A stretch of DNA of 64,000 nucleotides from Candidatus Peregrinibacteria bacterium (GCA_003153355.1 PLYH01000002.1:4682-68681); one strand, 5' to 3'. Numbered from the stretch's first letter, positions 1 to 64,000 are shown. The notes: generated from the sequence alone by a model not told the origin. A program made the numbers and translations.

Positions 1-24
1 GTTCGAATCTCACTCTCTCCGCCA
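1..24 (+). tRNA. tRNA-Ser, 3' end only (cut by window edge)
   Basis: The window opens in a tRNA T-arm: T-loop TTCGAAT closed by G-C, T-stem 3' strand, then the acceptor 3' strand TCTCTCC, discriminator G and an encoded CCA ending at 24. The implied 5' acceptor strand GGAGAGA is typical of bacterial tRNA-Ser. The anticodon lies outside the window, so the isoacceptor is unknown and the serine call is inference. Confidence 0.8.
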
Positions 25-48
25 ATATTTTTTTTCGCGACATCGACA

Positions 49-528
49 ATGTCTTTCTTCGAAAAAATTTCACTCTCTCTTCAGATTCTGACGCTGGTGG
101 CAGCCACATATATAGGAGTAACCCAAAACCAGATCAACACGCGACAGGCCCAGCTTCAGGATTATGTGGCGATTGCCGCATCACCGGATAACAGCGGCCA
201 GAAGATAACATTGCTCAACACGGGCAAAGTAAATTTATACATCAACAAAATTATAATTGGAGATCAGACCTTATCGTATGACCGTCCCCGGCTTTTAGCC
301 ACTGGGACGCTTGAATCGTCCTATTACTGGGTAAATCCTCCGGATTCATTGCCTTTAGATAAAGATTTCGACCTGAAAGTTTATGTCACCGACGAATTCG
401 GCACCAAATGGGTAAGCGAACACGGAGGCCAGGTTCACGAATACACCACAGAAGTTCAGGGCAAAAGCGTAGAAAATCGCACACTGAATATGTGGTCATA
501 TAAAACTGAACAGCAAAACTGGTCATAA
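49..528 (+). CDS. Hypothetical protein with N-terminal membrane segment
   Basis: A 159-residue protein I do not recognise. Residues ~8-24 form one hydrophobic segment (SLSLQILTLVAATYIGV), followed by a polar helix rich in Gln and then an extended, probably beta-rich region to the end. This suggests a single-pass membrane-anchored protein with a soluble domain of ~120 residues. It starts 25 nt after the tRNA-Ser CCA with no clear ribosome-binding site, and may be cotranscribed with the tRNA. The next gene starts 24 nt downstream on the same strand. No catalytic motif is visible. Confidence 0.65.
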   Translation: MSFFEKISLSLQILTLVAATYIGVTQNQINTRQAQLQDYVAIAASPDNSGQKITLLNTGKVNLYINKIIIGDQTLSYDRPRLLATGTLESSYYWVNPPDSLPLDKDFDLKVYVTDEFGTKWVSEHGGQVHEYTTEVQGKSVENRTLNMWSYKTEQQNWS

Positions 529-552
529 AAAGTATTCACTAAGCAACCTCAT

Positions 553-978
553 ATGGAAAATCTGATCGCAAAAGCCGGCATCACGATCAAAGCGCCAGCT
601 TCAAAAGTCTGGGAAGCTCTTACCAAACCCGAACTGATCAAACAGTATTTATTCGGCACCGAAACGATTACGGACTGGAAAGTAGGCAGCCCTATTGCTT
701 ACAAAGGCGTTTGGGAAGGAAAATCGTACGAAGACAAAGGCAAGATCCTCCAATTTGAACCCGAAAAAATACTGGAAACAACATACTGGAGCAGCATGGG
801 AGGACTTCAGGATGCGCCTGAAAATTACAATAAAGTCACTTACGAACTCTCTGCCGGTGATGGCCAAACGACACTCACCATCACGCAGGACAATTGCAAA
901 AGTGAAGAAGGCCGCACTCATTCTGAAAAAAACTGGACGATGGTCCTCGGAAAAATCAAAGAAATCCTTGAAAAATAA
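553..978 (+). CDS. SRPBCC (AHSA1/START-like) domain protein
   Basis: This 141-residue protein matches the Aha1/START-like SRPBCC fold in layout: N-terminal strand ending in APASKVWEAL, a helix with PELIKQYLFG, a central GSPIAYKG strand, a later TTLTITQDN strand, and a long C-terminal helix (WTMVLGKIKEILE). Family members have a deep hydrophobic pocket for lipids or other small molecules; the ligand here is unknown. The length is normal for a one-domain member. It ends 1 nt before the next gene's ATG, so it is translationally linked to the SDR. The family call is fairly firm, the function open. Confidence 0.8.
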   Translation: MENLIAKAGITIKAPASKVWEALTKPELIKQYLFGTETITDWKVGSPIAYKGVWEGKSYEDKGKILQFEPEKILETTYWSSMGGLQDAPENYNKVTYELSAGDGQTTLTITQDNCKSEEGRTHSEKNWTMVLGKIKEILEK

Positions 979-979
979 T

Positions 980-1816
980 ATGCCTCAAAAAACAGTACTC
1001 ATCACCGGATGTTCAAGTGGTATCGGCCTGAAAACTGCCAAGCTTTTTCAAGAGAAAGGATGGAATGTAGCGGCGACAATGCGCACACCGTCAAAAGAAA
1101 AATTCCCGGACACAGAAAAAAATGTACTGATCTTGGAACTCGACGTCACAAAACCGGAAACCATCAAAACGGCGATTGATGCGACCATAAAAAAATTCGG
1201 ACGCATCGATGTCATCGTCAACAATGCCGGCTACGCGGTTACCGGCCCGTTTGAATTGGCAAGTGAAGAACAAATACAACGTCAGTTTGATACAAATGTC
1301 TACGGCCCGATGAGAGTGATTCAGGCGATATTGCCGCACTTCCGGGAAAAAAAATCAGGAACCATCATCAACATATCTTCGATGGGAGGACGGATGACCT
1401 TCCCTCTTTACAGTTTATACCATAGTACAAAATGGGCCATCGAAGGATTTACGGAAGGCCTTCAATATGAACTTGAAGAGTTTGGAATAACTCTTAAACT
1501 CATTGAACCGGAATCAATTCGGACAGACTTCTATACGCGTTCGGCAGATAAAATAGACGGAAAAAAACTTGGACCGTATAAAAACTTTTATGAAGGCACC
1601 ATGCAGCAAATTATGACATCGGGGCAATACGGGCTAAAGCCTAAAAAGGTAGCGCAGGTTATTTTTAAAGCCGCCACGAGCCGCAGCAAAAAATTCCGTT
1701 ATCAGGTCGGATTCCGCAGTTTTGCATTACTCTTTTTGAAACGGATTCTTCCTCATCGCCTATATTATATAATGGTAAGAGATGCCATGGTGATAAGAAA
1801 AAATAAAAAAACGTAA
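980..1816 (+). CDS. Short-chain dehydrogenase/reductase (classical SDR)
   Basis: A 278-residue NAD(P)-dependent oxidoreductase. The Rossmann cofactor motif TGCSSGIG is at residues 9-16, NNAG follows at ~81-84, and the catalytic pair is in YHSTK. Ser in the preceding INISSMGG completes the triad. The frame is open upstream to 695, but the ATG at 980 puts TVLITG right at the N-terminus as in all SDRs, and lies 1 nt after the stop of the SRPBCC gene. Its stop overlaps the maf ATG by one base, giving a tight trio. SDR substrate cannot be read from sequence; hydrophobic C-terminal residues suggest a lipophilic substrate or membrane contact. Confidence 0.9.
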   Translation: MPQKTVLITGCSSGIGLKTAKLFQEKGWNVAATMRTPSKEKFPDTEKNVLILELDVTKPETIKTAIDATIKKFGRIDVIVNNAGYAVTGPFELASEEQIQRQFDTNVYGPMRVIQAILPHFREKKSGTIINISSMGGRMTFPLYSLYHSTKWAIEGFTEGLQYELEEFGITLKLIEPESIRTDFYTRSADKIDGKKLGPYKNFYEGTMQQIMTSGQYGLKPKKVAQVIFKAATSRSKKFRYQVGFRSFALLFLKRILPHRLYYIMVRDAMVIRKNKKT

Positions 1817-2400
1817 TGAAAATCATCCTCGCATCACAATCCAAAGCGCGTAAAAAACTGATGGAAGAACTGAACATTCCTTTTGAATGCCACACGAGCG
1901 GCTATGAAGAAAACATGGAGGCTTACGAAAATTCCGCGCAGCTCGCCAAACATCTGGCCGAAGGCAAAGCTGTCTTTATTGCTCACAAATTTCCTGACAG
2001 CATTATCATTGGAGCAGACACTTTTATTACTATCGATAAAGAAAAAATCGGAAAACCCGCAACCGTAAAAGAAGCGGAAACAATCATTGAAAAAATGAGC
2101 GGGAAAACAATCGAAGTGCACAGCGGACTTGCGGTGATCAAAACTGACGCTCAAGGAAAAATCATCAAAAAAACGGTGGAACATGTGTTAACCAAACTGA
2201 AGATTAAAAGTATGTCGCTTGCAGAAATTCACTCACTCGCCCACCAGGAGGAAGCACTGCAAATCTCCGGCGCGTTCAGCATCGAAGGCGAAGGCGGCAA
2301 AATGGTTGAAAAAATTGACGGAGACTATAACAACGTCATCGGCCTACCGCTTTTCAAACTTCGGCAAATCCTTCAAAATTTTGGGCTCAAAATGAAGTAA
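1816..2400 (+). CDS. maf: Maf-like nucleoside triphosphate pyrophosphatase
   Basis: A 194-residue Maf/HAM1-superfamily enzyme. The N-terminal ILASQSKARKKLM is the family nucleotide-binding loop, IIGADTF holds the acidic residue expected at the catalytic site, and GKPATVKEAETIIEKMSGK plus HSGLAVI match the middle of the family. Maf proteins hydrolyse non-canonical or modified nucleoside triphosphates to monophosphates and pyrophosphate. The ending GDYNNVIGLPLF is also characteristic. Length is usual. It overlaps the SDR stop by one base. A promoter for the next operon follows immediately. Confidence 0.9.
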   Translation: MKIILASQSKARKKLMEELNIPFECHTSGYEENMEAYENSAQLAKHLAEGKAVFIAHKFPDSIIIGADTFITIDKEKIGKPATVKEAETIIEKMSGKTIEVHSGLAVIKTDAQGKIIKKTVEHVLTKLKIKSMSLAEIHSLAHQEEALQISGAFSIEGEGGKMVEKIDGDYNNVIGLPLFKLRQILQNFGLKMK

Positions 2401-2402
2401 TC

Positions 2403-2431
2403 TTGCTAGGGCGCGCTCCATTCAGTATCTT
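2403..2431 (+). promoter_or_regulatory. Sigma-70-type promoter for asnS operon
   Basis: TTGCTA (2403-2408), 17-bp spacer, TATCTT (2426-2431). It lies in the short gap after maf. The predicted transcript start near 2438 gives a leader of ~28 nt to the asnS ATG. Confidence 0.55.
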
Positions 2432-2465
2432 ATTTACGTATTTTCTTTAAGCGAACCACAAAAAC

Positions 2466-3761
2466 ATGCTTACTACTATCTCGAATCTCAAAGATCACGT
2501 CGGCAAGGAAGTCACCATCCGGGGCTGGATGTTCAACAAACGCGGCAACGGCAAACTGTACTTCCTCCAATTGCGCGACGGCAGCGGCATGACCCAAGGG
2601 GTTCTCGAAGCCGCAAAAGTCGACCCTCAAACCGCGGAAAACGCCGAAAAACTTACCGCTGAATCTTCGGTCAAAGTTACCGGAATAGTCAACAAACACC
2701 CCAAACAGGAAGGGGTGTACGAACTTGGTGTAACCAAAATAGAAATCGTTCACTTAACGACCGAAGAATATCCGATTTCCAAAAAAGACCACGGCATCGA
2801 CTTTTTACTGGATCAGCGCCACCTCTGGCTGCGTTCGAGTAAACAGTGGGCTATCCAGCGCGTACGCAACACCATTATTAATGCCACGTACGAATATTTG
2901 AACGACAACGGATTCATCAAAATCGACGCGCCGATTTTGACGCCCAACGCCTGCGAAGGCACGACCGAACTTTTTGACATCGACTATTTTGACGAAGGAA
3001 AAGCTTATCTAAGTCAGTCCGGCCAGCTCTATATTGAAGCCGCAATTTTTTCCGTAGGAAAATGTTTCGACTTCGGTCCGGTCTTCCGGGCGGAAAAATC
3101 CAAAACACGCAGACATCTGACGGAATTCTGGATGATGGATGCGGAAGCTGCATTTGCCGAACACGACGACAACATCAAAACCCAGGAAGAACTCGTGTGT
3201 CACATCGTCAAAAAAGTTCTTGAAAAAAACATGCAGGAACTCACGATTTTGGAACGCAACATCGAGCCTTTAAAAAAAATCGAAGCGCCGTTCATCAGAA
3301 AAACCCACGAAGAAGTGGTGAAAGAGCTGCGCGAAATGGGTTCGGACATCCAGCCGAATCACGACCTCGGGGCAGACGACGAAACGATGCTCACCCAAAA
3401 ATACGACAAACCGATTTTCGTGGAAAAATATCCTTCGGAAGTGAAAGCTTTCTACATGAAGCGCGATCCTAAAGATCCCACGCGCGTACTGTGCGCAGAC
3501 CTGCTCGCGCCTGAAGGCTACGGCGAAATCATCGGGGGAAGCCAGCGCGAAGACGACTACGACACTCTCTTAAAACGCATCCAGGATCACAAACTCCCGG
3601 TCAAAGAGTTCCAATGGTATCTGGATCTCCGTAAATTCGGTTCAGTTCCGCACAGCGGATTCGGCTACGGACTTGAAAGACTAGTCACATGGATCTGCGG
3701 CCAGGAACACATCCGCACGAGCATTCCATTCCCAAGAACCATCTACAGACTGACGCCTTAG
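2466..3761 (+). CDS. asnS: Asparaginyl-tRNA synthetase
   Basis: A 431-residue class IIb aminoacyl-tRNA synthetase. The N-terminal OB-fold anticodon-binding domain covers residues ~1-110 (VTIRGWMFNKRGNGKLYFLQLRDG). The catalytic core carries motif 2 (FGPVFRAEKSKTRRHLTEFW) and motif 3 near the C-terminus (GFGYGLERLVTWICG). The EFWMMDAEAAF stretch is typical of AsnRS rather than bacterial AspRS, which has a large insertion lacking here. It charges tRNA-Asn with asparagine directly. First gene of the asnS-smpB-nadE-nadM operon; the gap to smpB is 11 nt. No Shine-Dalgarno precedes the ATG. Confidence 0.93.
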   Translation: MLTTISNLKDHVGKEVTIRGWMFNKRGNGKLYFLQLRDGSGMTQGVLEAAKVDPQTAENAEKLTAESSVKVTGIVNKHPKQEGVYELGVTKIEIVHLTTEEYPISKKDHGIDFLLDQRHLWLRSSKQWAIQRVRNTIINATYEYLNDNGFIKIDAPILTPNACEGTTELFDIDYFDEGKAYLSQSGQLYIEAAIFSVGKCFDFGPVFRAEKSKTRRHLTEFWMMDAEAAFAEHDDNIKTQEELVCHIVKKVLEKNMQELTILERNIEPLKKIEAPFIRKTHEEVVKELREMGSDIQPNHDLGADDETMLTQKYDKPIFVEKYPSEVKAFYMKRDPKDPTRVLCADLLAPEGYGEIIGGSQREDDYDTLLKRIQDHKLPVKEFQWYLDLRKFGSVPHSGFGYGLERLVTWICGQEHIRTSIPFPRTIYRLTP

Positions 3762-3772
3762 CCCACGAAGCC

Positions 3773-4234
3773 ATGGCTCAAAAAGCTCAAAGCACCATGC
3801 TGGCCCAGAACAAAAAAGCCTTTGCGGACTACGAAGTCCAGGAAAAGCTCGAGGCCGGAATTGTTTTAAACGGAGCGGAAGTAAAATCCGTCCGGCTTGG
3901 TCATGCGAACTTGAAAGGCAGTTTCGTAGAAATCACCGACGGCGAAGTCTTCACGCGCAACGTGCATATTTCCGCGTACAAACAGGCACCGAATCCCGGT
4001 TACAATCCCGACCAGCGCCGCAAACTGCTCCTCTCTCGCAACCAGATCGTCAGTCTCCAGAAAGAGCTGGACACCAAGGGAACAACACTCATTCCTTTAG
4101 ACCTGCATTTGAGTCACAATTATATTAAAATGACGATTGGAATATGCGTCACGAAAAAAAATTGGGACCGCCGCAACGAACTGAAAAAGAAAGCGCAAAA
4201 TCTGGAAATCAACAGAGCGCTTAAAAGATATTAA
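3773..4234 (+). CDS. smpB: SsrA-binding protein SmpB
   Basis: A 153-residue tmRNA partner for rescuing stalled ribosomes. Diagnostic stretches are NKKAFADYEVQEKLEAGI, LNGAEVKSVR, GSFVEI and HISAYK, with the basic C-terminal tail (NWDRRNELKKKAQNLEINRALK) that inserts into the mRNA channel. The frame is open further upstream inside asnS. I chose the ATG at 3773, 11 nt after the asnS stop; ATG 3797 is an alternative nearer the usual N-terminus. The tmRNA gene itself is not in this window. Confidence 0.92.
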   Translation: MAQKAQSTMLAQNKKAFADYEVQEKLEAGIVLNGAEVKSVRLGHANLKGSFVEITDGEVFTRNVHISAYKQAPNPGYNPDQRRKLLLSRNQIVSLQKELDTKGTTLIPLDLHLSHNYIKMTIGICVTKKNWDRRNELKKKAQNLEINRALKRY

Positions 4235-4246
4235 CCGCTATAAAAA

Positions 4247-5014
4247 ATGGAAACAGAACAACTTCAAAATATTTACGACCAGCTCATCAGGGGCATCAAA
4301 AAATATTTCAAAAAAGCGGGCTATCACCGCGCGGTCATCGGCGTGAGCGGAGGCGTTGACTCCTCTCTCACGCTTAAATTAGGCGTGGACGCTTTAGACG
4401 CGGAAAACATCACGGCGATTTCCATGCCCGAACTCGGCGTGAGTTCCCAGGAAAATATCGATCACGCCAAGGCATTGTGCCACGCCCTGAACGTTAAATT
4501 TTTCTACCAGCCCCTGAATCAATTTCTCACGGATTTTCATCATCTTTCATGGGACCCGAACAAACTCGCGACACAAAACAGCAAGGCCCGCATGCGCGCG
4601 GTACTCCTCTACAACTACGCCAACACCGCTGAAGCACTGGTCCTGGGAACTTCCAATAAAAGCGAAACACTTCTGGGATACGGCACCAAATACGGCGACC
4701 TCGCTGCGGACATTGAAGTCATCGGCGATTTATATAAAGATGAAGTTTTTGCGCTTGCTGATTTCGTGGGACTTCCCCGTGAAATTATCGAAAAACCGCC
4801 GACTGCAGAACTCTATCAGGGCCAGACGGACGAGGGCGAACTTGGGGCAAGCTACAGCCAAATCGACCCTATCTTAAAACGTCTGAAACTCGGCGCCGAT
4901 CAATTAATTGAACGCGGCATGAATCCGACGCTCGTTCACTCCGTCCTCAAACGCATCGAAAAAAACAAACACAAAACCGAAATGCCCCCGGTTCTCAAAA
5001 TCAAGAAAGCGTAA
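4247..5014 (+). CDS. nadE: NH3-dependent NAD+ synthetase
   Basis: A 255-residue N-type ATP pyrophosphatase that amidates nicotinic acid adenine dinucleotide to NAD+. The PP-loop SGGVDSS (~35-41) binds ATP; GTSNKSETLLGYGTKYGD and PPTAELYQGQTDE are NadE signatures. It lacks the N-terminal glutaminase domain of glutamine-dependent enzymes, so free ammonia is the likely donor. Its neighbour nadM makes the dinucleotide, so the pair covers the last two steps to NAD. Gaps on both sides are 11-12 nt, consistent with one operon with asnS and smpB. Confidence 0.93.
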   Translation: METEQLQNIYDQLIRGIKKYFKKAGYHRAVIGVSGGVDSSLTLKLGVDALDAENITAISMPELGVSSQENIDHAKALCHALNVKFFYQPLNQFLTDFHHLSWDPNKLATQNSKARMRAVLLYNYANTAEALVLGTSNKSETLLGYGTKYGDLAADIEVIGDLYKDEVFALADFVGLPREIIEKPPTAELYQGQTDEGELGASYSQIDPILKRLKLGADQLIERGMNPTLVHSVLKRIEKNKHKTEMPPVLKIKKA

Positions 5015-5025
5015 CCTCACTTACT

Positions 5026-5547
5026 ATGGCAGGACTTTTTATCGGCAGGTTTCAACCTTTTCATCTGGGGCATCTTGATGCCGTCAATCAGGCGCTCAAA
5101 AAAACGGATATGCTTTATATCGCCATCGGAAGCACTAAAAACAATTACCGTCCGGGAAATCCTTTCACCGTGGGCGAACGGATTGAAATGATCAAAACCG
5201 CGATGGACGAAGCAAAAATTTCACCGCAAAAATATCTCATTGTTCCGGTTCCAAACATCAATAACTATGAACTCTGGCCGCATCACGTAGAACAGTATCT
5301 ACCTCCGTTTGAAAAAATTTTTACATCTTCGGATATTGTAGAAATGCTGTTTAATAATGCGAACAAAAATAGAAAAAAACCTTACGACATTATCAAAATC
5401 CAAAAAAGAATCGACGTCTGCTCGACAGATGTCCGCAATGCAATCCTCAAAAATAAAAAATGGGAACGCATGGTGCCGAACTCCACTGCAAAATTGCTTA
5501 AAACCTGGAAAACCCAATTACGACTAAAATCCATACGGGAAGCGTAA
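5026..5547 (+). CDS. nadM: Nicotinamide/nicotinate-nucleotide adenylyltransferase, NadM type
   Basis: A 173-residue HxGH-superfamily nucleotidyltransferase that joins ATP and (nicotin)amide mononucleotide. GRFQPFHLGHL at residues ~7-17 contains the HxGH motif and has the archaeal-type NadM form rather than bacterial NadD. The C-terminal STDVRNAI corresponds to the ISxTxxR ATP-binding motif. Between them, NPFTVGERIEMI fits the family. Function next to nadE is strongly supported; preference for NMN versus NaMN cannot be decided. Last gene of the asnS operon, followed by a new promoter. Confidence 0.87.
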   Translation: MAGLFIGRFQPFHLGHLDAVNQALKKTDMLYIAIGSTKNNYRPGNPFTVGERIEMIKTAMDEAKISPQKYLIVPVPNINNYELWPHHVEQYLPPFEKIFTSSDIVEMLFNNANKNRKKPYDIIKIQKRIDVCSTDVRNAILKNKKWERMVPNSTAKLLKTWKTQLRLKSIREA

Positions 5548-5591
5548 AATAACTCACCTGTAAGCTAAAAAAATATCCCTGAAGGGCTATA

Positions 5592-5639
5592 AAAAAGGGC
5601 CTTTTTATGCTATAATAATAAGATTTAATAAATCTTATT
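5592..5639 (+). promoter_or_regulatory. Extended -10 promoter flanked by two inverted repeats
   Basis: TGC-TATAAT (-10 at 5611-5616) is an extended -10 element. Immediately upstream is a 7+1+7 palindrome (5592-5606, AAAAAGG/CCTTTTT). Immediately downstream is a perfect 10-bp inverted repeat with AAT in the middle (5617-5639), which ends 1 nt before the ATG at 5641. The start of transcription (~5623) falls within the second repeat, which could be an operator or a 5' hairpin masking the start codon. Confidence 0.55.
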
Positions 5640-5640
5640 T

Positions 5641-6456
5641 ATGGCCAGGGACATTCAAAATCAGGTCAACCACCTCCAGGAACACACCATGCCGGAAGGA
5701 AAGGAGTTGGAGATCAGTCTTCTCGGCCCCAGTGTTGCTTCTAAATATAACGCAAAAAAAAGCCACTCCGGATTGGCTGAAGATGAAATTGAAGACATCA
5801 CCGTCGCTGCCGGAATAGTTAAAAAAGAAATAAACGATCTTGAAAAAAAGGGAGAAGCAGCGGAAGAAAACAGTCATGAATTTAAATTCGACGGCATCAC
5901 GACCCGTCCCGAAACACCTTATGTTTACGGTTTATTTACGGAACTTTGCAGACTGCTGGATTACGACGATCTTGATTCAAAAAACTTGCGCTATTACGAC
6001 ACTCTGGACACCATATTGGACAAGCGCTTTGGCACGGATTTTCTTCTGGAGATTGATCCCGCGGCTTTGCTGGAAAGTAAATTCGGCAAAGAGGTAAAAA
6101 ATTTAAGTGGAAAAATGAACATCACCGTGGACATCACGAAAAATCTTTCAAAATCAATGCATAAAGCCGACATCGTCCTTCAATACGAAAACCTGCCAAC
6201 CAATGAAGGCAAAGAAGAACGGATTGCATGGGGCAAGCAGGCCGCTCCAAGAATCCTCAAAATCCTTGTAGAAAAAATCCAGAAAAATTTCAGTTATAAC
6301 TATAAACCTCCCATCCTGGAAGAAATAAAAAAAATGGAAGAAGCGGAAGAAATAAAAAAAATCCAGGACAGAGAAAAATCCAAACACAAAGGCACCGTCG
6401 AACAAATAAGGAAAGGCGTAGTAAAAAGAGTCAAAAACGCCAATCCAAATGTTTAG
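5641..6456 (+). CDS. Hypothetical charged protein
   Basis: A 271-residue soluble protein I do not recognise. The first ~85 residues are acidic and probably helical (AEDEIEDITVAAGIVKKEI). A more globular middle (~90-215) contains TPYVYGLFTELCRLLDYDD and a strand-like MNITVDITKN. The last ~50 residues are a highly charged helix with repeated EEIKK units, possibly coiled coil. No signal peptide or membrane segment. It is monocistronic, with its own extended -10 promoter; its 3' end overlaps the convergent TPR-like gene by 4 bp. Confidence 0.65.
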   Translation: MARDIQNQVNHLQEHTMPEGKELEISLLGPSVASKYNAKKSHSGLAEDEIEDITVAAGIVKKEINDLEKKGEAAEENSHEFKFDGITTRPETPYVYGLFTELCRLLDYDDLDSKNLRYYDTLDTILDKRFGTDFLLEIDPAALLESKFGKEVKNLSGKMNITVDITKNLSKSMHKADIVLQYENLPTNEGKEERIAWGKQAAPRILKILVEKIQKNFSYNYKPPILEEIKKMEEAEEIKKIQDREKSKHKGTVEQIRKGVVKRVKNANPNV

Positions 6457-7049
6457 TTCATTCTATAGCGCTGCAAAAGGTTGAGCAATTTACCGAGCAG
6501 CAAATTTTTTTGCGGATCATCTGATTCCATGTCTTTAAGCATATAGAGGGTAATCGCAATCTCCCGTAAATCAGAAGGCCCTTTCGTGTTTGCCTCTTCG
6601 CTCGAAGGAATAAGTGAAAGCCGTTTGCCGGTTTCAAGTGCATGCTTAAAAATCGAAAAGTACTCGCCGGTCATCATATGAATCACCGACTGGATCATAT
6701 GATCGATGCCCGCAAAATAATCGTAACCGGGAGCTTCGGTCATCGTAAGACCCAATAAAAATTTCCCCTGGTATGAGCCAAGCTGTTCAGCGCCTTCAAA
6801 AGCTTCTATCGCTTCATGGTAAGCTTCCATCTCAAAAAAAGTTTTCCCGCGGCTCAATAAAAGCATCCTATAGTAAGTGCCGTCCTCAAGATCAATTTTA
6901 TCAGGCATGTGCTTTGCATCTGCCGAAGCTTCATTCTGGATAAAACCTTCAATGCTATCGATCAGTTTTTTTCCTGAATCTTTTTGTTCCGCATCAGGCT
7001 GATTTTCTGGTGCTTCTGTTTCCGGAATTTTAGGGGATTTTTCGCTCAT
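6453..7049 (-). CDS. Hypothetical protein with TPR-like helices
   Basis: A 198-residue protein with an acidic, low-complexity N-terminus (residues 1-40, rich in Glu/Pro/Gln) and a helical remainder. YYRMLLLSRGKTFFEMEAY followed by HEAIEAFEGAEQLGSYQGKF resembles one tetratricopeptide-like helix pair (A-x4-YxxAIxxFE pattern), and further helices follow. Such repeats bind other proteins; no enzyme motif is visible. The frame extends 5 codons upstream to a TTG, but the ATG at 7049 leaves a normal 25-nt leader from the promoter at 7081-7108. Convergent 4-bp overlap with the preceding gene. Confidence 0.65.
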   Translation of the reverse strand: MSEKSPKIPETEAPENQPDAEQKDSGKKLIDSIEGFIQNEASADAKHMPDKIDLEDGTYYRMLLLSRGKTFFEMEAYHEAIEAFEGAEQLGSYQGKFLLGLTMTEAPGYDYFAGIDHMIQSVIHMMTGEYFSIFKHALETGKRLSLIPSSEEANTKGPSDLREIAITLYMLKDMESDDPQKNLLLGKLLNLLQRYRMN

Positions 7050-7080
7050 AAAAAAACTTTTCAATCACAAATTGGACGGT

Positions 7081-7108
7081 ACTATAACCCAAATACAGAA
7101 AAAGTCAA
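7081..7108 (-). promoter_or_regulatory. Sigma-70-type promoter for the TPR-like gene
   Basis: On the minus strand: TTGACT (7103-7108), 16-bp spacer, TATAGT (7081-7086). Transcription would begin near 7074, supporting the ATG at 7049 over the upstream TTG. Confidence 0.6.
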
Positions 7109-7141
7109 GAATTGCGCCATCGGCCCAGGCAACACAAACTT

Positions 7142-7169
7142 TTGCCTTTTTTAAAAATTCTGTTAGAAT
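7142..7169 (+). promoter_or_regulatory. Sigma-70-type promoter for the phosphohexomutase operon
   Basis: TTGCCT (7142-7147), 16-bp spacer, TAGAAT (7164-7169). The predicted start near 7176 leaves a ~57-nt leader to the ATG at 7233. Confidence 0.55.
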
Positions 7170-7232
7170 AGCACCGCCGATCTAAAAGGCGATTGGCATT
7201 TTTCGTTTTCAATTAGCCATTTCTGAACCATA

Positions 7233-8654
7233 ATGACTGAACTCAATCCACACATTTTCCGCGCCTACGATATCCGCGGCATCGCTCAGCCAGAAAATCC
7301 GCAAGAGCAAGCCGATCTCACACCTGAAACCGTCAATTTAATAGGTAAAGGCATGGGAAGCTACATGAAGCGCACCTACGGCACCAAAAACATGATGGTC
7401 GGATGTGATAACCGTCTGCATTCCCCTGCTCTTCAAAAAGCTTTCATAGAAGGTGTGCTTTCAGCGGGCATCGATGTTGTTGATGTGGGACTTTCTACAT
7501 CTCCTCTTCTTTATTATGCGGTTTGCAAATTCAACATGGACAGCGGCGTCAATATTACCGCAAGTCACAATCCCAAAGAGTACAATGGCGTAAAAATCGT
7601 CCGGGAAAACGCCCACTCGGTATGCGGCGATGAACTCCAGAAAATTTTAAAAATCATTCAGGGGCAGGACTTTGAAAAGGGTGAAGGAAAACTTTCCGCC
7701 AAAGATGATAATTTCGACGTTTATTTAAAAGACATTCAATCCAGAATCAAAATCGCCAAACCTTTAAAAGTCGTTGTTGATGCCGGAAACGGCGTGACGG
7801 GAAAATTTGCAGGCCAACTCTTAAGGGGCATCGGCTGTGAAGTGATCGAACTGTATTGTGAGCTGGACGGTAATTTTCCTCATCACGAAGCCAACCCCGA
7901 AGAAGAAAAAAATATGCTTGATCTGGCGAAACTAGTCCGGGAAAACAAGGCTGATCTGGGCATCGGTTTCGACGGCGACGGCGACCGCGTGGGTGTCGTT
8001 GATGAAAACGGCAAACACTATTCAGCGGACTATCTTTTGTTGATGCTTGCGCGCGAACTTTTAGCGGCAAAACCCGGCAGCCAGATTGTTTTTGACGTGA
8101 AAGTTTCCAAAATTCTGATTGATGAAATCACCAGACTCGGCGGAATTCCCGTGATGAACAAAGTCGGACACTCGTTCATCGAAGAAAAAATGCACGAAAT
8201 CAACGCTCCGCTTGCGGGCGAAATCAGCGGGCACATGTTCTTCGGCAAAGATTTCTACAACTATTATGGCTTTGATGACGCGTTTTTAGGAGCATGCAAA
8301 ATCATTGAAGTGCTTTCCAAATCCGACAAAACCATGTCGCATCAGTTCGACGGACTTCCCCAGATGGAAACAACGCCCGAATTTAAAGCGCATTGCCCTG
8401 ACGACAAAAAATTCGAAATCGTCCGCGCCCTCACCGACCATTTCACCCGCAAACATAAATGCATAACCATCGACGGAGTACGCGTGAACTTTGGCGACAC
8501 AGCCTGGGGCGCAGTCCGTTCCTCAAACACCAGCCCGAATCTGACGCTCCGCTTTGAAGCCCAGACCAAAGAAAAACTCAGCGAAATTCAGGCCGAAATG
8601 GTAGAACAGCTCAAAAAATACCCCGAAGTCGATCTTAGCTGGTATAAAGTTTAA
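7233..8654 (+). CDS. Phosphomannomutase/phosphoglucomutase
   Basis: A 473-residue alpha-D-phosphohexomutase interconverting hexose 6- and 1-phosphates for sugar-nucleotide supply. Domain 1 opens with FRAYDIRGIA and has the phosphoserine loop TASHNPKEYNG; domain 2 has the Mg-binding DGDGDRVG; the sugar loop is GEISGHMFF; domain 4 ends with the phosphate-binding RSSNTSPNLTLRFEA. These fit the AlgC/ManB-type bifunctional PMM/PGM subgroup, and length is normal. It is 2 nt upstream of a membrane glycosyltransferase, suggesting that the product feeds polysaccharide or glycan synthesis. Mannose versus glucose preference cannot be read here. Confidence 0.9.
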   Translation: MTELNPHIFRAYDIRGIAQPENPQEQADLTPETVNLIGKGMGSYMKRTYGTKNMMVGCDNRLHSPALQKAFIEGVLSAGIDVVDVGLSTSPLLYYAVCKFNMDSGVNITASHNPKEYNGVKIVRENAHSVCGDELQKILKIIQGQDFEKGEGKLSAKDDNFDVYLKDIQSRIKIAKPLKVVVDAGNGVTGKFAGQLLRGIGCEVIELYCELDGNFPHHEANPEEEKNMLDLAKLVRENKADLGIGFDGDGDRVGVVDENGKHYSADYLLLMLARELLAAKPGSQIVFDVKVSKILIDEITRLGGIPVMNKVGHSFIEEKMHEINAPLAGEISGHMFFGKDFYNYYGFDDAFLGACKIIEVLSKSDKTMSHQFDGLPQMETTPEFKAHCPDDKKFEIVRALTDHFTRKHKCITIDGVRVNFGDTAWGAVRSSNTSPNLTLRFEAQTKEKLSEIQAEMVEQLKKYPEVDLSWYKV

Positions 8655-8656
8655 TA

Positions 8657-10330
8657 ATGAATCAAGCAGAAGTTGCTCAAAATATCCAGCAACCGAATAC
8701 TTCGCAGCTGATCTACAAGCACCCGCTTTGGCGCGTGCTCGAAATCGTGCCGGGAGCTCTGTCATGGACGGCGATTATTTTACCGATTGTTCTTTCGGCG
8801 TTTGTTCCGATTATCGCGGCAACCATCATGATCCTTTATACGGTCACGTGGCTTTTCCGTTCGGTGAAACTTTCCTTTAATCTTTACCGTTCCTCCATTC
8901 TCGTTAAAAAAGCCCTGAAAACCGACTGGAACAAAATGCTCAGCTTCAACGACTACCCCGAAAAAATCGATTATGAAATCGACCGCCTCCATGACGTCCA
9001 GAAAAAAAACGGCAAGGACGAAAAAATCAAACAGGAGATAAAAGAGCTCCAGCACCTCAAAAACAACATTCATCATCTTCAAAAAACCGGACAATATAAA
9101 AAATCCCGCGAAATCATTCACGCCATTATTTTCGTAACATACAAAGAATCTTACGAACTCATCCGCGAATCGCTCAAATCCTACACATCAAGCAAATATG
9201 ATCCTTCCCGCATCATCATGGTGTTCGCAGGAGAAGAGTCGGATGAAAAAAACGCACGCCACATCAGTGAAAAAATCAGCAAAGAGTTCGGCAACAAATT
9301 CATGCATTATATCGCGACGATTCATCCGCAAAACGTTCCGGGAGAAATCAGAGGAAAAAGTTCCAACGCAACCTATGCGGCAAAACAGCTCAAGCATTAC
9401 CTCGACGCACACCGCATCGATTACGAAAATGTCATCGTCTCAAATTTTGACGCGGACACGGTCGTTCATCCTTTTTATTTCAGCGAACTCACCTTTAAAT
9501 ATCTCACCGCGGACCGGCGGACCGAAAAAGGCTACCAGCCGACGCACATGTTCCACAACAACATCTGGGACGTCCCGATGGCAACGCGCATCGTGGCTTT
9601 AGGATGCACTTTCTGGCGCATGGCCGAAAGCATGGAGCAGAACAAATACAAAAGTTTCTCCAGCCGCTCGATCGGATTTAAAACGGTGGTTGAAGTGAAC
9701 TATTGGGACCCGTCGATCATTCCCGAAGATTCAAGACAATACTGGACCGCCTACACCATCTACGACGGTCGCCACAGCCTGATTCCGATTTATTCTCCGG
9801 TCTACATGGATGCGGTGCTGTCCGACACCTACGTCAAAACTTTTCAAAGCCAGTACAGCCAATTGCGCCGATGGGCCTGGGGAGTATGCGACTTCCCTTT
9901 CATGGCGCTCAATCTTTGGTACAACAAAAAAATCAAAACTTCACAGAAAATTTATCTCATCGCCGACTTCCTCAAAAACAGTTTATTGTGGGCAACCGGT
10001 CCGATTTTAATTACGTTCATGGGTTTTCTGCCCGGAGCTTTGAACGTAGGATTTCGCGATACCGTACTCGCCTACAACCTTCCGCAGATCATGAGCAACA
10101 TTTTAACGCTCGCATCCGGAGGCATCGTCATGTGCGCGATCATTAGTTTAAATCTGGTTCCCTACAATCCCAAGAAAGGCACGTTGGGGATGCTTTCACT
10201 GTGCGTACAATGGTTGTTTGTCCCGATAGTAAGCATTGTCTTAAGTTCCGTGCCCGCGCTCGACGCACAGACCCGCCTGATGTTCGGAAGATATCTTGAA
10301 TATAAAGTGACGCACAAAGCGCGAAAATAA
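8657..10330 (+). CDS. Membrane glycosyltransferase, family 2 (processive-type)
   Basis: A 557-residue integral membrane GT2 enzyme. Two N-terminal membrane segments (~30-72) precede a charged linker. The catalytic domain (~150-420) has FVTYKE at the donor-binding start, DADT as the metal-binding DxD, and QLRRW, the Q(Q/R)xRW acceptor/processivity motif of cellulose/hyaluronan-synthase-like enzymes. Three to four further membrane segments follow (~430-535). It probably polymerises or exports a glycan from a nucleotide sugar at the cytoplasmic face. It sits 2 nt behind the phosphohexomutase and ahead of a strong terminator. Product unknown. Confidence 0.88.
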   Translation: MNQAEVAQNIQQPNTSQLIYKHPLWRVLEIVPGALSWTAIILPIVLSAFVPIIAATIMILYTVTWLFRSVKLSFNLYRSSILVKKALKTDWNKMLSFNDYPEKIDYEIDRLHDVQKKNGKDEKIKQEIKELQHLKNNIHHLQKTGQYKKSREIIHAIIFVTYKESYELIRESLKSYTSSKYDPSRIIMVFAGEESDEKNARHISEKISKEFGNKFMHYIATIHPQNVPGEIRGKSSNATYAAKQLKHYLDAHRIDYENVIVSNFDADTVVHPFYFSELTFKYLTADRRTEKGYQPTHMFHNNIWDVPMATRIVALGCTFWRMAESMEQNKYKSFSSRSIGFKTVVEVNYWDPSIIPEDSRQYWTAYTIYDGRHSLIPIYSPVYMDAVLSDTYVKTFQSQYSQLRRWAWGVCDFPFMALNLWYNKKIKTSQKIYLIADFLKNSLLWATGPILITFMGFLPGALNVGFRDTVLAYNLPQIMSNILTLASGGIVMCAIISLNLVPYNPKKGTLGMLSLCVQWLFVPIVSIVLSSVPALDAQTRLMFGRYLEYKVTHKARK

Positions 10331-10347
10331 ATCGCCAGTAAGAATCA

Positions 10348-10378
10348 AAAAAGCCCCGTCGCAATGACAGGGCTTTTT
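10348..10378. terminator. Bidirectional intrinsic terminator
   Basis: AAAAAGCCC (10348-10356) pairs with GGGCTTTTT (10370-10378) around a 13-nt loop. The A and T runs allow it to end both the glycosyltransferase (+) and the convergent surface-protein (-) transcripts. Confidence 0.8.
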
Positions 10379-10398
10379 AAAATCGCAACGTTTAATTT

Positions 10399-13356
10399 TT
10401 ATTGCGGCAACTGTGACTGCTGTCCTCCAGCACTACTGCTGAAACCCGGAAGTGTTGGTGATGGTGGATCAAAGTAAATGTAGGTCGCACCAAGATCAAG
10501 CTTTTTATCTAAAGTTCCGCTCTCATCGGTCTTATAGTTTGGCAACCCTTCCGCAACCGGCGACCACAAATAACCAGGCGTAGGCGAATCATAAGCGGTC
10601 CATGGTGTACCTGTGCCGTCTGTCCTGATTAACTGAATGGCAGCATCCGAAGGAGCCGGAATGTTGTTTCCGTTAACCGGAATGCCGGCCACAAGCTTTT
10701 CGTATCCCGTATAATAACGGAGATAATTCAAATCATACATGCGTGATTCCATAATTTTATCTTCACCGCCGATGCCCGGGGCAACCGCACCTGTTCCAAT
10801 AATACCAAGAGAAGAACCTCCAGTAGTATTTTGGGAAGCCAAACTTCCTTCAATAAAGAGCTGGGTGTACTTAAGGGCTTGCTGTTGAGCAGTAACGCCA
10901 GAAGCAAATGTCGGTTCACCAAGAGAGTTGGTTGGAACGCTCGGCACGAATGCCGGAGTGACCGGAGCGGAAAAGATCGATCCGTCCGCAAAAATATTCG
11001 CCTGAATATTCGTGACTTTTGGATCGATATAAACATGGCCTTGTTTAGCTTGCGTGGCGGCATCAGCATTAAAATCTTTCAAAACAATTATGCCAAGTTT
11101 CGGTTTTGAGGAACCAGCATAAGAAGAAGGATCATTATAAAGATTTGCCGCAATTGAAACGCTTCCGCCAACAACAATAATTGTTCTTTCACCTTTCCAA
11201 TTGACATCTGTGCTGGCTGAACTGTTCAGAACTAAATCGCCATAGTGGTAATACACCTTCGGCTCTTTAGCATCATCAGGTAAAAGTGCACTAAGATTTC
11301 CTGAAGTACTTGGATCAAGCTTGAACCCGCCGCTTCCGTCCGCAATGAGGGTAACCTGATGATTATCGCCCGGAGCAGGAACGCCGGCAATAATATTTGA
11401 AACATTTTTAAAGATGACATCACGAAGAATATTTGTACTGACATCACCAAGTGAACGGATCGCCTGACCGCTTCCTGAAGTAGTAGCGCTGGCCCCTGAC
11501 GAATAAATATTTCCCCGCAAAACAGCGACTGGAACGATGTCTAAAGTTCCGATGGCCTTCGGCAATTTATTTGAATAATATTTTACGCTACCTTCCGTGA
11601 CCGTCGAATATAAATACAAATCATTGAAAGCCTGTGGGGTTACACCGCCTGTTTTTACTCCTATTCCAGCCTGCAGCGGTGTCGACATCGGAAACATATT
11701 GATCGTTTGAGTCGAACTATCGCCGGGAGGAAAAGTGAGTATTCCGTCAGCAGGATTATTATCAAACTGGAAACCATAATCACTTGGTGCAGGAGTTTCA
11801 TCAATACCTGCTGTCATAACAACCGAAGCACCGGCTGAGCCCGTCGTTATCGTCGTTGGGAAACTGCCGAGAGCATTGACGCCAACACTGCTTAAATCAA
11901 TATGTTGATCGCCACCGCTCGGATCTTTTAACACGCTGACATTCGTTTGAGGAACAAATTTAAGATCAGACAAATACGAACCAGTAGGAGTTGGAACCAG
12001 CAGCTTTGGTGTGCAGGATGGAACCGGATAAATACAAGAAAAAGTATTGTTGTCGTAAACCGAAACATTTAAACCGGTAAGAATAAGCTGGTTGGTTTGA
12101 ACAGGATTTGTTGCCAACGATTGAGGCATAACAAAATTATCGTATGGGAAATCAATATTACCGTCGCTATTTTTACTCCATCCATTCATGTCGGAAGTCG
12201 GCGCAATCGAAGTAATGTTGTCGGCATAATCTCCTGTTCCGCCTCCTAAAGAAGGCAAACTAGAAGGACCACATAGCTTTGTTACCGCAGCGTAAGGAGC
12301 AGCTGCAGGAGAGCACGTACTGTTATCGATGTGGCTCGGTGCCGAACCTGTGTCAGATTGGGTCTGATCCTTTTTAACAGTATCTTCGGCCCAAACCGGA
12401 GTCGCCGTTACAACATAGCGTCCGCCCGGATCAACCATCTGAGGAGGCGTGTCCGTAGTTTGAACATGCAATTTGAGAACATAAGGACTGGACCCATTGG
12501 CAACCGGAGCAGTGAGTGCATTTACGGTCGTAGGATCCGGCGTCAAACTGAGCGTCAAACTAGTATCATCAATTTTTTTGGCGATCGTATACCATGGCAA
12601 AATAATTCCATTAAAGTCGAACCATCCCACGTTATCACTCCAGGCAGTCGTCGTGTTATAACCAAACGTAACAGGATCGGTATGAACCGGACAAACATGT
12701 CCAGAGACTGTCAGATTCCCATGATAAACGTAGCCTTGGCATTGAGGATCTGTAAGTTCAGCCTGGACATTGTAGTTAATGCCTCCGCAGGAGGTTGGAG
12801 GGGTTGTCCCCTGATTGAAACCTCCGTTACAGCCAAAGCTTATCCAGCCTGCATTATCACTCCAGGCAAAACCGCTTAACTGGCCGGTGGTACGATCAAT
12901 GGTAACCCCATAACCGCCAGGATAACTTCCTGAACAGTCCACACCCTCATTCTTCAGTCCTACTCCGCCACCCGGACAATAAAAACTGATCCATCCCAAA
13001 TTATCGTCCCAAGCCCATCCTTCAACCTTGTAAGGCTTCAACTTGGCCACGGGATCAGGATCATACAAACAAGCCTGATAACTCAAAGCTGGAGTTGTAT
13101 CCGTCATATCTCCTGAAGCTGCACCATGAAAATGGACCACCCCGGAATTGGCAACACCTCCCGGATTCGGTACCAAAACAGGTGTTCCCCTCTCCTGAAT
13201 ACCATAACAAGGTGCATCAGGATCTAAAGTATTAAGATCGGTTGCTCTGGTTGTTCCAATCTGCGAAAAACCAGCCGTTGATATCGTAAGCATCATCATG
13301 ATAAGAACTCCGCCCGCATGGAGCTTTGTATTTTTGAAAGAAAAAACTTTTAACAT
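10399..13356 (-). CDS. Large secreted surface protein with WSDNxGWISF repeats
   Basis: About 985 residues starting at the ATG at 13356. An open frame reaches an ATG at 13395, but that ATG is part of an extended -10 element (TGC-TAAAAT), so the downstream start is preferred and gives a proper signal peptide (basic n-region, GGVLIMMMLTISTAGF core, cleavage near the SQ). Three aromatic motifs lie in the N-terminal third: WAWDDNLGWISF, FAWSDNAGWISF and TAWSDNVGWFDF, a unit common in CPR surface proteins. The rest is Thr/Ser/Gly/Pro-rich and beta-like, with paired cysteines early on. No LPXTG or SLH anchor is visible; the tail is GGQQSQLPQ. Function unknown, probably cell-surface display or adhesion. 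Confidence 0.8.
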   Translation of the reverse strand: MLKVFSFKNTKLHAGGVLIMMMLTISTAGFSQIGTTRATDLNTLDPDAPCYGIQERGTPVLVPNPGGVANSGVVHFHGAASGDMTDTTPALSYQACLYDPDPVAKLKPYKVEGWAWDDNLGWISFYCPGGGVGLKNEGVDCSGSYPGGYGVTIDRTTGQLSGFAWSDNAGWISFGCNGGFNQGTTPPTSCGGINYNVQAELTDPQCQGYVYHGNLTVSGHVCPVHTDPVTFGYNTTTAWSDNVGWFDFNGIILPWYTIAKKIDDTSLTLSLTPDPTTVNALTAPVANGSSPYVLKLHVQTTDTPPQMVDPGGRYVVTATPVWAEDTVKKDQTQSDTGSAPSHIDNSTCSPAAAPYAAVTKLCGPSSLPSLGGGTGDYADNITSIAPTSDMNGWSKNSDGNIDFPYDNFVMPQSLATNPVQTNQLILTGLNVSVYDNNTFSCIYPVPSCTPKLLVPTPTGSYLSDLKFVPQTNVSVLKDPSGGDQHIDLSSVGVNALGSFPTTITTGSAGASVVMTAGIDETPAPSDYGFQFDNNPADGILTFPPGDSSTQTINMFPMSTPLQAGIGVKTGGVTPQAFNDLYLYSTVTEGSVKYYSNKLPKAIGTLDIVPVAVLRGNIYSSGASATTSGSGQAIRSLGDVSTNILRDVIFKNVSNIIAGVPAPGDNHQVTLIADGSGGFKLDPSTSGNLSALLPDDAKEPKVYYHYGDLVLNSSASTDVNWKGERTIIVVGGSVSIAANLYNDPSSYAGSSKPKLGIIVLKDFNADAATQAKQGHVYIDPKVTNIQANIFADGSIFSAPVTPAFVPSVPTNSLGEPTFASGVTAQQQALKYTQLFIEGSLASQNTTGGSSLGIIGTGAVAPGIGGEDKIMESRMYDLNYLRYYTGYEKLVAGIPVNGNNIPAPSDAAIQLIRTDGTGTPWTAYDSPTPGYLWSPVAEGLPNYKTDESGTLDKKLDLGATYIYFDPPSPTLPGFSSSAGGQQSQLPQ

Positions 13357-13385
13357 AGATTTTTGTTTTATAAATTTATCTTTAT

Positions 13386-13414
13386 ATTTTAGCATTTTTT
13401 AGCCTAAAAGACAA
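13386..13414 (-). promoter_or_regulatory. Promoter of the surface-protein gene
   Basis: Minus strand: TTGTCT (13409-13414), 17-bp spacer, TAAAAT (13386-13391), preceded by TGC as an extended -10. Transcription would start near 13379, downstream of the ATG at 13395 and 23 nt before the ATG at 13356. Confidence 0.6.
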
Positions 13415-13452
13415 AGGCTATGCAGCCCTTTTACCTCATCCGTCCCGGCTAC

Positions 13453-13481
13453 TTGACAAAAAGGAGTAAATATGGTATTTT
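13453..13481 (+). promoter_or_regulatory. Promoter of the small secreted protein gene
   Basis: TTGACA (13453-13458), 17-bp spacer, TATTTT (13476-13481), preceded by TGG as an extended -10. The leader to ATG 13512 would be ~24 nt. A second weaker -10 (TAAATT, 13499-13504) lies 7 nt before the ATG. Confidence 0.55.
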
Positions 13482-13511
13482 AAATACCTTATACACCATA
13501 AATTTTCTGAT

Positions 13512-13874
13512 ATGAAACTCTCCCAAACCTTCAAAGCAATGGCATTATCAGGCGCATTACTGGCAAGCCAGGAAGGCTGTACCGCAGCCGTTGTAGGCGA
13601 AAATCAGAACTGCGGCATTGAACCTGCCGACAAAAGCGGCGCCATCTTGGAAAACAATGAACAGGTAGCCGAGTTTTGCGGACAATACCGCAATGCCGTC
13701 ATCACCTGCATGCAAACAAAAGACTCATGCGCGGTTTCCCCTCCATACACGACTCCCTGCTCCGATTACCAAAACAACCCGGCCATCCAGAATGCCGCGG
13801 TGATGGCCAAATACGGAGGTATCGAAAGCGTCACCTGTGTTGAAGGAGCAAGCGCTATTATTCATCAAAACTAA
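13512..13874 (+). CDS. Small cysteine-rich secreted protein
   Basis: A 120-residue protein with a signal-like N-terminus (MKLSQTFKAMALSGALLAS). The cysteine in QEGC is not in a canonical lipobox, because Glu and Gln replace the small residues, so lipidation is uncertain. The mature part has six further cysteines (NCGI, FCGQ, TCMQ, SCAV, PCSD, TCVE), enough for three disulfides, which points to an extracytoplasmic location. No family recognised. It is transcribed divergently from the large surface protein and convergently with topA. Its stop codon lies in a small stem-loop. Confidence 0.7.
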   Translation: MKLSQTFKAMALSGALLASQEGCTAAVVGENQNCGIEPADKSGAILENNEQVAEFCGQYRNAVITCMQTKDSCAVSPPYTTPCSDYQNNPAIQNAAVMAKYGGIESVTCVEGASAIIHQN

Positions 13875-13890
13875 GGAAAAACTTCCTTAG
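13871..13890. terminator. Weak stem-loop at end of small secreted protein gene
   Basis: CTAAGGAA pairs with TTCCTTAG (8 bp, loop AAAC). It includes the stop codon of the gene ending at 13874. There is no T run, so intrinsic termination is doubtful. Confidence 0.35.
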
Positions 13891-13909
13891 CCTGATACTG
13901 CAGGCGCTC

Positions 13910-16165
13910 TTATTTTTCAGCGCCGCAGCTGTGGCAGACCTCTTTGTCTTTCTTTGAAACCATCAGCCCTCCGCATTTTTTACATATCTCGCCGGTCGGC
14001 TTATCCCAGGTCGCAAACTTGCATTTTGGAAACTTGTTGCAGCCGAAGAAAAGTTTCCCGCCTTTGCGGGTATGACGTTCAATCAGCTGGCCTTCTTTAC
14101 ATTCCGGACATTTCACGCCGGTAAGTTTCACGATCGACTGAATATTTTTACATTCCGGATAACCTGAGCAGCCCAAAAACTCTCCAAAGCGGCCGTGCTT
14201 GATCTCCATCGGTTTGCCGCATTTCTCGCATTTCTTGCCGCTGAGTTTCTTTTCGAGTTCGAGTTCTTCCTTCGTTTTTTCAACGACCTGACCGCCTTTC
14301 ATCGGCTTGGCGTTTTTACATTCAGGATAGTTTGAGCAGGACAAAAATTTACCAAATCTTCCGAGTTTTACGATCATCGGACTTCCGCATTTCTCGCATT
14401 TTTCGTCCGTTTTTTCCAGGTTAACGATATCTTCCTTTTTGAGAGTTTCATTTTTCACTTCGATAGTTTTATGGAATGGTTCATAGAAAGCGCGGATCAC
14501 CGGTACCCATTTTTTCTTGCCTTCCGCAATGGAATCCAAGTCTTCTTCCATTTCCGCGGTGAATTTATAATCAACGATATGAGGAAAATTTTTCACAAGC
14601 ATGTCAGTCACGACTTCCGCCAGATCGGTGGGTTTTAACTGTTTGGCTTCTTTTTCCACGTAGCCGCGGGCCATGATCGTCGTAATCGTCGGCGCATAAG
14701 TGGAAGGACGTCCGATCCCTTCTGATTCAAGTTTTTTGACCAGACTGGCTTCGGTATACCTTGCCGGTGGTTTGGTAAAATGCTGGTTCGGCATCAAGTC
14801 TTTCAAATCCAGTTCATCTTTTTCTTTCAAATCAGGCAGCAGTTTTTCCTGGTTCTGCAGACTTTCATCCGGATGATCAAAATCTTCCACGTACGCGCGC
14901 ATAAAACCCGGAAACTCAATCGTCTGGCCGGTCGCGCGGAACGTATAATCCGTGGCTTTGCCTGATTGCATTGGAGTGATGTCTACGCCGAGCGCCTTAA
15001 TTTTCGCCTCTTGCATCTGACAAGCCAGCGTACGCTTCCAGACCATTTCATAAAGTTTGAACTGGTCTTTGTCCAAATAAGTTTCTACGTCTGCCGGCAT
15101 CAATGAAAGATCAACCGGGCGGATCGCTTCATGCGCTTCCTGAGCACCTTTGCGTCCTTTATAATAGCGCGGCTTATCCAGCGCGTACTCTTTGCCGAAC
15201 TCTTTCGTAATGACCTCTTTCGCCTGCTTCAAGGCGACTTCAGACAAATTCACGGAATCGGTACGCATGTAGGTAATAAGACCCGTGGTGCCCTTGCCGT
15301 GTTCCACACCTTCATAAAGCTGCTGGGCAATAATCATGGTTCTTTTGACGCTGTAGCCCAGTTTGCGGGAAGCTTCCTGCTGCAGGGTTGAGGTAATGAA
15401 CGGCGGAGCCGGAGAACGCTTGACGTCTTTTTCTTCAACTTTCGTAACTTCATAATCAGCGCCTTTCAAATCTTTCAAAACCTTATCGGCCTCTTCCTGT
15501 TTGCCGATCTTCATTTCTTTGCCTTTGAATTTCACCAAAGCTGCTTGGAAAACCTCTTTGTTTTTCAAAAATTCGGCGTCAATGCTCCAGTACTCTACGG
15601 TTTTAAAAGCGCGAATTTCACGTTCGCGTTCAACAATTAAACGCACAGCCACGCTCTGCACGCGACCAGCAGAAAGTCCGTAGCGGATTTTCTTCCACAA
15701 TAATGGAGAAAGTTCATAACCGACCAGACGGTCCAAAATACGGCGCGCCTGCTGGGCATCAACCAAATCCTGATCAAGATCACGAGGATGTTTCAAAGCG
15801 TTCTTGATCGCGCCCTCGGTAATTTCATGAAACACAATGCGGTGAATTTCCGTTTTCTTGGGATTCACTTCAAGAGCCTGCAATAAATGCCAGCTGATGG
15901 ATTCTCCTTCGCGGTCTTCATCAGTCGCCAGATAGAGCTTGGTGTCTTTTTTCAGAAGACCTTTCAGTTCCTTGATGACCTTTTTTTTGTCCATCGGGAC
16001 CATATAGGTCGGATCAAAATCATGCTCCGTATCTATACCCATTTTGGACTTCGGAAGATCACGCACATGCCCCATGGAAGCGCGTACGTCATAGTTTTTT
16101 CCAAGAATTTTCGAGATGGTCTTCGCTTTCGCAGGGGACTCCACAATAACCAAATTTTCAGCCAT
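13910..16165 (-). CDS. topA: DNA topoisomerase I (type IA)
   Basis: A 751-residue enzyme relaxing negative supercoils. The Toprim domain comes first (VIVESPAKAKT; ATDEDREGE for metal binding). The active-site tyrosine is in GLITYMRTDSVNLS. ESEGIGRPSTYAPTI and the ARGYVEKE region match the core. The C-terminus carries four zinc-ribbon modules with CxxC pairs (CEKCGSP, CEKCGKP, CPECKEG, CKKCGG). The frame continues upstream, but that extension runs through the promoter's -10 and -35, so MAENLVIVESP at 16165 is the start. It is divergent from the HU gene across a 352-bp region. Confidence 0.95.
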   Translation of the reverse strand: MAENLVIVESPAKAKTISKILGKNYDVRASMGHVRDLPKSKMGIDTEHDFDPTYMVPMDKKKVIKELKGLLKKDTKLYLATDEDREGESISWHLLQALEVNPKKTEIHRIVFHEITEGAIKNALKHPRDLDQDLVDAQQARRILDRLVGYELSPLLWKKIRYGLSAGRVQSVAVRLIVEREREIRAFKTVEYWSIDAEFLKNKEVFQAALVKFKGKEMKIGKQEEADKVLKDLKGADYEVTKVEEKDVKRSPAPPFITSTLQQEASRKLGYSVKRTMIIAQQLYEGVEHGKGTTGLITYMRTDSVNLSEVALKQAKEVITKEFGKEYALDKPRYYKGRKGAQEAHEAIRPVDLSLMPADVETYLDKDQFKLYEMVWKRTLACQMQEAKIKALGVDITPMQSGKATDYTFRATGQTIEFPGFMRAYVEDFDHPDESLQNQEKLLPDLKEKDELDLKDLMPNQHFTKPPARYTEASLVKKLESEGIGRPSTYAPTITTIMARGYVEKEAKQLKPTDLAEVVTDMLVKNFPHIVDYKFTAEMEEDLDSIAEGKKKWVPVIRAFYEPFHKTIEVKNETLKKEDIVNLEKTDEKCEKCGSPMIVKLGRFGKFLSCSNYPECKNAKPMKGGQVVEKTKEELELEKKLSGKKCEKCGKPMEIKHGRFGEFLGCSGYPECKNIQSIVKLTGVKCPECKEGQLIERHTRKGGKLFFGCNKFPKCKFATWDKPTGEICKKCGGLMVSKKDKEVCHSCGAEK

Positions 16166-16196
16166 ACTTTTGGGATATATAAAGTTACGTCTACAG

Positions 16197-16225
16197 ATTA
16201 TGGGGCCTTTTTGCTCATCTGTCAA
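16197..16225 (-). promoter_or_regulatory. topA promoter
   Basis: Minus strand: TTGACA (16220-16225), 17-bp spacer, CATAAT (16197-16202). The start near 16190 gives a 25-nt leader to the ATG at 16165 and excludes longer N-termini. Confidence 0.7.
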
Positions 16226-16248
16226 AGGTTTCTATGAATTTGGCTTAC

Positions 16249-16278
16249 TACTCTCTCCTTATATATAAGGAGAGAGTA
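16249..16278. repeat. Perfect 30-bp palindrome between topA and HU
   Basis: Fifteen bases on each side of the centre at 16263/16264 match without a mismatch or spacer. The arms are TACTCTCTCC and GGAGAGAGTA around an alternating TTATATATAA core. There is no T tract, so it is not a standard terminator. It starts 24 bp upstream of the topA -35 box. It could be an operator or a cruciform-forming site. Confidence 0.85.
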
Positions 16279-16449
16279 AAAGAATCAAAATTTGAAAAAA
16301 AGCTTGATTTTAGTATCTACAAGGGTAAAATGCCACGCTAAAATTTCTACAAACCACAATATAGCTTATATAGAAGCCAAAAAATGATAACTACAAAATT
16401 ATTAAAAATAACGGTCAAGTCAAAAAAGCTCTGCTCTCTGCAGAATAAC

Positions 16450-16477
16450 TTGCATTTCATTTTGATGGCAATATAAT
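16450..16477 (+). promoter_or_regulatory. HU gene promoter
   Basis: TTGCAT (16450-16455), 16-bp spacer, TATAAT (16472-16477, a consensus -10). The leader is ~34 nt. Confidence 0.7.
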
Positions 16478-16517
16478 GGCCCTTGGTCTCACCTTATTTT
16501 TTTAACCAAATAAAGCA

Positions 16518-16793
16518 ATGACCAAACAAGATCTCGTCAACGCTGCTGCTAACTCAGCTGGCGTTACAAAAAAGGCTGCTTCTGAGGTTCTTGATGCTAT
16601 GCTCGAAAGCATCACCAAGTCTCTTAAGAAGGGTGAAAGCGTAACAGTAACAGGTTTCGGAACATTCCGCGTTTCAAAACGCGCTGCCCGCACCGGTGTT
16701 AACCCACGCAACCCAAGCCAAAAGATCAAGATCCCGGCTATGAAGCTCCCTGCTTTCAAGGCTGGCAAATCTCTTAAGGATGCTGTTCGTTAA
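16518..16793 (+). CDS. hup: HU-family DNA-binding protein
   Basis: A 91-residue nucleoid protein. MTKQDLVNAAANSAGVTKKAA and VLDAMLESITKSLKKGESV form the dimerisation helices, GFGTFRV the following strand, and RTGVNPRNPSQKIKIPAM the DNA-embracing arm with the Asn-Pro tip that intercalates into bent DNA. Length is standard. It has a consensus -10 and a strong terminator, as expected for an abundant protein. Codon use looks more T-ending and uniform than neighbours (GCT, CTT, GTT), consistent with high expression. It faces topA across a shared regulatory region. Confidence 0.95.
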   Translation: MTKQDLVNAAANSAGVTKKAASEVLDAMLESITKSLKKGESVTVTGFGTFRVSKRAARTGVNPRNPSQKIKIPAMKLPAFKAGKSLKDAVR

Positions 16794-16818
16794 TTCGAAA
16801 AGCCTAGCTTAGACAATC

Positions 16819-16850
16819 AAAAGGTCCCGCCGTAAGGCCGGGCCTTTTTT
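16819..16850 (+). terminator. Intrinsic terminator after HU
   Basis: A G/C-rich hairpin (AAAGGTCCCG ... CGGGCCTTT, with one G-T or bulge position and a GTAA-containing loop) runs into TTTTTT at 16845-16850. Confidence 0.85.
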
Positions 16851-16892
16851 GTTATTTATTTTCCGCCACTGGCCTTTGAGCTCAAAGTAGAG

Positions 16893-16898
16893 TATAAT
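16893..16898 (+). promoter_or_regulatory. -10 box for the DUF5679 miniprotein gene
   Basis: A consensus TATAAT at 16893-16898. No good -35 lies at the right distance. The predicted leader is ~29 nt and includes a purine-rich AAGGAAAGG stretch ~25 nt before the start. Confidence 0.5.
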
Positions 16899-16933
16899 AG
16901 AAGGAAAGGTAGTAATTTTTAACCCTCTCACCT

Positions 16934-17086
16934 ATGACAGGCTACTGCGTAAAATGTAAGGCTAAACGTGATTTCGCTGATGGAGCAACTGAAGTTGCTT
17001 TCGGCAAAAAAGGCCGCCGCGCCATGAAAGGCAAATGTTCAAAATGCGGAACAGGCATGTACAAAATTTTGCCTACAAAAAAATAG
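16934..17086 (+). CDS. DUF5679-type zinc-ribbon miniprotein
   Basis: A 50-residue protein between its own -10 box and terminator. It begins MTGYCVKCKAKRDF and ends KCSKCGTGMYKILP, giving two CxxC pairs about 30 residues apart that would bind one zinc. This matches my memory of the DUF5679 family, found widely in CPR and some other bacteria, with no known function. Middle residues FGKKGRRAMKG are basic, so nucleic-acid contact is possible but unproven. Its strong transcription signals and position beside HU suggest a housekeeping role. Confidence 0.85.
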   Translation: MTGYCVKCKAKRDFADGATEVAFGKKGRRAMKGKCSKCGTGMYKILPTKK

Positions 17087-17107
17087 TTTCCATTAAGTTT
17101 GAATTAC

Positions 17108-17137
17108 AAAAGCCCTTCCGTAAAAAGAAGGGCTTTT
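17108..17137. terminator. Bidirectional intrinsic terminator
   Basis: AAAAGCCCTTC (17108-17118) pairs with GAAGGGCTTTT (17127-17137), loop of 8 nt. It serves the DUF5679 gene (+) and the convergent giant surface-protein gene (-). Confidence 0.85.
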
Positions 17138-17162
17138 ATTTTCACCGCTGAAGATCAAATCA

Positions 17163-20100
17163 TCAAGCGGTCCGCTTAACTTTATGCGGTACTTTTACCG
17201 ATGCATGAGCAGTCACGGCCGGAGTCTTCGTTCCCGCAAATTGTGGTGCATCAACTCCTATCGATGGATGAGATGGACGTTTAACGCCGGTGACTCTTAT
17301 CGCAAGATTTGAAGGACCTGAAGCCACGGGTTCAAGTCTGACCTTGATGATGCTTGTGGCCGATTCGGCGCGCGTCATGAGATTTTCCGGTCTGCAATAC
17401 ACCGTGCTCGATCCCTGTGAACCTCCAAGGAAGCCTTTATTGAGCGCAAAATAGAAATACGGCGCATACCATGAGGTGCTGGCCACATCAGCACAGGTGC
17501 TGCTTTGAGGCGCCGCGTTAATATCATCTGGAGTGAACCATGCCAGCAAAATAATTTTGAGGGCCTCATCGCGGGTAATGGTCTGATTCGGTTTAAATGT
17601 GCCGTCGCTATAACCCTTGATGATGCCTAATTCAACGCCCTTTTGAATATACTGGGCAGCCCAATGGTTTGACGGAACATCAGGAAACGGAGCCTGAGAC
17701 AAAGGAGGCAAAAGTCCTTCCTTGCATTTCATAAGCATGGTCAGAAGTTCAGCTCTCGTTAGCTGGTTATCAGGTTTAAACAGTCTCAAAAGATTCCCCT
17801 GCTGATCGGCATAACCCGCCACCTTGCAGGTGTTTAAAATTTCATCGATCTGCTGTTCGGCCCAATGGCCCGAGGTATCGAGGAAAAAATTATGAAGATC
17901 GGTGGTGTTTTGAGTGGAAGTTTCCGGAGCGGCCGAATGCAAGGAGGATGCTGGAGGCGGCGTTGGTGAAGCCGGTGGTGCTGGTGGAACGGGCGCAGGA
18001 GCTGGTGCGGGCGAAGATGATCCGCCGCCGGAAGATGATGAGCCGGCTGGTGGCCAAACAGTATATCCTCCTCCACCTGCGCCGCCGGTAACCGGAGGTA
18101 CTGGAGGTGCCACAGTTTCGACTCCCATACCGTTCTGTGCGCCGGAAGGATAAAGAGACACAAAACTATTCCCGTTCATAACAAATCGAAAGCCTGGCGG
18201 ATATGCGGCAAAAGTTCCATCCGAGGCCGTCGGCGATGTAACAAGACCAAAAGTTTCAGAAATAGGAAGAAAAGGAACAGCCGTAAGTTGCAGAGTTCCA
18301 TCCAAGTGAACATGCCCGCTTGCGTGGAGCTGATCGTAATCTGTTCCAGGATTTATTCCGTTAATCTGAGCAATCAATGTGGAAGCCCCGTCAAAAGAAA
18401 CGTTACCGGTATGAAATTGTGCCGTATTATTGCCTCCTGGAGAAACCGTTCCGCCGATTACCGTAAGATCGCCAACCGTACCTGTTCCGGCGAGTATGCC
18501 GCCTGTATTCACAGCAACCGCACTAGCTGATTGTGAGCCGTTCACAAAAAGTGTTCCGGCATTCACTCTTGTAGGACCTGTATAGTTATTGTTTCCAGTT
18601 AAAGTCAGCGTTCCTGACCCCTGTTTAACAAGACCGCCGGAACCGCCCAAAACACCGTTGAATGTTGTACTGGTGCTTCCATTGATTGTAAATACACTGG
18701 CTCCGAGTAATGTCACCCCTCCATTACCGGAAAGTGAATTGATGGTTTGGTTATAATCGTTAAGATTAAATAATGCACCGCTATCAATGACCAGGTCGCT
18801 GGCAACAGGAAGAGCATTGGAATTTTTTAGTTTGATATCTCCGGCATGAAGATTAGTCGGACCTGCATAGGTATTCACCCCGCTCAAACGTAATTCTCCG
18901 GGTCCTACTTTATTCAAAGCATGCAAACCGCTGACAACACCATTGAAGGCAAGTGAACCAGCCGCGTCATCGACATTGATGGTACTATCGGAACCCAAGG
19001 TAATCGGGCCTTCCCATGCATTGTCCACGGCCAGGCTGCCCCACAAAGCTCCGTTATCTGTATATCCCGGACCATTTAAAGTAAGTGCTTCATTAGCCAT
19101 ATCAAGAAAAGTAGCGCCGTTGATAAGCAATGTGCCTCCGCTGTTAACAACGGTTCCTGTGGCAGGAGTTCCATCGCCTGCTCCCAAACTTAAAGACGAC
19201 TGTAGGGCTAAAGTACCGTTATTCACGGTCGTAATACCGTGATAGGTGTTTGGACCGTACATTGTAAATGTTCCGGTTCCTATTTTTGTAAGACCGCCGT
19301 TAGTGGTATCACTGATTATACCTGCAAAATTCGTATCCTGATTATTGCTGCCTACGGTCAATGTATTGTTTGAACCGAGAACAACATCTCCGGTTCCATG
19401 CAAAGAACCGATGGTGTCCCCGCCTCCGCTCAAGGATAAATCCAATGTCGCACCGGTATTAATGACGACGCCTGAATCGGTATTTTGAAAAACATAGTTT
19501 GGCCCGGCATTGTCGGAAATTTGTCCCTGATCAATATTCGTAATGCCGGAATACGTATTTGGACCAAGCAATTTTAAATCACCGGTCCCTTCCTTAATGA
19601 AACCGGCGGGACCACCGATAGAACCAGTAAGAAATAAATTCACCCCTGCTTCAATATCGATATTGCTGTCTAAGGCAAGAGTGATCGGACCTCCCCACGT
19701 ATTCGTACCAAGATCACTGGAAAGAGCATTCGTACCTCCATTTAAAGTGAGTGATTCGTTTGCTATGTCCAGGCCATCGCCGTGAATATAGAGCGCAGCG
19801 CCATTTTCAATCGTGGTGCCGGAAGCGGATGTTCCCAAAGCGGTATTGGACTCTACATCCAGCGTACCTGCGGCAACATCTGTAAAACCGGTATAGGTAT
19901 TGGCACCGGTTAATATCAAAGTACCATCATTAATTTTCGTAAATCCGCCTGATCCGCTCACAACCCCATTAATAGTTAATGAATCCGAAGGACCGACGAA
20001 ATTAAAACTCGTATCTGATGCCAAAACAACATTGCCGTCCCAGATTGAAGATCCGCCTTCAATCGCAAAAGCGCCATTACTCGAGGGACCTTGACCATTA

Positions 20101-20906
20101 AGCGTGAGCAGTTCATTGCCGACATGAATACCGGGACCAACAATGGAAAGCATACCGCCACTATTGACCGTTGTGGCGGTAGCAGCTGTACCATCGGCAG
20201 TTCCGAGACCATTGTTCGTATCAATTTGCAAACTACTGTTATTATTAATGGTCGTTGTGCCGGCATAAGTATTATCATTATAAAATCCGACTTGTGCTGC
20301 ATTAGTAATAATCACTCCGCCGGTTGGACTTACTGAAGTATCCTCAATTGCATGAATCATAGTAATATTGCCCGGTCCTTGAAAGGTAAGGGTGTGATTA
20401 TTTAAATCAACACTTTTTGTTAAACCGTTGATCTGAAGTGTTTCTCCGGCATGATCAACGGAAAAATTTTGCGGACCAGCCAGCCTCATATCCATACTGA
20501 TGATATTGGTACCGCCTGTAGCCTGATCATCGATACCTGCGGTAAGCGGTGTAAAAGCTCCGGGAAATCCCTGGTTGATGGTATAACCGGTTCCTAAAAA
20601 TGTAATTGAATTGTAAGCCTGGCCGGCAGTGTCATTAAGGCTCGTGGGTTGCAGGGCTGAAGAAGGGAATACGATACTGTCTCCGGCTGCAATAGGACAA
20701 CCTGCACCCAAATCCCAGTTGGCCGTTCTAGTCCATTTGTTATCAACTCCAGAACCAGTCCAGGTTCGTACAGTAGGACAAGCAGCTGATGCACGTTTTA
20801 TATTGATTTGAAAACACCACACGAGCGCAAATGCAGCAATAAATAAACTGATAGTCGAACGGAAACTTTTTGTTTTTATCCAGGACGTTAGGGTGAATGT
20901 GTCCAT
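17163..20906 (-). CDS. Giant PATR-repeat surface protein with C-terminal SLH domains
   Basis: A 1247-residue secreted protein. The N-terminus has a basic region (KTKSFR) and hydrophobic core (STISLFIAAFALVW) ending near ASA, an apparent signal peptide. RTWTGSGVDNKW and RTANWDLG resemble the opening of autotransporter-like passengers. At least five clear passenger-associated repeats (pattern GGLxKxGxGTLxLxGxNTYxGxTxVxxGTL) recur between ~320 and ~810, with a weaker one at ~195-235; these usually form a beta-helix. After a Pro/Ser/Gly-rich linker (~970-1010), three SLH modules occupy ~1020-1190 (HWAEQQIDEIL, NHWAAQYIQKGVELGIIKGY, SWYAPYFYFALNKGFLGG), which normally anchor to cell-wall polymers. 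No beta-barrel domain is present. Confidence 0.88.
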   Translation of the reverse strand: MDTFTLTSWIKTKSFRSTISLFIAAFALVWCFQINIKRASAACPTVRTWTGSGVDNKWTRTANWDLGAGCPIAAGDSIVFPSSALQPTSLNDTAGQAYNSITFLGTGYTINQGFPGAFTPLTAGIDDQATGGTNIISMDMRLAGPQNFSVDHAGETLQINGLTKSVDLNNHTLTFQGPGNITMIHAIEDTSVSPTGGVIITNAAQVGFYNDNTYAGTTTINNNSSLQIDTNNGLGTADGTAATATTVNSGGMLSIVGPGIHVGNELLTLNGQGPSSNGAFAIEGGSSIWDGNVVLASDTSFNFVGPSDSLTINGVVSGSGGFTKINDGTLILTGANTYTGFTDVAAGTLDVESNTALGTSASGTTIENGAALYIHGDGLDIANESLTLNGGTNALSSDLGTNTWGGPITLALDSNIDIEAGVNLFLTGSIGGPAGFIKEGTGDLKLLGPNTYSGITNIDQGQISDNAGPNYVFQNTDSGVVINTGATLDLSLSGGGDTIGSLHGTGDVVLGSNNTLTVGSNNQDTNFAGIISDTTNGGLTKIGTGTFTMYGPNTYHGITTVNNGTLALQSSLSLGAGDGTPATGTVVNSGGTLLINGATFLDMANEALTLNGPGYTDNGALWGSLAVDNAWEGPITLGSDSTINVDDAAGSLAFNGVVSGLHALNKVGPGELRLSGVNTYAGPTNLHAGDIKLKNSNALPVASDLVIDSGALFNLNDYNQTINSLSGNGGVTLLGASVFTINGSTSTTFNGVLGGSGGLVKQGSGTLTLTGNNNYTGPTRVNAGTLFVNGSQSASAVAVNTGGILAGTGTVGDLTVIGGTVSPGGNNTAQFHTGNVSFDGASTLIAQINGINPGTDYDQLHASGHVHLDGTLQLTAVPFLPISETFGLVTSPTASDGTFAAYPPGFRFVMNGNSFVSLYPSGAQNGMGVETVAPPVPPVTGGAGGGGYTVWPPAGSSSSGGGSSSPAPAPAPVPPAPPASPTPPPASSLHSAAPETSTQNTTDLHNFFLDTSGHWAEQQIDEILNTCKVAGYADQQGNLLRLFKPDNQLTRAELLTMLMKCKEGLLPPLSQAPFPDVPSNHWAAQYIQKGVELGIIKGYSDGTFKPNQTITRDEALKIILLAWFTPDDINAAPQSSTCADVASTSWYAPYFYFALNKGFLGGSQGSSTVYCRPENLMTRAESATSIIKVRLEPVASGPSNLAIRVTGVKRPSHPSIGVDAPQFAGTKTPAVTAHASVKVPHKVKRTA

Positions 20907-20940
20907 ATTGGCTTCAGGGTAAAGTTAAATGAATCTTTAA

Positions 20941-20949
20941 ATTATAACA
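20941..20949 (-). promoter_or_regulatory. Extended -10 promoter of the SLH/PATR gene
   Basis: On the minus strand TGT-TATAAT, with a consensus -10 at 20941-20946. The start near 20934 gives a leader of about 28 nt to ATG 20906. No clear -35 is needed with an extended -10. Confidence 0.6.
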
Positions 20950-21076
20950 TAAAAGTAAATATTTGTACATGGAGCTAACTTTCATGATGAATAAGAAAAG
21001 TTTCGCTTCTTTCTTGCCAAAAATAATGGAAAACTCTAGAGTAATACCTGCTTTGTAATGACCAAAAAACGAGACC

Positions 21077-22123
21077 ATGAAGGAACTCCTTGAAAAAATT
21101 CACGCCGCCGGACTTGAGGAAATCAAGCAGGTAAAAAATCTTGAAGCACTGAAAGAGATTGAGGTGAAATACCTTGGCCGCAAGGGCGAACTCACCAATA
21201 TTTTAAAAGGTCTAAAGGATCTGAGCGATGAAGAAAAACGCATCATCGGCCCGGCGACTAACGGCATCAAACTCGACCTCGAAGCGAAAATTAAAGACAA
21301 GCAATCGGATTTGGAAGCCGCAGAAATCGCCAAAAAACTTGCCGGTGAATTTTTTGACATCACAGCGCCAGGCACAATGACGGCGCACGAAATCGGTCAC
21401 ATCCATCCCCTGTCCCGGGTTCAACAGGAAGCTGAGAACATTTTCAGCGACATGGGTTTTACCGTTATGGACGGACCTGAAGTGGAATCCGAATACTACA
21501 ATTTTGAAGGACTGAACATTCCCGCGGATCATCCCGCGCGCGACATGCAGGACACGTTCTTTTTGAAAGACAAAAGCGAACAAAAACACGGTCGGCTGGT
21601 TTTGCGCACGCACACCTCGCCCGTGCAGATACGCACGATGGAAAAATACGGAGCGCCGCTTCGGATAATTGTTCCAGGGCGCGTTTTCCGCTACGAAGCT
21701 ACTGATGCTTCTCATGACACGACCTTTTACCAGGTGGAAGGCCTGGTCATTGATAAAAATATTTCACTCGCGGATTTGAAAGGCGTGATGGCTGAATTTT
21801 TGACGAGACTTTTCGGCAAAGAAGTAAAAGTAAGATTCCGGCCCGGATATTTTCCGTTTGTTGAGCCGGGACTTGAACTGGATTTCTCATGTCTGATCTG
21901 CAATGAAAAAGGCTGCAGCGTGTGCAAACACACCGGCTGGGTCGAATTCATGGGCGCGGGCATGGTGCATCCGAATGTATTGAAAGCCGGCGGCATCGAC
22001 TCCACTAAATACCAGGGCTGGGCCTTTGGTTTCGGCCTGACCCGCCTGGTGATGATGCGTTACGGCATCAACGATATCCGGGTACTCCAGTCCGGAGATA
22101 TACGATTTACCCAACAGTTCTAA
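21077..22123 (+). CDS. pheS: Phenylalanyl-tRNA synthetase alpha subunit
   Basis: A 348-residue class II synthetase subunit. The N-terminal coiled-coil (residues ~1-90, with KYLGRKGELTNILKGL) contacts tRNA. The catalytic core has HIHPLSRVQQEAENIFSDMGF, PARDMQDTFF, motif 2 (GRVFRYEATDASHDTTFYQ) and the C-terminal motif 3 (GWAFGFGLTRLVMMRYGI). CLICNEKGCSVCKHTGW is the usual cysteine-bearing insertion. It forms the (alpha-beta)2 enzyme with PheT, which starts 1 nt after its stop. The 170-bp gap upstream holds no clear sigma-70 box, only an unsupported 24-codon ORF (20984-21058). Confidence 0.95.
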   Translation: MKELLEKIHAAGLEEIKQVKNLEALKEIEVKYLGRKGELTNILKGLKDLSDEEKRIIGPATNGIKLDLEAKIKDKQSDLEAAEIAKKLAGEFFDITAPGTMTAHEIGHIHPLSRVQQEAENIFSDMGFTVMDGPEVESEYYNFEGLNIPADHPARDMQDTFFLKDKSEQKHGRLVLRTHTSPVQIRTMEKYGAPLRIIVPGRVFRYEATDASHDTTFYQVEGLVIDKNISLADLKGVMAEFLTRLFGKEVKVRFRPGYFPFVEPGLELDFSCLICNEKGCSVCKHTGWVEFMGAGMVHPNVLKAGGIDSTKYQGWAFGFGLTRLVMMRYGINDIRVLQSGDIRFTQQF

Positions 22124-22124
22124 T

Positions 22125-24548
22125 ATGAAAATCTCACTCAACTGGCTCCGTGAATTCGTCAATATTCCTGAAGACGTTGACGCAAAAAAACTTGCGATGC
22201 TTTTTACGATCCGCACGGCGGAAGTTGAAGGAGTCGAAAGTCAGGCGGCTGAGTTCGACAAAATTGTCGTGGGCCAGATTCTGGAAATTCATCCGCATCC
22301 CGACGCCGATAAACTGCGCGTGACCAAAACAAGCGTAGGCAAAGAAAACGTGCAAATCGTCTGCGGAGGATCAAACCTCAGCGAAGGCATGTACGTAGCC
22401 GTTGCGCTGCCGGGCTCGCGCGTACGCTGGCACGGTGAAGGCGACCTCATCACGCTCGAAAAAACCAAAATCCGCGGAGTGGAAAGCGTAGGCATGATCT
22501 GCGCGGGCGAAGAGATAGGTGTTGAACAACCGCCGGGCGGAGGCGACCGGGCAATTTTGGATCTTTCGCCGCTGAAGCCGGAAGCAGGAATGCCCTTAGC
22601 AAAACTGCTGGAAAAAGATGACACCATTTTAACTGTTGATAATAAATCGCTGACGCACCGCCCGGATTTATGGGGCCATTACGGCATCGCGCGCGAAGTC
22701 GCGGCCATAACCGGAGAAAAACTCAAACCGTATAAAACCGATGTGAAATTCCCTGCGAAAGGTGAAGCGTTTGATGTTCAAGTGAAAAATGCAGGTTTTT
22801 GTCAGCGCTATATCGGCATCCAAATTGAAGGCGTAAAGATTGAGCCTTCACCGGTATGGATGCAAAAAAAATTGCAGGCCATCGGCTACCGTCCGATCAA
22901 CAACATCGTGGACATCACCAATTACGTAATGGCTGAACTTGGCCAGCCTCTGCACGCTTTTGATACGGCTAAACTTGAAAAAGGCATCATCGTCCGTGAG
23001 GCCAAAGACGGAGAAACGATCAAAACTCTGGACGGCGTTGAACGCAAACTTTCCAAAGACATGGCTGTGATCGCCGATCACAAAAAAGCCGTGGCCATTG
23101 CCGGAGTCATGGGCGGAGACAATTCCGAAATCGACAAAAGCACGACTTCAATTCTTCTTGAAGCGGCAACATTCCATCCTTCAAGCGTACGCAAAACATC
23201 GGTAAAACTGGGACTCCGCACGGAAGCCGTCCAGCGTTTTGAAAAATCACTCGATCCTAATTTAGCTGAAACAGCAGCCGACCGTGCAACTGAACTCATT
23301 CTTCAAATCTGCCCTTCGGCAAAAATAGCCGGCCCGAAAACCGATGTCAAAAATTTCAAAGAAAAAAACGTAACGGTGCAGGTGAATCTCTCGCGCGTGT
23401 TTTCAAAAATCGGCGTGGAGATTCCTGTCAAAAAAGTTATCGACATTCTCCAGAAACTTGAATTCAAAGTTTCCGAACTGCCCGAAAACCGCATCAAAGT
23501 TGAGGTGCCTTCTTTCCGCGCCACCAAAGACATCAGCATCGAAGACGACCTGGTGGAAGAGATCGCGCGCATGTACGGTTACGAAAACATCGAGCCGCGC
23601 CTCCCCGAACTGCCGATCAAACTGCCGATGGAAAACAAAGAGCGCGTCAAAAAACATTTCGCCCGTGAAATCTTGGCTGAAGGATTAGGATTTAATGAAG
23701 TCTACAACTACTCTTTTTACGGCGTCGCCGACATCAAAAAATCACTCCTGCCGGAAGAAGTTCACATTAAAGTGCAAAACTATTTATCGGAAGATCAGAC
23801 GCATTTACGGGCAAGTTTGATGCCGAATCTGCTCAAAAACGTAGAGAGCAATTTGAAAAACTTTTCTGAATTTAAAATTTTTGAAGTGGGAAGAACCTAC
23901 GAAGATCTGCAGGAATATTTCCCGAAAGAAGAGAAAAAAATCTGCGGAGTCATCGTGCGCGGCAAAAAATCCAAGGATGAAGTTTTCTACGAAGCCAAAG
24001 GCGCCCTGGAAGCTTTTCTGGAAACATTCCGCATTCCTGGAATGGAAATGCGCAAAGGAGAAAGCCTCTGCACCTATGCTCATCCGAACCGTTACGCCGG
24101 ATACTATCTAAAGAAAAACGGCGAAGAAATCGCGCGTGTATTTGAACTGCATCCCCTGGTGGCCAAAAATTACGGGATCGACGGACCAAAAATCGGCGTG
24201 TTTGAAATCAACTTCACCAAACTCATGAGCGTCGAACCAAAGGAACTAAAATACAAACCCGTTCCGAAATTCCCGGGAATCACGATTGATATTTCCGTAC
24301 TCATTGATAAAAACCGCGAAATTGGTTCGCTGCAGAAAGCCATCCAGAGTACTGACAAGCAGCTCATCAAAAACATTAAGCTTTTTGATGTCTACGAAGG
24401 CGGCAACATTCCTCAGGACAAAAAGGCCCTGGCCTTCAGCATTCTTTTCCAAAACGAAGACCGTACCCTCACGGACGAAGAATCCAAAAAAATCCTGGAA
24501 AAAATTGCAGCCGAACTCCAAAAGCTGGGCGGTGAAATCCGGGGATAA
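22125..24548 (+). CDS. pheT: Phenylalanyl-tRNA synthetase beta subunit
   Basis: An 807-residue partner of PheS. Domain order: EMAP/OB tRNA-binding fold (~40-155, VVGQILEIHPHPDADKL), B3/B4 editing domain (~210-385, NNIVDITNYVMAELGQPLHAFD), B5 domain (~400-480), a catalytic-like core (~490-690, IARMYGYENIEPRLPELPI), and the C-terminal ferredoxin-fold anticodon-binding domain (~710-800, FPGITIDISVLI; AFSILFQNEDRTLTDEE). It aminoacylates tRNA-Phe with PheS and edits Tyr-tRNA-Phe. Full-length and typical. The bicistronic pheST transcript ends in an A/T-rich gap without an obvious terminator. Confidence 0.95.
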   Translation: MKISLNWLREFVNIPEDVDAKKLAMLFTIRTAEVEGVESQAAEFDKIVVGQILEIHPHPDADKLRVTKTSVGKENVQIVCGGSNLSEGMYVAVALPGSRVRWHGEGDLITLEKTKIRGVESVGMICAGEEIGVEQPPGGGDRAILDLSPLKPEAGMPLAKLLEKDDTILTVDNKSLTHRPDLWGHYGIAREVAAITGEKLKPYKTDVKFPAKGEAFDVQVKNAGFCQRYIGIQIEGVKIEPSPVWMQKKLQAIGYRPINNIVDITNYVMAELGQPLHAFDTAKLEKGIIVREAKDGETIKTLDGVERKLSKDMAVIADHKKAVAIAGVMGGDNSEIDKSTTSILLEAATFHPSSVRKTSVKLGLRTEAVQRFEKSLDPNLAETAADRATELILQICPSAKIAGPKTDVKNFKEKNVTVQVNLSRVFSKIGVEIPVKKVIDILQKLEFKVSELPENRIKVEVPSFRATKDISIEDDLVEEIARMYGYENIEPRLPELPIKLPMENKERVKKHFAREILAEGLGFNEVYNYSFYGVADIKKSLLPEEVHIKVQNYLSEDQTHLRASLMPNLLKNVESNLKNFSEFKIFEVGRTYEDLQEYFPKEEKKICGVIVRGKKSKDEVFYEAKGALEAFLETFRIPGMEMRKGESLCTYAHPNRYAGYYLKKNGEEIARVFELHPLVAKNYGIDGPKIGVFEINFTKLMSVEPKELKYKPVPKFPGITIDISVLIDKNREIGSLQKAIQSTDKQLIKNIKLFDVYEGGNIPQDKKALAFSILFQNEDRTLTDEESKKILEKIAAELQKLGGEIRG

Positions 24549-24891
24549 ATAATACTCCAGCCGTTTAAAGCGACAAAACACAATAAAATTAATTATTGTC
24601 TATATTTTCGCTATTACAAAAAAAATCTAAATAAAACCATAAAAATATAAAAAAAATGCCCGAAAAATATATGAAAACACCCGATCCTGATAATTTAAAT
24701 GAAAAATAAAAAATAAAATCGCCTTATGGAAGCCAAAATAAAATTTTCAGGGCATCTAAAATGTATCCCGCAAAAAACCTTAAAAATAACCCTGTTTTCT
24801 ATAAACAGGTCTGGTTTGACATAAATGACCCCCGCCCCTAAATTTGAAATCAATATACGTTTAACTTTCCTTCCCACACTTTTCCTCATTT
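24549..24891. other. 343-bp A/T-rich intergenic region
   Basis: No gene of useful length is visible; an open frame of 17 codons at 24658 has no supporting signal. A 7-bp hairpin (CCTGTTT/AAACAGG, 24791-24809) lies 6 nt before the -35 of the next gene's promoter and could be a regulator site. A/T content is higher than in the flanking genes. Confidence 0.6.
24816..24844 (+). promoter_or_regulatory. Promoter of the guanylate-kinase-like gene
   Basis: Consensus TTGACA (24816-24821), 17-bp spacer, TAAATT (24839-24844). The leader to ATG 24892 is about 40 nt. Confidence 0.55.
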
Positions 24892-25641
24892 ATGAATAGC
24901 CCTGCTGAAGCACTCGTCCACGAAAATGAACTGCAAAACGAACACGCCCAGGAACTGAATTTACCCATTATTTTAGCCGGTTACTCCGGCTCAGGAAAAG
25001 ACACGGTTTCAAACTCGGCAACCAAAGTGGCTGATAGCATGGACTCACGACATAATTTTCATCATTCACGCTCACGGTATACCGATCGCGCAAGACGCCC
25101 CAGTGAAATCCAGGGAGTAAACGGTTTTTTTGTAAGCCCGGAGGAGTTTGATGCCCGCAAAGAAGGCGGAGAGTTCTTTTACGATTACCAAAAGCAAGCC
25201 TACGGCGGGGTTCGTTATGGCTTTTCCCGCTTCATTCTTAACCGTGAACTGCAAAACAGACATACCTTTGTGGTCGGCGGAGAAATCGACACGTCTCTTG
25301 AACTTAAGAATGCACTCGATGAAGTAGCGATGAAAGCGAGAGGAAAAATGGAAAAAACTCTTCATCCGCTGATTGTTTTTGTAAACCGCCCGATGGAAAA
25401 AATCGTCAACGGAATCAAAATGCGCGGAGCAAGTGAAGAAGAAAAAAAGAAAAGAATCGCCCACGTTGAGCAGCACTGGGAAAGATATCCGAAAGTACTC
25501 GAGCAGGCGGGAGACCAGGCCCGCATGATCTGGAACGTTGATCTTGATGTTGCCGCGCGCCAGGTTATCCAGTTCGTTGAAACGGAAGTGGCCCGCCAGA
25601 TGCAGGAAATTTACGGCAGCAAAGCAGCGAAAAAAAAATAA
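24892..25641 (+). CDS. Guanylate-kinase-like P-loop protein
   Basis: A 249-residue P-loop NTPase. Walker A is GYSGSGKDT (~41-49). SRSRYTDRARRPSEIQGVNG and FFVSPEEFDARKEGGEFF follow the guanylate kinase pattern for GMP binding (SxxxTxRxPRxGE...G..YxF) with substitutions, and the YGGVRYG loop also fits. It has a ~30-residue extension before the P-loop and a longer C-terminus than the ~200-residue Gmk. GMP to GDP phosphorylation is plausible, but Tyr-Thr-Asp-Arg-Ala in place of TTRxPR means specificity may have shifted. Monocistronic with its own TTGACA promoter. Confidence 0.72.
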   Translation: MNSPAEALVHENELQNEHAQELNLPIILAGYSGSGKDTVSNSATKVADSMDSRHNFHHSRSRYTDRARRPSEIQGVNGFFVSPEEFDARKEGGEFFYDYQKQAYGGVRYGFSRFILNRELQNRHTFVVGGEIDTSLELKNALDEVAMKARGKMEKTLHPLIVFVNRPMEKIVNGIKMRGASEEEKKKRIAHVEQHWERYPKVLEQAGDQARMIWNVDLDVAARQVIQFVETEVARQMQEIYGSKAAKKK

Positions 25642-25663
25642 TAGTGTCCTCATGTTCACATGA

Positions 25664-25691
25664 TTGACATGCAAACAGCGGATGCTAGAAT
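25664..25691 (+). promoter_or_regulatory. Promoter of nucleotidyltransferase/MBL pair
   Basis: TTGACA (25664-25669), 16-bp spacer, TAGAAT (25686-25691), preceded by TGC (extended -10). The leader to ATG 25713 is ~15 nt, too short for a normal Shine-Dalgarno site. Confidence 0.65.
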
Positions 25692-25712
25692 GACGTCTCC
25701 TTTTTATAAACT

Positions 25713-26486
25713 ATGTCCGTAGAAAACAACCATTCTTCCGTCATTCCGGAATCCCCGAACAATCTTCAGCTGAAAGAAGCCCTCATGGAAACATTGAAAA
25801 AAGCTTCAGATGCAGGAATCGATCTTTATCTGACCGGAGGAACCGCGGCTGCGGTCTATGCCGGCGAAACACGGCCTCTCTCGTTAGACCTGGATTTTTT
25901 CGTACATCCTGACGCCAAAGAAAAAATTCAGAGAGTTTTTGGAGGATCGTTCAAATATTTCGGCGAAAAAAAACTTTTCAAATCGGACAAACTCGTCGGA
26001 AAGGCTTCCAACGGGGTTGATCTGGATTTTATCGCCGAACAGAACATCGTTCCTGACGAAACGAGTCCCGAAGGCAAAATCACTTTATGTTTAAATGATT
26101 TTGCCAGAAGCAAATCCTGTGAAAACGAATTCATGGGAGAAAAAATCAAAGTGCTTCCTCCCGAACTCGTGGTCGTCGCCAAACTTTTCGCTGGTCGCGG
26201 AAAAGAGCTCGGCAAATATGACCTTGATGATAGTAAAGCCGTCATCGAAAGCGGCATTATCCGTCCGGAAATCTTCAAGCGCGCCGTCGCAAGTATTGTC
26301 GCAAACAATGAAAATATTGCTCCGCTGGTGTATTCCCGTTTAACGGCCGGACTTTCAAAACTGTCTTCTTCGGCAAAAGTGGAAGTCTTGATCAAAGCTT
26401 TAAGGGAACTGGGCGGAATTGAAGAAACTTTCCCGATCGACCAGATCACGCAAACCCTTCGCGACAGCATTCTTCCGGAAGGATAA
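25713..26486 (+). CDS. Nucleotidyltransferase-fold protein (MNT/AbiEii-like)
   Basis: A 257-residue protein whose N-terminal part has the minimal nucleotidyltransferase pattern: LYLTGGTAAAVYAGETRP (helix-turn with the GG motif), then SLDLDFFV, the DxD that binds metal-nucleotide, and a third acidic strand GVDLDFIAE. VLPPELVVVAKLFAGRGKELGKYDLDD resembles the region following the core in AbiEii-type proteins, which often occur as toxins or abortive-infection components. No antitoxin gene is adjacent. It is probably cotranscribed with the metallo-beta-lactamase-fold gene 14 nt downstream. Substrate unknown. Confidence 0.7.
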   Translation: MSVENNHSSVIPESPNNLQLKEALMETLKKASDAGIDLYLTGGTAAAVYAGETRPLSLDLDFFVHPDAKEKIQRVFGGSFKYFGEKKLFKSDKLVGKASNGVDLDFIAEQNIVPDETSPEGKITLCLNDFARSKSCENEFMGEKIKVLPPELVVVAKLFAGRGKELGKYDLDDSKAVIESGIIRPEIFKRAVASIVANNENIAPLVYSRLTAGLSKLSSSAKVEVLIKALRELGGIEETFPIDQITQTLRDSILPEG

Positions 26487-26500
26487 TAATCTTTTCATCA

Positions 26501-27088
26501 ATGGAAATTCACGTTCTCATCGTGGGCACGCATGCCATGAAGGAAACTCCCGATGGAGTCGATGTTTATGATCATTATTCAACGGTGACGCTCATTCAAA
26601 GTGAAGGAAAAAACATGCTCGTGGATACGGCGGGCCGCGGAAAATTCCCGCTGATCAAAGAAAAACTGGCGGAATTTAGCCTCAGTCCCGAAGACATTCA
26701 TTACGTTGTGCTGACGCATTTTCATCTGGACCATGCCTATAACGTCTCCTTTTTTCCCAATGCGCACGTCATCGGCTGGATTCATGAATGGAAGACGGGT
26801 TCGACGTTCCGTTTTGCGGATATTGAAAACATGGAGTTCATCAAAGGGATCAAAATTATCAAGACGCTTGGGCACGCGGAAGAACATTTATCCGTTGTTG
26901 CCACGCGCGATGACGGGAAAAAAGTAGTGATGGCAGGAGACGCCATCAATAAAAAATACGTCGATACGCGTGAACTCCATGCTATGGCTTATGACAAAAA
27001 TCTCTATAAACAGAGCGCTGAAAAAATCATGGAGATCGCGGATTTCATCATTCCCGGTCACGGCGAAATGATTGAAATGAAAAAATAA
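26501..27088 (+). CDS. Metallo-beta-lactamase-fold hydrolase
   Basis: A 195-residue MBL-fold protein. LTHFHLDHAYN is the HxHxDH zinc motif; HAEEHLS supplies the next histidine, AGDAIN the bridging aspartate, and PGHGE the last histidine. These are the metal ligands of a dinuclear-zinc hydrolase. The small size without a CPSF or flavodiiron domain suggests a glyoxalase-II, lactonase or general hydrolase-like member. Substrate cannot be assigned. It follows the nucleotidyltransferase-like gene by 14 nt and ends 4 nt from the convergent NIF3-like gene. Confidence 0.85.
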   Translation: MEIHVLIVGTHAMKETPDGVDVYDHYSTVTLIQSEGKNMLVDTAGRGKFPLIKEKLAEFSLSPEDIHYVVLTHFHLDHAYNVSFFPNAHVIGWIHEWKTGSTFRFADIENMEFIKGIKIIKTLGHAEEHLSVVATRDDGKKVVMAGDAINKKYVDTRELHAMAYDKNLYKQSAEKIMEIADFIIPGHGEMIEMKK

Positions 27089-27092
27089 CCGA

Positions 27093-28067
27093 TTAGAACA
27101 GTTTTTTCTTGGCGCGGCTCACGCGAAGGAATCCACCGCATGCAACGATCTCAACGCCTTTCTTTTCGGCTTCGTCCATCAGCAGATTCACACCCAGGCT
27201 GTCGCTGGCCATATGGCCGCAGATCAGCACGTTGATGTGATATTTTTCGGCGAGTTTGCGGTGTTCTTCCGGAATATGCATCGCCAAAATCGTTCCGACT
27301 CCCGCAGCAGCCATCTTTTCATACATATCCTTTGAACCGGAGGTTCCTCCAGTAAAACCGGAGAAAGAAATTTTTCCTACACGCGCTTTTTCATGGCCAA
27401 CAAACATCATCGGACCGTTGCCCATTTTCTTGGCCATCTGGTACTCCGGCAATTCCATTAAAGCCTCCACGATATCACTGATATATTTCGGCTTCTTGGC
27501 GGTTATGTATTTCTTGATGAACCAATAGACATTATTGTCCGCAAACGTATGAAGACATGCCAAAGGAATATTCAAAAGCTTGGCTGCATTCGGAACCTGA
27601 TAGTGATTCGCGGCATGCAGTCCCCGGTTCAAATCGCCGATGCGCGCATTCATTAATTTTTCAGCGACGTTCACCGGAACACCTTCCATCATCGCGATGT
27701 CTTCCTGAAGATCCATGACCTGGGTCAGATCAAGCAGCGAACGGCCTTCCGGATGGTGTGCGATCACGGCGTCGATTTTTTTACCGTTCTTGGTCAGTTC
27801 ATTGGCAAGCAGCATTTCTCCGACTCCGATATCAATGCCCACCATAATACGTTTGAGCTGGGTCTTTGGATCGCCGAACTCGATGCGGCTGTCCAAAAAA
27901 GGGTTGGTTAAGCTCTCCTCGTCAAAATAAGCCTTCTTTTTTTCATCAAGTTTCTTGTGTTCTTCGCGGACACGCTTCAACTGGTCATCAACGTCCTTTT
28001 TCGTTCTTGGACCGCGTTCAATCGCGAGTTCCAAGCTTTTATCGTAAAGCTGTTTGAGCGTCATCAT
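27093..28067 (-). CDS. NIF3-like metal-binding protein
   Basis: A 324-residue protein (from ATG 28067; an adjacent ATG lies at 28064). MVGIDIGVGEMLLANEL, then IAHHPEGRSLLDL with paired histidines, FVGHEKARVGKISFSGFTGG, and a C-terminal VLICGHMASDSLGVNLL resemble NIF3/DUF34 proteins, a dinuclear-metal fold long annotated as GTP cyclohydrolase I type 2, with unsettled function. Residues 10-60 form a charged helical extension. The frame extends ~14 codons upstream, but the promoter at 28100-28128 and the length of the helix favour the ATG pair. Family call moderate. Confidence 0.7.
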   Translation of the reverse strand: MMTLKQLYDKSLELAIERGPRTKKDVDDQLKRVREEHKKLDEKKKAYFDEESLTNPFLDSRIEFGDPKTQLKRIMVGIDIGVGEMLLANELTKNGKKIDAVIAHHPEGRSLLDLTQVMDLQEDIAMMEGVPVNVAEKLMNARIGDLNRGLHAANHYQVPNAAKLLNIPLACLHTFADNNVYWFIKKYITAKKPKYISDIVEALMELPEYQMAKKMGNGPMMFVGHEKARVGKISFSGFTGGTSGSKDMYEKMAAAGVGTILAMHIPEEHRKLAEKYHINVLICGHMASDSLGVNLLMDEAEKKGVEIVACGGFLRVSRAKKKLF

Positions 28068-28099
28068 GGAGGAAAAATATAAAAAATGATTCACCCCAG

Positions 28100-28128
28100 A
28101 TTCTAACAATCGCGGACAAGAATCACAA
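28100..28128 (-). promoter_or_regulatory. Promoter of the NIF3-like gene
   Basis: Minus strand: TTGTGA (28123-28128), 17-bp spacer, TAGAAT (28100-28105), preceded by TGT (extended -10). Leader ~26 nt. Confidence 0.55.
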
Positions 28129-28203
28129 CTGAACTCTCACTATTTTTGAGATAATTGACAAAAAAGGCAAAAAGTGGAATTATGCTTACCTTTTATCACA
28201 AGC

Positions 28204-29733
28204 ATGGAAACGGAAAAAACCATTTCGGAACAGATCGACGCGCGGCTTGATGGGCTTGCAAAGATCGTGCGCTCTCCGTTGTTTGAATTCCATGTTGATG
28301 CGTTAAGACGCGACATCGCAGATATGATTAGCGGCGTGGTTGATGAGGAAACCGGCAGCCGATGGCAAAAACGGTTATCCGCTTTTGAAGTGGAAAAATA
28401 TTTAATATTGGCCGAAAAAGAGTTCGAAGCGTTAATGACCACGGAACGGGTGGATAATGAGATGACGGAACTTGATATGGCAAGAAAAAGCCTCGATTTT
28501 GCCGAACAGGCCGGTGCCGATCCGGAAAGAGTTGAGCAATTACGCGAACGCATGGAAAAATCCATTCCCGACATTTTTGCAAAAAATATCGAAAAATATA
28601 TCAATCTTTTAAAGAATGGCCAGTATTTTATCTATAGCGCGAACCCGATCAAAGATCTAAAAGAAATGATCTCCAACGCGTGCGCCTATGGTGTCCAAAA
28701 AGAAAAGCTTGCTGCTTTTGAAAAAGACAGAAAATCGCTTTCAGCTTTTGTAGCGCTGGCCATAGCCGAACGCTGGGTTGCGGTTTTAAAACAATGTTAC
28801 GCCAAGGACAAAAAAAGACCGGGCAAACAACTTGAAAATATTTTTTACACCATTGAAGAAAATCTCGACATCGCTTCAGGACGTGATGATCTTGCGGGTA
28901 AAGCAGGACAAATCGGCGATGATTTCGATAAAATAAAGCCTGAGGTATTGGAGGTATATTTAGAAAAAAATATCAGGGAACCGAACGGCGATGGCGGCGT
29001 CTATTATATGAAACGTGAAAGAGAAGCGCAAAAACAGCGCGTTGATTTTGCGCGGAAGTATGGATTGAATGAAGAAAAAATCAAAGAAATAACCATCCGC
29101 TTTAAAGAATCCCAAAAAAAGAACTGGAAAATTGCCATCCCTCACGAACTGAAAAGTATCACTGAACGCCCGATCAAACCGATCACCCGCGACATTGATT
29201 ACAGATACTACATCGCGACAAGAGCTTTAAAAGAAGCTCAAGATGACGGATTGGAAGAAGAGTCCTTAAGACTTCTCAAAAAGCAAATCGAAACAAGATT
29301 CCGCTCATTGGCTGTTTGCGACGCGGAACAAATGATCGCCTGCATGAAAATGTACGAAAAAACCGAGCCGCAGAGGCACATCGTCCTGAAAATATTCAAA
29401 AGAATAATTATGGCCGGCCACAACGGAGCGGATGAAAACGAAATTCTTGCACTCGAAACAGATTTCAGCACCATCGACCACGGCATACTGATGGATTTCA
29501 TAAAAAACTCGCTCGTAGTTTTGGAAAAGCTTCTTTCCATGCCCCTCAAAGATGAATATACCGACGGAGAGAATGATGATGTAAATCCCTGGGTTTATAT
29601 CGAAGAGCTCGAACTGGCATTCGGCCCGCTGCCTGAAACCCTTGAAAATACAGAAAAAAACGAAGATCTCCAGGAACTTTGGAGAAGATTTGAGAATCAG
29701 CAGGAAAAACTTCGGAAACTGTTCGGGAAATAA
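28204..29733 (+). CDS. Helical-repeat protein of unknown function
   Basis: A 509-residue, almost all-helical, soluble protein rich in Glu and Lys, not recognised. Weak repeats of ~80-90 residues are visible: a segment like YINLLKNGQYF / LKEMISNACAYGVQKEKLAAFEK recurs as WVAVLKQCYA..., YLEKNI...DFARKYGLNEEKIKEITIRF, and YYIATRALKEAQDDGLEEESLRLLKKQI. This suggests an alpha-solenoid scaffold. I chose ATG 28204 rather than the upstream GTG at 28174, which sits between plausible promoter boxes (TTGACA at 28155-28160). There is no signal peptide. The next gene, a class A PBP, has its own promoter. Confidence 0.68.
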   Translation: METEKTISEQIDARLDGLAKIVRSPLFEFHVDALRRDIADMISGVVDEETGSRWQKRLSAFEVEKYLILAEKEFEALMTTERVDNEMTELDMARKSLDFAEQAGADPERVEQLRERMEKSIPDIFAKNIEKYINLLKNGQYFIYSANPIKDLKEMISNACAYGVQKEKLAAFEKDRKSLSAFVALAIAERWVAVLKQCYAKDKKRPGKQLENIFYTIEENLDIASGRDDLAGKAGQIGDDFDKIKPEVLEVYLEKNIREPNGDGGVYYMKREREAQKQRVDFARKYGLNEEKIKEITIRFKESQKKNWKIAIPHELKSITERPIKPITRDIDYRYYIATRALKEAQDDGLEEESLRLLKKQIETRFRSLAVCDAEQMIACMKMYEKTEPQRHIVLKIFKRIIMAGHNGADENEILALETDFSTIDHGILMDFIKNSLVVLEKLLSMPLKDEYTDGENDDVNPWVYIEELELAFGPLPETLENTEKNEDLQELWRRFENQQEKLRKLFGK

Positions 29734-29757
29734 GAAGAACCGGGAAGCGTCCGCGGG

Positions 29758-29786
29758 TTGAATCTTGAGGGGATTTTTGTTATGAT
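29758..29786 (+). promoter_or_regulatory. Promoter of the class A PBP gene
   Basis: TTGAAT (29758-29763), 17-bp spacer, TATGAT (29781-29786). Leader ~57 nt. Confidence 0.55.
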
Positions 29787-29849
29787 ACAAACCCGAAAGA
29801 GCAGAAACGCGCAAAAAAACTTCGGACGTACTTTCTGGCGAAAACCAGT

Positions 29850-32810
29850 ATGACTATCATGCAAAAGATTAAGGATTTTTTTCAGAAAAAATTCGGCAAA
29901 CCCTCAGGCCATCCGGGTAGCTCCGCAAGCCACTCCCACAGAGGGTCATACCAGTTTGACGAACGCAAATTCGGCAAAAAAAAACTGGATGTCCGGCAGC
30001 TCATTTTCCGAGTGGCGCTTATCCTGTTCGGACTCTTTTTGCTGGGAGTGCTGTCCATTGGCCTGATGATCGCCTTTTTCAGCATCGGCCTTCCGGACGT
30101 TCACAATCTGGAAAGTTTGTCCGTGCCTCAGTCCACGACGATTTATGACCGCGAAGACAATGTCATTTACGTTGAACACGGCGAAGAAAACAGACAATAC
30201 ATTACCTATGACCAGATTTCCTCGCTGTTGGTTGACGCCACGGTTTCGATCGAAGACGCGACGTATTGGCAAAATCCTGGCTTTGATTTTACACGCATGC
30301 TTTCAGCTGGCGTACACGATGTTCTGCATTTGGGAGCCGTGCAGGGTGCTTCAACCATTACGCAGCAATATATTAAGAACGCTTTTTTGACCGATGAAAA
30401 ATCCATCGGACGCAAAATCCAGGAACTTATTTTATCCGTCCAGCTGGAACAAACTTTTGATAAGAAAAAAATTCTTGAACTCTATCTGAACAAAATTCCG
30501 TACGGCAACAGCGCCTATGGAATTGAAAAAGCCGCCCAGCTGTATTTCAACAAACATGCCAAAGATCTTGATCTAGCCGAAAGCGCAACGCTTGCTTCAA
30601 TCCCTCAGGCACCGAGTTACTACAACCCTTACGGCCCTCACGAATACTCAACGCTGACGAAAGAGTTTACGCCTGACGATCTGATCTTCAGAAATATTCA
30701 GAGCGAATCCGACCTCCATGACGACGAATTTTTACGCGGTCTGATCGGAGCAACGGTAAAAATCACCGATAAAAACTCCATCTATATTCAGGGTCGTAGC
30801 GATCTGGTACTCAAGAGCATGCTGAAGCTGGGCTACGTCAGTCAGACAGAAATGACGGCAGCGCTGGCCGAAATCCAGCAACCCGGATTTATTAAACCTT
30901 TCACTGAACCGTTCAAACACCAACATTTTGTTTTCTACATTCTTGATCAGCTCGAACAAAAATACGGCAAGGATGTCGTGGAAAACGGGGGCTTAAGCAT
31001 TTATACAACCCTCGATCCGAAAATGCAGGACATTGCTGAAAAAGTGGTAAAAGACGGCGCCATGGCAAACGACAAAAAATATAACGCCAAGAACGCAGCG
31101 CTCGTTGCGATGGATCCGAAGACCGGTCAAATTTTAGCGATGGTGGGTTCGCGCGATTACAACGACACGACGATCGACGGAAACTTTAACGTTGCCACGA
31201 GCTATCGTCAGCCTGGTTCATCCTTCAAACCGTTCGTATACTCACAGCTTTTTTATAATCAATACGGACCTGGCACCACAGTATTTGATACGGCAATTAA
31301 AGTAGGACCGGACACGCCGAAAAACTTTGACGGCAAATTCTGGGGACCGATGACCATCCGAAGAGCCCTTGGTCAGTCCCGAAATATTCCGGCAATTAAA
31401 GCCTATTTCCTGGCCGGCGGACAGCAGCCGATCATCGCCCTTGCCCAAAAAATGGGCATTAATTTCCAGGAGCTTCAGACCGATCCGAACCACGCCTACA
31501 GTTATCCTCTGGCCATTGGAGCCGCCGGCGTGCGTTTACTGGACATGGTTTCCGCTTACGGCGTGTTTGCTGACGGAGGCATTCGTCATGAACCGACGGC
31601 CATCCTAAAAGTCCAGAACAGCAAAGGTGACATTCTTGAACAATGGCAGCAGGACGCAGGCCAGCCTGTTCTTGATCCGCAGGTCGCTTATCTGATTACA
31701 AGTATTCTTTCCGACCAATCCGTCCGTTTGAGCCAGAACATGACGATCCCCGGCCAGATCAATGCCGCAAAATCAGGAACAAGTAACGGTTTCACCACTA
31801 AAAACGGACAGAAGATTTATTTCCCGAACGATCTGTTGACCTTCGGTTACACCACAAGACTGGTCGCGGGCGTGTGGACAGGTAATAACAATACGCAAAA
31901 AGACGGCACGGTAAGCCTTGCCGCGGACGGGGTGACCACAGCCGCTCCGATCTGGAAAGCTTTCATGACCCAGGCATTGCAAGGCCAGCCGGCTGAAGAT
32001 TTCCCGGTTCCGGACGGCATCAAGCAGGTCCAGATTTCCAAAGCTTCAGGACTATTACCAAGCCCGACCACTCCGCCGGATCAGATCACCACGGATATTT
32101 TTGCCAGCTTCTCGGTACCGACGACCGTCGACAGCACATACCAGCAGGTACAGCTCGATACGCTGTGCGGCGGACTTGCCAACGAGTTCACTCCTGAAGA
32201 AATGAAAAAAACCGTCACCTACGAAAATCTTCAGGACATCGCGCCGTATCCCGATTGGCAAAAAGGCGTTCAGGACTGGATCCAGCAGAATTTGGGCCAA
32301 ACCGATCCGACGAATCCTTCCGTCGTCATCGGACCGCCGCCAACAACCAGCTGTCCGGGACGCAGCGCACAAAACTTTGCCAACAGCCCGACGATTTCAA
32401 TTATCAGTCCTCCAACCGGCAGCAGCCAGATTTCAGGCAGCAAAATTCCCGTTCAGGTCAGCATCAGTGCTTCCTCGGGAGTTGACCACGTTGAATATTA
32501 TTTGGACGACACGTTCAAATATAAAACCGTTCTTGCGCCGTACGACGGTTTGATCCGCCTACCTTACGGCGATCCGAACGGCACATCGCACACCATCACC
32601 GCGAAAATTTTCGATAAAGCCAGTTACGTTGGAACGTCCAGCATTACGATCACGATAAGTACGACCACCGGAACAACAACTCCACCAAACCCGTCCGCAG
32701 ATAACGGCACAAACAACGCAAATACAACAGCCTACAATCCCGCTCCGTCAAACCCGCCCGCTCCCATCATCGGTATTCCAAGTTCAATTCTTCCGGTGAA
32801 CGGACAATAA
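29850..32810 (+). CDS. Class A penicillin-binding protein (transglycosylase/transpeptidase)
   Basis: A 986-residue bifunctional peptidoglycan polymerase. A basic cytoplasmic N-terminus is followed by one membrane helix (~52-78). The GT51 domain (~105-290) has SIEDATYW with the catalytic Glu near 135 and QGASTITQQYIKNAFL plus RKIQELILSVQLE. The transpeptidase (~380-700) has SxxK in PGSSFKPF, SRN, and KSGTSNG (KTG box). A C-terminal Ig-like domain (~840-930, HVEYYLDDTFKYKT) and a Pro/Asn/Thr-rich tail extend it beyond the usual length. Another ATG is at 29859. Its last 27 bp overlap the convergent acyltransferase gene. Confidence 0.93.
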   Translation: MTIMQKIKDFFQKKFGKPSGHPGSSASHSHRGSYQFDERKFGKKKLDVRQLIFRVALILFGLFLLGVLSIGLMIAFFSIGLPDVHNLESLSVPQSTTIYDREDNVIYVEHGEENRQYITYDQISSLLVDATVSIEDATYWQNPGFDFTRMLSAGVHDVLHLGAVQGASTITQQYIKNAFLTDEKSIGRKIQELILSVQLEQTFDKKKILELYLNKIPYGNSAYGIEKAAQLYFNKHAKDLDLAESATLASIPQAPSYYNPYGPHEYSTLTKEFTPDDLIFRNIQSESDLHDDEFLRGLIGATVKITDKNSIYIQGRSDLVLKSMLKLGYVSQTEMTAALAEIQQPGFIKPFTEPFKHQHFVFYILDQLEQKYGKDVVENGGLSIYTTLDPKMQDIAEKVVKDGAMANDKKYNAKNAALVAMDPKTGQILAMVGSRDYNDTTIDGNFNVATSYRQPGSSFKPFVYSQLFYNQYGPGTTVFDTAIKVGPDTPKNFDGKFWGPMTIRRALGQSRNIPAIKAYFLAGGQQPIIALAQKMGINFQELQTDPNHAYSYPLAIGAAGVRLLDMVSAYGVFADGGIRHEPTAILKVQNSKGDILEQWQQDAGQPVLDPQVAYLITSILSDQSVRLSQNMTIPGQINAAKSGTSNGFTTKNGQKIYFPNDLLTFGYTTRLVAGVWTGNNNTQKDGTVSLAADGVTTAAPIWKAFMTQALQGQPAEDFPVPDGIKQVQISKASGLLPSPTTPPDQITTDIFASFSVPTTVDSTYQQVQLDTLCGGLANEFTPEEMKKTVTYENLQDIAPYPDWQKGVQDWIQQNLGQTDPTNPSVVIGPPPTTSCPGRSAQNFANSPTISIISPPTGSSQISGSKIPVQVSISASSGVDHVEYYLDDTFKYKTVLAPYDGLIRLPYGDPNGTSHTITAKIFDKASYVGTSSITITISTTTGTTTPPNPSADNGTNNANTTAYNPAPSNPPAPIIGIPSSILPVNGQ

Positions 32811-33950
32811 AAACCCTGAACAAAGCCGGCTGATCCCGTCCAAAAACCATTGGGAAGCCATCGCAAGATAATAACTGAAAATAAACAGCAAAACAAAAGC
32901 GGCCACGCCGGTTAAACTCCAGTCAGTCTTAAATCCCCAGCCCTGAAGAGTCCAGATAAAAGGCTGGTGCAGCAAAAAAATCAGATAACTTTGCGTAGCG
33001 ATTTTATTCCAGATTTTCCAGTCCGGTATTTTTTTAGCGATCTGCCAGAACAACACGAACGCGCCGACACCAAAGAGACCGTCGGCAAAGGGGAATGTCC
33101 ACGGCCAAAAATATCCAAGGCCAAAAAATATCGCCGGAATCCACCAGGAACTTAATTTCTTCCCTTCAATAAAACGTTTCGCCAACATCATGCCGAAACC
33201 GAACTCAAACAAACGTCCAATGCTTAATCCGTAGCCCAGGCTGGAAACGGCATCTTTCCAAAAAATATAATACAATGCGCGGAACAGGATCGAAACCGCG
33301 AGGAGTAAAATTAGAAACTTCTTCTCGCCGATTTTTTCGTAAAGCCAGACCAGCAAAGGAAAAAACAAATACAGTTGAATGATCAGGCCCAAAAACCAGG
33401 CTGCCCCGTCAATGGGAGGAAAAAACCATTGATTTGAAAAAAGGTTCAGGCCCGCCAGAAAAGGAAAAAAATTTACTGACAGGTCGTTAATTATCCAGTG
33501 ATTCAAAAAAATCCCCTGAATCAGAAACAAAAAAACGATGGCAAAAATGGCGGGTGGCATTAAGCGCCAGATTCTTTTCGCAAAAAATTGTTTCAGATTC
33601 AGGGGCTTCGCGGATTTTAAATGCGAAAGATAAAGACCGAAACCGGAAGCGATCACAAAAAAATTCACGCCCACATATAAATAAGAGAACAAAAACCGCC
33701 CGAAATATGGAAAAATATTTGCTCCGCCGTTGGCAAAAGCTTGCTGCCAGTAATTTTCAAACCATCCTGGAGCTAAAACTTGAAGATGCCAATCCAGCTG
33801 TCCTGGAAAATAATGAAAAGCCGCTACGAAAATAATGGCGATCGTTTTGATGATATCGACCTGAAAGGAATAAAATTTCAACGGCTTTGCATGATCGGCC
33901 GGAACGGAAACAGCATGGCCTGAAGTCATTTTTGGGTGATGATTCGTCAT
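32784..33950 (-). CDS. Acyltransferase family 3 membrane protein
   Basis: A 388-residue multispanning protein with about ten hydrophobic segments. The first carries the family pattern FQVDIIKTIAIIFVAAFHYF, with the catalytic-type His; a later NFFVIASGFGLYLS segment is also typical of the OafA/YrhL-like family. These enzymes transfer acetyl or other acyl groups to extracytoplasmic glycans such as peptidoglycan or surface polysaccharide. Its neighbours (PBP, flippase, UppP) suit this. The first ~27 residues are polar and cytoplasmic. A TATAAT box lies 7 nt before the ATG, so the mRNA is probably leaderless. Confidence 0.85.
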   Translation of the reverse strand: MTNHHPKMTSGHAVSVPADHAKPLKFYSFQVDIIKTIAIIFVAAFHYFPGQLDWHLQVLAPGWFENYWQQAFANGGANIFPYFGRFLFSYLYVGVNFFVIASGFGLYLSHLKSAKPLNLKQFFAKRIWRLMPPAIFAIVFLFLIQGIFLNHWIINDLSVNFFPFLAGLNLFSNQWFFPPIDGAAWFLGLIIQLYLFFPLLVWLYEKIGEKKFLILLLAVSILFRALYYIFWKDAVSSLGYGLSIGRLFEFGFGMMLAKRFIEGKKLSSWWIPAIFFGLGYFWPWTFPFADGLFGVGAFVLFWQIAKKIPDWKIWNKIATQSYLIFLLHQPFIWTLQGWGFKTDWSLTGVAAFVLLFIFSYYLAMASQWFLDGISRLCSGFLLSVHRKN

Positions 33951-33957
33951 GCTCGGG

Positions 33958-33963
33958 ATTATA
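33958..33963 (-). promoter_or_regulatory. -10 box giving a leaderless acyltransferase mRNA
   Basis: Consensus TATAAT on the minus strand, ending 7 nt before the ATG at 33950. Initiation 6-8 nt downstream of the -10 would place the 5' end at the start codon. Confidence 0.55.
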
Positions 33964-33985
33964 CACAGGCCTTATCAAAAACTCC

Positions 33986-34045
33986 ATGCACCCAAACTTT
34001 TACCTGATCCGTATTAATGGGCAGGTACGACAGTTTTTGGGGTAA
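33986..34045 (+). CDS. Possible 19-residue leader peptide upstream of MFS gene
   Basis: ATG at 33986 opens 19 codons (MHPNFYLIRINGQVRQFLG) and stops at 34043-34045, 7 nt before the terminator hairpin at 34053. Nothing else on the plus strand explains that terminator. This matches the layout of a translated leader controlling an attenuator for the MFS gene. There is no homology support and no strong ribosome-binding site, so it remains a hypothesis. Confidence 0.3.
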   Translation: MHPNFYLIRINGQVRQFLG

Positions 34046-34052
34046 GGAAGGG

Positions 34053-34077
34053 AAGGGCTCTTGCATAAAGAGCCCTT
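34053..34077 (+). terminator. Orphan terminator/attenuator before the MFS gene
   Basis: AAGGGCTCTT (34053-34062) pairs perfectly with AAGAGCCCTT (34068-34077), loop GCATA, followed by TTCTTTT. The minus-strand side lacks a T run, so it acts in the plus direction. It lies 59 nt upstream of the MFS start and downstream of no plus-strand gene, which suggests attenuation or the end of a small RNA. Confidence 0.75.
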
Positions 34078-34135
34078 TTCTTTTGGGCGAGAAAAAGCTA
34101 AATTAATAAACCGTTTACATAAATAACCACAAATT

Positions 34136-35335
34136 TTGAAAAACTCAACCCGCTTCATCCTGCTCACCACGTTCCTGAACTTCCTCGGTTTCACCATTAT
34201 TATTCCGGTCATACCTTTTCTGGTCCAACAATTTTCATCAGCAGCCAACGTGGCTTTCAATGTAGGCATGATTACCTCTTCTTATGCACTCTGCCAATTT
34301 TTGGCAGCACCGGGATTGGGTATGCTCAGCGACCGCTTCGGCCGACGCCCGATTCTTTTGATAAGCCTGGCCGGTTCGGTCGTGGGCTATATTATCTTTG
34401 GAATCGGCGGATCGTTATGGATGTTATTTTTAGGACGCATCATTGACGGACTCACCGGAGGAAATATCAGCACCATTTACGCCTACATCGCCGACGTCAC
34501 TGAACCCAAAGACCGCGGTAAAATTTATGGACTCGCGGGAGCTGCGGGCGGCATCGGTTTTATGGTGGGACCGGCTATCGGCGGACTTGCCGCAAACATC
34601 AGCCTTTCCGCTCCCCTGTTCATTGCGGCGGGCGTTACGTTTCTGAACATTATCTGGGGTTACTTCGCGTTGCCGGAAAGCCTCAAGCCTAAAGACCGCA
34701 TCAATGAGCTCAAACTCAGTCACTTAAATCCGTTCGGACAGTTGAAAGTAATTTTTTCCATCAAGCTTTTACAGACACTTTTCCTGGTAACTTTTCTGTT
34801 TTTCGTTGCAGCTACAGCCTTGCAAAGCAACGCCTCGCTCTACATGAAAGATATTTTGCAGTGGGGCCCAGGCCAGGTCGGCTTCATTCTTTTCATCGTC
34901 GGTGTGATCGACATCGTGGCGCAGGGTTATCTCACAGGAAAACTTCTCCCCATTTTCGGTGAGACCAAACTGGCCATCATCGGATTAATTTTAAACGGCC
35001 TGGGCTTTTTACTTTTTGGAAGCGTTGCTTTCTTTCCTTCCGCATTGCTGATGTATATAAGCACAATAGTTTTCGTCCTCGGCGACGGCCTGTTCGAACC
35101 GGCAATCAGCGGAATGATCGCCAACTCAGTGGAACCGAAAATGCAGGGACGCATCCAGGGCGCAAGCCAGGGCATCCAGTCCGTTGCCCGCATCATTGGC
35201 CCGCTGTATGCAGCGTGGCTTTATGGATATTCCGCCGGCCTGCCATATTTAACCAGCGCGATTATCATCGCGGTATGTCTACTCGTTGTCGGATTTTCTT
35301 TGTCCACGATCGCCAAACACAAATTTCATGCGTAA
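34136..35335 (+). CDS. MFS transporter (multidrug/tetracycline efflux-like)
   Basis: A 399-residue major facilitator with about 12 membrane helices. The loop 2-3 signature GMLSDRFGRRPILL is a clear MFS motif A, and GPAIGGLAA in the fifth helix matches the antiporter motif C. A central charged loop (LPESLKPKDRINELKL) separates the halves. The overall pattern (FLNFLGFTIIIPVIPFLV at the N-terminus) is closest to the TetA/DHA1 drug-proton antiporters. No ATG fits; the start is TTG at 34136. The upstream terminator hairpin suggests conditional expression. Substrate unknown. Confidence 0.87.
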   Translation: MKNSTRFILLTTFLNFLGFTIIIPVIPFLVQQFSSAANVAFNVGMITSSYALCQFLAAPGLGMLSDRFGRRPILLISLAGSVVGYIIFGIGGSLWMLFLGRIIDGLTGGNISTIYAYIADVTEPKDRGKIYGLAGAAGGIGFMVGPAIGGLAANISLSAPLFIAAGVTFLNIIWGYFALPESLKPKDRINELKLSHLNPFGQLKVIFSIKLLQTLFLVTFLFFVAATALQSNASLYMKDILQWGPGQVGFILFIVGVIDIVAQGYLTGKLLPIFGETKLAIIGLILNGLGFLLFGSVAFFPSALLMYISTIVFVLGDGLFEPAISGMIANSVEPKMQGRIQGASQGIQSVARIIGPLYAAWLYGYSAGLPYLTSAIIIAVCLLVVGFSLSTIAKHKFHA

Positions 35336-35367
35336 GCACAGGTGGAGAATACAACATCAAGCTTCGG

Positions 35368-36924
35368 CTAATCGTGAGGAATGGTTTCCGTAGCGGCCAA
35401 TTCAACGGCCGTAGGTTTGTGAGGCTTCTTGATCATGTCGATGATTTCCGGCGTAATGGCTTTCGTCATAAAAAGCACGCCGATATAAATCAATCCGCCC
35501 AGCGGAATCAGAAGAAGAATATTCAGGTTATGAAGATGAAAAAGATTATAGGTCGGATCTCGCAAAAGATAGACGGCCGTACCCATCACCACCGCGGCGA
35601 AAATCGTTTTGAAAGTGTTTTTAAACGAAATCTTGAATTTTACGTACTTCTTGGCGATAAAATACGAAGCGCACGCGACGTAAAACTCGGCGACTACGTT
35701 ATTAAAAGCCGCGCCGCGGACGCCGAAAATCGGAATCGCGATCAGATCAAGAACAATCGTGATTAAAGCGCCTACGGCATTGCGCGCCAACAGTTTATTC
35801 TGTTTGTTATCGGCCACGATGATGTAGCCGAAGAGCATGTTCACGAAAGAAAACATCGTGGCCACGATCAAAATCGAAAGCACGATGTCAGAACCCACGA
35901 ACCCCTGCGAAAGATTACTGATATATTGAGGCTCACTCATTAGCAAAACCAAAGGCGTGGCCAGGGCTATTGTTCCGGCAACGATCGGCAGGCTTCCCAT
36001 CACCAAAAAATCGAAGGCATACTGAACGATCCTTTGATGGCTTCCGTCTTTCCGCGCAATCGAACGCGTCAGACTCGGCAAAACCGCGTTCATCAAATAC
36101 GCGGGAAGCACCCCGATATTATCCAAAATTCTCAGAGGCAGACCGTAAATACCGACCTCGGCTTTGGTTCTCATCAGTGAAAGCAGAACCGAACCGATGC
36201 GGAAATAAATCGTATTCAAAATCAGTGCGATTCCATAAGGAAGAGCGGCTAACAAAACCTCTTTCCAAAAAATTTTATCGATGCGGTAATGAAACTCGCT
36301 CAATTTTCGCGAATAATAATAATTGAGACCGAACATTGCGGCATCTCCGGCAACGCCGGCCCAGGCCAGCTGATAAAAACCTCCCGACGGATTGCCCGGA
36401 TAAAGAACCCAGATAACCAAAACCAGATAACCGATGTTCACGACCTTCTCCATGATCGTGGCTATGGCGCTGTATTCCATTCTTAAATACACTTGCTGGA
36501 CCGAACAGACCGTGGAAGCCAGCAGATTCAAAATCGCCGAAACGCCCGCGATCAAAATCGCGATCGGAATATGCGTGCCCTCGTACTGCGGAATAATAAA
36601 CGCTATCGCCGCGGCGATCCCGATCATTAAAACTGCGACAATGGTACGGAAAGCCATAATATTGCCGATAATCATCGGAATTTTTTTCATGTCTTTGGAC
36701 ATTTCGCGCACGCCCACGGTATAAAGCCCCATGTCCGCAACCACGGCAAAAAACGACAGATACTCAAATGCGGTCGTATATTCGCCGTAAGGACCGGTAT
36801 CCGGGCTGTTGCTGCCGAGATAATTCGTGATCAGTTTAATGATGACGATACTCAACAGCGCCGAAATAATCTTCCCGGCAAACTGCGCTGTCGTATTCCA
36901 AAAAATTCTACGGGCGACGGACAT
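35368..36924 (-). CDS. Polysaccharide/lipid-linked glycan flippase (MOP superfamily)
   Basis: A 518-residue membrane protein with ~14 hydrophobic helices. RRIFWNTTAQFAGKIISALLSI and the GLYTVGVREMSK loop are typical of the PST/Wzx-like branch of the MOP superfamily, which flips undecaprenyl-linked oligosaccharides across the membrane. A MurJ role is possible, but the charged cavity residues cannot be checked here. It follows uppP by 12 nt, so carrier recycling and flipping are linked. The C-terminus is a short polar tail (KPHKPTAVELAATETIPHD). Confidence 0.83.
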   Translation of the reverse strand: MSVARRIFWNTTAQFAGKIISALLSIVIIKLITNYLGSNSPDTGPYGEYTTAFEYLSFFAVVADMGLYTVGVREMSKDMKKIPMIIGNIMAFRTIVAVLMIGIAAAIAFIIPQYEGTHIPIAILIAGVSAILNLLASTVCSVQQVYLRMEYSAIATIMEKVVNIGYLVLVIWVLYPGNPSGGFYQLAWAGVAGDAAMFGLNYYYSRKLSEFHYRIDKIFWKEVLLAALPYGIALILNTIYFRIGSVLLSLMRTKAEVGIYGLPLRILDNIGVLPAYLMNAVLPSLTRSIARKDGSHQRIVQYAFDFLVMGSLPIVAGTIALATPLVLLMSEPQYISNLSQGFVGSDIVLSILIVATMFSFVNMLFGYIIVADNKQNKLLARNAVGALITIVLDLIAIPIFGVRGAAFNNVVAEFYVACASYFIAKKYVKFKISFKNTFKTIFAAVVMGTAVYLLRDPTYNLFHLHNLNILLLIPLGGLIYIGVLFMTKAITPEIIDMIKKPHKPTAVELAATETIPHD

Positions 36925-36936
36925 ACAAAATATTTA

Positions 36937-37752
36937 TCAAAAAACAAACGTCAAAACTCCGACCACGACGCAATAAATCCCAAAAGGCAAAAGACTGTTG
37001 ATATCATTTTTCTTAAAATATTTCATGAGGAAATGCGTTGAAGCGAAAGCAAAAAGTCCCGCGACCACTCCGCCGAAAAGCGACGGCATAAGAATATCGT
37101 GGAATTCAGGTTTGAAGATTTTAGGAACTTCCAGCAGCGCCGCGGCCAGAATGATCGGTGTGGCCAAAAGAAACGACAGCCGGGCCGCAGCTTCATGACT
37201 CAATCCCGTCAGCAAACCGCCGATGAGCGAAACGCCCGAACGGGAAATACCCGGAAGAAGCGCGAGCGCCTGGGCAACTCCGATCAGAAATGCGTTACCG
37301 TATGTTAATTCGGCAAGCGTTTTCATCTGATGTTTTTTGCGGAGCTTTTCGCCCAAAAAAAGTAAAAATCCGTTGATGATAAGAAAAATCGCCACATATT
37401 TCACATCCGTGAACAGTGCAGCCAGCTTTTTTTCGAATAAAAGCCCCAGCAGTCCAGCCGGAATTGTGGCAACCACAATCAAACCCAGCAGTTTCTGTTC
37501 GCTTTTAAGCTGACGGTCGAAAAGACCCTTCAGCAGGTTCACCCAGTCCTTCCAAAAATAAACAATGAGCGCCAGAGCCGTGCCCAGATGCAGACAGGTC
37601 AAAAAAGGCAGCAGCCCTTCCGAACCCAGACTGAAATCGAAATGAAAAATATACGGAACAAGGATGGCGTGAGCAAGGCTGCTGATCGGAAACAGCTCAG
37701 TGATGCCCTGGATCGCCGCGATGATGAAAGCCTGGAAAATGCTGAGATTCAT
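36937..37752 (-). CDS. uppP: Undecaprenyl-diphosphatase (BacA/UppP)
   Basis: A 271-residue integral membrane phosphatase converting undecaprenyl diphosphate to the monophosphate carrier used by wall and polysaccharide synthesis. AIIAAIQGITELFPISS contains the conserved Glu-rich (E/Q)GxTExxPISS box, and PGISRSGVSLIGGLL is the second signature with the catalytic Arg/Ser. About eight membrane segments. First gene of a two-gene operon with the flippase; the upstream gap is shared with the divergent zinc transporter operon. A PAP2-type phosphatase at 61899 may do the same reaction. Confidence 0.93.
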   Translation of the reverse strand: MNLSIFQAFIIAAIQGITELFPISSLAHAILVPYIFHFDFSLGSEGLLPFLTCLHLGTALALIVYFWKDWVNLLKGLFDRQLKSEQKLLGLIVVATIPAGLLGLLFEKKLAALFTDVKYVAIFLIINGFLLFLGEKLRKKHQMKTLAELTYGNAFLIGVAQALALLPGISRSGVSLIGGLLTGLSHEAAARLSFLLATPIILAAALLEVPKIFKPEFHDILMPSLFGGVVAGLFAFASTHFLMKYFKKNDINSLLPFGIYCVVVGVLTFVF

Positions 37753-37845
37753 AGGAAGATCTAAAAAATGCCCACATCAAAGTATCCCCAATCAAAGGGT
37801 TTTAAACAAGTCTTTTTAGCGTTTTGGGCTGGAAATAAAAAGGTA

Positions 37846-37906
37846 TTGACAATGCCCGCGGTATAATTACAATAACATTGCATTTAAAATGCATCATTAT
37901 TGCATT
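37846..37906 (+). promoter_or_regulatory. znu operon promoter with metal-regulator-like operator
   Basis: TTGACA (37846-37851), 16-bp spacer, TACAAT (37868-37873). Directly downstream is a perfect palindrome TGCATTT-A-AAATGCA (37879-37893), and TTGCATT recurs 22 bp later (37878 and 37900), which is two helical turns. A dimeric metal repressor bound here would block transcription initiation. By analogy with other zinc importers this would be a Zur/Fur-family site, but the sequence does not match a consensus that I know. Confidence 0.6.
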
Positions 37907-37919
37907 ATACCTCAGGCAT

Positions 37920-38840
37920 ATGAAAAAATTATTGTTCGCATCCATGGTTCTGATTCCGGTGATATTTTTTGCCTCATGTTCTGCCGGAACTGAAAACACT
38001 GCGTCATCTTCTGACTCGCAGCAAACATCCAAAACCGTTCAGGTGGTTGCAGCGGAAAATTTCTACGGAGACATCGCCAAACAACTCGGAGGAAATCACG
38101 TGAATGTCACCAGCATTCTTTCCGACCCGAATGTTGATCCGCACGAATATGAATCAACAGTCCAGGATGCGGTCAGGATAAGCGACGCGGATGTGGTCAT
38201 TGAAAACGGCGCGGATTATGACACCTGGATGGATAAATTAATCACGGCATCGCCGAATCCGAACCGCAGCGAAATTATTGCCGCAAAAATTGCTCCGAAT
38301 GTGTTGCCCGATAATCCTCACTTCTGGTATGGCATTGATAATATGCCCGCCATCAGCCAGTCAATCACTGACGATTTCAAAAAAGCGGACCCCTCGGACT
38401 CGGTTTCCTTCGATCAAAATCTTGCAACATTCAACGCCTCAATCCAAAATATCCAGCAAAAAATGAACGACATCAAAGCAAAATACAACGGAACTCCGGT
38501 CGCCCTGACCGAAACCATCGGTTTGTACCAGACGCAGGCAATGGGGTTAGTCGTTTTGACTCCTTTGGAATTCGAAAAAGCCATCGCCGAAGGGAACGAT
38601 CCTCCGGCCGAAACGGTGCAAACCACCAACGATCAGATCAACAAAAAAATGGTGAAAGTTTTGATTTACAACGGCCAGACGGTTACTCCGATTACCAGCA
38701 ACCTTTTGGATGCAGCAAAAAAACTGAATATTCCTGAAGTGTACGTGACCGAAACCATGCCGGCGGGCAAAACGTACCAGTCCTGGATGACGGATCAGCT
38801 GAATGCTCTTCAAAAAGCCCTTGAACAAGGGGTACAATAA
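37920..38840 (+). CDS. znuA: Zinc/manganese ABC transporter substrate-binding lipoprotein
   Basis: A 306-residue cluster A-I solute-binding protein. The signal peptide ends in a lipobox (FASC), placing it on the outer face of the membrane. VVAAENFYGDIAKQLGG, DPHEYE and the C-terminal EVYVTETMP fit the TroA/ZnuA fold; the His in DPHEYE, NPHFWYG and the late acidic residue are probable metal ligands. There is no long His-rich loop. The open frame begins earlier at a TTG inside the operator; I start at ATG 37920. Four nt before the ATPase gene. Zinc versus manganese is not decided. Confidence 0.85.
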   Translation: MKKLLFASMVLIPVIFFASCSAGTENTASSSDSQQTSKTVQVVAAENFYGDIAKQLGGNHVNVTSILSDPNVDPHEYESTVQDAVRISDADVVIENGADYDTWMDKLITASPNPNRSEIIAAKIAPNVLPDNPHFWYGIDNMPAISQSITDDFKKADPSDSVSFDQNLATFNASIQNIQQKMNDIKAKYNGTPVALTETIGLYQTQAMGLVVLTPLEFEKAIAEGNDPPAETVQTTNDQINKKMVKVLIYNGQTVTPITSNLLDAAKKLNIPEVYVTETMPAGKTYQSWMTDQLNALQKALEQGVQ

Positions 38841-38844
38841 ACCC

Positions 38845-39615
38845 ATGAAAAAAGAAACTGTCATTTCGGTCAACAATCTTGGGATACAGCTCGGAGGACG
38901 AACCATCCTTCAGAATGTGGACCTTGAAATTCATAAAGGCGAATTCATCGCCATTCTTGGACCGAACGGTTCCGGAAAAAGTACGCTGCTCAAACTGCTG
39001 CTCGGCCTGATCAAACCTTCAGTGGGAAATATTTCCGTGCTCGGAAAATCGCCGCACCGCGGCAACGACGCCATCGGGTATGCGCCCCAGCACCGCGTGC
39101 TGGAAACAGAACTGGCTTTGCGGGCGCGTGATGTGGTCGGATTCGGATTTGACGGCAACAAATGGGGTTTCGGATTTCCCAATAAAAAAAGAGAAGATCT
39201 TATTAATAAAGCGCTGAAAGAAGTGAACGCTTTGCATCTCGGCAACGCTCCGATCGGGCATCTGTCCGGAGGCGAACAGCAGCGCATGTTGATAGCCCAG
39301 GCGCTGATCACCAATCCCCAGATTCTACTTCTTGATGAGCCGCTTTCAAATCTTGATATTAACAACGGCCAGGAAATCGTGTCGCTTCTTGCCAGACTTT
39401 CCCGTGAAAAAAAAGTGACGATCATGCTGGTGTCCCATGACATAAATCCTCTGCTTCCGGTTGTAAACCGCGTACTGTTCATGGCGCGTGGACAAAGCGC
39501 CATCGGCACTCCAGACCAGGTTTTAACGAGTGCCACCCTGAGTAAACTTTACGACACCCACATTGAAATCGTCCGCGCGTTGAACCGCATTTTCGTTGTG
39601 GGCGCGGAAACATAG
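38845..39615 (+). CDS. znuC: Metal ABC transporter ATP-binding protein
   Basis: A 256-residue ABC ATPase with Walker A GPNGSGKST, Q-loop APQHR, signature LSGGEQQR, Walker B ILLLDEPL and switch His in LVSHDI. It energises the ZnuA/permease importer. The frame is open upstream into znuA, but MKKETVISVNNLG at 38845 follows the znuA stop by 4 nt and matches the family start. The permease gene follows after 20 nt. Confidence 0.9.
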   Translation: MKKETVISVNNLGIQLGGRTILQNVDLEIHKGEFIAILGPNGSGKSTLLKLLLGLIKPSVGNISVLGKSPHRGNDAIGYAPQHRVLETELALRARDVVGFGFDGNKWGFGFPNKKREDLINKALKEVNALHLGNAPIGHLSGGEQQRMLIAQALITNPQILLLDEPLSNLDINNGQEIVSLLARLSREKKVTIMLVSHDINPLLPVVNRVLFMARGQSAIGTPDQVLTSATLSKLYDTHIEIVRALNRIFVVGAET

Positions 39616-39635
39616 ACGCATATTAACAGCCTCGC

Positions 39636-40481
39636 ATGTTTGCTCTGCTTCATTACCAGTTCATCCAAAACGCCTTCATCGCCGGTTCCATGGTAGCGGT
39701 CGTTGCGGCACTGATCGGCTATTTTTTACTGACGCGCGGATTAACTTTTGCCGGACACGCGCTTTCTCATATCGGTTTTGCGGGAGCAGCCGGCGCACTT
39801 GTAGTCGGCGTTGATCCGATCTTCGGCCTGCTGGCTTTTACGATTGCTGCGGGGGTAGGCATCGGGTTACTTGGAAAAAAACTCAGCGAGCGCGACATCA
39901 CCATCGGCATCATCATGACCCTGATGTTGGGACTTGGAGCACTGTTCATTTCTTTATATAGCGGCTATGCGGAACGGGCCTACAGCATTCTCTTTGGAAC
40001 CATCCTGGGCATCAGCCAGACCGACGTTCTGGTGACGGCAATTTTCAGCGTGATAACTTTGATCGGGCTCGGGTTCATCTTCCGCCCGCTGCTCTTCAGT
40101 TCTTTTGATCCCGAAGTCGCGGAGGCGCGGGGCATTCCGGTGCGCGCACTGGCCGTTATTTTTCTGGTGCTGGTAGCTCTCACTGTGTCGATGTCCGTGC
40201 AAGTGGTCGGAGTTTTATTGATTTTTACGCTTCTGGTCGGACCCGCAGCAACGGCAACCAGGCTGGTGCACCAGCCTGTTGCAGCGATAATTCTTTCCGT
40301 ATTTTTAAGTCTCACCTATACCTGGCTTGGCATATTTTTCGCCATTAACGGAACGTGGCCCGTCAGTTTTTACATCGCCGCGCTTTCGTTCGGAGTCTAT
40401 CTTCCGGTGCGGCTGTTCTCACAAAAATTGCATATGCCTGCGGGCACCGATATTCATCATGTAAACCACTCGCATGCTTGA
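39636..40481 (+). CDS. znuB: Metal ABC transporter permease, first copy
   Basis: A 281-residue ABC-3 family permease with 8-9 membrane helices. LTFAGHALSHIGFAGAAGAL and the EAF-loop-like region DPEVAEARGIPVRAL are characteristic; the latter contacts the ATPase. The C-terminal tail is His-rich (HMPAGTDIHHVNHSHA), which may capture metal at the membrane. It overlaps the second permease by 8 bp. The two are the same length and clearly homologous, pointing to a tandem duplication and a possible heterodimeric channel. Confidence 0.88.
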   Translation: MFALLHYQFIQNAFIAGSMVAVVAALIGYFLLTRGLTFAGHALSHIGFAGAAGALVVGVDPIFGLLAFTIAAGVGIGLLGKKLSERDITIGIIMTLMLGLGALFISLYSGYAERAYSILFGTILGISQTDVLVTAIFSVITLIGLGFIFRPLLFSSFDPEVAEARGIPVRALAVIFLVLVALTVSMSVQVVGVLLIFTLLVGPAATATRLVHQPVAAIILSVFLSLTYTWLGIFFAINGTWPVSFYIAALSFGVYLPVRLFSQKLHMPAGTDIHHVNHSHA

Positions 40482-41319
40482 AATCTTTCACCAGGAGTTT
40501 GTGCAGAACGCTTTTCTGGCCGGAACGCTCATAGCCGTCATTTCCGCGATCATCGGGTATTTTGTGGTCCTGCGCGCTCAGGCTTTCGCGGCGCACGCGC
40601 TCTCGCACATCGGCTTTGCAGGAGCCACCGGAGCAGCCCTGTTTGGCGTGAGTTCACTGGCGGGCATGTTCGGCTTCACTTTACTGGCGGCGCTTGGCAT
40701 CGGGGCTTTGGCAAAAAAAATCCAGGGCCGCGATGTTGAAATCGGCATGATCCTGTCGTTCGTCCTGGGCTTGGGCGTTTTATTCCTGCGTCTCTACACC
40801 AATGCAGCCAACGAAGCCGTGGGCGTGCTGTTCGGATCCATCCTCAGCGTTACCCAAAACGATGTTATACTCACATTCATTTTTGGATGTATTGTTTTGA
40901 TTTCACTACTGGTTTTTTTCCGGCCTCTGCTTTTTGCTTCGATTGATCCTGAAGTCGCGGAAGCCCGCGGCGTTCCGGTCGAACTTCTTTCCATAATTTT
41001 CATGCTGCTCCTGGCAATCACTGTGGCCGAAGCCATTCAGGTCGTAGGAGTCTTACTGGTATTTTCGCTTCTTATTGCACCCGCTGCTTGCGCACAGCAC
41101 ATGACAAAAAAACCGGCCGGCGCCATCCTGCTCTCCATTCTCTTCGGGCTTGCATTCACCTGGGGAGGCCTGTTTTTGGCCTTTACCACGAAGTACCCGG
41201 TGAGCTTTTACATCGCCACTCTTGCAGCAGTAACATATTTCATCGTCATTAACCTCTGCCATTTCATGCGCCCGCACCATCTGCAAACCGTAAAGCATCC
41301 GAATAAAGAAGTCGCATAA
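40474..41319 (+). CDS. Metal ABC transporter permease, second copy
   Basis: A 281-residue paralogue of the preceding permease. It shares the QAFAAHALSHIGFAGATGAA block, DPEVAEARGVPVELL, and the late VVGVLLVF segment. The C-terminus again has histidines (HFMRPHHLQTVKHP). Its start lies 8 bp inside the previous gene, implying translational coupling and equal amounts, as a heterodimer would need. Most ZnuABC operons have one permease gene; two occur in some manganese/zinc systems. It ends the operon; a new -10 box follows within 20 bp without a visible terminator. Confidence 0.88.
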   Translation: MLEIFHQEFVQNAFLAGTLIAVISAIIGYFVVLRAQAFAAHALSHIGFAGATGAALFGVSSLAGMFGFTLLAALGIGALAKKIQGRDVEIGMILSFVLGLGVLFLRLYTNAANEAVGVLFGSILSVTQNDVILTFIFGCIVLISLLVFFRPLLFASIDPEVAEARGVPVELLSIIFMLLLAITVAEAIQVVGVLLVFSLLIAPAACAQHMTKKPAGAILLSILFGLAFTWGGLFLAFTTKYPVSFYIATLAAVTYFIVINLCHFMRPHHLQTVKHPNKEVA

Positions 41320-41334
41320 AAACAAAAAATGTTG

Positions 41335-41340
41335 TATAAT
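41335..41340 (+). promoter_or_regulatory. -10 box for the FAAL megaprotein gene
   Basis: Consensus TATAAT in the 45-bp gap. The leader would be ~18 nt. The -35 would fall in the 3' end of the permease gene and is not obvious. Confidence 0.5.
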
Positions 41341-41364
41341 AGTAGGAAATAAACAAACACAAAA

Positions 41365-44300
41365 ATGAAAAACAACGGAACACCGGCAAATTTAATCGAA
41401 ATGTTGCAAAAAGCGGCGAGGGAAGTTCCCGATAAAATCGCCTATGAATTTTTGAGTTACGACAACAACAATAAAGAAAAAAAGAGAAAAGTCTCTTACC
41501 GCGAGCTGGAAGAATCAGCAAAAAAAGTGGCTGTTGATTTAAAAAAGCACGGACTCAAAATCGGAGACAGGGTATTAATTTTTTCCACGCATACGCCGGA
41601 TAACGCCGCAGCGGTGTTCGGGGCAATTTATGCAGGCGTAGCTTTTACGGTCATTCCCCCGCCAATTGATGAAGGCAAAAAAATCCGCTTCCAGTCAGTG
41701 ATAGAATCCGCAAAACCAAAACTCATCATGGCCAGCAGTGACATGACTGAAAAACTTGAAACAGCCATCTATCCAAAAAATCTTCCTAAATTCGTAGCCG
41801 CTGAACTCGTACACTTTTTGAAAGGTTTCAAAATTTATAATATTGATGAATGCATCTCCGGTTCAGACGTAAAAGCCGACGAATGGCACATGCCCAAGAT
41901 AAACGACGAAACGCTCGTCTGTCTGCAATATTCATCCGGATCCACTTCAACGCCAAAAGGAGTCATGATCAGCCATGGAAATTACATGAGCAACCTTGAA
42001 TATATCCGCAGCTTGACCCTGCCTCCAGAAAACCTTCGCTTCCTTGGATGGGTACCGTTCTTCCATAACATCGGCCTGACCGTACATATTTTCTATAGCA
42101 TATATCTGCATGGAACGAATTTCGTCATGTCACCGCTGGCGTTTATTGGAAGCCCTCAGCGCTGGCTGAAAAACATTTCAAAATATAAAATCAATGCAAC
42201 CTCCGGTCCGAATTCCGCATACGAATTTTGCACCCAGATCGTTAAAAACGAAGAAATCGAACATCTGAATTTATCGTCGCTTCAATACGCCGTCTGCGGA
42301 TCGGAACCGATCAACTTTGACACGCTGAATCTCTTCAGCAAAAAAATGTCCGCCGCGAATTTAAGTAAAACGGCTCTTACTCCGGGATACGGACTGGCGG
42401 AATGCACCACGGTGGTGTCAGTAAAAAAAGCCGGCGAAACCCTTGAATATTTAAGCATAGATGAGAATGCGCTCAACAAAAACAAAATCGTATTACTCAA
42501 AAAAAATTCCCGCGATGCAAAAAAAATCGTGAGCTGCGGCGATCTGGGAGAAGGAATGCTGGCCAAAATCATCGACCCCGAAACGCTCCAGGAATGCAAA
42601 CCCGACCGGATCGGTGAGCTTTGGATCCAAAGCAAAAGCGTCGCCCTGGGATACTGGAATATGCCCAAGGAAACGGAGGAAACTTTTAAGGCAACATTGA
42701 AAAATTATCCCGGACACTTTTTACGTACAGGTGATCTGGGCTTCATCAAAGAAAACAAACTCTACATTACGGGAAGATTCAAAGAGCTCATCATCATCAA
42801 CGGCAAAAAATTCTTTTCAAACGACATAGAAGTTCACCTGAAAAAAACGATCCCGGAATTAAGATCCCTGTCCATCGTTTCGTTTTCCGCACTTATCGGC
42901 AATCGGGAAGAACTGATCATTTGCGCGGAATTGGGAAACCAGTCTCCGGTGAATTTTGAGCAAGTCACACAAAAAATCAGCTCCGAAATGACCAAAATCT
43001 ACGGCTTCGGCCCGTATGACGTACTGTTCATTAAAGCAGGCAGTCTGCCGAGAACCGACAATAATAAGATCAAGATCGGAGCGTGTAAAAAACTTTATGA
43101 CGTACATCAACTGCAGACCGTCCATCAGTTGAAAGGCTCATCGAAGGACAAAAAACTCTCCGCAGGAAAAGCGGCTATGCCAAAAACCAAAACTGAAAAG
43201 ACCCTGTTGACCATTTTTTCAGAAACTCTGAATAACAACGGAATCGGCGTCACCGACAACTTCTTCAACATCGGCGGAAATTCACTGACCGTGACGCAGC
43301 TTATCACCAAAGTCGAAGAAAAATTCAAAGTGAAGATTCCGATGCGTACGTTTTTTGCCGAACCGACGATTCAAAAACTCGCCGCCCTAGTGGATTTCAT
43401 CAAACAGCACGGTTCAGCCGAAAACATCGGCAAACACCAAACCGATCTTTCCAAAGAAATCTCGCTCCCCAAAGACATTCAACCCGAAGGAAAAAAAGTA
43501 ACGGTCATCAAAAACGTTTTCCTCACGGGAGCCACGGGGTTTTTGGGAGCATATCTGATCCGGGAATATCTCGCGAACAAAAAACTCACCATGTATTGCC
43601 TCGTGCGCGCCAAAACTCCGCAGGAAGGCCTGGAACGCATCACCAAAAACATGAAACTCTACAAAGTCTGGCATGACAGTTACGCTCCCCGCATTATTCC
43701 GGTGCTGGGCGACATCGGCGAAAGCCGTCTGGGCCTCAAGCCGAAAGATTATCTGCAGCTGGCCAAAACCGTGGATATGGTGGTTCACAGCGCCGCGGAT
43801 CTGAACTTCCTTTTCCCCTACGAATCCCTGAAAAAACTGAATGTTGAAGGTTCGGAAGAAGTGATGCGTCTGGCCTGCAAATACAAAACGAAACCATACC
43901 ATCACATTTCCTCTTTCAGCGTCTACGACAACCCATCATATTTCGGAAAAACCGCTTATGAAAATGATCCGATGAACCACTGGAAAGGTTATTATCTTGG
44001 CTACAGCGAAAGCAAATGGGTCGGCGAGAAAAAAGCCATGATCGCGCGCGAACGCGGACTGCCCGTCACTATTTTCCGTCCCGGAGAAATTACCGGAAGT
44101 TCAAAATCCGGCATCTGGCAGATGAAAGACATGGTCTGCAGATTCATGGTCGCCTGCATCCAGATGGAAGCCATTCCGGATTTTGCGTTCAGTGTTCATA
44201 TCACTGACGTGGATTATGTAGCCAAAGCCATGACGTACATTTCCTTGCAGCCGCAATCCAGAAACCAAAACTACAACCTTGTGAATAACAAACTCATGTC

Positions 44301-44673
44301 GCTGAAAGATATGGCGGTGATGGCCGGAAAATTCGGCTATGACGTCAAACTTCTCAGCTTCAACGCCTGGAGGAAAAAACTTACTCACGACATTGAAGGA
44401 TCGAAGGATAATGCGCTGAAACTTTTGGCGCCGCTGTTTTTTGAAAAACGCGGCGGAAAAGAAAATTTCTCACGGCGTTACAACAAAGGAATCATCCCTA
44501 AATTCGACACGTCAAACACTGACAATATCCTGAAAGGAACCGGCATTGTTTGTCATCCGGTAGATGAAAAATTGATGCTGACCTACTTCATGTACTTCAT
44601 TAAATCCGGCTACATCAAACTTCCCGAACACAAATTTAAGGCCGTCAGAGAATTCCTTATCGACCTCCTGTGA
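41365..44673 (+). CDS. Fatty-acyl-AMP ligase / acyl-carrier / thioester-reductase fusion
   Basis: A 1102-residue three-domain enzyme. Domain 1 (~5-590) is an adenylate-forming ligase: YSSGSTSTPKGVM (~188-200), GWVPFFHNIGL, a GPNSAYEFC stretch, GYGLAECTTVV and RTGDLGF. The HNIGL, SGPN and GSEPI features follow fatty-acyl-AMP ligases rather than CoA ligases. Domain 2 (~615-690) is an acyl carrier with NIGGNSLTVTQL, Ser near 639 being the phosphopantetheine site. Domain 3 (~715-1102) is an NAD(P)H thioester reductase: TGATGFLGAYL (~721), SAADLNF and catalytic YSESK (~879). Expected product: fatty aldehyde or alcohol released from the carrier. AcpS overlaps its stop. Very unusual for a CPR-like genome. 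Confidence 0.9.
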   Translation: MKNNGTPANLIEMLQKAAREVPDKIAYEFLSYDNNNKEKKRKVSYRELEESAKKVAVDLKKHGLKIGDRVLIFSTHTPDNAAAVFGAIYAGVAFTVIPPPIDEGKKIRFQSVIESAKPKLIMASSDMTEKLETAIYPKNLPKFVAAELVHFLKGFKIYNIDECISGSDVKADEWHMPKINDETLVCLQYSSGSTSTPKGVMISHGNYMSNLEYIRSLTLPPENLRFLGWVPFFHNIGLTVHIFYSIYLHGTNFVMSPLAFIGSPQRWLKNISKYKINATSGPNSAYEFCTQIVKNEEIEHLNLSSLQYAVCGSEPINFDTLNLFSKKMSAANLSKTALTPGYGLAECTTVVSVKKAGETLEYLSIDENALNKNKIVLLKKNSRDAKKIVSCGDLGEGMLAKIIDPETLQECKPDRIGELWIQSKSVALGYWNMPKETEETFKATLKNYPGHFLRTGDLGFIKENKLYITGRFKELIIINGKKFFSNDIEVHLKKTIPELRSLSIVSFSALIGNREELIICAELGNQSPVNFEQVTQKISSEMTKIYGFGPYDVLFIKAGSLPRTDNNKIKIGACKKLYDVHQLQTVHQLKGSSKDKKLSAGKAAMPKTKTEKTLLTIFSETLNNNGIGVTDNFFNIGGNSLTVTQLITKVEEKFKVKIPMRTFFAEPTIQKLAALVDFIKQHGSAENIGKHQTDLSKEISLPKDIQPEGKKVTVIKNVFLTGATGFLGAYLIREYLANKKLTMYCLVRAKTPQEGLERITKNMKLYKVWHDSYAPRIIPVLGDIGESRLGLKPKDYLQLAKTVDMVVHSAADLNFLFPYESLKKLNVEGSEEVMRLACKYKTKPYHHISSFSVYDNPSYFGKTAYENDPMNHWKGYYLGYSESKWVGEKKAMIARERGLPVTIFRPGEITGSSKSGIWQMKDMVCRFMVACIQMEAIPDFAFSVHITDVDYVAKAMTYISLQPQSRNQNYNLVNNKLMSLKDMAVMAGKFGYDVKLLSFNAWRKKLTHDIEGSKDNALKLLAPLFFEKRGGKENFSRRYNKGIIPKFDTSNTDNILKGTGIVCHPVDEKLMLTYFMYFIKSGYIKLPEHKFKAVREFLIDLL

Positions 44674-45032
44674 TCAAAAACTTCGCCGTAGGAATCGACA
44701 TCGTTGCGGTCAAAAAATTCAAAGACGCTAAAAGCAGCGATCCGTATTTAAAAAAAATCTTCACGAAAAAAGAACTGGAATACTGCTTTGCCAAAAAAAC
44801 TTTCGCCGAATCCCTCGCAGCCAGATTCGCGGCCAAAGAAGCGGCCATTAAGAGTCTTTCAAAATTCAAAATCATTCCGGACTTTGCGGATATCGAAGTC
44901 GGGCACGACAAAAACCAACGGCCGTACGTCACCATAAAATCCGCAAAAATTCAGAAAATGTTTGCCTTTGACCTAAGCATTTCCCACGAAGACGACTTCG
45001 CGGTTGCGGTGATTTTGACCGAAAAAATTTAG
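44670..45032 (+). CDS. acpS: Holo-[acyl-carrier-protein] synthase (AcpS-type)
   Basis: A 120-residue 4'-phosphopantetheinyl transferase. GIDIVAVKKF holds the Mg-binding Asp; FTKKELEYC and RFAAKEAAIKSL match the second motif (FxxKEA); the end SISHEDDFAVAVIL is the usual third motif. The start is GTG, overlapping the megaprotein stop by 4 bp (GTGA), so the two are translationally coupled. It very probably activates the carrier domain of that protein. The 3' end overlaps the convergent TrxR-like gene by 4 bp. No other ACP gene is visible in the window. Confidence 0.9.
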   Translation: MIKNFAVGIDIVAVKKFKDAKSSDPYLKKIFTKKELEYCFAKKTFAESLAARFAAKEAAIKSLSKFKIIPDFADIEVGHDKNQRPYVTIKSAKIQKMFAFDLSISHEDDFAVAVILTEKI

Positions 45033-45946
45033 GTCTGGTCCTTATATTGCGGAATGCCCTTCAGTTTTTTGATGATGCTCAGGGCGGCATTGCAGCCTTC
45101 TCCCACGCTTTTCGCGATCTGCGGATTGCCGCCGGTGGCAGCGCCCGCGGCCCATATACCCTCCATGTTGGTCTTTCCATCGCGGTCAATCTTCAAAAAC
45201 CCGTCCTGCTGTTCAAGTCCGAGCTTATATGAAAATGTTACGGAGGAAGCCGCCCCCAGGGCTATAAAAATGCCGTCAAAAGGCTCTTCGGTTCCGTCGG
45301 AAAATACGGCTGCTTCAATCTTCGTTTCACCTTTCAAAGCTTTCATGCGGAGATCGCTCACGGTGATATTTTTTTGTTTGATCATTGCATCGAGCTCTTT
45401 GCTCCAGACCGGCGCAGCGCCCTGGGTAAAAATCGTAACCTTATCCGTAAACGTCAGAAGCTCAATGGCTTCCTGAACGGCATGGGAACCGCTGCCGATC
45501 ACACCGATCTTTTTCCCTTTCACAAGCGGCCCGTCGCACGCCACGCAGGTGTGAACGCCATTGCCGAAAAATTTCTGCTCATTCAAAATGCCCGCCTTCA
45601 CCAAAGACTGGCCGGTAGCTATGATCACCGCATCCGCGCTGAATTCCTGCTGCGATTCGGTAACAATTTTAAAAATGCCGCCGTCCTGAACCTGAAGATC
45701 AACAACCTCCTCCTTCAAAACGCGGACTCCATATTTTTTTAAATGTTCCACTCCGTTATCAAGCAGAATTGCGCCCGAAGGCTCATCCGCCGCGCCAAAA
45801 AAATTCCCGATGATTTTGCCGTAATAAAGATCGCTCTTTTCCGGAACGCCGATGACCAGAGTGCTCACGGAGGCGCGGCCCAAAAATAACCCGGACTGAA
45901 GACCCGCCGGCCCGGCCCCGATAATTACGCAAGAAAATTTTTCCAT
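45029..45946 (-). CDS. Thioredoxin-reductase-like flavoprotein
   Basis: A 305-residue FAD/NAD(P) disulfide oxidoreductase. VIIGAGPAGLQSG binds FAD; CVAC in THTCVACDGP is the redox-active CxxC in the position used by thioredoxin reductases; GVIGSGSHAVQEA is the NAD(P)H loop; GIWAAGAATGGNPQIA is the C-terminal FAD motif. GSGSHAVQ differs from the usual GGGxSA, so cofactor preference and partner are uncertain. I start at ATG 45946; the longer frame runs into its promoter. It lies divergent to the RnfD-like/Rieske operon. Confidence 0.85.
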   Translation of the reverse strand: MEKFSCVIIGAGPAGLQSGLFLGRASVSTLVIGVPEKSDLYYGKIIGNFFGAADEPSGAILLDNGVEHLKKYGVRVLKEEVVDLQVQDGGIFKIVTESQQEFSADAVIIATGQSLVKAGILNEQKFFGNGVHTCVACDGPLVKGKKIGVIGSGSHAVQEAIELLTFTDKVTIFTQGAAPVWSKELDAMIKQKNITVSDLRMKALKGETKIEAAVFSDGTEEPFDGIFIALGAASSVTFSYKLGLEQQDGFLKIDRDGKTNMEGIWAAGAATGGNPQIAKSVGEGCNAALSIIKKLKGIPQYKDQT

Positions 45947-45975
45947 AAATATTAAAAAAATATTACGCTTCCGCC

Positions 45976-45981
45976 ATTGTA
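45976..45981 (-). promoter_or_regulatory. Extended -10 promoter of the TrxR-like gene
   Basis: Minus strand TGC-TACAAT, -10 at 45976-45981; start near 45969, leader ~23 nt. Confidence 0.5.
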
Positions 45982-46018
45982 GCACAAGATAAACCGCTCC
46001 CCTTTCATACGCTTGTTA

Positions 46019-46027
46019 TGCTATGCT
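46019..46027 (+). promoter_or_regulatory. Extended -10 promoter of the RnfD-like operon
   Basis: TGC-TATGCT with the -10 at 46022-46027, only 9 nt before ATG 46037. It supports that start over the upstream TTG and implies a nearly leaderless mRNA. Confidence 0.45.
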
Positions 46028-46036
46028 CCCGGAAGT

Positions 46037-46909
46037 ATGGCATTTGCATCGCTTAAACAAAAAATACCGGTTAAATATTTCATGGCGGTTTATCTCGCCG
46101 CGATTTTTATCTATGCTTCGTTCGCATTCAATCCGCAAGCCGGACTCTCAACCTTGGTGAAAGGTTTTATCATCGTCATTCTCTATGCCTGTTTTGATCT
46201 TTTGTGGACATTCATCCGCGATAAAGTCTGGTATTTCCCTTTGTCGTCGTTCATTTCAGGATTTGTCATCGCTATTGTTTCCATCCCGAACCCTCCGCTG
46301 TATGTTCTGATTCTTCTGCCGTTACTGGCGGTTTTTTCCAAACAGCTGCTGCATTTCGGTAAAATGCGCCACGTATTCAACCCGGCTTCGTTCGCCATGG
46401 TCGTCATGAGTTTTTTTCTGCCCGCAGTTTCATGGTGGGGAACGTCATGGGATATCATCGGATTAGTCGTCATTTCGATTTTCGGACTTTTTATTTTATG
46501 GAGACAGGAACGCTGGCACGTCACCATTCCTTTTCTGTTTTCATACACCATCTGCCTGAGTCTTTTTTTACTGCTCACGGGAATAACTTCAGACCAGCTC
46601 CCGAATATTCTCAACGCCGAACTCGTCAACGGGACCGTGCTTTTTTTCTCAACGGTTATGCTGATTGAGCCCCTCACCTCAACCTTTCCCACGCACAAAC
46701 AAAGGACGGTTTACGGAATTTTAGTGGGATTCTTTTCAGTGGCAGTAATGTATATTTTAAAACTCACCGGGTTACCTCATCAGGATCCGCTTGTCGTCGG
46801 TCTGCTTTTAGGAAATCTCACCGCCGGTTTGCTCTTTCTCCCGAACAGAAAAAAGGCTATGATCAAACCACCAATGACCGCAACAAATAACAATGAACTC
46901 CATGGCTGA
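46037..46909 (+). CDS. RnfD/NqrB-like membrane protein
   Basis: A 290-residue protein with about nine hydrophobic helices. HVFNPASFAMVVMSF and LIEPLTSTFPTHKQRTVYGILVGF correspond to the FNPAA and DPxTSPxTxxGxxxYG blocks of the RnfD/NqrB family, which carry electrons across membranes in Rnf/Nqr complexes. The SGAT motif for covalent FMN is not visible, and no other Rnf subunits are nearby, so this is a stand-alone relative. It heads a tight operon with Rieske, cupredoxin, MscL, M23 and OYE genes, and is divergent from a flavoprotein. Electron-transfer function is inference. Confidence 0.75.
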   Translation: MAFASLKQKIPVKYFMAVYLAAIFIYASFAFNPQAGLSTLVKGFIIVILYACFDLLWTFIRDKVWYFPLSSFISGFVIAIVSIPNPPLYVLILLPLLAVFSKQLLHFGKMRHVFNPASFAMVVMSFFLPAVSWWGTSWDIIGLVVISIFGLFILWRQERWHVTIPFLFSYTICLSLFLLLTGITSDQLPNILNAELVNGTVLFFSTVMLIEPLTSTFPTHKQRTVYGILVGFFSVAVMYILKLTGLPHQDPLVVGLLLGNLTAGLLFLPNRKKAMIKPPMTATNNNELHG

Positions 46910-47186
46910 CACCAGTGACGTTCCTCAAAACAAAGGAAAAATCATCACGGTCGACGGGAACAACGTAGCGGTTTTTAACGACAAAGGAACATTCAAAGCT
47001 TTCTCCACGAGCTGCACCCATTTGGGCTGCGACATCGAATGGAACGATACTGAAAACACCTGGGATTGCCCCTGTCACGGCTCAAAATTCAACCCTGACG
47101 GCAGCGTAAAAAACGGCCCCGCCCAACGGGCTCTGGATCCGATCGCCATCAAAATCGAAAACAACCAAATAACCTTAAACCTTTAA
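46893..47186 (+). CDS. Rieske [2Fe-2S] ferredoxin-like protein
   Basis: A 97-residue single-domain Rieske protein. CTHLGCD and CPCHGS provide the two Cys and two His that bind the 2Fe-2S cluster; FNPDGSVKNGPAQRALDP completes the fold. No signal peptide or membrane segment, so it is cytoplasmic and resembles Rieske-type ferredoxins. The first ATG overlaps the RnfD-like gene by 17 bp; a second ATG at 46902 is also possible. Likely an electron carrier between the flavoprotein or OYE and the membrane protein, by context only. Confidence 0.9.
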   Translation: MNSMADTSDVPQNKGKIITVDGNNVAVFNDKGTFKAFSTSCTHLGCDIEWNDTENTWDCPCHGSKFNPDGSVKNGPAQRALDPIAIKIENNQITLNL

Positions 47187-47196
47187 ACCGAAACGT

Positions 47197-47889
47197 ATGC
47201 GGACATCACTCAAAACCATCACGGCAGTATTCGCCGTATCAATGCTTCTTGCAGGCTGCACTCAGCAGACTCCTGAACAAACGGCAACACAGCAGTCGCA
47301 AACTCCCACTCCAACAACAGCAAACCAGCAAATGGGACTTACTATTTCATCTCAGGAAACAACTTCCTCTGAGCAGACCGGCGCAGCCGTGACAGTAAGA
47401 CCGCCGACATCCGATAACATCGTCGCATGTCCCGCAAACGAATATTCTTGTACGTGCGCCACCGGCAACTATTGTCTGGCAAGGGGTGCTATGTGCATAA
47501 GCCCGACTTCAGCATGTCCTGCGACATTATCAGCTCCATCACCAGCACCAACGCCAAGACCTGCCCCTACTCCAAGTCCGACACCAGCACCGCAGCCAAA
47601 ACCGGCACCCGCTCCTACACCAGCCCCTGCTCCAAAAACGACCCATGAATTCGTCTCAATTTCCAGCTTTAGCTTTACGCCGGCAAACATCAGCGTAGCG
47701 GCCGGAGCAACCGTCACATGGACAAACCAGGATCCGATTCCTCACACTGTTACTTCTGATTCCGGAGCATTCGGTTCCGGAAATTTATCTCAAAATCAAA
47801 GCTACAGCTTCACCTTTTCAAAGGCAGGAACGTTCAGCTATCACTGCGCAATCCATCCAATGATGAAAGGAACGGTTACCGTAAAATAA
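47197..47889 (+). CDS. Cupredoxin (plastocyanin-like) lipoprotein
   Basis: A 230-residue exported blue-copper protein. The signal peptide ends in lipobox LAGC. Residues ~70-108 hold six cysteines (CPANEYSCTCATGNYC, then two more). A low-complexity Ala-Pro-Thr linker (~110-147) is followed by a cupredoxin domain (~150-230). Type-1 copper ligands are visible: His in PHTVTSD, then Cys, His and Met in YHCAIHPMM. It would accept and donate single electrons outside the membrane. Two nt upstream of mscL, in the redox operon. Confidence 0.9.
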   Translation: MRTSLKTITAVFAVSMLLAGCTQQTPEQTATQQSQTPTPTTANQQMGLTISSQETTSSEQTGAAVTVRPPTSDNIVACPANEYSCTCATGNYCLARGAMCISPTSACPATLSAPSPAPTPRPAPTPSPTPAPQPKPAPAPTPAPAPKTTHEFVSISSFSFTPANISVAAGATVTWTNQDPIPHTVTSDSGAFGSGNLSQNQSYSFTFSKAGTFSYHCAIHPMMKGTVTVK

Positions 47890-47890
47890 T

Positions 47891-48337
47891 ATGAAAAAAT
47901 TTCTTGATGAGTTCAAAAAATTCGCAGCAAAAGGCAACGTCATAGATATGGCTGTCGGTATCATGCTGGGCACCGCCTTCAACCAGATCGTACAGTCGCT
48001 CGTGAACGACCTGATTATGCCGCCGCTGGGTTTAATCATCGGCGGCATTAAATTTTCAGATTTCAAATTTGTACTTAAGGGTGCGGTCATTAACTCTTCC
48101 GGACAAACCGTCTCCGACGCGGTAACCATGAATTACGGGAATTTTATCCAGATTTTCATCAATTTCGTCATCATCGCGTTTTCTCTTTTTATGGCGATCA
48201 AATTTATCAACGTCATGAAGGAACGAGCATTAAAAAAAGCTAAAAAAGAAGAGGACGCGCCGACTCCGGCAGAAAGCAGAGAGGCCCTCCTGTTAACGGA
48301 AATAAGGGATCTCCTCAAACAAAAAAAGAGAAACTAA
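47891..48337 (+). CDS. mscL: Large-conductance mechanosensitive channel
   Basis: A 148-residue channel that opens under membrane tension during hypo-osmotic shock. FKKFAAKGNVIDMAVGIMLGTAFNQIVQSLVNDLIMPPLGLI is a typical TM1 (given here in parts: GNVIDMAVG, VNDLIMPP), followed by a periplasmic-type loop, TM2 (FIQIFINFVIIAFSLFM) and a charged C-terminal helix (TEIRDLLKQK). Length is normal. It starts 1 nt after the cupredoxin stop and precedes an M23 peptidase gene, an envelope-related grouping. Confidence 0.94.
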   Translation: MKKFLDEFKKFAAKGNVIDMAVGIMLGTAFNQIVQSLVNDLIMPPLGLIIGGIKFSDFKFVLKGAVINSSGQTVSDAVTMNYGNFIQIFINFVIIAFSLFMAIKFINVMKERALKKAKKEEDAPTPAESREALLLTEIRDLLKQKKRN

Positions 48338-48346
48338 TCATCTCGT

Positions 48347-49063
48347 ATGAAAAAAATCTTCTTCGCACTTTTCACTTCAGTACTGATGATCGGAGGCTGC
48401 ATGAACAGCCAGACGCAGATTTCCGATAATGTTGCTGTATCTTCTGCGAGTCAGCAAAATGCACAAAACGCTGCCTTGACCGTGACTTCCCGGCAAACAC
48501 CCGGCCAGACCGCGCCGTCACAGCAACAGGCAGATCCGCCTCAAAAAACTCCTGCAACAAACGCACAACTGGCGGAACCCATCAGCAATGCCCTCAGCAG
48601 AATCACCAAAAAAACCTTCGGCCTCAAGGTTTCTCCCGGACATTCGCCGGTTTCTCCAGAAAAATTTTCCGGATACCATACGGGCGTAGATTTTGAAACG
48701 ACTCCGGACGAACAAAACATCGATGTTCCCATCTACGCCGCATGCGACGGCAAACTACTCATGAAAAAAATCGCCACCGGTTACGGCGGAGTCGCGGTGC
48801 AGTCATGCACTTTGAATGGCGCAGCAGTAACGATCATTTACGGTCATCTCAAATATACGAGCATCATTCCGTCCGTAGGACAAGCGCTTACTGCCGGCGA
48901 AAAAATCGCGGTGTTGGGAAAAGGCTACAGCTCGGAAACCTCCGGTGAACGCAAACATCTGCACTTCGGCGTGCACAAAGGCACGGGCATCAACATCCTC
49001 GGTTACGTCCAGGTTGCATCGCAACTCGGCAACTGGCTCGACGGAAGCAAATATATGCAATAA
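48347..49063 (+). CDS. M23 (LytM-type) peptidase lipoprotein
   Basis: A 238-residue exported protein with lipobox IGGC. After a Gln/Pro/Thr-rich linker (~20-75), the M23 domain shows YHTGVDF (HxxxD zinc ligands) and HLHFGVH, the HxH site. These are the residues of active LytM/lysostaphin-like endopeptidases that cut peptide cross-links in peptidoglycan, so it is probably active. A YAACDGKLL strand and VLGKGYSSETSGERKHLHF are typical of the family. Nine-nt gap to the OYE gene. Confidence 0.9.
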   Translation: MKKIFFALFTSVLMIGGCMNSQTQISDNVAVSSASQQNAQNAALTVTSRQTPGQTAPSQQQADPPQKTPATNAQLAEPISNALSRITKKTFGLKVSPGHSPVSPEKFSGYHTGVDFETTPDEQNIDVPIYAACDGKLLMKKIATGYGGVAVQSCTLNGAAVTIIYGHLKYTSIIPSVGQALTAGEKIAVLGKGYSSETSGERKHLHFGVHKGTGINILGYVQVASQLGNWLDGSKYMQ

Positions 49064-49072
49064 ATACGATCA

Positions 49073-50434
49073 ATGAGCGATCAGATGAACAAGTCAAAAA
49101 TCAATCCTAAAGACATTTTATTCGAGCCGCTTCGTTTCCGGAATCTCACGGTAAAAAACCGCCTGATGCGATCGAATATCTCGGGACGCATTGATAATTA
49201 TAACGGCTCAGGGTCCGAAGCCAGAATTTGCTGGGAAGAAAAATTCGCGCGCGGCGGAGCAGGTGTATTGATTTCATCACATGTTCCGATCAATGTCCGC
49301 GGCCGGATCCTTCCAAATTATGCGATGATCGATACCGACGAGCGCATCCCTTTTTGGCGCGAACTTGGAAAACGCATCCATCAATATGACTGTAAATATA
49401 TTCTGCAGATCTCACATTCAGGCCGTCAGCAGGACATGGGCGGCATCGAAAATCAGGGGAAAATCGCGCTTTCTTCAACGAGCAAATCCGACTCTTTTCA
49501 CGGATTCCGATGCAAAGCCATGAGCCGTAAAGAAATCAGGGAAGTTATCAAACAATTTGCGCAGGCGGCCCGTCGCGTGAAAGCTGCCGGACTTGATGGC
49601 ATCGAATTGCATTCCGCAAACGGTTATCTTTTTACCCAATTTTTAAGTTCAGCGATTAATGACCGGAAAGATGAATACGGCGGCAATCTTAAAAACCGGG
49701 CGCGTTTCCTGCTTGAAGTCGTAGCGGCTGTCCGCAAAGAGGTTGGAAACAACTTTCATCTTCAGGCAAAAATCAGCGCAGTTGATTATAGTAACGATCT
49801 TTTTTTCTGGGAGAAAAAAGGCACGACGCTGGAAGAATCGATCCAGGTCTGTAAGTGGCTCGAACAATCCGGGGTCGACGCCCTCCATATTTCAACCGGA
49901 AACAGTTTCGGCCACCCCAAAAATCCCGGCGGCGATTTTCCTATGTATGAAGCCGCAAATAACTACGGAGTTATGCTGCCGAGCGGAATTCATACCAGCA
50001 GGAACATGCATTTTTTCCGCAATCCGTGGCTGCAGCCTCTTTTCAAATTTTTATGGTCCAGAAACAAGCCCCAGCCGATCGAAGGTTTCATTCTCCCGCA
50101 TGCCAAAGCGATTAAAAAGCAGGTTCATATTCCCGTTATCTGCACGGGCGGTTTTCAAACGGCATCGGTGATCCGGAAAGCTATTGAGGACGGATCTTGC
50201 GATGCGGTTTCAATGGCAAGAACGCTTCTTGCGAATCCCGATCTTCCAAATATGTTTAAACGCGGAAATAATAAAGCGCCAAAACCTTGTACATACTGCA
50301 ACAAGTGTCTGATCAATGTTCTGCAGCATCCTTTGGGCTGCTACGACGTCTCACGCTTTAACGGCGACGAAAAAAAGATGATGAAAGAAGTAATGGCATT
50401 TTATGATGAAGCGGAAAAAAGATCTTTCAAATAA
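49073..50434 (+). CDS. Old-yellow-enzyme family flavin oxidoreductase with Fe-S cluster
   Basis: A 453-residue FMN-dependent oxidoreductase. FEPLRFRNLTVKNRLMRS opens the TIM barrel; QISHSGRQQ, LDGIELHSANGYLFTQFLS and NDRKDEYGG are diagnostic of the OYE family. The C-terminal CTYCNKC with a later Cys (LGCYD) forms a 4Fe-4S site as in the 2,4-dienoyl-CoA reductase-like subgroup, but the FAD/NAD domains of those ~670-residue enzymes are missing. It must receive electrons from another protein, perhaps the Rieske or flavoprotein encoded nearby. Substrate unknown. Confidence 0.88.
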   Translation: MSDQMNKSKINPKDILFEPLRFRNLTVKNRLMRSNISGRIDNYNGSGSEARICWEEKFARGGAGVLISSHVPINVRGRILPNYAMIDTDERIPFWRELGKRIHQYDCKYILQISHSGRQQDMGGIENQGKIALSSTSKSDSFHGFRCKAMSRKEIREVIKQFAQAARRVKAAGLDGIELHSANGYLFTQFLSSAINDRKDEYGGNLKNRARFLLEVVAAVRKEVGNNFHLQAKISAVDYSNDLFFWEKKGTTLEESIQVCKWLEQSGVDALHISTGNSFGHPKNPGGDFPMYEAANNYGVMLPSGIHTSRNMHFFRNPWLQPLFKFLWSRNKPQPIEGFILPHAKAIKKQVHIPVICTGGFQTASVIRKAIEDGSCDAVSMARTLLANPDLPNMFKRGNNKAPKPCTYCNKCLINVLQHPLGCYDVSRFNGDEKKMMKEVMAFYDEAEKRSFK

Positions 50435-50445
50435 TATATCCGTTG

Positions 50446-51027
50446 TTACGGATGAAATTTTTCGCCCTTCGAAAGCATTTCCAGAATCATTTTCATGCGC
50501 TTCTGACGAGTCTCGGGTTTTTTAGCGGTTTGAAGTCTGTACACAATGGCATAAATATTCGCCTTGTTGAGTGTCCCGAAAAACATTTTCGCCTTTTTAT
50601 TTTTATCGAGTTCCTGCAAAAAATCTTCAGGAACCGACGCGTTGCTTTGAGAATGGTACGCGCGTTCCCAGCGGCCGTCCTGCTTTGCAGCCTCAATCTG
50701 CAGCAGACCGGCCGGTTTCATTTTTCCCTCTTTGATGAGCCGTTCCACATGCTGCGTATTGATTTTTGACCATCCGCTTTTGGAACGGCGCGGCGTAAAT
50801 TTTTGCAACCACGAATGTCCATCATAAGTATTTTTCTGACCGTCAATCCAACCGTAACAAAGGGCGACATCCAAAGCTTCAGCGTAATTCACTGATTTTT
50901 GTCCCGAACCTTTCTTGAAAATCTGCAGCCAAATCGCATTGGATTTCCCATGATTTTTGGCGAGCCACGCTTCCCATTTTTTTGAGGACTCAAAAGGTAT
51001 GACCGGAATATTCTTTTCTAAGTTCAT
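50446..51027 (-). CDS. YdeI/OmpD-associated family protein
   Basis: A 193-residue soluble protein. IPFESSKKWEAWLAKNH, AIWLQIFKKGSG, ALCYGWIDGQKN and FTPRRSKSGWSKIN are recognisable from the YdeI/OmpD-associated (bacteriocin-protection-like) family, whose biochemical role is unclear. The frame extends 15 codons upstream, but a TGA-TATAAT element lies inside that extension; ATG 51027 follows the -10 by 7 nt, so the mRNA is probably leaderless. It converges with the OYE gene with an 11-bp gap. Confidence 0.8.
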   Translation of the reverse strand: MNLEKNIPVIPFESSKKWEAWLAKNHGKSNAIWLQIFKKGSGQKSVNYAEALDVALCYGWIDGQKNTYDGHSWLQKFTPRRSKSGWSKINTQHVERLIKEGKMKPAGLLQIEAAKQDGRWERAYHSQSNASVPEDFLQELDKNKKAKMFFGTLNKANIYAIVYRLQTAKKPETRQKRMKMILEMLSKGEKFHP

Positions 51028-51034
51028 ATTCCAG

Positions 51035-51043
51035 ATTATATCA
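51035..51043 (-). promoter_or_regulatory. Extended -10 giving a leaderless YdeI-family mRNA
   Basis: Minus strand TGA-TATAAT, -10 at 51035-51040, ending 7 nt before ATG 51027. Confidence 0.6.
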
Positions 51044-51058
51044 GAAGCGCCGCGACCC

Positions 51059-51087
51059 TTGCCACAAAGCACAAAATAACGTATAAT
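51059..51087 (+). promoter_or_regulatory. Promoter of the gene at 51121
   Basis: TTGCCA (51059-51064), 17-bp spacer, TATAAT (51082-51087). It diverges from the YdeI-family promoter 20 bp away. Confidence 0.65.
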
Positions 51088-51120
51088 TATATTCTATCAA
51101 TAAACTTTTACCCTCAAAAT

Positions 51121-51603
51121 ATGAATACTCCAGGCTCCCCGGAATCCGAAAATTCTCATCTGGCTCAGAATCTCCTGCTGAAATTAAAAACCCAAACGGC
51201 AAATATCGCCGGAGCCGTGAAAGGGTTACTTGAAAGAGGCATTGAAGATGAAGCGGACAAAAAAGTCCTTGAGGAAGCAATGTCATTTATTGAAAACCCC
51301 ACGGACAAACTTTCAGAAATCATGGAGCATGCTAGCAGAGTAGGAATGGTGAACAGCGGATATGAGATGCAGGGAATGGACGTTCCGGCAGAAATTGATA
51401 ATATGCACCACTATATTCTGGCGCTTCAAGGTCTGAACCGGTTGAATTATATAGAAGAAGAGCTCGAAAAAGGTGCCCCTTCCGATGCTCAAAATATTCA
51501 GGAAGCCATGGCCTGGGCAGCATCCGCGGCCGACAATCTTTCAAGAGGCTACAAAGACAACACCCTGCTTGATGCGGTGACTGAACTGAAGGGAAGACTC
51601 TAG
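51121..51603 (+). CDS. Hypothetical helical protein
   Basis: A 160-residue soluble, all-helical, acidic protein, not recognised. Segments such as LLLKLKTQTANIAGAVKGLLERGI, KKVLEEAMSFIENPTDKLSEIMEHA (here in parts) and a final AVTELKGRL suggest a helical bundle. No cysteines, signal peptide or catalytic motif. A good sigma-70 promoter supports it as a real gene. It ends 1 nt from the convergent GIY-YIG gene. Confidence 0.65.
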   Translation: MNTPGSPESENSHLAQNLLLKLKTQTANIAGAVKGLLERGIEDEADKKVLEEAMSFIENPTDKLSEIMEHASRVGMVNSGYEMQGMDVPAEIDNMHHYILALQGLNRLNYIEEELEKGAPSDAQNIQEAMAWAASAADNLSRGYKDNTLLDAVTELKGRL

Positions 51604-51604
51604 T

Positions 51605-51850
51605 TCAGCCATCAATAAGCTCAATTTTCTCGCTTCGCTTCAATTGTTTGAGTGCATATTCGCGCTGCATGGCTTTTTTGTGCGTACGATGCTTTTCCGT
51701 GTAGACCAGCTTCACCGGCCTGCGCGCGCGCGTATAACGCGCACCGGACTTTAGATGATTGTGTGCGTGCAGTCTTTTTTCAAGATCGTTCGTTGAACCC
51801 GTATAAAGAGTGCCGTCGCTGCACCTGAGGATGTAAACAAAATAAGCCAT
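51605..51850 (-). CDS. GIY-YIG domain protein (UPF0213-like)
   Basis: An 81-residue single-domain GIY-YIG nuclease-fold protein. FVYILRCSDGTLYTGSTND holds the signature YVY...YTG pair, KRLHAHN the catalytic Arg, and QREYALKQLKR the Glu. Small stand-alone members of this type are common in bacteria; their cellular role is mostly unknown. TATATT ends 6 nt before the ATG, suggesting a leaderless mRNA. Confidence 0.88.
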   Translation of the reverse strand: MAYFVYILRCSDGTLYTGSTNDLEKRLHAHNHLKSGARYTRARRPVKLVYTEKHRTHKKAMQREYALKQLKRSEKIELIDG

Positions 51851-51856
51851 CGAAAG

Positions 51857-51862
51857 AATATA
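51857..51862 (-). promoter_or_regulatory. -10 box of the GIY-YIG gene, leaderless spacing
   Basis: TATATT on the minus strand, exactly 6 nt before ATG 51850. A weak -35 (TTCGCC) lies 17 bp upstream. Confidence 0.45.
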
Positions 51863-51901
51863 ACCACAGTTCCGCCCATGGCGAAAGCCGCCTCTCTATT
51901 T

Positions 51902-52054
51902 TTATACAGAGAGCGCTTCCAGATGTGAATCATTCCGATCCTCCCAGTAGATGAACTGAACTCCGCATTCCAGGCATTGAGCCTGAATGCTCGTCCAGTC
52001 CTCGGTCTGAGGGTACTCTCGGGGCATGAACACACCGTGTAAACAGTGATTCAT
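51902..52054 (-). CDS. Small Cys-containing hypothetical protein (50 aa)
   Basis: A short reading frame: starts MNHCLHGVFMPREYP, middle AQCLECGVQFIYWED, ends HLEALSV and a TAA stop. It has Cys-x-x-Cys and an N-terminal HCLH, which could make one zinc site. Supporting it as a gene: an extended -10 (TGA-TACAAT) ends exactly 6 nt before the ATG, the same geometry as neighbouring genes; aromatic-rich composition is protein-like. Family not recognised. A small stem (CTCTCT/AGAGAG, 51892-51913) surrounds the stop. Confidence 0.55.
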   Translation of the reverse strand: MNHCLHGVFMPREYPQTEDWTSIQAQCLECGVQFIYWEDRNDSHLEALSV

Positions 52055-52060
52055 GTCTGT

Positions 52061-52069
52061 ATTGTATCA
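52061..52069 (-). promoter_or_regulatory. Extended -10 giving a leaderless mRNA for the 50-aa gene
   Basis: Minus strand TGA-TACAAT, -10 at 52061-52066; six nt separate it from ATG 52054. Confidence 0.5.
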
Positions 52070-52109
52070 AAAACAACTGCGATTGGCTAGTCCAAGCTCA
52101 ATCCAAAAT

Positions 52110-52379
52110 TCACTCCATGAGGCCCTGGATTTGTTGACGCACTGATTCGCCGACAAGATCTGAAGCCGCAATGACGGTAATATCCGGGGCTTCTTCACTA
52201 TGGCCTCTGACTTTTATCTCACCCGTAAAAACAATGGATTTCAAAGTGGGCGAAGTATCATCAGGGTCATCTGTTCGCGTTGATGCTTCAATAAAAGGCT
52301 GCATTTGGGCGCGGTCAAAAACAAGTGTCACCTGGGAATCATCGCAATCCGGTTCTATTTCGATATTCGTTTCAGACAT
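52110..52379 (-). CDS. Hypothetical acidic protein (89 aa)
   Basis: Starts MSETNIEIEPDCDD at ATG 52379; the longer frame to 52412 runs through the promoter. The protein is strongly acidic, beta-rich in the middle (LKSIVFTGEIKVRG) with a C-terminal helix (LVGESVRQQIQGLM). No family recognised and no signal peptide. TAGAAT ends 7 nt before the ATG. Confidence 0.55.
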   Translation of the reverse strand: MSETNIEIEPDCDDSQVTLVFDRAQMQPFIEASTRTDDPDDTSPTLKSIVFTGEIKVRGHSEEAPDITVIAASDLVGESVRQQIQGLME

Positions 52380-52386
52380 AGCAGAG

Positions 52387-52414
52387 ATTCTAGCTGCAAA
52401 AACAAAAAACACAA
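52387..52414 (-). promoter_or_regulatory. Promoter with leaderless spacing for the 89-aa gene
   Basis: Minus strand TTGTGT (52409-52414), 16-bp spacer, TAGAAT (52387-52392), then 7 nt to ATG 52379. Confidence 0.5.
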
Positions 52415-52456
52415 GATAAAAAACGGGGGTCTTTGATTACTAAAAAACCGGATTTC

Positions 52457-52465
52457 TGCTATGAT
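52457..52465 (+). promoter_or_regulatory. Extended -10 promoter of the small lipoprotein gene
   Basis: TGC-TATGAT, -10 at 52460-52465. Start near 52472; leader ~28 nt to ATG 52500. Confidence 0.5.
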
Positions 52466-52499
52466 CTCAATGAAAAAATCATTCTTTCATTTTTATCGT

Positions 52500-52700
52500 A
52501 TGAAATATTCAAAACTCATTGCTCTGGGGATTTGTTCAGTTGCCTTGATTGCTCTCGCCGGCTGCACTCCTCCTACAACAGTAACGACAAACTCCACGAC
52601 TTCGACGACTCAATCGGGCATCATCCCGCCGATTTCAACGACCCCTTCAGCTTCAACAACAACGACAACCACTCCAACCACCACAACAACTTCATATTAG
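52500..52700 (+). CDS. Small Thr-rich lipoprotein
   Basis: A 66-residue predicted lipoprotein: signal MKYSKLIALGICSVALIALAG with the lipobox cysteine in LAGC at ~22. The mature part is almost only Thr, Ser, Pro and a few Asn (TTNSTTSTTQ, TTTTTTPTTTTTSY), disordered and possibly O-glycosylated. The frame extends upstream across the promoter; ATG 52500 is preferred. It may be a spacer or surface decoration; no function can be assigned. The hendecad-repeat gene follows after 30 nt. Confidence 0.65.
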   Translation: MKYSKLIALGICSVALIALAGCTPPTTVTTNSTTSTTQSGIIPPISTTPSASTTTTTTPTTTTTSY

Positions 52701-52730
52701 TACTTAAAATATTTCTTAATAATTATTTCT

Positions 52731-52940
52731 ATGGATGAAGCAGCAAAAAGCGCGGCCAGGGAATCCATTGATCGAAAAACCGAATCCGATAAGGAAGCTA
52801 TCGACACAAAAGCCCGCTCGGACAAAGAGGCCATTGATCGCCAGGCTGAAAGTCAAAAAGAACAGGTCGACCGCCAGGCGGAACACGATAAGGAAGCGAT
52901 CGATCAGCAGGCGGAAAGACAAAAAGAAGCGCTTGTTTAA
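52731..52940 (+). CDS. Hendecad-repeat protein (69 aa)
   Basis: After MDEAAKSAAR the protein is five copies of an 11-residue unit plus a partial one: ESIDRKTESDK, EAIDTKARSDK, EAIDRQAESQK, EQVDRQAEHDK, EAIDQQAERQK, EALV. An 11-residue period fits a right-handed coiled coil or LEA/apolipoprotein-like amphipathic helix. It is extremely charged, with no hydrophobic core beyond Ile/Val and Ala. It overlaps the convergent nuclease gene by 4 bp. A possible -10 (AATAAT, 52718-52723) lies 7 nt before the ATG. Function unknown. Confidence 0.65.
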   Translation: MDEAAKSAARESIDRKTESDKEAIDTKARSDKEAIDRQAESQKEQVDRQAEHDKEAIDQQAERQKEALV

Positions 52941-53503
52941 GAACGTCGCAATTGCGGCTTAAGTTTCCCGTTACAAGTATCTGCAGCCCATAAACCGAGT
53001 TTATTCACCTGAGCCTTCGCTTGCGCATCAATAAACTCGGTTTGATATTCGTATGGTTTATCGTAAGTATATTCAAAACCATAACCGTTCGCGATAAGCC
53101 ATTCATCAAAATCCGTTCCGTCTGCAAGAAAAACGTAACGTAAAAGACGATGATATTTGTCGGTATTCCCCTGGCCCGGATCTGACTGAAGCTCAACCGA
53201 AGCGCCGCTGAGTTTTTGTCTGGCGATGGCGGAAGCTTGCGGCCCATAACACTGCACCGGCTTTTTGGGATCAACCGTTTCCGGAGTATTGACGCCCAAA
53301 AGACGGACTCGCTGTTTTTGACCATTGATGATGACATCAATGGTGTCGCCGTCGATAACTTTCACGACTGGATAAAACTGAACGGCGGCAACTTCACGGG
53401 CCTGTTGCAGGCCCGCAGGACTCTTGGGCGTTTCATGAAAAAACCCGGCACACAGAAAAAATCCCGCCAAAAAACCGCACAACAATTTAAATATTTGTTT
53501 CAT
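52937..53503 (-). CDS. Secreted thermonuclease (SNase-like)
   Basis: A 188-residue staphylococcal-nuclease homologue. An N-terminal hydrophobic segment (LLCGFLAGFFLCAGFF) is a signal or membrane anchor. KVIDGDTIDVIING carries the Ca-binding Asp, RLLGVNTPET the first catalytic Arg and Glu region, and YHRLLRYVFL the second Arg. The catalytic residues appear present. It probably degrades extracellular DNA or RNA; nucleotide scavenging would suit a host-dependent CPR cell, but this is inference. Confidence 0.9.
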   Translation of the reverse strand: MKQIFKLLCGFLAGFFLCAGFFHETPKSPAGLQQAREVAAVQFYPVVKVIDGDTIDVIINGQKQRVRLLGVNTPETVDPKKPVQCYGPQASAIARQKLSGASVELQSDPGQGNTDKYHRLLRYVFLADGTDFDEWLIANGYGFEYTYDKPYEYQTEFIDAQAKAQVNKLGLWAADTCNGKLKPQLRRS

Positions 53504-53574
53504 AAATTTCAGACAGATTCTGCCTGAGTTTACGCCTCAAAGATGAACGGTAAATAAAGAAAAAATAAAACGCA

Positions 53575-54015
53575 CTATTCCGGTCCTATCTTAATTTTAT
53601 TCAGGAAAAAAATGAACTGTTCTATTTCACGCTGGTTGAATGCGCTGAATGCCGGACTCACTGATTTGTAATAACTTTTCTTGAAGGCTACAAACTTATC
53701 CTTTGCCTTTTTCGTAAGTTTAATTCTGAGGATGCGGCGGTCTTTGGAATCTTCTTCGCGGCTCACCAGTTTTTTTTCCGCAAGCGTATCGATGAATTGA
53801 GTGATCGCTCCGGACGTCACATTCAGAAACGCCGCCAGGTCCTTGGCCGACACTCCTTCTTTTTTTCTCGCGATAAAAAACAGGATCATCACCTGCGGCC
53901 TGCTTAATTTAAACTCGCCGAAAGGAAAACCGTGTCCCGCGTGGTGCATCCCTTTCATCACGTTAACCATCTTTTCAATCAGCGACCGCAAAAGTTCTTC
54001 TCTGACTTCTTTCAT
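53575..54015 (-). CDS. MarR-family transcription regulator
   Basis: A 146-residue winged-helix regulator. LSRPQVMILFFIARK, SAKDLAAFLNVTSGAITQFIDTLAEKKLVSRE (helix-turn-helix, given here as one known region) and DRRILRIKLTKKAKD (wing) are typical MarR features. It lies 12 nt downstream of the second ABC half-exporter, as the last gene of that operon, so it probably controls the operon, perhaps through the palindromes at 57541-57577. Ligand unknown. Confidence 0.9.
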   Translation of the reverse strand: MKEVREELLRSLIEKMVNVMKGMHHAGHGFPFGEFKLSRPQVMILFFIARKKEGVSAKDLAAFLNVTSGAITQFIDTLAEKKLVSREEDSKDRRILRIKLTKKAKDKFVAFKKSYYKSVSPAFSAFNQREIEQFIFFLNKIKIGPE

Positions 54016-54027
54016 AATATAAGGTTG

Positions 54028-55785
54028 TTAACTTTTTCTTTTTCCGTGCAAAAGCAATTCCAATGCGTGTTCCATTGAGCCGGCAGGAGTAATTTCTCCA
54101 GCGTTGACGAAACAGATCTGATCGGCGTTGTTAATGGTATTCAAACGATGCGCAATAATAATTTTAGTGGTTTGCTTGGGCAGTTTATTCAAAATCTCAT
54201 CAAGGAGCTGTTCCGTGACGGTATCGATGTTCGCGGTCGCTTCATCAAGGATCAGCATTTCTGGTTCGCGGATCACCGCGCGGATGAAAGCGATAAGCTG
54301 TTTCTGCCCAAGACTTATGGCGTCCCCGCTCGTCGCGATCTTGGTATCAAGCCCCTGTTCAAACCTGGCGAGAAGTTTTGAAAGACTGTGCTGCTCAAGT
54401 ATTTCACGCAGCTCTTCATTGGTGTAATGAAGATATTTTGCGTTGCCGTAGAGAATATTTTCCCGAAGCGTTCCGGTAAACAGGAACGGCTCCTGAAGAA
54501 TAAATCCGATTTTCTTTGCACGTTCCGCGGGATCATAGGAACGGATGTCTTTACCGTCGAGCACAACGGTCCCTTCGGTCGGATCATAAAGCCGCGCCAT
54601 CAGGGAAGCGGTGGTCGTTTTTCCTCCGCCGGTAGGACCGACCAGCGCGTAGGTATGGCCCTTCTTGAATCCAAGCTCAATGTTTTTCAAAACTATTTTC
54701 CCGTTGGGATAACCAAAAGTAACATTTTTAAATTCCATCAGAAATTCGGACTTCACATGATGGGATGGAATCACCACCATGTTGGATTTGAGGGCAAGAA
54801 CTTCGGAAATACGGTCGAGCGCGGCCAATGCAAGCTGCAGCGATGCCCATAACGAGCCGAGCTGGCGCAAAGGGTTGTAAAAACTGTTCACGTAGAGCAA
54901 AAATCCGATGAGTAAACCGATCGTAAAATTTCCCGCGGAAATCAGGTAAATTCCAAAGGAAAGGACGATCAGCTGGGCAATGTTCGAGGCCAGGCCGTAA
55001 ATCGGAACAAAAATATTGCTGGCAACGCCCGCGCCCACGGACGCGGTATAATTTTTCTCATTGGCTTCATTGAATTTTTTCCTGAAATAATCGAGGCGGT
55101 TGAAAGCGACGATCACCTTAAAATTCTCAAGGCTTTCCTGGATTTCCGCGCTCATTCCGCCAAGACTTTGCAGACTTTCCAGGTTCTTACGTTTGACCCA
55201 CGCGGAAAGAAGCTGCGTCGCGATCAGTACGCCGAGGGCAGGCAATAGGGCCGCCCCTCCAAGACGTATATTGAGCGTTAAAAGAAACATTCCCGCCCCG
55301 AGGATCAAAAAGAAATTCCCCACGAACTGCATGAGCGCCTGGGCAAAAAACTGGTTTAATTTGTCCGTATCGTTGTTGATTCTGGAAATCAGATCCCCTG
55401 CTTTGTTCTGATTGAAAAAAGCCACCGGAAGTTCCTGCAGTTTGGTGAAAACCGCATTTCTCAAATTAAAAAGAACTCTTCTTCCCACCCCGCCCATCGT
55501 GATGGTCTGGATGTAACTCGCGACCAATCCCGCAGCGTATATGCAGAGCAGCAAGGCCGAATACATAAGCACGCCGTTAAAATCCTTGGTCTGAATATAA
55601 TGATCGACCGTAAAACCGATGATGATCGGACCAAGCAGGTTCGACGAGGAATTGACGATGATCGCGGTAAAAGCCACGATGACGTTTTTCTTCTCGCCGG
55701 CCAAAAACGGCACAAGCCTTTTCAGCGCCATGCCGAGCGTTACTTTTTCACCGCTGAGACCCGAACTGTTAAGAGTGTAGTTCAT
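54028..55785 (-). CDS. ABC exporter half-transporter, consensus catalytic residues
   Basis: A 585-residue type IV exporter: six-helix membrane domain (~20-325) and ATPase domain (~350-585). Walker A GPTGGGKTT, Walker B LILDEATANID with the catalytic Glu, and switch His in IIAHRLN are intact. Its signature is AISLGQKQ instead of LSGGQ, so the nucleotide site it completes in the partner is degenerate. The frame extends 22 codons upstream, but MNYTLNSS at 55785 gives a modest 17-bp overlap with the partner gene. It forms a heterodimer with the upstream gene product. Confidence 0.9.
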   Translation of the reverse strand: MNYTLNSSGLSGEKVTLGMALKRLVPFLAGEKKNVIVAFTAIIVNSSSNLLGPIIIGFTVDHYIQTKDFNGVLMYSALLLCIYAAGLVASYIQTITMGGVGRRVLFNLRNAVFTKLQELPVAFFNQNKAGDLISRINNDTDKLNQFFAQALMQFVGNFFLILGAGMFLLTLNIRLGGAALLPALGVLIATQLLSAWVKRKNLESLQSLGGMSAEIQESLENFKVIVAFNRLDYFRKKFNEANEKNYTASVGAGVASNIFVPIYGLASNIAQLIVLSFGIYLISAGNFTIGLLIGFLLYVNSFYNPLRQLGSLWASLQLALAALDRISEVLALKSNMVVIPSHHVKSEFLMEFKNVTFGYPNGKIVLKNIELGFKKGHTYALVGPTGGGKTTTASLMARLYDPTEGTVVLDGKDIRSYDPAERAKKIGFILQEPFLFTGTLRENILYGNAKYLHYTNEELREILEQHSLSKLLARFEQGLDTKIATSGDAISLGQKQLIAFIRAVIREPEMLILDEATANIDTVTEQLLDEILNKLPKQTTKIIIAHRLNTINNADQICFVNAGEITPAGSMEHALELLLHGKRKS

Positions 55786-57517
55786 AGTTATTGGTGCTTT
55801 GCTGGGAATTGAAAATCTGGACATATTCCGGTGATTTTTGCATAAGCTCATGATGCGTTCCGATAGCCAAAATTTCTCCTTCCATCAAAAGAATGATCTG
55901 GTCATAGTGTTCGATCGAAGAAATTTTCTGCGTGACCGAAACCAGAGTGATGTCCGGATAGTTTTTCTGGACGTTCTTCAGAACTTTTTGTTCGGTCTGG
56001 GTATCAACGCGCGCGGTAAAATCATCGAGCAGCAAAATTTTTGGATTGAGCGCCAGAGCTCTGGCAAGCATGATGCGCTGCTTTTGTCCTCCGGAAAGGC
56101 TGGTTCCGCGTTCCGAAACCACGGTGTCCAGTTTTTGCGGAAACGCTTCGATAAAATCACGAAGCTCGGCCGTATCGATGGCCTTTTCAATATCTTTGTC
56201 TTTGACCGTGTTGCTGAAAGCGATATTTTCGCGGAGCGTCAGATTGAAAATAATACTGTCCTGGAACACAAACCCGACCTGCTGATGCAGCGACTGTTTA
56301 ACGTATTGATCAATGGGTTTATGGTCATATTCCACGAGGCCCGAGGTTGGCTCAAGCAAGCCGGTCAACAAATACAGCAGCTGCGTTTTTCCCGCCGCCG
56401 TAGGGCCGATGATCGCAGTTTTCGTCTTCGCTTTCGCGGTAAAAGAAACATCCTTCAGTGCCATCTTTTCGCCGAAAGTTACAAAAACATTTTTGACTTC
56501 AATATCGCCGTGAAGTTTTGCCGTAAGATGACCGGTGTCTTTTCTGTGTTCAGCCTTGATCACTTCGAAAATACGCTGATAAGAAGCCTGCGCCTGCGCA
56601 ATGACGTTGCTCATGAACCCGATGATCAGAATCGGAAAAATCAGAATCGCCAGATAGCTGTTGAAGGCCGTAAAATCACCGAGGCTCATGCTTCCAGTGA
56701 TCACAAAATGGCCGCCGAGCGTCAGAATCGTGAGCGTCGCGAAGTTGGTGACAAAAGTTATCACCGGGATAAGGCTGGCAAAAAGACGCAAAATACTGAA
56801 GCCGATGTTTTTTGCTTCCGTATTGGCGGCAAGAAATTTCTGATATTCATACTGCTGAGAATTTAAAAGTCTGATGAGCGCCGAACCCAGGATGCTTTCG
56901 TTGATGACTTTATTCAGCCAGTCGATGGCTTCCTGCTGCTTTCTAAAAAGTTTCCGCACTTTCCCCAGAACGATGTAAAACACCGTGGCGATCAAGGGAA
57001 CGGTAATAAGAACGGCAAGAGCGAGCCTCCAGTTGATCAAAAGCAAAAGCACGCTTGCCCCGATGATCAGAAAAGCCGAAGAAATAATCGAGGCAATGGC
57101 TTGAGCGACGAAGGATTTTATCGCATCCACGTCGGAGGTTAAATTCGTAAGAAGCTTCGCGGGATTCGCGCGCTGGATATAGGCGTAATCCTGGACGGAA
57201 ATCTTGGCGGCCAAATCTGTGCGCAGATCTCTTGCAACGCGTTCTGAAGCGTAAGTCTGAACGATATTCTGTAAATAAGTGAAGATGAAAATACTGAGAG
57301 CCACGAGGAAAAACTCAATGATAACCGTGGTTAAAACAAAATTTCCTTTGGTAAAACTGTCGACCGCGCTCGCCACGATCTGCGGCACCGCAAGGTTCAA
57401 CCCGTTGCTCAGGATCGTCATCAAAACCAGAAGGGAAATCAAAAAAGCATACGGCTTAAGCAGGCCAAAAAGGCTCGCTTCCGTGGGTTTGCCGGTTTTA
57501 GGATTTCTTGCTGCCAT
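55769..57517 (-). CDS. ABC exporter half-transporter, degenerate catalytic site
   Basis: A 582-residue partner with the same layout. Walker A is GPTAAGKT and the signature LSGGQKQR is normal, but Walker B reads LLLDDF, so Asp replaces the catalytic Glu, and the switch loop has VTQK with Gln in place of His. This is the known asymmetry of heterodimeric exporters such as TM287/288, where one site hydrolyses ATP and the other mainly binds. Start is ATG 57517, next to a TTG at 57520. Divergent from a C39-like protease gene, which hints at a peptide substrate. Confidence 0.9.
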   Translation of the reverse strand: MAARNPKTGKPTEASLFGLLKPYAFLISLLVLMTILSNGLNLAVPQIVASAVDSFTKGNFVLTTVIIEFFLVALSIFIFTYLQNIVQTYASERVARDLRTDLAAKISVQDYAYIQRANPAKLLTNLTSDVDAIKSFVAQAIASIISSAFLIIGASVLLLLINWRLALAVLITVPLIATVFYIVLGKVRKLFRKQQEAIDWLNKVINESILGSALIRLLNSQQYEYQKFLAANTEAKNIGFSILRLFASLIPVITFVTNFATLTILTLGGHFVITGSMSLGDFTAFNSYLAILIFPILIIGFMSNVIAQAQASYQRIFEVIKAEHRKDTGHLTAKLHGDIEVKNVFVTFGEKMALKDVSFTAKAKTKTAIIGPTAAGKTQLLYLLTGLLEPTSGLVEYDHKPIDQYVKQSLHQQVGFVFQDSIIFNLTLRENIAFSNTVKDKDIEKAIDTAELRDFIEAFPQKLDTVVSERGTSLSGGQKQRIMLARALALNPKILLLDDFTARVDTQTEQKVLKNVQKNYPDITLVSVTQKISSIEHYDQIILLMEGEILAIGTHHELMQKSPEYVQIFNSQQSTNNYELHS

Positions 57518-57540
57518 CAATGATTGTTGAGGAGGTCATT

Positions 57541-57577
57541 ATCTTAGCAGCTAAACTATCTTGCGTCAAGCTTGACA
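57541..57577. promoter_or_regulatory. Divergent promoters with shared palindromic operators
   Basis: Minus strand: TTGACG (57564-57569), 17-bp spacer, TAAGAT (57541-57546) for the ABC operon. Plus strand: TTGACA (57572-57577) with a weaker CTTAAT (57594-57599) for the C39-like gene. The perfect palindrome GTCAAGCTTGAC (57565-57576) contains most of both -35 boxes; a second, TTAGC-A-GCTAA (57544-57554), covers the minus -10 edge. Both suit a dimeric repressor such as the MarR protein of this operon. Confidence 0.6.
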
Positions 57578-57627
57578 CTAAGACAAGCTAAGCCTTAATC
57601 TTTATATTAATTCCTTCCTCACCTCTT

Positions 57628-59187
57628 ATGAAAAACAAAACACAGGCTCTCGGCATAGGTGCTGTAGTAATCATTGTCATCGGAGCGGTAGTCTATTTCA
57701 TGCTGCCGAAAAATCTTTCGCTCCTGGGTGACGACATAACATTGACCGCCTACGCCGCAAACGGAACAATGAACGGCGAAGGGGCCGTGACCGTTCCATT
57801 CATCGCCCGCGATCCTGGCGTATTTTTTGTGAATGTGGCCATAGACGCAAACAACGATGGAACGTTCAGCAGCGACGAATGGGTCGTAAAAAATCTCCCG
57901 ACCGGCGCGTATCCGAGCGAACCGAACCGTTTTACTTTCAATGAAAAAGACACTTCGATTTTTTCAAAAACCGACGTTCCCGTCAGAACGATCCTTTCCG
58001 CCGAAAAACTTACGTCTTTTGATCAGCCCGCCGGAAAATCAGAGACAAAAGACAAAAAACTGAATTTCAAAACGTACGATTTCGGAAAATTTATCAGCCT
58101 GGCCAAAGTCACCAAACCGAAAGAAGCAAATCTCGGCATTCCTTTTATACCGACCGCATTTGCGCAGAAAACAACCGAAAGGCCGGGTACGGGAACAAAC
58201 CCTCCGGCAACACCTCCGCCATCCGGTGAAAACCCGGGCGCTACTCCCCCTGCTCCTGACCAGCAGCCGGCTCAACCAAATCAACCCGCGCCACCGACCG
58301 ACGTCCACACCGAAGACGTTCCAGATTTCAAACAACAGCCCCAGGAATGCGTACCGACATCGGTGGCAAACAACCTCACGTCGCTCGTGAACAAAAACGG
58401 CAATGGGACAAACCCTCAGGATTCCAAAGCAATGATCGAAGAGCTGAAGACGGACATGTCATGGACCTTTGAAAATGGCGTACTCAACGGTGATGTTATT
58501 GCTGGCAAAGCCAAATACGCGATGGATCACAATCTTCCCATCAACACCGAATCTATGAGTTCGGCGAACGGGAACGCCTCCGTCGAAGAAATCGCCAACG
58601 CGTTAAATAACAAAAAAGCCGTTGAACTCAAAATCAATTTCGCGGAACTCGACGCCGAGGGAAACGCCACCATCGTCGGCGCGCACGTGGTCACGGTCAT
58701 TGGCGTGCACATGGACCCGAACAGTTACACTTTGACGCTGCACGATCCTCTTTCCCAAAAAGGTTCCGACACCTACGAAATCGCCCAGAACGGCCAGGTC
58801 ATCAACTATCCTTACCAGCCGGGTGACAACTTAGTAACCTACATGGGAACAGGATGGAGCCAGGCATGGACAAATCCTCCGCTAACCGGAAACGCAGGTA
58901 CCATGGAACAACCGGAAATGCAGGGCTTGATCAATGAGTTCGGAAAATCGGGAAGCGTCCCTCGCATCCAGGTACTCACAAGCGGCGACCACCAGATTCC
59001 AATCGCACAGGTCTATCTTTCCGACCCGGGACAATGTCATGAAAAACACTGGCATTCCGTGAGCGGCGTGAGCGTAACCGATCTGAAAGGCAGCGCCATC
59101 CCGGACCACGAACCATGCGGCTACGGAACGCAAAGCCAGGACCCAGTTGAATGGATTCCCGATCCCAATTTCAAACCTAAACCTTAA
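57628..59187 (+). CDS. Membrane-anchored C39-like cysteine protease domain protein
   Basis: A 519-residue protein anchored by an N-terminal helix (LGIGAVVIIVIGAVVYFML). Next comes a beta-rich region with DANNDGTFSSDEW, an EF-hand-like calcium loop (~75-87), a Pro/Gln-rich linker (~185-235), then a papain-like domain of the C39-like family: QECVPTSVANNL with the likely catalytic Cys near 245, GAHVVTVIGVH with the His, and HDP with the Asp. The last ~100 residues contain more cysteines and His. It faces outward and is divergent from an ABC exporter that lacks its own peptidase domain, so it may process exported peptides; this is inference. Confidence 0.72.
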   Translation: MKNKTQALGIGAVVIIVIGAVVYFMLPKNLSLLGDDITLTAYAANGTMNGEGAVTVPFIARDPGVFFVNVAIDANNDGTFSSDEWVVKNLPTGAYPSEPNRFTFNEKDTSIFSKTDVPVRTILSAEKLTSFDQPAGKSETKDKKLNFKTYDFGKFISLAKVTKPKEANLGIPFIPTAFAQKTTERPGTGTNPPATPPPSGENPGATPPAPDQQPAQPNQPAPPTDVHTEDVPDFKQQPQECVPTSVANNLTSLVNKNGNGTNPQDSKAMIEELKTDMSWTFENGVLNGDVIAGKAKYAMDHNLPINTESMSSANGNASVEEIANALNNKKAVELKINFAELDAEGNATIVGAHVVTVIGVHMDPNSYTLTLHDPLSQKGSDTYEIAQNGQVINYPYQPGDNLVTYMGTGWSQAWTNPPLTGNAGTMEQPEMQGLINEFGKSGSVPRIQVLTSGDHQIPIAQVYLSDPGQCHEKHWHSVSGVSVTDLKGSAIPDHEPCGYGTQSQDPVEWIPDPNFKPKP

Positions 59188-59260
59188 TCCCAACGAGTAT
59201 GGCAGCGAACATCTTCATAAATAATTCATAATATTGGTTTATAACTCTTTGGGGTTAGGA

Positions 59261-59291
59261 AAAAAGGACTCTTGAATCAAGAGTCCTTTTT
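59261..59291. terminator. Strong bidirectional terminator
   Basis: A 14-bp perfect stem (AAAAAGGACTCTTG / CAAGAGTCCTTTTT) with AAT loop, between the convergent C39-like and COG4705 genes. Confidence 0.9.
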
Positions 59292-59316
59292 ATTTACCGA
59301 ATCGAACCGATTGGCT

Positions 59317-60138
59317 TTATTTTTGAACGGCAGGAGAGGCCTGATCTTTTTTAGTGATGGTTAAATAGATAACCATGCACAAAATCAGAGCGAGAAAGAT
59401 GAAACTTGTATTGGTCGTACCTAAACCAAGGCCTCCGTCATCGGGAGACTGTGACAGATAGTCACCGATGGATGCGCCGAGCGGACGGGTCAAAATGTAA
59501 GCAAGCCAAAAAGCGAGTACCGCGTTCGTAGACTGGTATTTATGTCCTTTCGCCATGAGGCCTTTAACAACATAATGGCCGATGGTTATCACTGCGATAA
59601 GTCCTGCAAATATAAACAACGAATTCAAATAACCAAGGTTAAACTTTTCTGCGGAGAGGTCTCCGGCCGCCGTGCCCAAAGCGAACGTGAAGAGAATCGC
59701 GAGCCAATAGAAAGCCTCGCGGCGGGTGGTTAAAATAGAATGAATCGAAAGCGTTTTCTCCGTTGCGTACCACGCCGCAAATGTCAGCGCCAAAGCAATT
59801 GAAAATACGATAGTGGTCGTCGTCAAAGAAACCCCGAGGTTATCCGTCAAATTATCCGTAATCAATGTGCCCACAACGCTCAACAAAACGACTGCGAGCC
59901 AGTAAATTGAAGGAACGTATTTTTTTGCCCTGAATTGAAAAATGAGCACAACAATGAGCAAAGCCCCCATAACAAGTGATGTTCCGTTCAGCCCTAAATT
60001 CAGGGTCGTATTAAGGTAGTCAGCGGCAGTCTCGCCGATGGTCGTACATAAAATTTTGATGATCCAGAAATAGAGAGTTATTTCCGGAACTTTGTTCAGC
60101 ATCTGGCTGAATTTTTGCGTATCGGCGTTTTTTTGCAT
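59317..60138 (-). CDS. COG4705-type membrane protein
   Basis: A 273-residue protein with about eight membrane helices. NKVPEITLYFWIIKILCTTIGETAADYLN and repeated TxGExxxD-like segments (GTLITDNLTDNL, GTAAGDLSAEKFNLG, LGASIGDYLSQ) are recognisable from the uncharacterised COG4705 membrane proteins; the acidic-threonine repeats suggest internal duplication and ion or metal contact. It lies downstream of a two-component system and has the same 11-bp direct repeat upstream, so it is probably that system's target. Substrate unknown. Confidence 0.8.
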   Translation of the reverse strand: MQKNADTQKFSQMLNKVPEITLYFWIIKILCTTIGETAADYLNTTLNLGLNGTSLVMGALLIVVLIFQFRAKKYVPSIYWLAVVLLSVVGTLITDNLTDNLGVSLTTTTIVFSIALALTFAAWYATEKTLSIHSILTTRREAFYWLAILFTFALGTAAGDLSAEKFNLGYLNSLFIFAGLIAVITIGHYVVKGLMAKGHKYQSTNAVLAFWLAYILTRPLGASIGDYLSQSPDDGGLGLGTTNTSFIFLALILCMVIYLTITKKDQASPAVQK

Positions 60139-60180
60139 ATTAATGAATAAAAAAATTATGACGGTTTTTACAACTTTCGT

Positions 60181-60213
60181 AAGATAAAAGAAAGTTATGA
60201 AGAAATCATGAAG
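60181..60213 (-). promoter_or_regulatory. Direct-repeat response-regulator box and -10 for COG4705 gene
   Basis: Minus strand: CTTCATGA (60206-60213), 3 bp, CTTCATAA (60195-60202), then 8 bp to TATCTT (60181-60186). The 11-bp repeat period fits tandem OmpR/PhoB-type binding replacing a -35. The same arrangement precedes the response-regulator gene. Confidence 0.65.
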
Positions 60214-60235
60214 TTCCCGTAACCTTTAAATAAAT

Positions 60236-61255
60236 TTACATGGAGCACGGCAGAATAATGTTTACCGTTGTACCTTTCCCAAGTTCGCTCAGGAGAGAAA
60301 TTGTTCCTCCGTGGTCCTTGATGATTTCCCGGGCGATCGTCAGTCCCAATCCGGAACGTGCAACAAACTCATTTCTGGAATCTGATGTCTTGAAAAAACG
60401 GTCAAAAACAAAGGGCAAGTCGGCTTCGCTGATGCCGATGCCGCTATCGGCAATCGCAAGATGCATCTGGTCTTTTTCCTTGAAGACCGTGACGGAAATT
60501 TTGCCGTAATCGCGCGTATAATGAAGCGCATTCTGCAAAATATTGTACAAAGCGCGTTCCAAATCCGACGGAACACCCGAAATATTTCCCGTGTCCTTTT
60601 TGTGGATCGTTAAGCTGATATGCTTTGCACGGGCTTGTGCCTGAAATTTCTTGACGATTTTCTCAACAAAAACGCTGAACTCAAATTCCTGACTGGCTTG
60701 AGACGTTTTTTTACCTTCGAGCCTGGAAAGCAGAAGAAGGTTTTCAACAATGTCCGACATGTGTTTCACTTCCTCCAGATTGCTTTCGAGCGTTTTCCTA
60801 TATTGTTCCGGAGTTTTATTTTTTTCGTTCAATGTGACCTCAATGTCCGTCCGCATGATCGCAAGCGGAGTCCTTAAATCATGCGATGCGTCAGCGCTGA
60901 ACTGTTTCTGGGCGTCAAGCGCCTGCGCAATGGGCTTGAGCGTTTTTCCGGCAAGAATATAACTCAAGGAACTGATCAAAAGAAGAATGAAACCGTCCAA
61001 AGCGGCAATGGTGATTTTCAGCCGGTCAACGGTTTTTTCAATCGTTTCAATCTGAACATTTCTGTCGCTGACGTTTTCTTCGATGGAATCTTTGATATTT
61101 TTTTCAAGCGTTACATAGAGCATCGCGCTGAAGGTTCCGACAACAACGACCATCACGAAAATATAGTAAAGCGTGAGACGGATCCGCGCATCCTGAAAAA
61201 CATTAGTTTTTAAGCCGGTAACCGACTCCGTGGACTGTTTCAATAAATGCTTCAT
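60236..61255 (-). CDS. Sensor histidine kinase
   Basis: A 339-residue membrane kinase. Two membrane helices (~28-48 and ~82-102) enclose a short ~35-residue outside loop, so it lacks a large sensor domain. The phosphoacceptor is His in ASHDLRTPL; N box LYNILQNALHY, G1 ADSGIGI, and G2 GLGLTIA form the ATPase domain. It overlaps the response-regulator gene by 53 bp, which is long but no better start is visible. It phosphorylates the cognate OmpR-type regulator; with so small a sensor loop it may sense through membrane or a partner protein. Confidence 0.92.
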   Translation of the reverse strand: MKHLLKQSTESVTGLKTNVFQDARIRLTLYYIFVMVVVVGTFSAMLYVTLEKNIKDSIEENVSDRNVQIETIEKTVDRLKITIAALDGFILLLISSLSYILAGKTLKPIAQALDAQKQFSADASHDLRTPLAIMRTDIEVTLNEKNKTPEQYRKTLESNLEEVKHMSDIVENLLLLSRLEGKKTSQASQEFEFSVFVEKIVKKFQAQARAKHISLTIHKKDTGNISGVPSDLERALYNILQNALHYTRDYGKISVTVFKEKDQMHLAIADSGIGISEADLPFVFDRFFKTSDSRNEFVARSGLGLTIAREIIKDHGGTISLLSELGKGTTVNIILPCSM

Positions 61256-61877
61256 GCTTATGGGTTTCTAATTTCTTGCGAAGGTTCTTAAGATGTACAT
61301 CTACCACATTGCTGAGGGAATCAAAAGAAAAATCCCAGACATGACTCAAAATTTGATCGCGGGTAAGCACCTGATTGGGATTCCTCATGAAATATTCAAG
61401 AATCGAAAACTCCTTGAGGGTAAGGAGTATTTCCTTTTTTCCCTGGAACACTTTCCGCGTCACGGTATTCAGGGTAAGATCTTTTATTTTAAGTTCGCGC
61501 GTCAATGAACTCTGCGGTCTTCGAAGCAGCGCGCGCACGCGGGCCAGAAGCTCTTCAAACGAAAAAGGCTTGATCAGATAATCGTCCGCTCCCGCATCCA
61601 AACCCTGAATGCGATCCTCAACGGTATCTTTCGCCGTGAGCATCAGGATGGGAACGAATATGTTTTTCGCTCTGAGCGCTTTGCAAACGGTCATCCCGTC
61701 CATTTTCGGCAGCATCACATCAAGAATTACCAGATCATACTCGTCATGATGATGCTCCAGACGATTCAAAGCGGCCTCTCCGTCAAAAACGGTATCAGCG
61801 GCATAGCCATTTTGCCCCAGCCCCCGTTGAAGCGAGAGCGCCAGTTTTTTCTGATCTTCAACGATGATGATTCTCAT
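61203..61877 (-). CDS. OmpR/PhoB-family response regulator
   Basis: A 224-residue regulator. The receiver domain (~1-118) has the acidic pair in IVEDQKK, phosphoacceptor Asp in VILDVMLPKMDG, Thr in LTAKD and Lys in IKPFSF. The C-terminal winged helix (~128-224) ends with TVHGVGYRLKN. Such proteins bind as tandem dimers to direct repeats with 10-11 bp period, which are found upstream of its own gene and of the COG4705 gene. The -10 TATAGT lies 6 nt before the ATG, so its own mRNA is likely leaderless. Confidence 0.94.
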   Translation of the reverse strand: MRIIIVEDQKKLALSLQRGLGQNGYAADTVFDGEAALNRLEHHHDEYDLVILDVMLPKMDGMTVCKALRAKNIFVPILMLTAKDTVEDRIQGLDAGADDYLIKPFSFEELLARVRALLRRPQSSLTRELKIKDLTLNTVTRKVFQGKKEILLTLKEFSILEYFMRNPNQVLTRDQILSHVWDFSFDSLSNVVDVHLKNLRKKLETHKHEAFIETVHGVGYRLKN

Positions 61878-61883
61878 AATATG

Positions 61884-61917
61884 ACTATAGAGGAAATATT
61901 ATGAAGTTTTTATGAAG
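61884..61917 (-). promoter_or_regulatory. Direct-repeat response-regulator box and -10 of its own gene
   Basis: Minus strand: CTTCATAA (61910-61917), AAA, CTTCATAA (61899-61906), 9 bp, TATAGT (61884-61889), 6 bp, ATG 61877. The perfect repeats cover the -35 region and run to the last bases of the PAP2 gene. A third TTATGAA copy lies at 61928. Confidence 0.7.
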
Positions 61918-62366
61918 AAATAACGTTTTATGAACTTGAACGTCAGCCACGTAAAAAATGCGGCAATGACCATGCTTCCAAGCACATCCTGAACGGAATG
62001 GACGCCGACATACACTCTGAAGGCCGCCACAAAAAAAGTAATGATCCATAAAAACGCGCCCCACCTGCGGTCATGGCAAAAAACAATCGCCGCAATCGCG
62101 GCTGAAAAAAGCGTATGGTCAGACGGAAAACCGTTATCGGTCGCCGAAGGAATGATCGGAATGAAACGGTTCGTTATGAACGGCCTTGGATCATAATAAA
62201 AATATCCCGCAATTTTCCCCATAAGGTAGACGAGTGGCAGCGCAATGAGGGCCAAGAGCAAAACCTGTTTCCGTTTGCCAGGTTTTTGTTTCAAGAGATA
62301 GATGAAAGCAAAAACCGGTATAAAAAGAAAAAGGTACTGCGCTCCAAAAATAAAAATTGCGTTCAT
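61899..62366 (-). CDS. PAP2-family membrane phosphatase (BcrC-like)
   Basis: A 155-residue protein with about five membrane helices. The three phosphatase motifs are present: KIAGYFYYDPRP, GFPSDHT and FRVYVGVHSVQDV (this last has Phe-Arg where Ser-Arg is common, but keeps Arg, His and Asp). Such small PAP2 proteins often act on undecaprenyl diphosphate or other prenyl or phosphatidyl phosphates outside the membrane. It is the gene upstream of the two-component system, whose binding site overlaps its 3' end. Confidence 0.87.
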   Translation of the reverse strand: MNAIFIFGAQYLFLFIPVFAFIYLLKQKPGKRKQVLLLALIALPLVYLMGKIAGYFYYDPRPFITNRFIPIIPSATDNGFPSDHTLFSAAIAAIVFCHDRRWGAFLWIITFFVAAFRVYVGVHSVQDVLGSMVIAAFFTWLTFKFIKRYFFIKTS

Positions 62367-62464
62367 TTTGAATTCTTACTAACTCTATGACCCCCAGACA
62401 TATTACCTTCAAGAGAAATATTTGAGAAAGAATTAAAGAAAGATTTGTAAACAAAATATTCCAA

Positions 62465-62540
62465 TGGTCGGAGTAGTGGGATTTGAACCCACGACCTCAC
62501 CCACCCCATGGGTGCGCGCTACCAACTGCGCTATACTCCG
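62465..62540 (-). tRNA. tRNA-Pro (anticodon GGG)
   Basis: A complete 76-nt cloverleaf on the minus strand: acceptor CGGAGTA pairs with TACTCCG, D-stem GCGC/GCGC, anticodon stem CACCC/GGGTG with loop ATGGGGT (anticodon GGG), T-loop TTCAAAT, discriminator A and encoded CCA (62465-62467). It reads CCC and CCU. It lies 19 nt downstream of the metallophosphoesterase gene on the same strand. Confidence 0.93.
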
Positions 62541-62559
62541 GCGGCATTTGCCTGAACCG

Positions 62560-63606
62560 CTAAATAGAAAACTCTTTCAGCTCGGCTTCCGCCAGTTTAT
62601 CACCGGCAACCGTAATTTCAACATAAGTCTTGGGTTTTTTCTGCCGGTCCGGAGTCAAAATATTGCGCTCCGTGCGCCAGCAGTCCACGAAAATATACCG
62701 CACGCCTTTTTGGCGCACGTCTTTTTTCACGTGAGCGTGCGAAAGCACAAACAGCTGTTTTTTACCGAACTTGCCGTCCAGTTCCTCGATATCCAAAAAT
62801 CTGTCGTCATGCACGCCGTCAAAGCCGTGCTTCAATAAATGCTTCACCATACGCAGATACGGGACGCGGTACATTGGATCATGAAAATGCAGCAAAGGAT
62901 CAACGAACAAAATCTTCACGCCGTTTTTGCGCATGATACGGGCCGCCTCCTTCCGGTAATCCGGATACTGTTTGAACACTTCCTGTTGCGGATACAACAC
63001 TTCCTGCTGAGCAAATTTCGCCTTAAACCCCATGAGATATTGCGAAGCCAGATGCGCAGCGAACGGCAGATTCAAAATCTTTCTTCCTTTATATTCAATG
63101 ATCGGTTTTTCATGATTGAAGCCAAAAAAAGGATCGATCAAATTCCCGTGCTGTACGTTAAAATGTTCTTCTTCAAATGCGTGCGTGAAAATAATTTTTT
63201 CGGGATGGCTTCCGAGAACTTTACACAATTTTTCCTGAATTTTAGGCCAGACTACGTCCGCGTCGTGATTACCGATCACAAAAACCAGTTTGGTATTCTT
63301 CAACCCCACAAACCGCTTCAAAGCTTCAAAAACCGCAGGGTGCGCTTCAAGAATACAGTCGAGTTTCCACAAAGAAATCTCTTCGGTGATGTATCGCGGA
63401 TACTCTCCCTGATAATCCATCTTCAAAAAATCAAAAACATCGCCGTTCAAAACAAGCGTCACTTCTTCATCGCTGCCACTCTCATCCACCCGCACATCAC
63501 CGACGTGTCCAATAAAACGCACGAGCGCATCATCATCATGGAAATCATCCATAATATCGCCCTTGCCCATTTCAATATCGCCGATCACGAAAAAACGTCT
63601 GTTCAT
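62560..63606 (-). CDS. Calcineurin-like metallophosphoesterase
   Basis: A 348-residue phosphoesterase with the five family motifs in order: GDIEMG (a GD variant lacking the usual His), LNGDVFDF, IGNHD, HGN and SHAH, supplying most ligands for two metal ions. The core arrangement resembles UDP-2,3-diacylglucosamine or general phosphoesterases, but it is longer, with an insertion around 190-260. Substrate unknown. The possible -10 TAATAT ends 6 nt before the ATG. Confidence 0.85.
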   Translation of the reverse strand: MNRRFFVIGDIEMGKGDIMDDFHDDDALVRFIGHVGDVRVDESGSDEEVTLVLNGDVFDFLKMDYQGEYPRYITEEISLWKLDCILEAHPAVFEALKRFVGLKNTKLVFVIGNHDADVVWPKIQEKLCKVLGSHPEKIIFTHAFEEEHFNVQHGNLIDPFFGFNHEKPIIEYKGRKILNLPFAAHLASQYLMGFKAKFAQQEVLYPQQEVFKQYPDYRKEAARIMRKNGVKILFVDPLLHFHDPMYRVPYLRMVKHLLKHGFDGVHDDRFLDIEELDGKFGKKQLFVLSHAHVKKDVRQKGVRYIFVDCWRTERNILTPDRQKKPKTYVEITVAGDKLAEAELKEFSI

Positions 63607-63612
63607 AGACTT

Positions 63613-63641
63613 ATATTAAAGCGGCTGAGTCCTTGGCACAA
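63613..63641 (-). promoter_or_regulatory. Promoter with leaderless spacing for the metallophosphoesterase gene
   Basis: Minus strand TTGTGC (63636-63641), 17-bp spacer, TAATAT (63613-63618), 6 nt, ATG 63606. The -10 matches only 4 of 6 consensus bases and overlaps the stop of the upstream gene. Confidence 0.4.
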
Positions 63642-64000
63642 CAATTACCGCGTTCTGGACATTGTTCATTTCCGGTAAATACTCACCGCCAACGACCAGC
63701 CCGGTGGAAGGTCCGCCGTCCAGATTAATCACTGAATGCAATCCAAGCGGCGCAAACAGAGGATTGGTTTTAAGGACGTGCGCAAACTGGTAAAGAGACA
63801 ACGCGTTATCGGAATTCACAAGCGTCTGATGCAGAACAACCAGAATCACGTTGCTGTTTTGATCAATGCCCAGAGCCGTTCGCCCCGCGCCTTTTTCCGT
63901 ATCTTTCTGCATAAGATTATTGCCCGCAGGATCAATCAGCGCCGGACCGTTCTGGATCATAAAAGCTGTTGGATCTTTAGGAGCATCCTTAAGCTGGAAA
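63616..64000 (-). CDS. Phosphodiester-glycosidase-family protein, 3' part (cut by window edge)
   Basis: The frame is open to the window edge, so the N-terminus is missing; about 127 residues are visible. AFMIQNGPALID, RTALGIDQNSNVI and VINLDGGPSTGLVV match the C-terminal half of the NAGPA/DUF2233 phosphodiester glycosidase domain, which cleaves sugar phosphodiesters in some members and occurs in exported wall-associated proteins. The end VIVVPRTQPL is near the natural C-terminus. It lies 9 nt upstream of the metallophosphoesterase gene. Confidence 0.82.
   Translation of the reverse strand, partial: FQLKDAPKDPTAFMIQNGPALIDPAGNNLMQKDTEKGAGRTALGIDQNSNVILVVLHQTLVNSDNALSLYQFAHVLKTNPLFAPLGLHSVINLDGGPSTGLVVGGEYLPEMNNVQNAVIVVPRTQPL

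Follow-up and report, generated by a model that had tools for sequence, protein, structure and literature searches.

Two overlapping genes occupy positions 41365 to 45032 on the plus strand of the window, by which we mean the whole 64,000-nucleotide stretch of Candidatus Peregrinibacteria DNA that was analysed. The first gene (41365..44673, ATG start) encodes a 1102-residue protein in which a predicted fatty-acyl-AMP ligase (FAAL), a carrier domain and a thioester reductase are joined, and the second (44670..45032, GTG start) encodes a 120-residue holo-ACP synthase (AcpS). The two genes share the four bases GTGA (44670-44673), which hold the GTG start codon of AcpS and the stop codon of the reductase. 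A preliminary description of this DNA had reported a fusion of this size and an AcpS gene overlapping it by 4 bp, and we recovered both reading frames as described. On the same strand, a Zn/Mn ABC uptake operon (ZnuA-like protein, ATPase and two permeases; 37878-41319) ends 45 bp upstream of the reductase reading frame; a metallophore role, an idea that this operon raises, gained no further evidence. A -10-like hexamer, TATAAT, was read on the plus strand at 41335..41340, 24 nt upstream of the reductase's ATG. It has no good -35 partner and the promoter scan made no call there; we take it as a weak hint that the pair can be transcribed apart from the znuABC-like operon.

Codon usage and G+C of the pair are ordinary for the window (codon-usage z 0.9, GC3 z 0.4), so that any transfer of the pair would be old; judged by codon usage, a recent transfer is not supported. 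No gene that would use the product was recognised beside the pair. Downstream, at 46013-50434, we observed in a row genes for an RnfD/NqrB-like membrane protein, a Rieske protein, a cupredoxin (47197-47889, a codon-usage outlier with z -3.2), MscL, an M23 peptidase and an OYE-like oxidoreductase. Elsewhere in the window, 17163-20906 encodes a protein of 1247 aa that combines PATR repeats with an S-layer homology domain.

Domains and catalytic residues

In the 1102-residue protein, the predicted ligase domain spans residues 8-580 (41386..43104), the carrier domain residues 606-680 (43180..43404) and the thioester reductase domain residues 715-1084 (43507..44616), all on the plus strand. The corresponding Pfam matches are AMP-binding at 14-431 (2e-59), PP-binding (PF00550) at 613-676 (3e-15) and NAD_binding_4 at 720-956 (1e-65). 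With AcpS, the enzyme set is complete at the level of domains, as had been claimed. The motif QYSSGSTSTPKG was read directly in the protein. The three catalytic motifs previously called intact are indeed so: the carrier motif GGNSL contains Ser640 (43282..43284), the predicted phosphopantetheine site; the TGxxGxxG of the reductase reads TGATGFLG at 721; and its predicted catalytic YxxxK consists of Tyr880 and Lys884 (44002..44016, in GYSESK). The Ser/Thr-Tyr-Lys triad is complete (HHISSFSV, Tyr880, Lys884), with Ser (SS) where MxaA has the catalytic Thr. The A10 lysine of the FAAL domain is Lys568. Two further deviations from consensus lie in the ligase, HNIGL for HDMGL and, before the A10 lysine, NNK for SGK. 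The GGNSL motif marks the carrier as NRPS/PCP type and not FAS type (DSL).

The ligase had been assigned to the fatty-acyl-AMP ligases, with structure prediction proposed for the FAAL-specific insertion, and the structural comparisons bear the assignment out. Among solved structures, FAALs come closest to the first 600 residues, namely an olefin synthase domain (7r7f, 1.6e-88) and a Legionella protein (3kxw, 5e-85), with FadD23 and FadD32 as further relatives, and the insertion region (residues about 352-395; 42418..42549, plus strand) aligned to 7r7f and 3kxw with very short gaps at most. NCBIfam ranks FAAL families ahead of CoA ligases for this part of the protein. We modelled the protein with AlphaFold on an alignment of eight sequences, and the confidence was moderate (pLDDT 67, pTM 0.51). 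The model's top Foldseek matches are all FAALs (for 7r7g, TM by target 0.86, E 6.6e-49), and its C-terminal part matches the MxaA reductase domain (0.84). Sequence comparison and model together support a predicted FAAL rather than a CoA ligase. The reductase scores 328.9 bits against the thioester reductase family TIGR01746 (cut-off 213.35) and 7.5e-84 against the MxaA R domain 4u7w; with values of 1.6e-88 and 7.5e-84 against the PDB, the domain assignment is not due to chance.

AcpS is a single-domain protein and belongs to PF01648 (1.6e-15; 57.6 bits, cut-off 25). Against the NCBIfam acpS model TIGR00516 it scores 55.4, just below the cut-off of 59.8, and it passes the cut-off of TIGR00556. 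It matches the solved AcpS structures 3qmn and 1f7t at about 4e-10 and has the Mg-site residues in GID (Asp10) and FAAKEA (Glu57).

Genome context and relatives of the pair

The window lies inside a 313-kb contig of a genome of 1,456,349 bases that is 99.01% complete. A whole-genome profile search gave one match each for PF01648, PF00550 and PF00501, all of them in this pair, and none for the ketoacyl synthase PF00109, while 10-14 of 14 control genomes were positive for these four profiles. The AcpS therefore has no other carrier to serve. The pair had been called self-contained, and the genome goes further than that: it is the only carrier, phosphopantetheinyl transferase (PPTase) and AMP-binding enzyme found there. 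The reported absence of fatty-acid synthesis genes from the window likewise extends, for ketoacyl synthase, to the whole genome, for which such a search had been proposed, and a fatty acid used here would most likely be scavenged. The host, earlier considered a possible CPR bacterium, belongs to CPR/Patescibacteria by its traits (1.46 Mb, no uL30, no ketoacyl synthase). Absence of uL30 is a CPR signature, and uL30 (PF00327) was absent from this genome and from 188 of 192 sampled genomes of the phylum. A CoaE gene in a native-looking context (C7:55319) makes CoA plausible as the phosphopantetheine donor of AcpS, and the genome encodes one PlsC-type acyltransferase. A second CoaE gene is found where contig C7 ends (L124, G000:C7:128000-134901), among genes whose proteins do not look like those of the rest of the genome; this foreign-looking end is possibly chimeric.

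The 1102-residue protein was found in none of 12 other genomes of the family (E<=0.001) and in none of 379 other genomes of the phylum (E<=1e-20), its own genome being the one in 380. At E<=1e-20 this search missed more distant ligases, which surfaced through the search with AcpS. AcpS itself occurs in 11 of the 380 genomes. Of the 10 other loci, at least 7 have a carrier protein or domain adjoining it, indicating that AcpS in this phylum mostly travels with a dedicated carrier. Four loci (L113 49-2939, L115 5293-8056, L116 8955-11796 and L120 6202-8975) have an 821-881 aa fusion of AMP-ligase, PP-binding and acyltransferase domains directly beside AcpS, a module that is likely to serve fatty-acid capture and lipid re-acylation in CPR genomes. 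Like the window pair they combine an acid-activating enzyme fused to a carrier with an adjoining AcpS, but their ligase is of the CoA-ligase/AAS type and a PlsC-type acyltransferase takes the place of the reductase. At L111 (3591-8621), ACP, SDR, AMP-ligase, LuxE and LuxC genes lie just before AcpS, and its gene content suggests a second kind of acid-to-aldehyde locus within the phylum. The remaining loci hold ACP, MaoC and SDR genes (L117), a weakly ACP-like ORF some 4.5 kb from AcpS (L112), or no carrier seen at the AcpS locus (L114 and the short L118); at L119 (7661-9312) an acyltransferase, a 229-aa PPTase of the larger type and a 76-aa ACP follow one another. AcpS-plus-carrier loci related to the window pair are present in a few per cent of the genomes sampled from the phylum. 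A survey covering 675 CPR genomes did not find any enzyme that produces ACP or depends on it (PMC7242380). The present locus is a clear exception to this, and a later paper described transferred acpP in Patescibacteria (PMC12455944).

Stand-alone proteins of the same architecture (FAAL-ACP-TR) were found in a GTDB genome scan, which is a sample and not a census. The matches listed include one of 1111 aa from Dulcicalothrix desertica (L018; 34% identity), together with a second group from Mycobacterium, Acidobacteriota, Calditrichota and Tepidamorphaceae (22-26% identity; L020, L059, L023, L026, L035, L055). The domain architecture is therefore not new, and our literature search found no paper on such stand-alone enzymes. 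Like the window protein they are single chains, of 1050-1134 aa, with 22-34% identity over the alignment (the slices used for the domain comparison could be off by a few residues); their hosts have larger genomes, and the window AcpS had no match in their loci. Downstream of the Dulcicalothrix gene lie genes for a FAAL-ACP-acyltransferase, a Zn-alcohol dehydrogenase and a fatty-acid desaturase, and the cluster also holds a divergent FAD_binding_4/FAD-oxidase_C protein, of a family that includes alkylglycerone-phosphate synthase (AGPS); this protein is closest to GlcD models, far below their cut-off. We regard the locus as a candidate ether-lipid or glycolipid cluster. It also contains a carotenoid-type protein (L018 5963-17308). 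Four near-identical IMG/VR contigs called viral (L013-L016) each have a FAAL gene close to one of their ends and are perhaps prophage borders with host genes.

A phylogeny of the ligase and reductase domains, which had also been proposed, gave a partial answer. The reductase domain fell on a long branch near those of L018 (Dulcicalothrix) and L036 and the ACP-reductases of Nostoc and Calothrix, with weak support (80/84); the Nostoc and Calothrix loci have a gene set of the heterocyst-glycolipid type with a PPTase nearby. The FAAL domain remained unplaced on a long branch. For the reductase tree a clean query sequence was used, while the query row of the FAAL tree came from an alignment with gap signs. 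As a guide to a donor, the trees go no further than these weakly supported cyanobacterial neighbours of the reductase domain.

Predicted reaction and competing readings

We propose that the pair, in a CPR bacterium that lacks fatty-acid synthesis, is a two-gene, self-sufficient carboxylic-acid reductase that would act on scavenged fatty acids, and we give this reading a probability of about 0.72. The steps are drawn from knowledge of the protein families. AcpS, with CoA as donor, would prime the carrier domain by attaching phosphopantetheine at Ser640; the FAAL domain would convert a free fatty acid and ATP to acyl-AMP and then pass the acyl group to the carrier as a thioester, with no free acyl-CoA; and the C-terminal reductase would reduce the thioester with NAD(P)H to the aldehyde. 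A second reduction, to the primary fatty alcohol, is probable, as known for relatives. The conversion had been described as proceeding without CoA, which would be true of the acyl intermediate but not of priming, where AcpS needs CoA as the phosphopantetheine donor (CoaE is present). We expect the enzyme to be active on long-chain substrates with the alcohol as its main product. That product might be a signal, a surface lipid or a wax-like compound, as had been suggested, and may be built into an alkyl lipid, for instance a glycolipid. The PCP-type carrier, the HNIGL, NNK and Ser-for-Thr deviations, the long branches in both domain trees, the moderate confidence of the model (pLDDT 67) and the lack of a recognised product-using gene beside the pair speak against this reading. 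PCP-type (GGNSL) carriers are often poorly modified by AcpS-type PPTases; as no other PPTase was found in the genome, this AcpS and this carrier must work together or not at all.

Less probably, reduction ends with the fatty aldehyde, and this would itself be the product (a signal, a reactive compound or the substrate of another enzyme). Some R domains release aldehydes, and LuxE and LuxC, which make fatty aldehyde in luminous bacteria, are encoded beside AcpS and ACP at the phylum locus L111. However, the closest solved relative of the window reductase is the MxaA R domain, which together with Hgl-type relatives is held to give alcohols, and no aldehyde-using gene was recognised nearby. It is unlikely that the FAAL-like ligase takes a keto, aryl or amino acid and that a small aldehyde or alcohol results. 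The PCP-type carrier, the NRPS-type reductase and the long branch of the FAAL domain would fit such a substrate, but by far the best matches come from FAALs, among families and structures alike, and keto-acid and amino-acid adenylation domains score far below them. We hold it equally improbable that the pair is decaying or inactive (an apo carrier, a dead ligase) or sits on a contaminating contig. Although there are several deviations from consensus, the protein occurs in just one genome of the phylum sample and another contig, C7, has a foreign-looking end, the reading frame is uninterrupted over 3.3 kb with its catalytic residues kept, codon usage and GC3 lie within the range of the window, and the pair sits inside its own 313-kb contig.

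The AGPS route to ether lipids is known from mammals and has been proposed for myxobacteria. That the fatty alcohol feeds classical alkyl-glycerol synthesis by this route is very improbable and not supported: the Dulcicalothrix gene adjoins a FAAL-ACP-acyltransferase and the FAD_binding_4/FAD-oxidase_C protein, and Myxococcus ElbD joins reductase, ligase, ACP and acyltransferase (PMC9131029), but that FAD protein is only a putative AGPS, nearer to GlcD, and the AGPS profile PF02913 had no match in the whole genome while 11 of 14 control genomes were positive.

Returning to the proposed two-gene reductase for scavenged fatty acids, we consider the gene pair itself real and well preserved, in an unexpected organism. 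Tentatively, some CPR bacteria without fatty-acid synthesis may have a minimal carrier-protein economy, in which AcpS is dedicated to one fused enzyme that binds scavenged fatty acids covalently to its carrier; the captured acids would be reduced to fatty alcohols for a special surface lipid here and would re-acylate lysolipids elsewhere. If this is true, CPR cells remodel host lipids and do not just take them over. The small, expressible pair offers a direct test of lipid scavenging and remodelling in CPR, and it would lead from fatty acid to aldehyde or alcohol by a compact route with no free acyl-CoA.

Comparison with known systems

HglB/HetM, an ACP-thioester reductase needed for heterocyst glycolipid (PMC8064123), is among the nearest relatives of the window reductase domain (weak support, 80/84) and also has a PPTase gene in its locus. 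Unlike the window protein it has no ligase domain and receives its acyl chain from a PKS instead of a free acid, and its PPTase is Sfp-type whereas that of the window is AcpS-type. ElbD, the ether-lipid enzyme of Myxococcus, combines reductase, acyl ligase, ACP and acyltransferase and has fatty acids as substrates (PMC9131029); it shares the first three with the window protein but has them in the order reductase-ligase-ACP-acyltransferase, with the acyltransferase as an additional domain. The surprise at this locus is its genome context, not the domain order. Carboxylic acid reductases (CARs) likewise join adenylation, carrier and reductase domains in one chain and need a PPTase, ATP and NADPH, but their adenylation domain is not a FAAL, and the window protein scores only 165 bits against the CAR equivalog NF041592 (cut-off 1300). 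The window enzyme is predicted to work like a CAR, yet it lies outside the CAR family.
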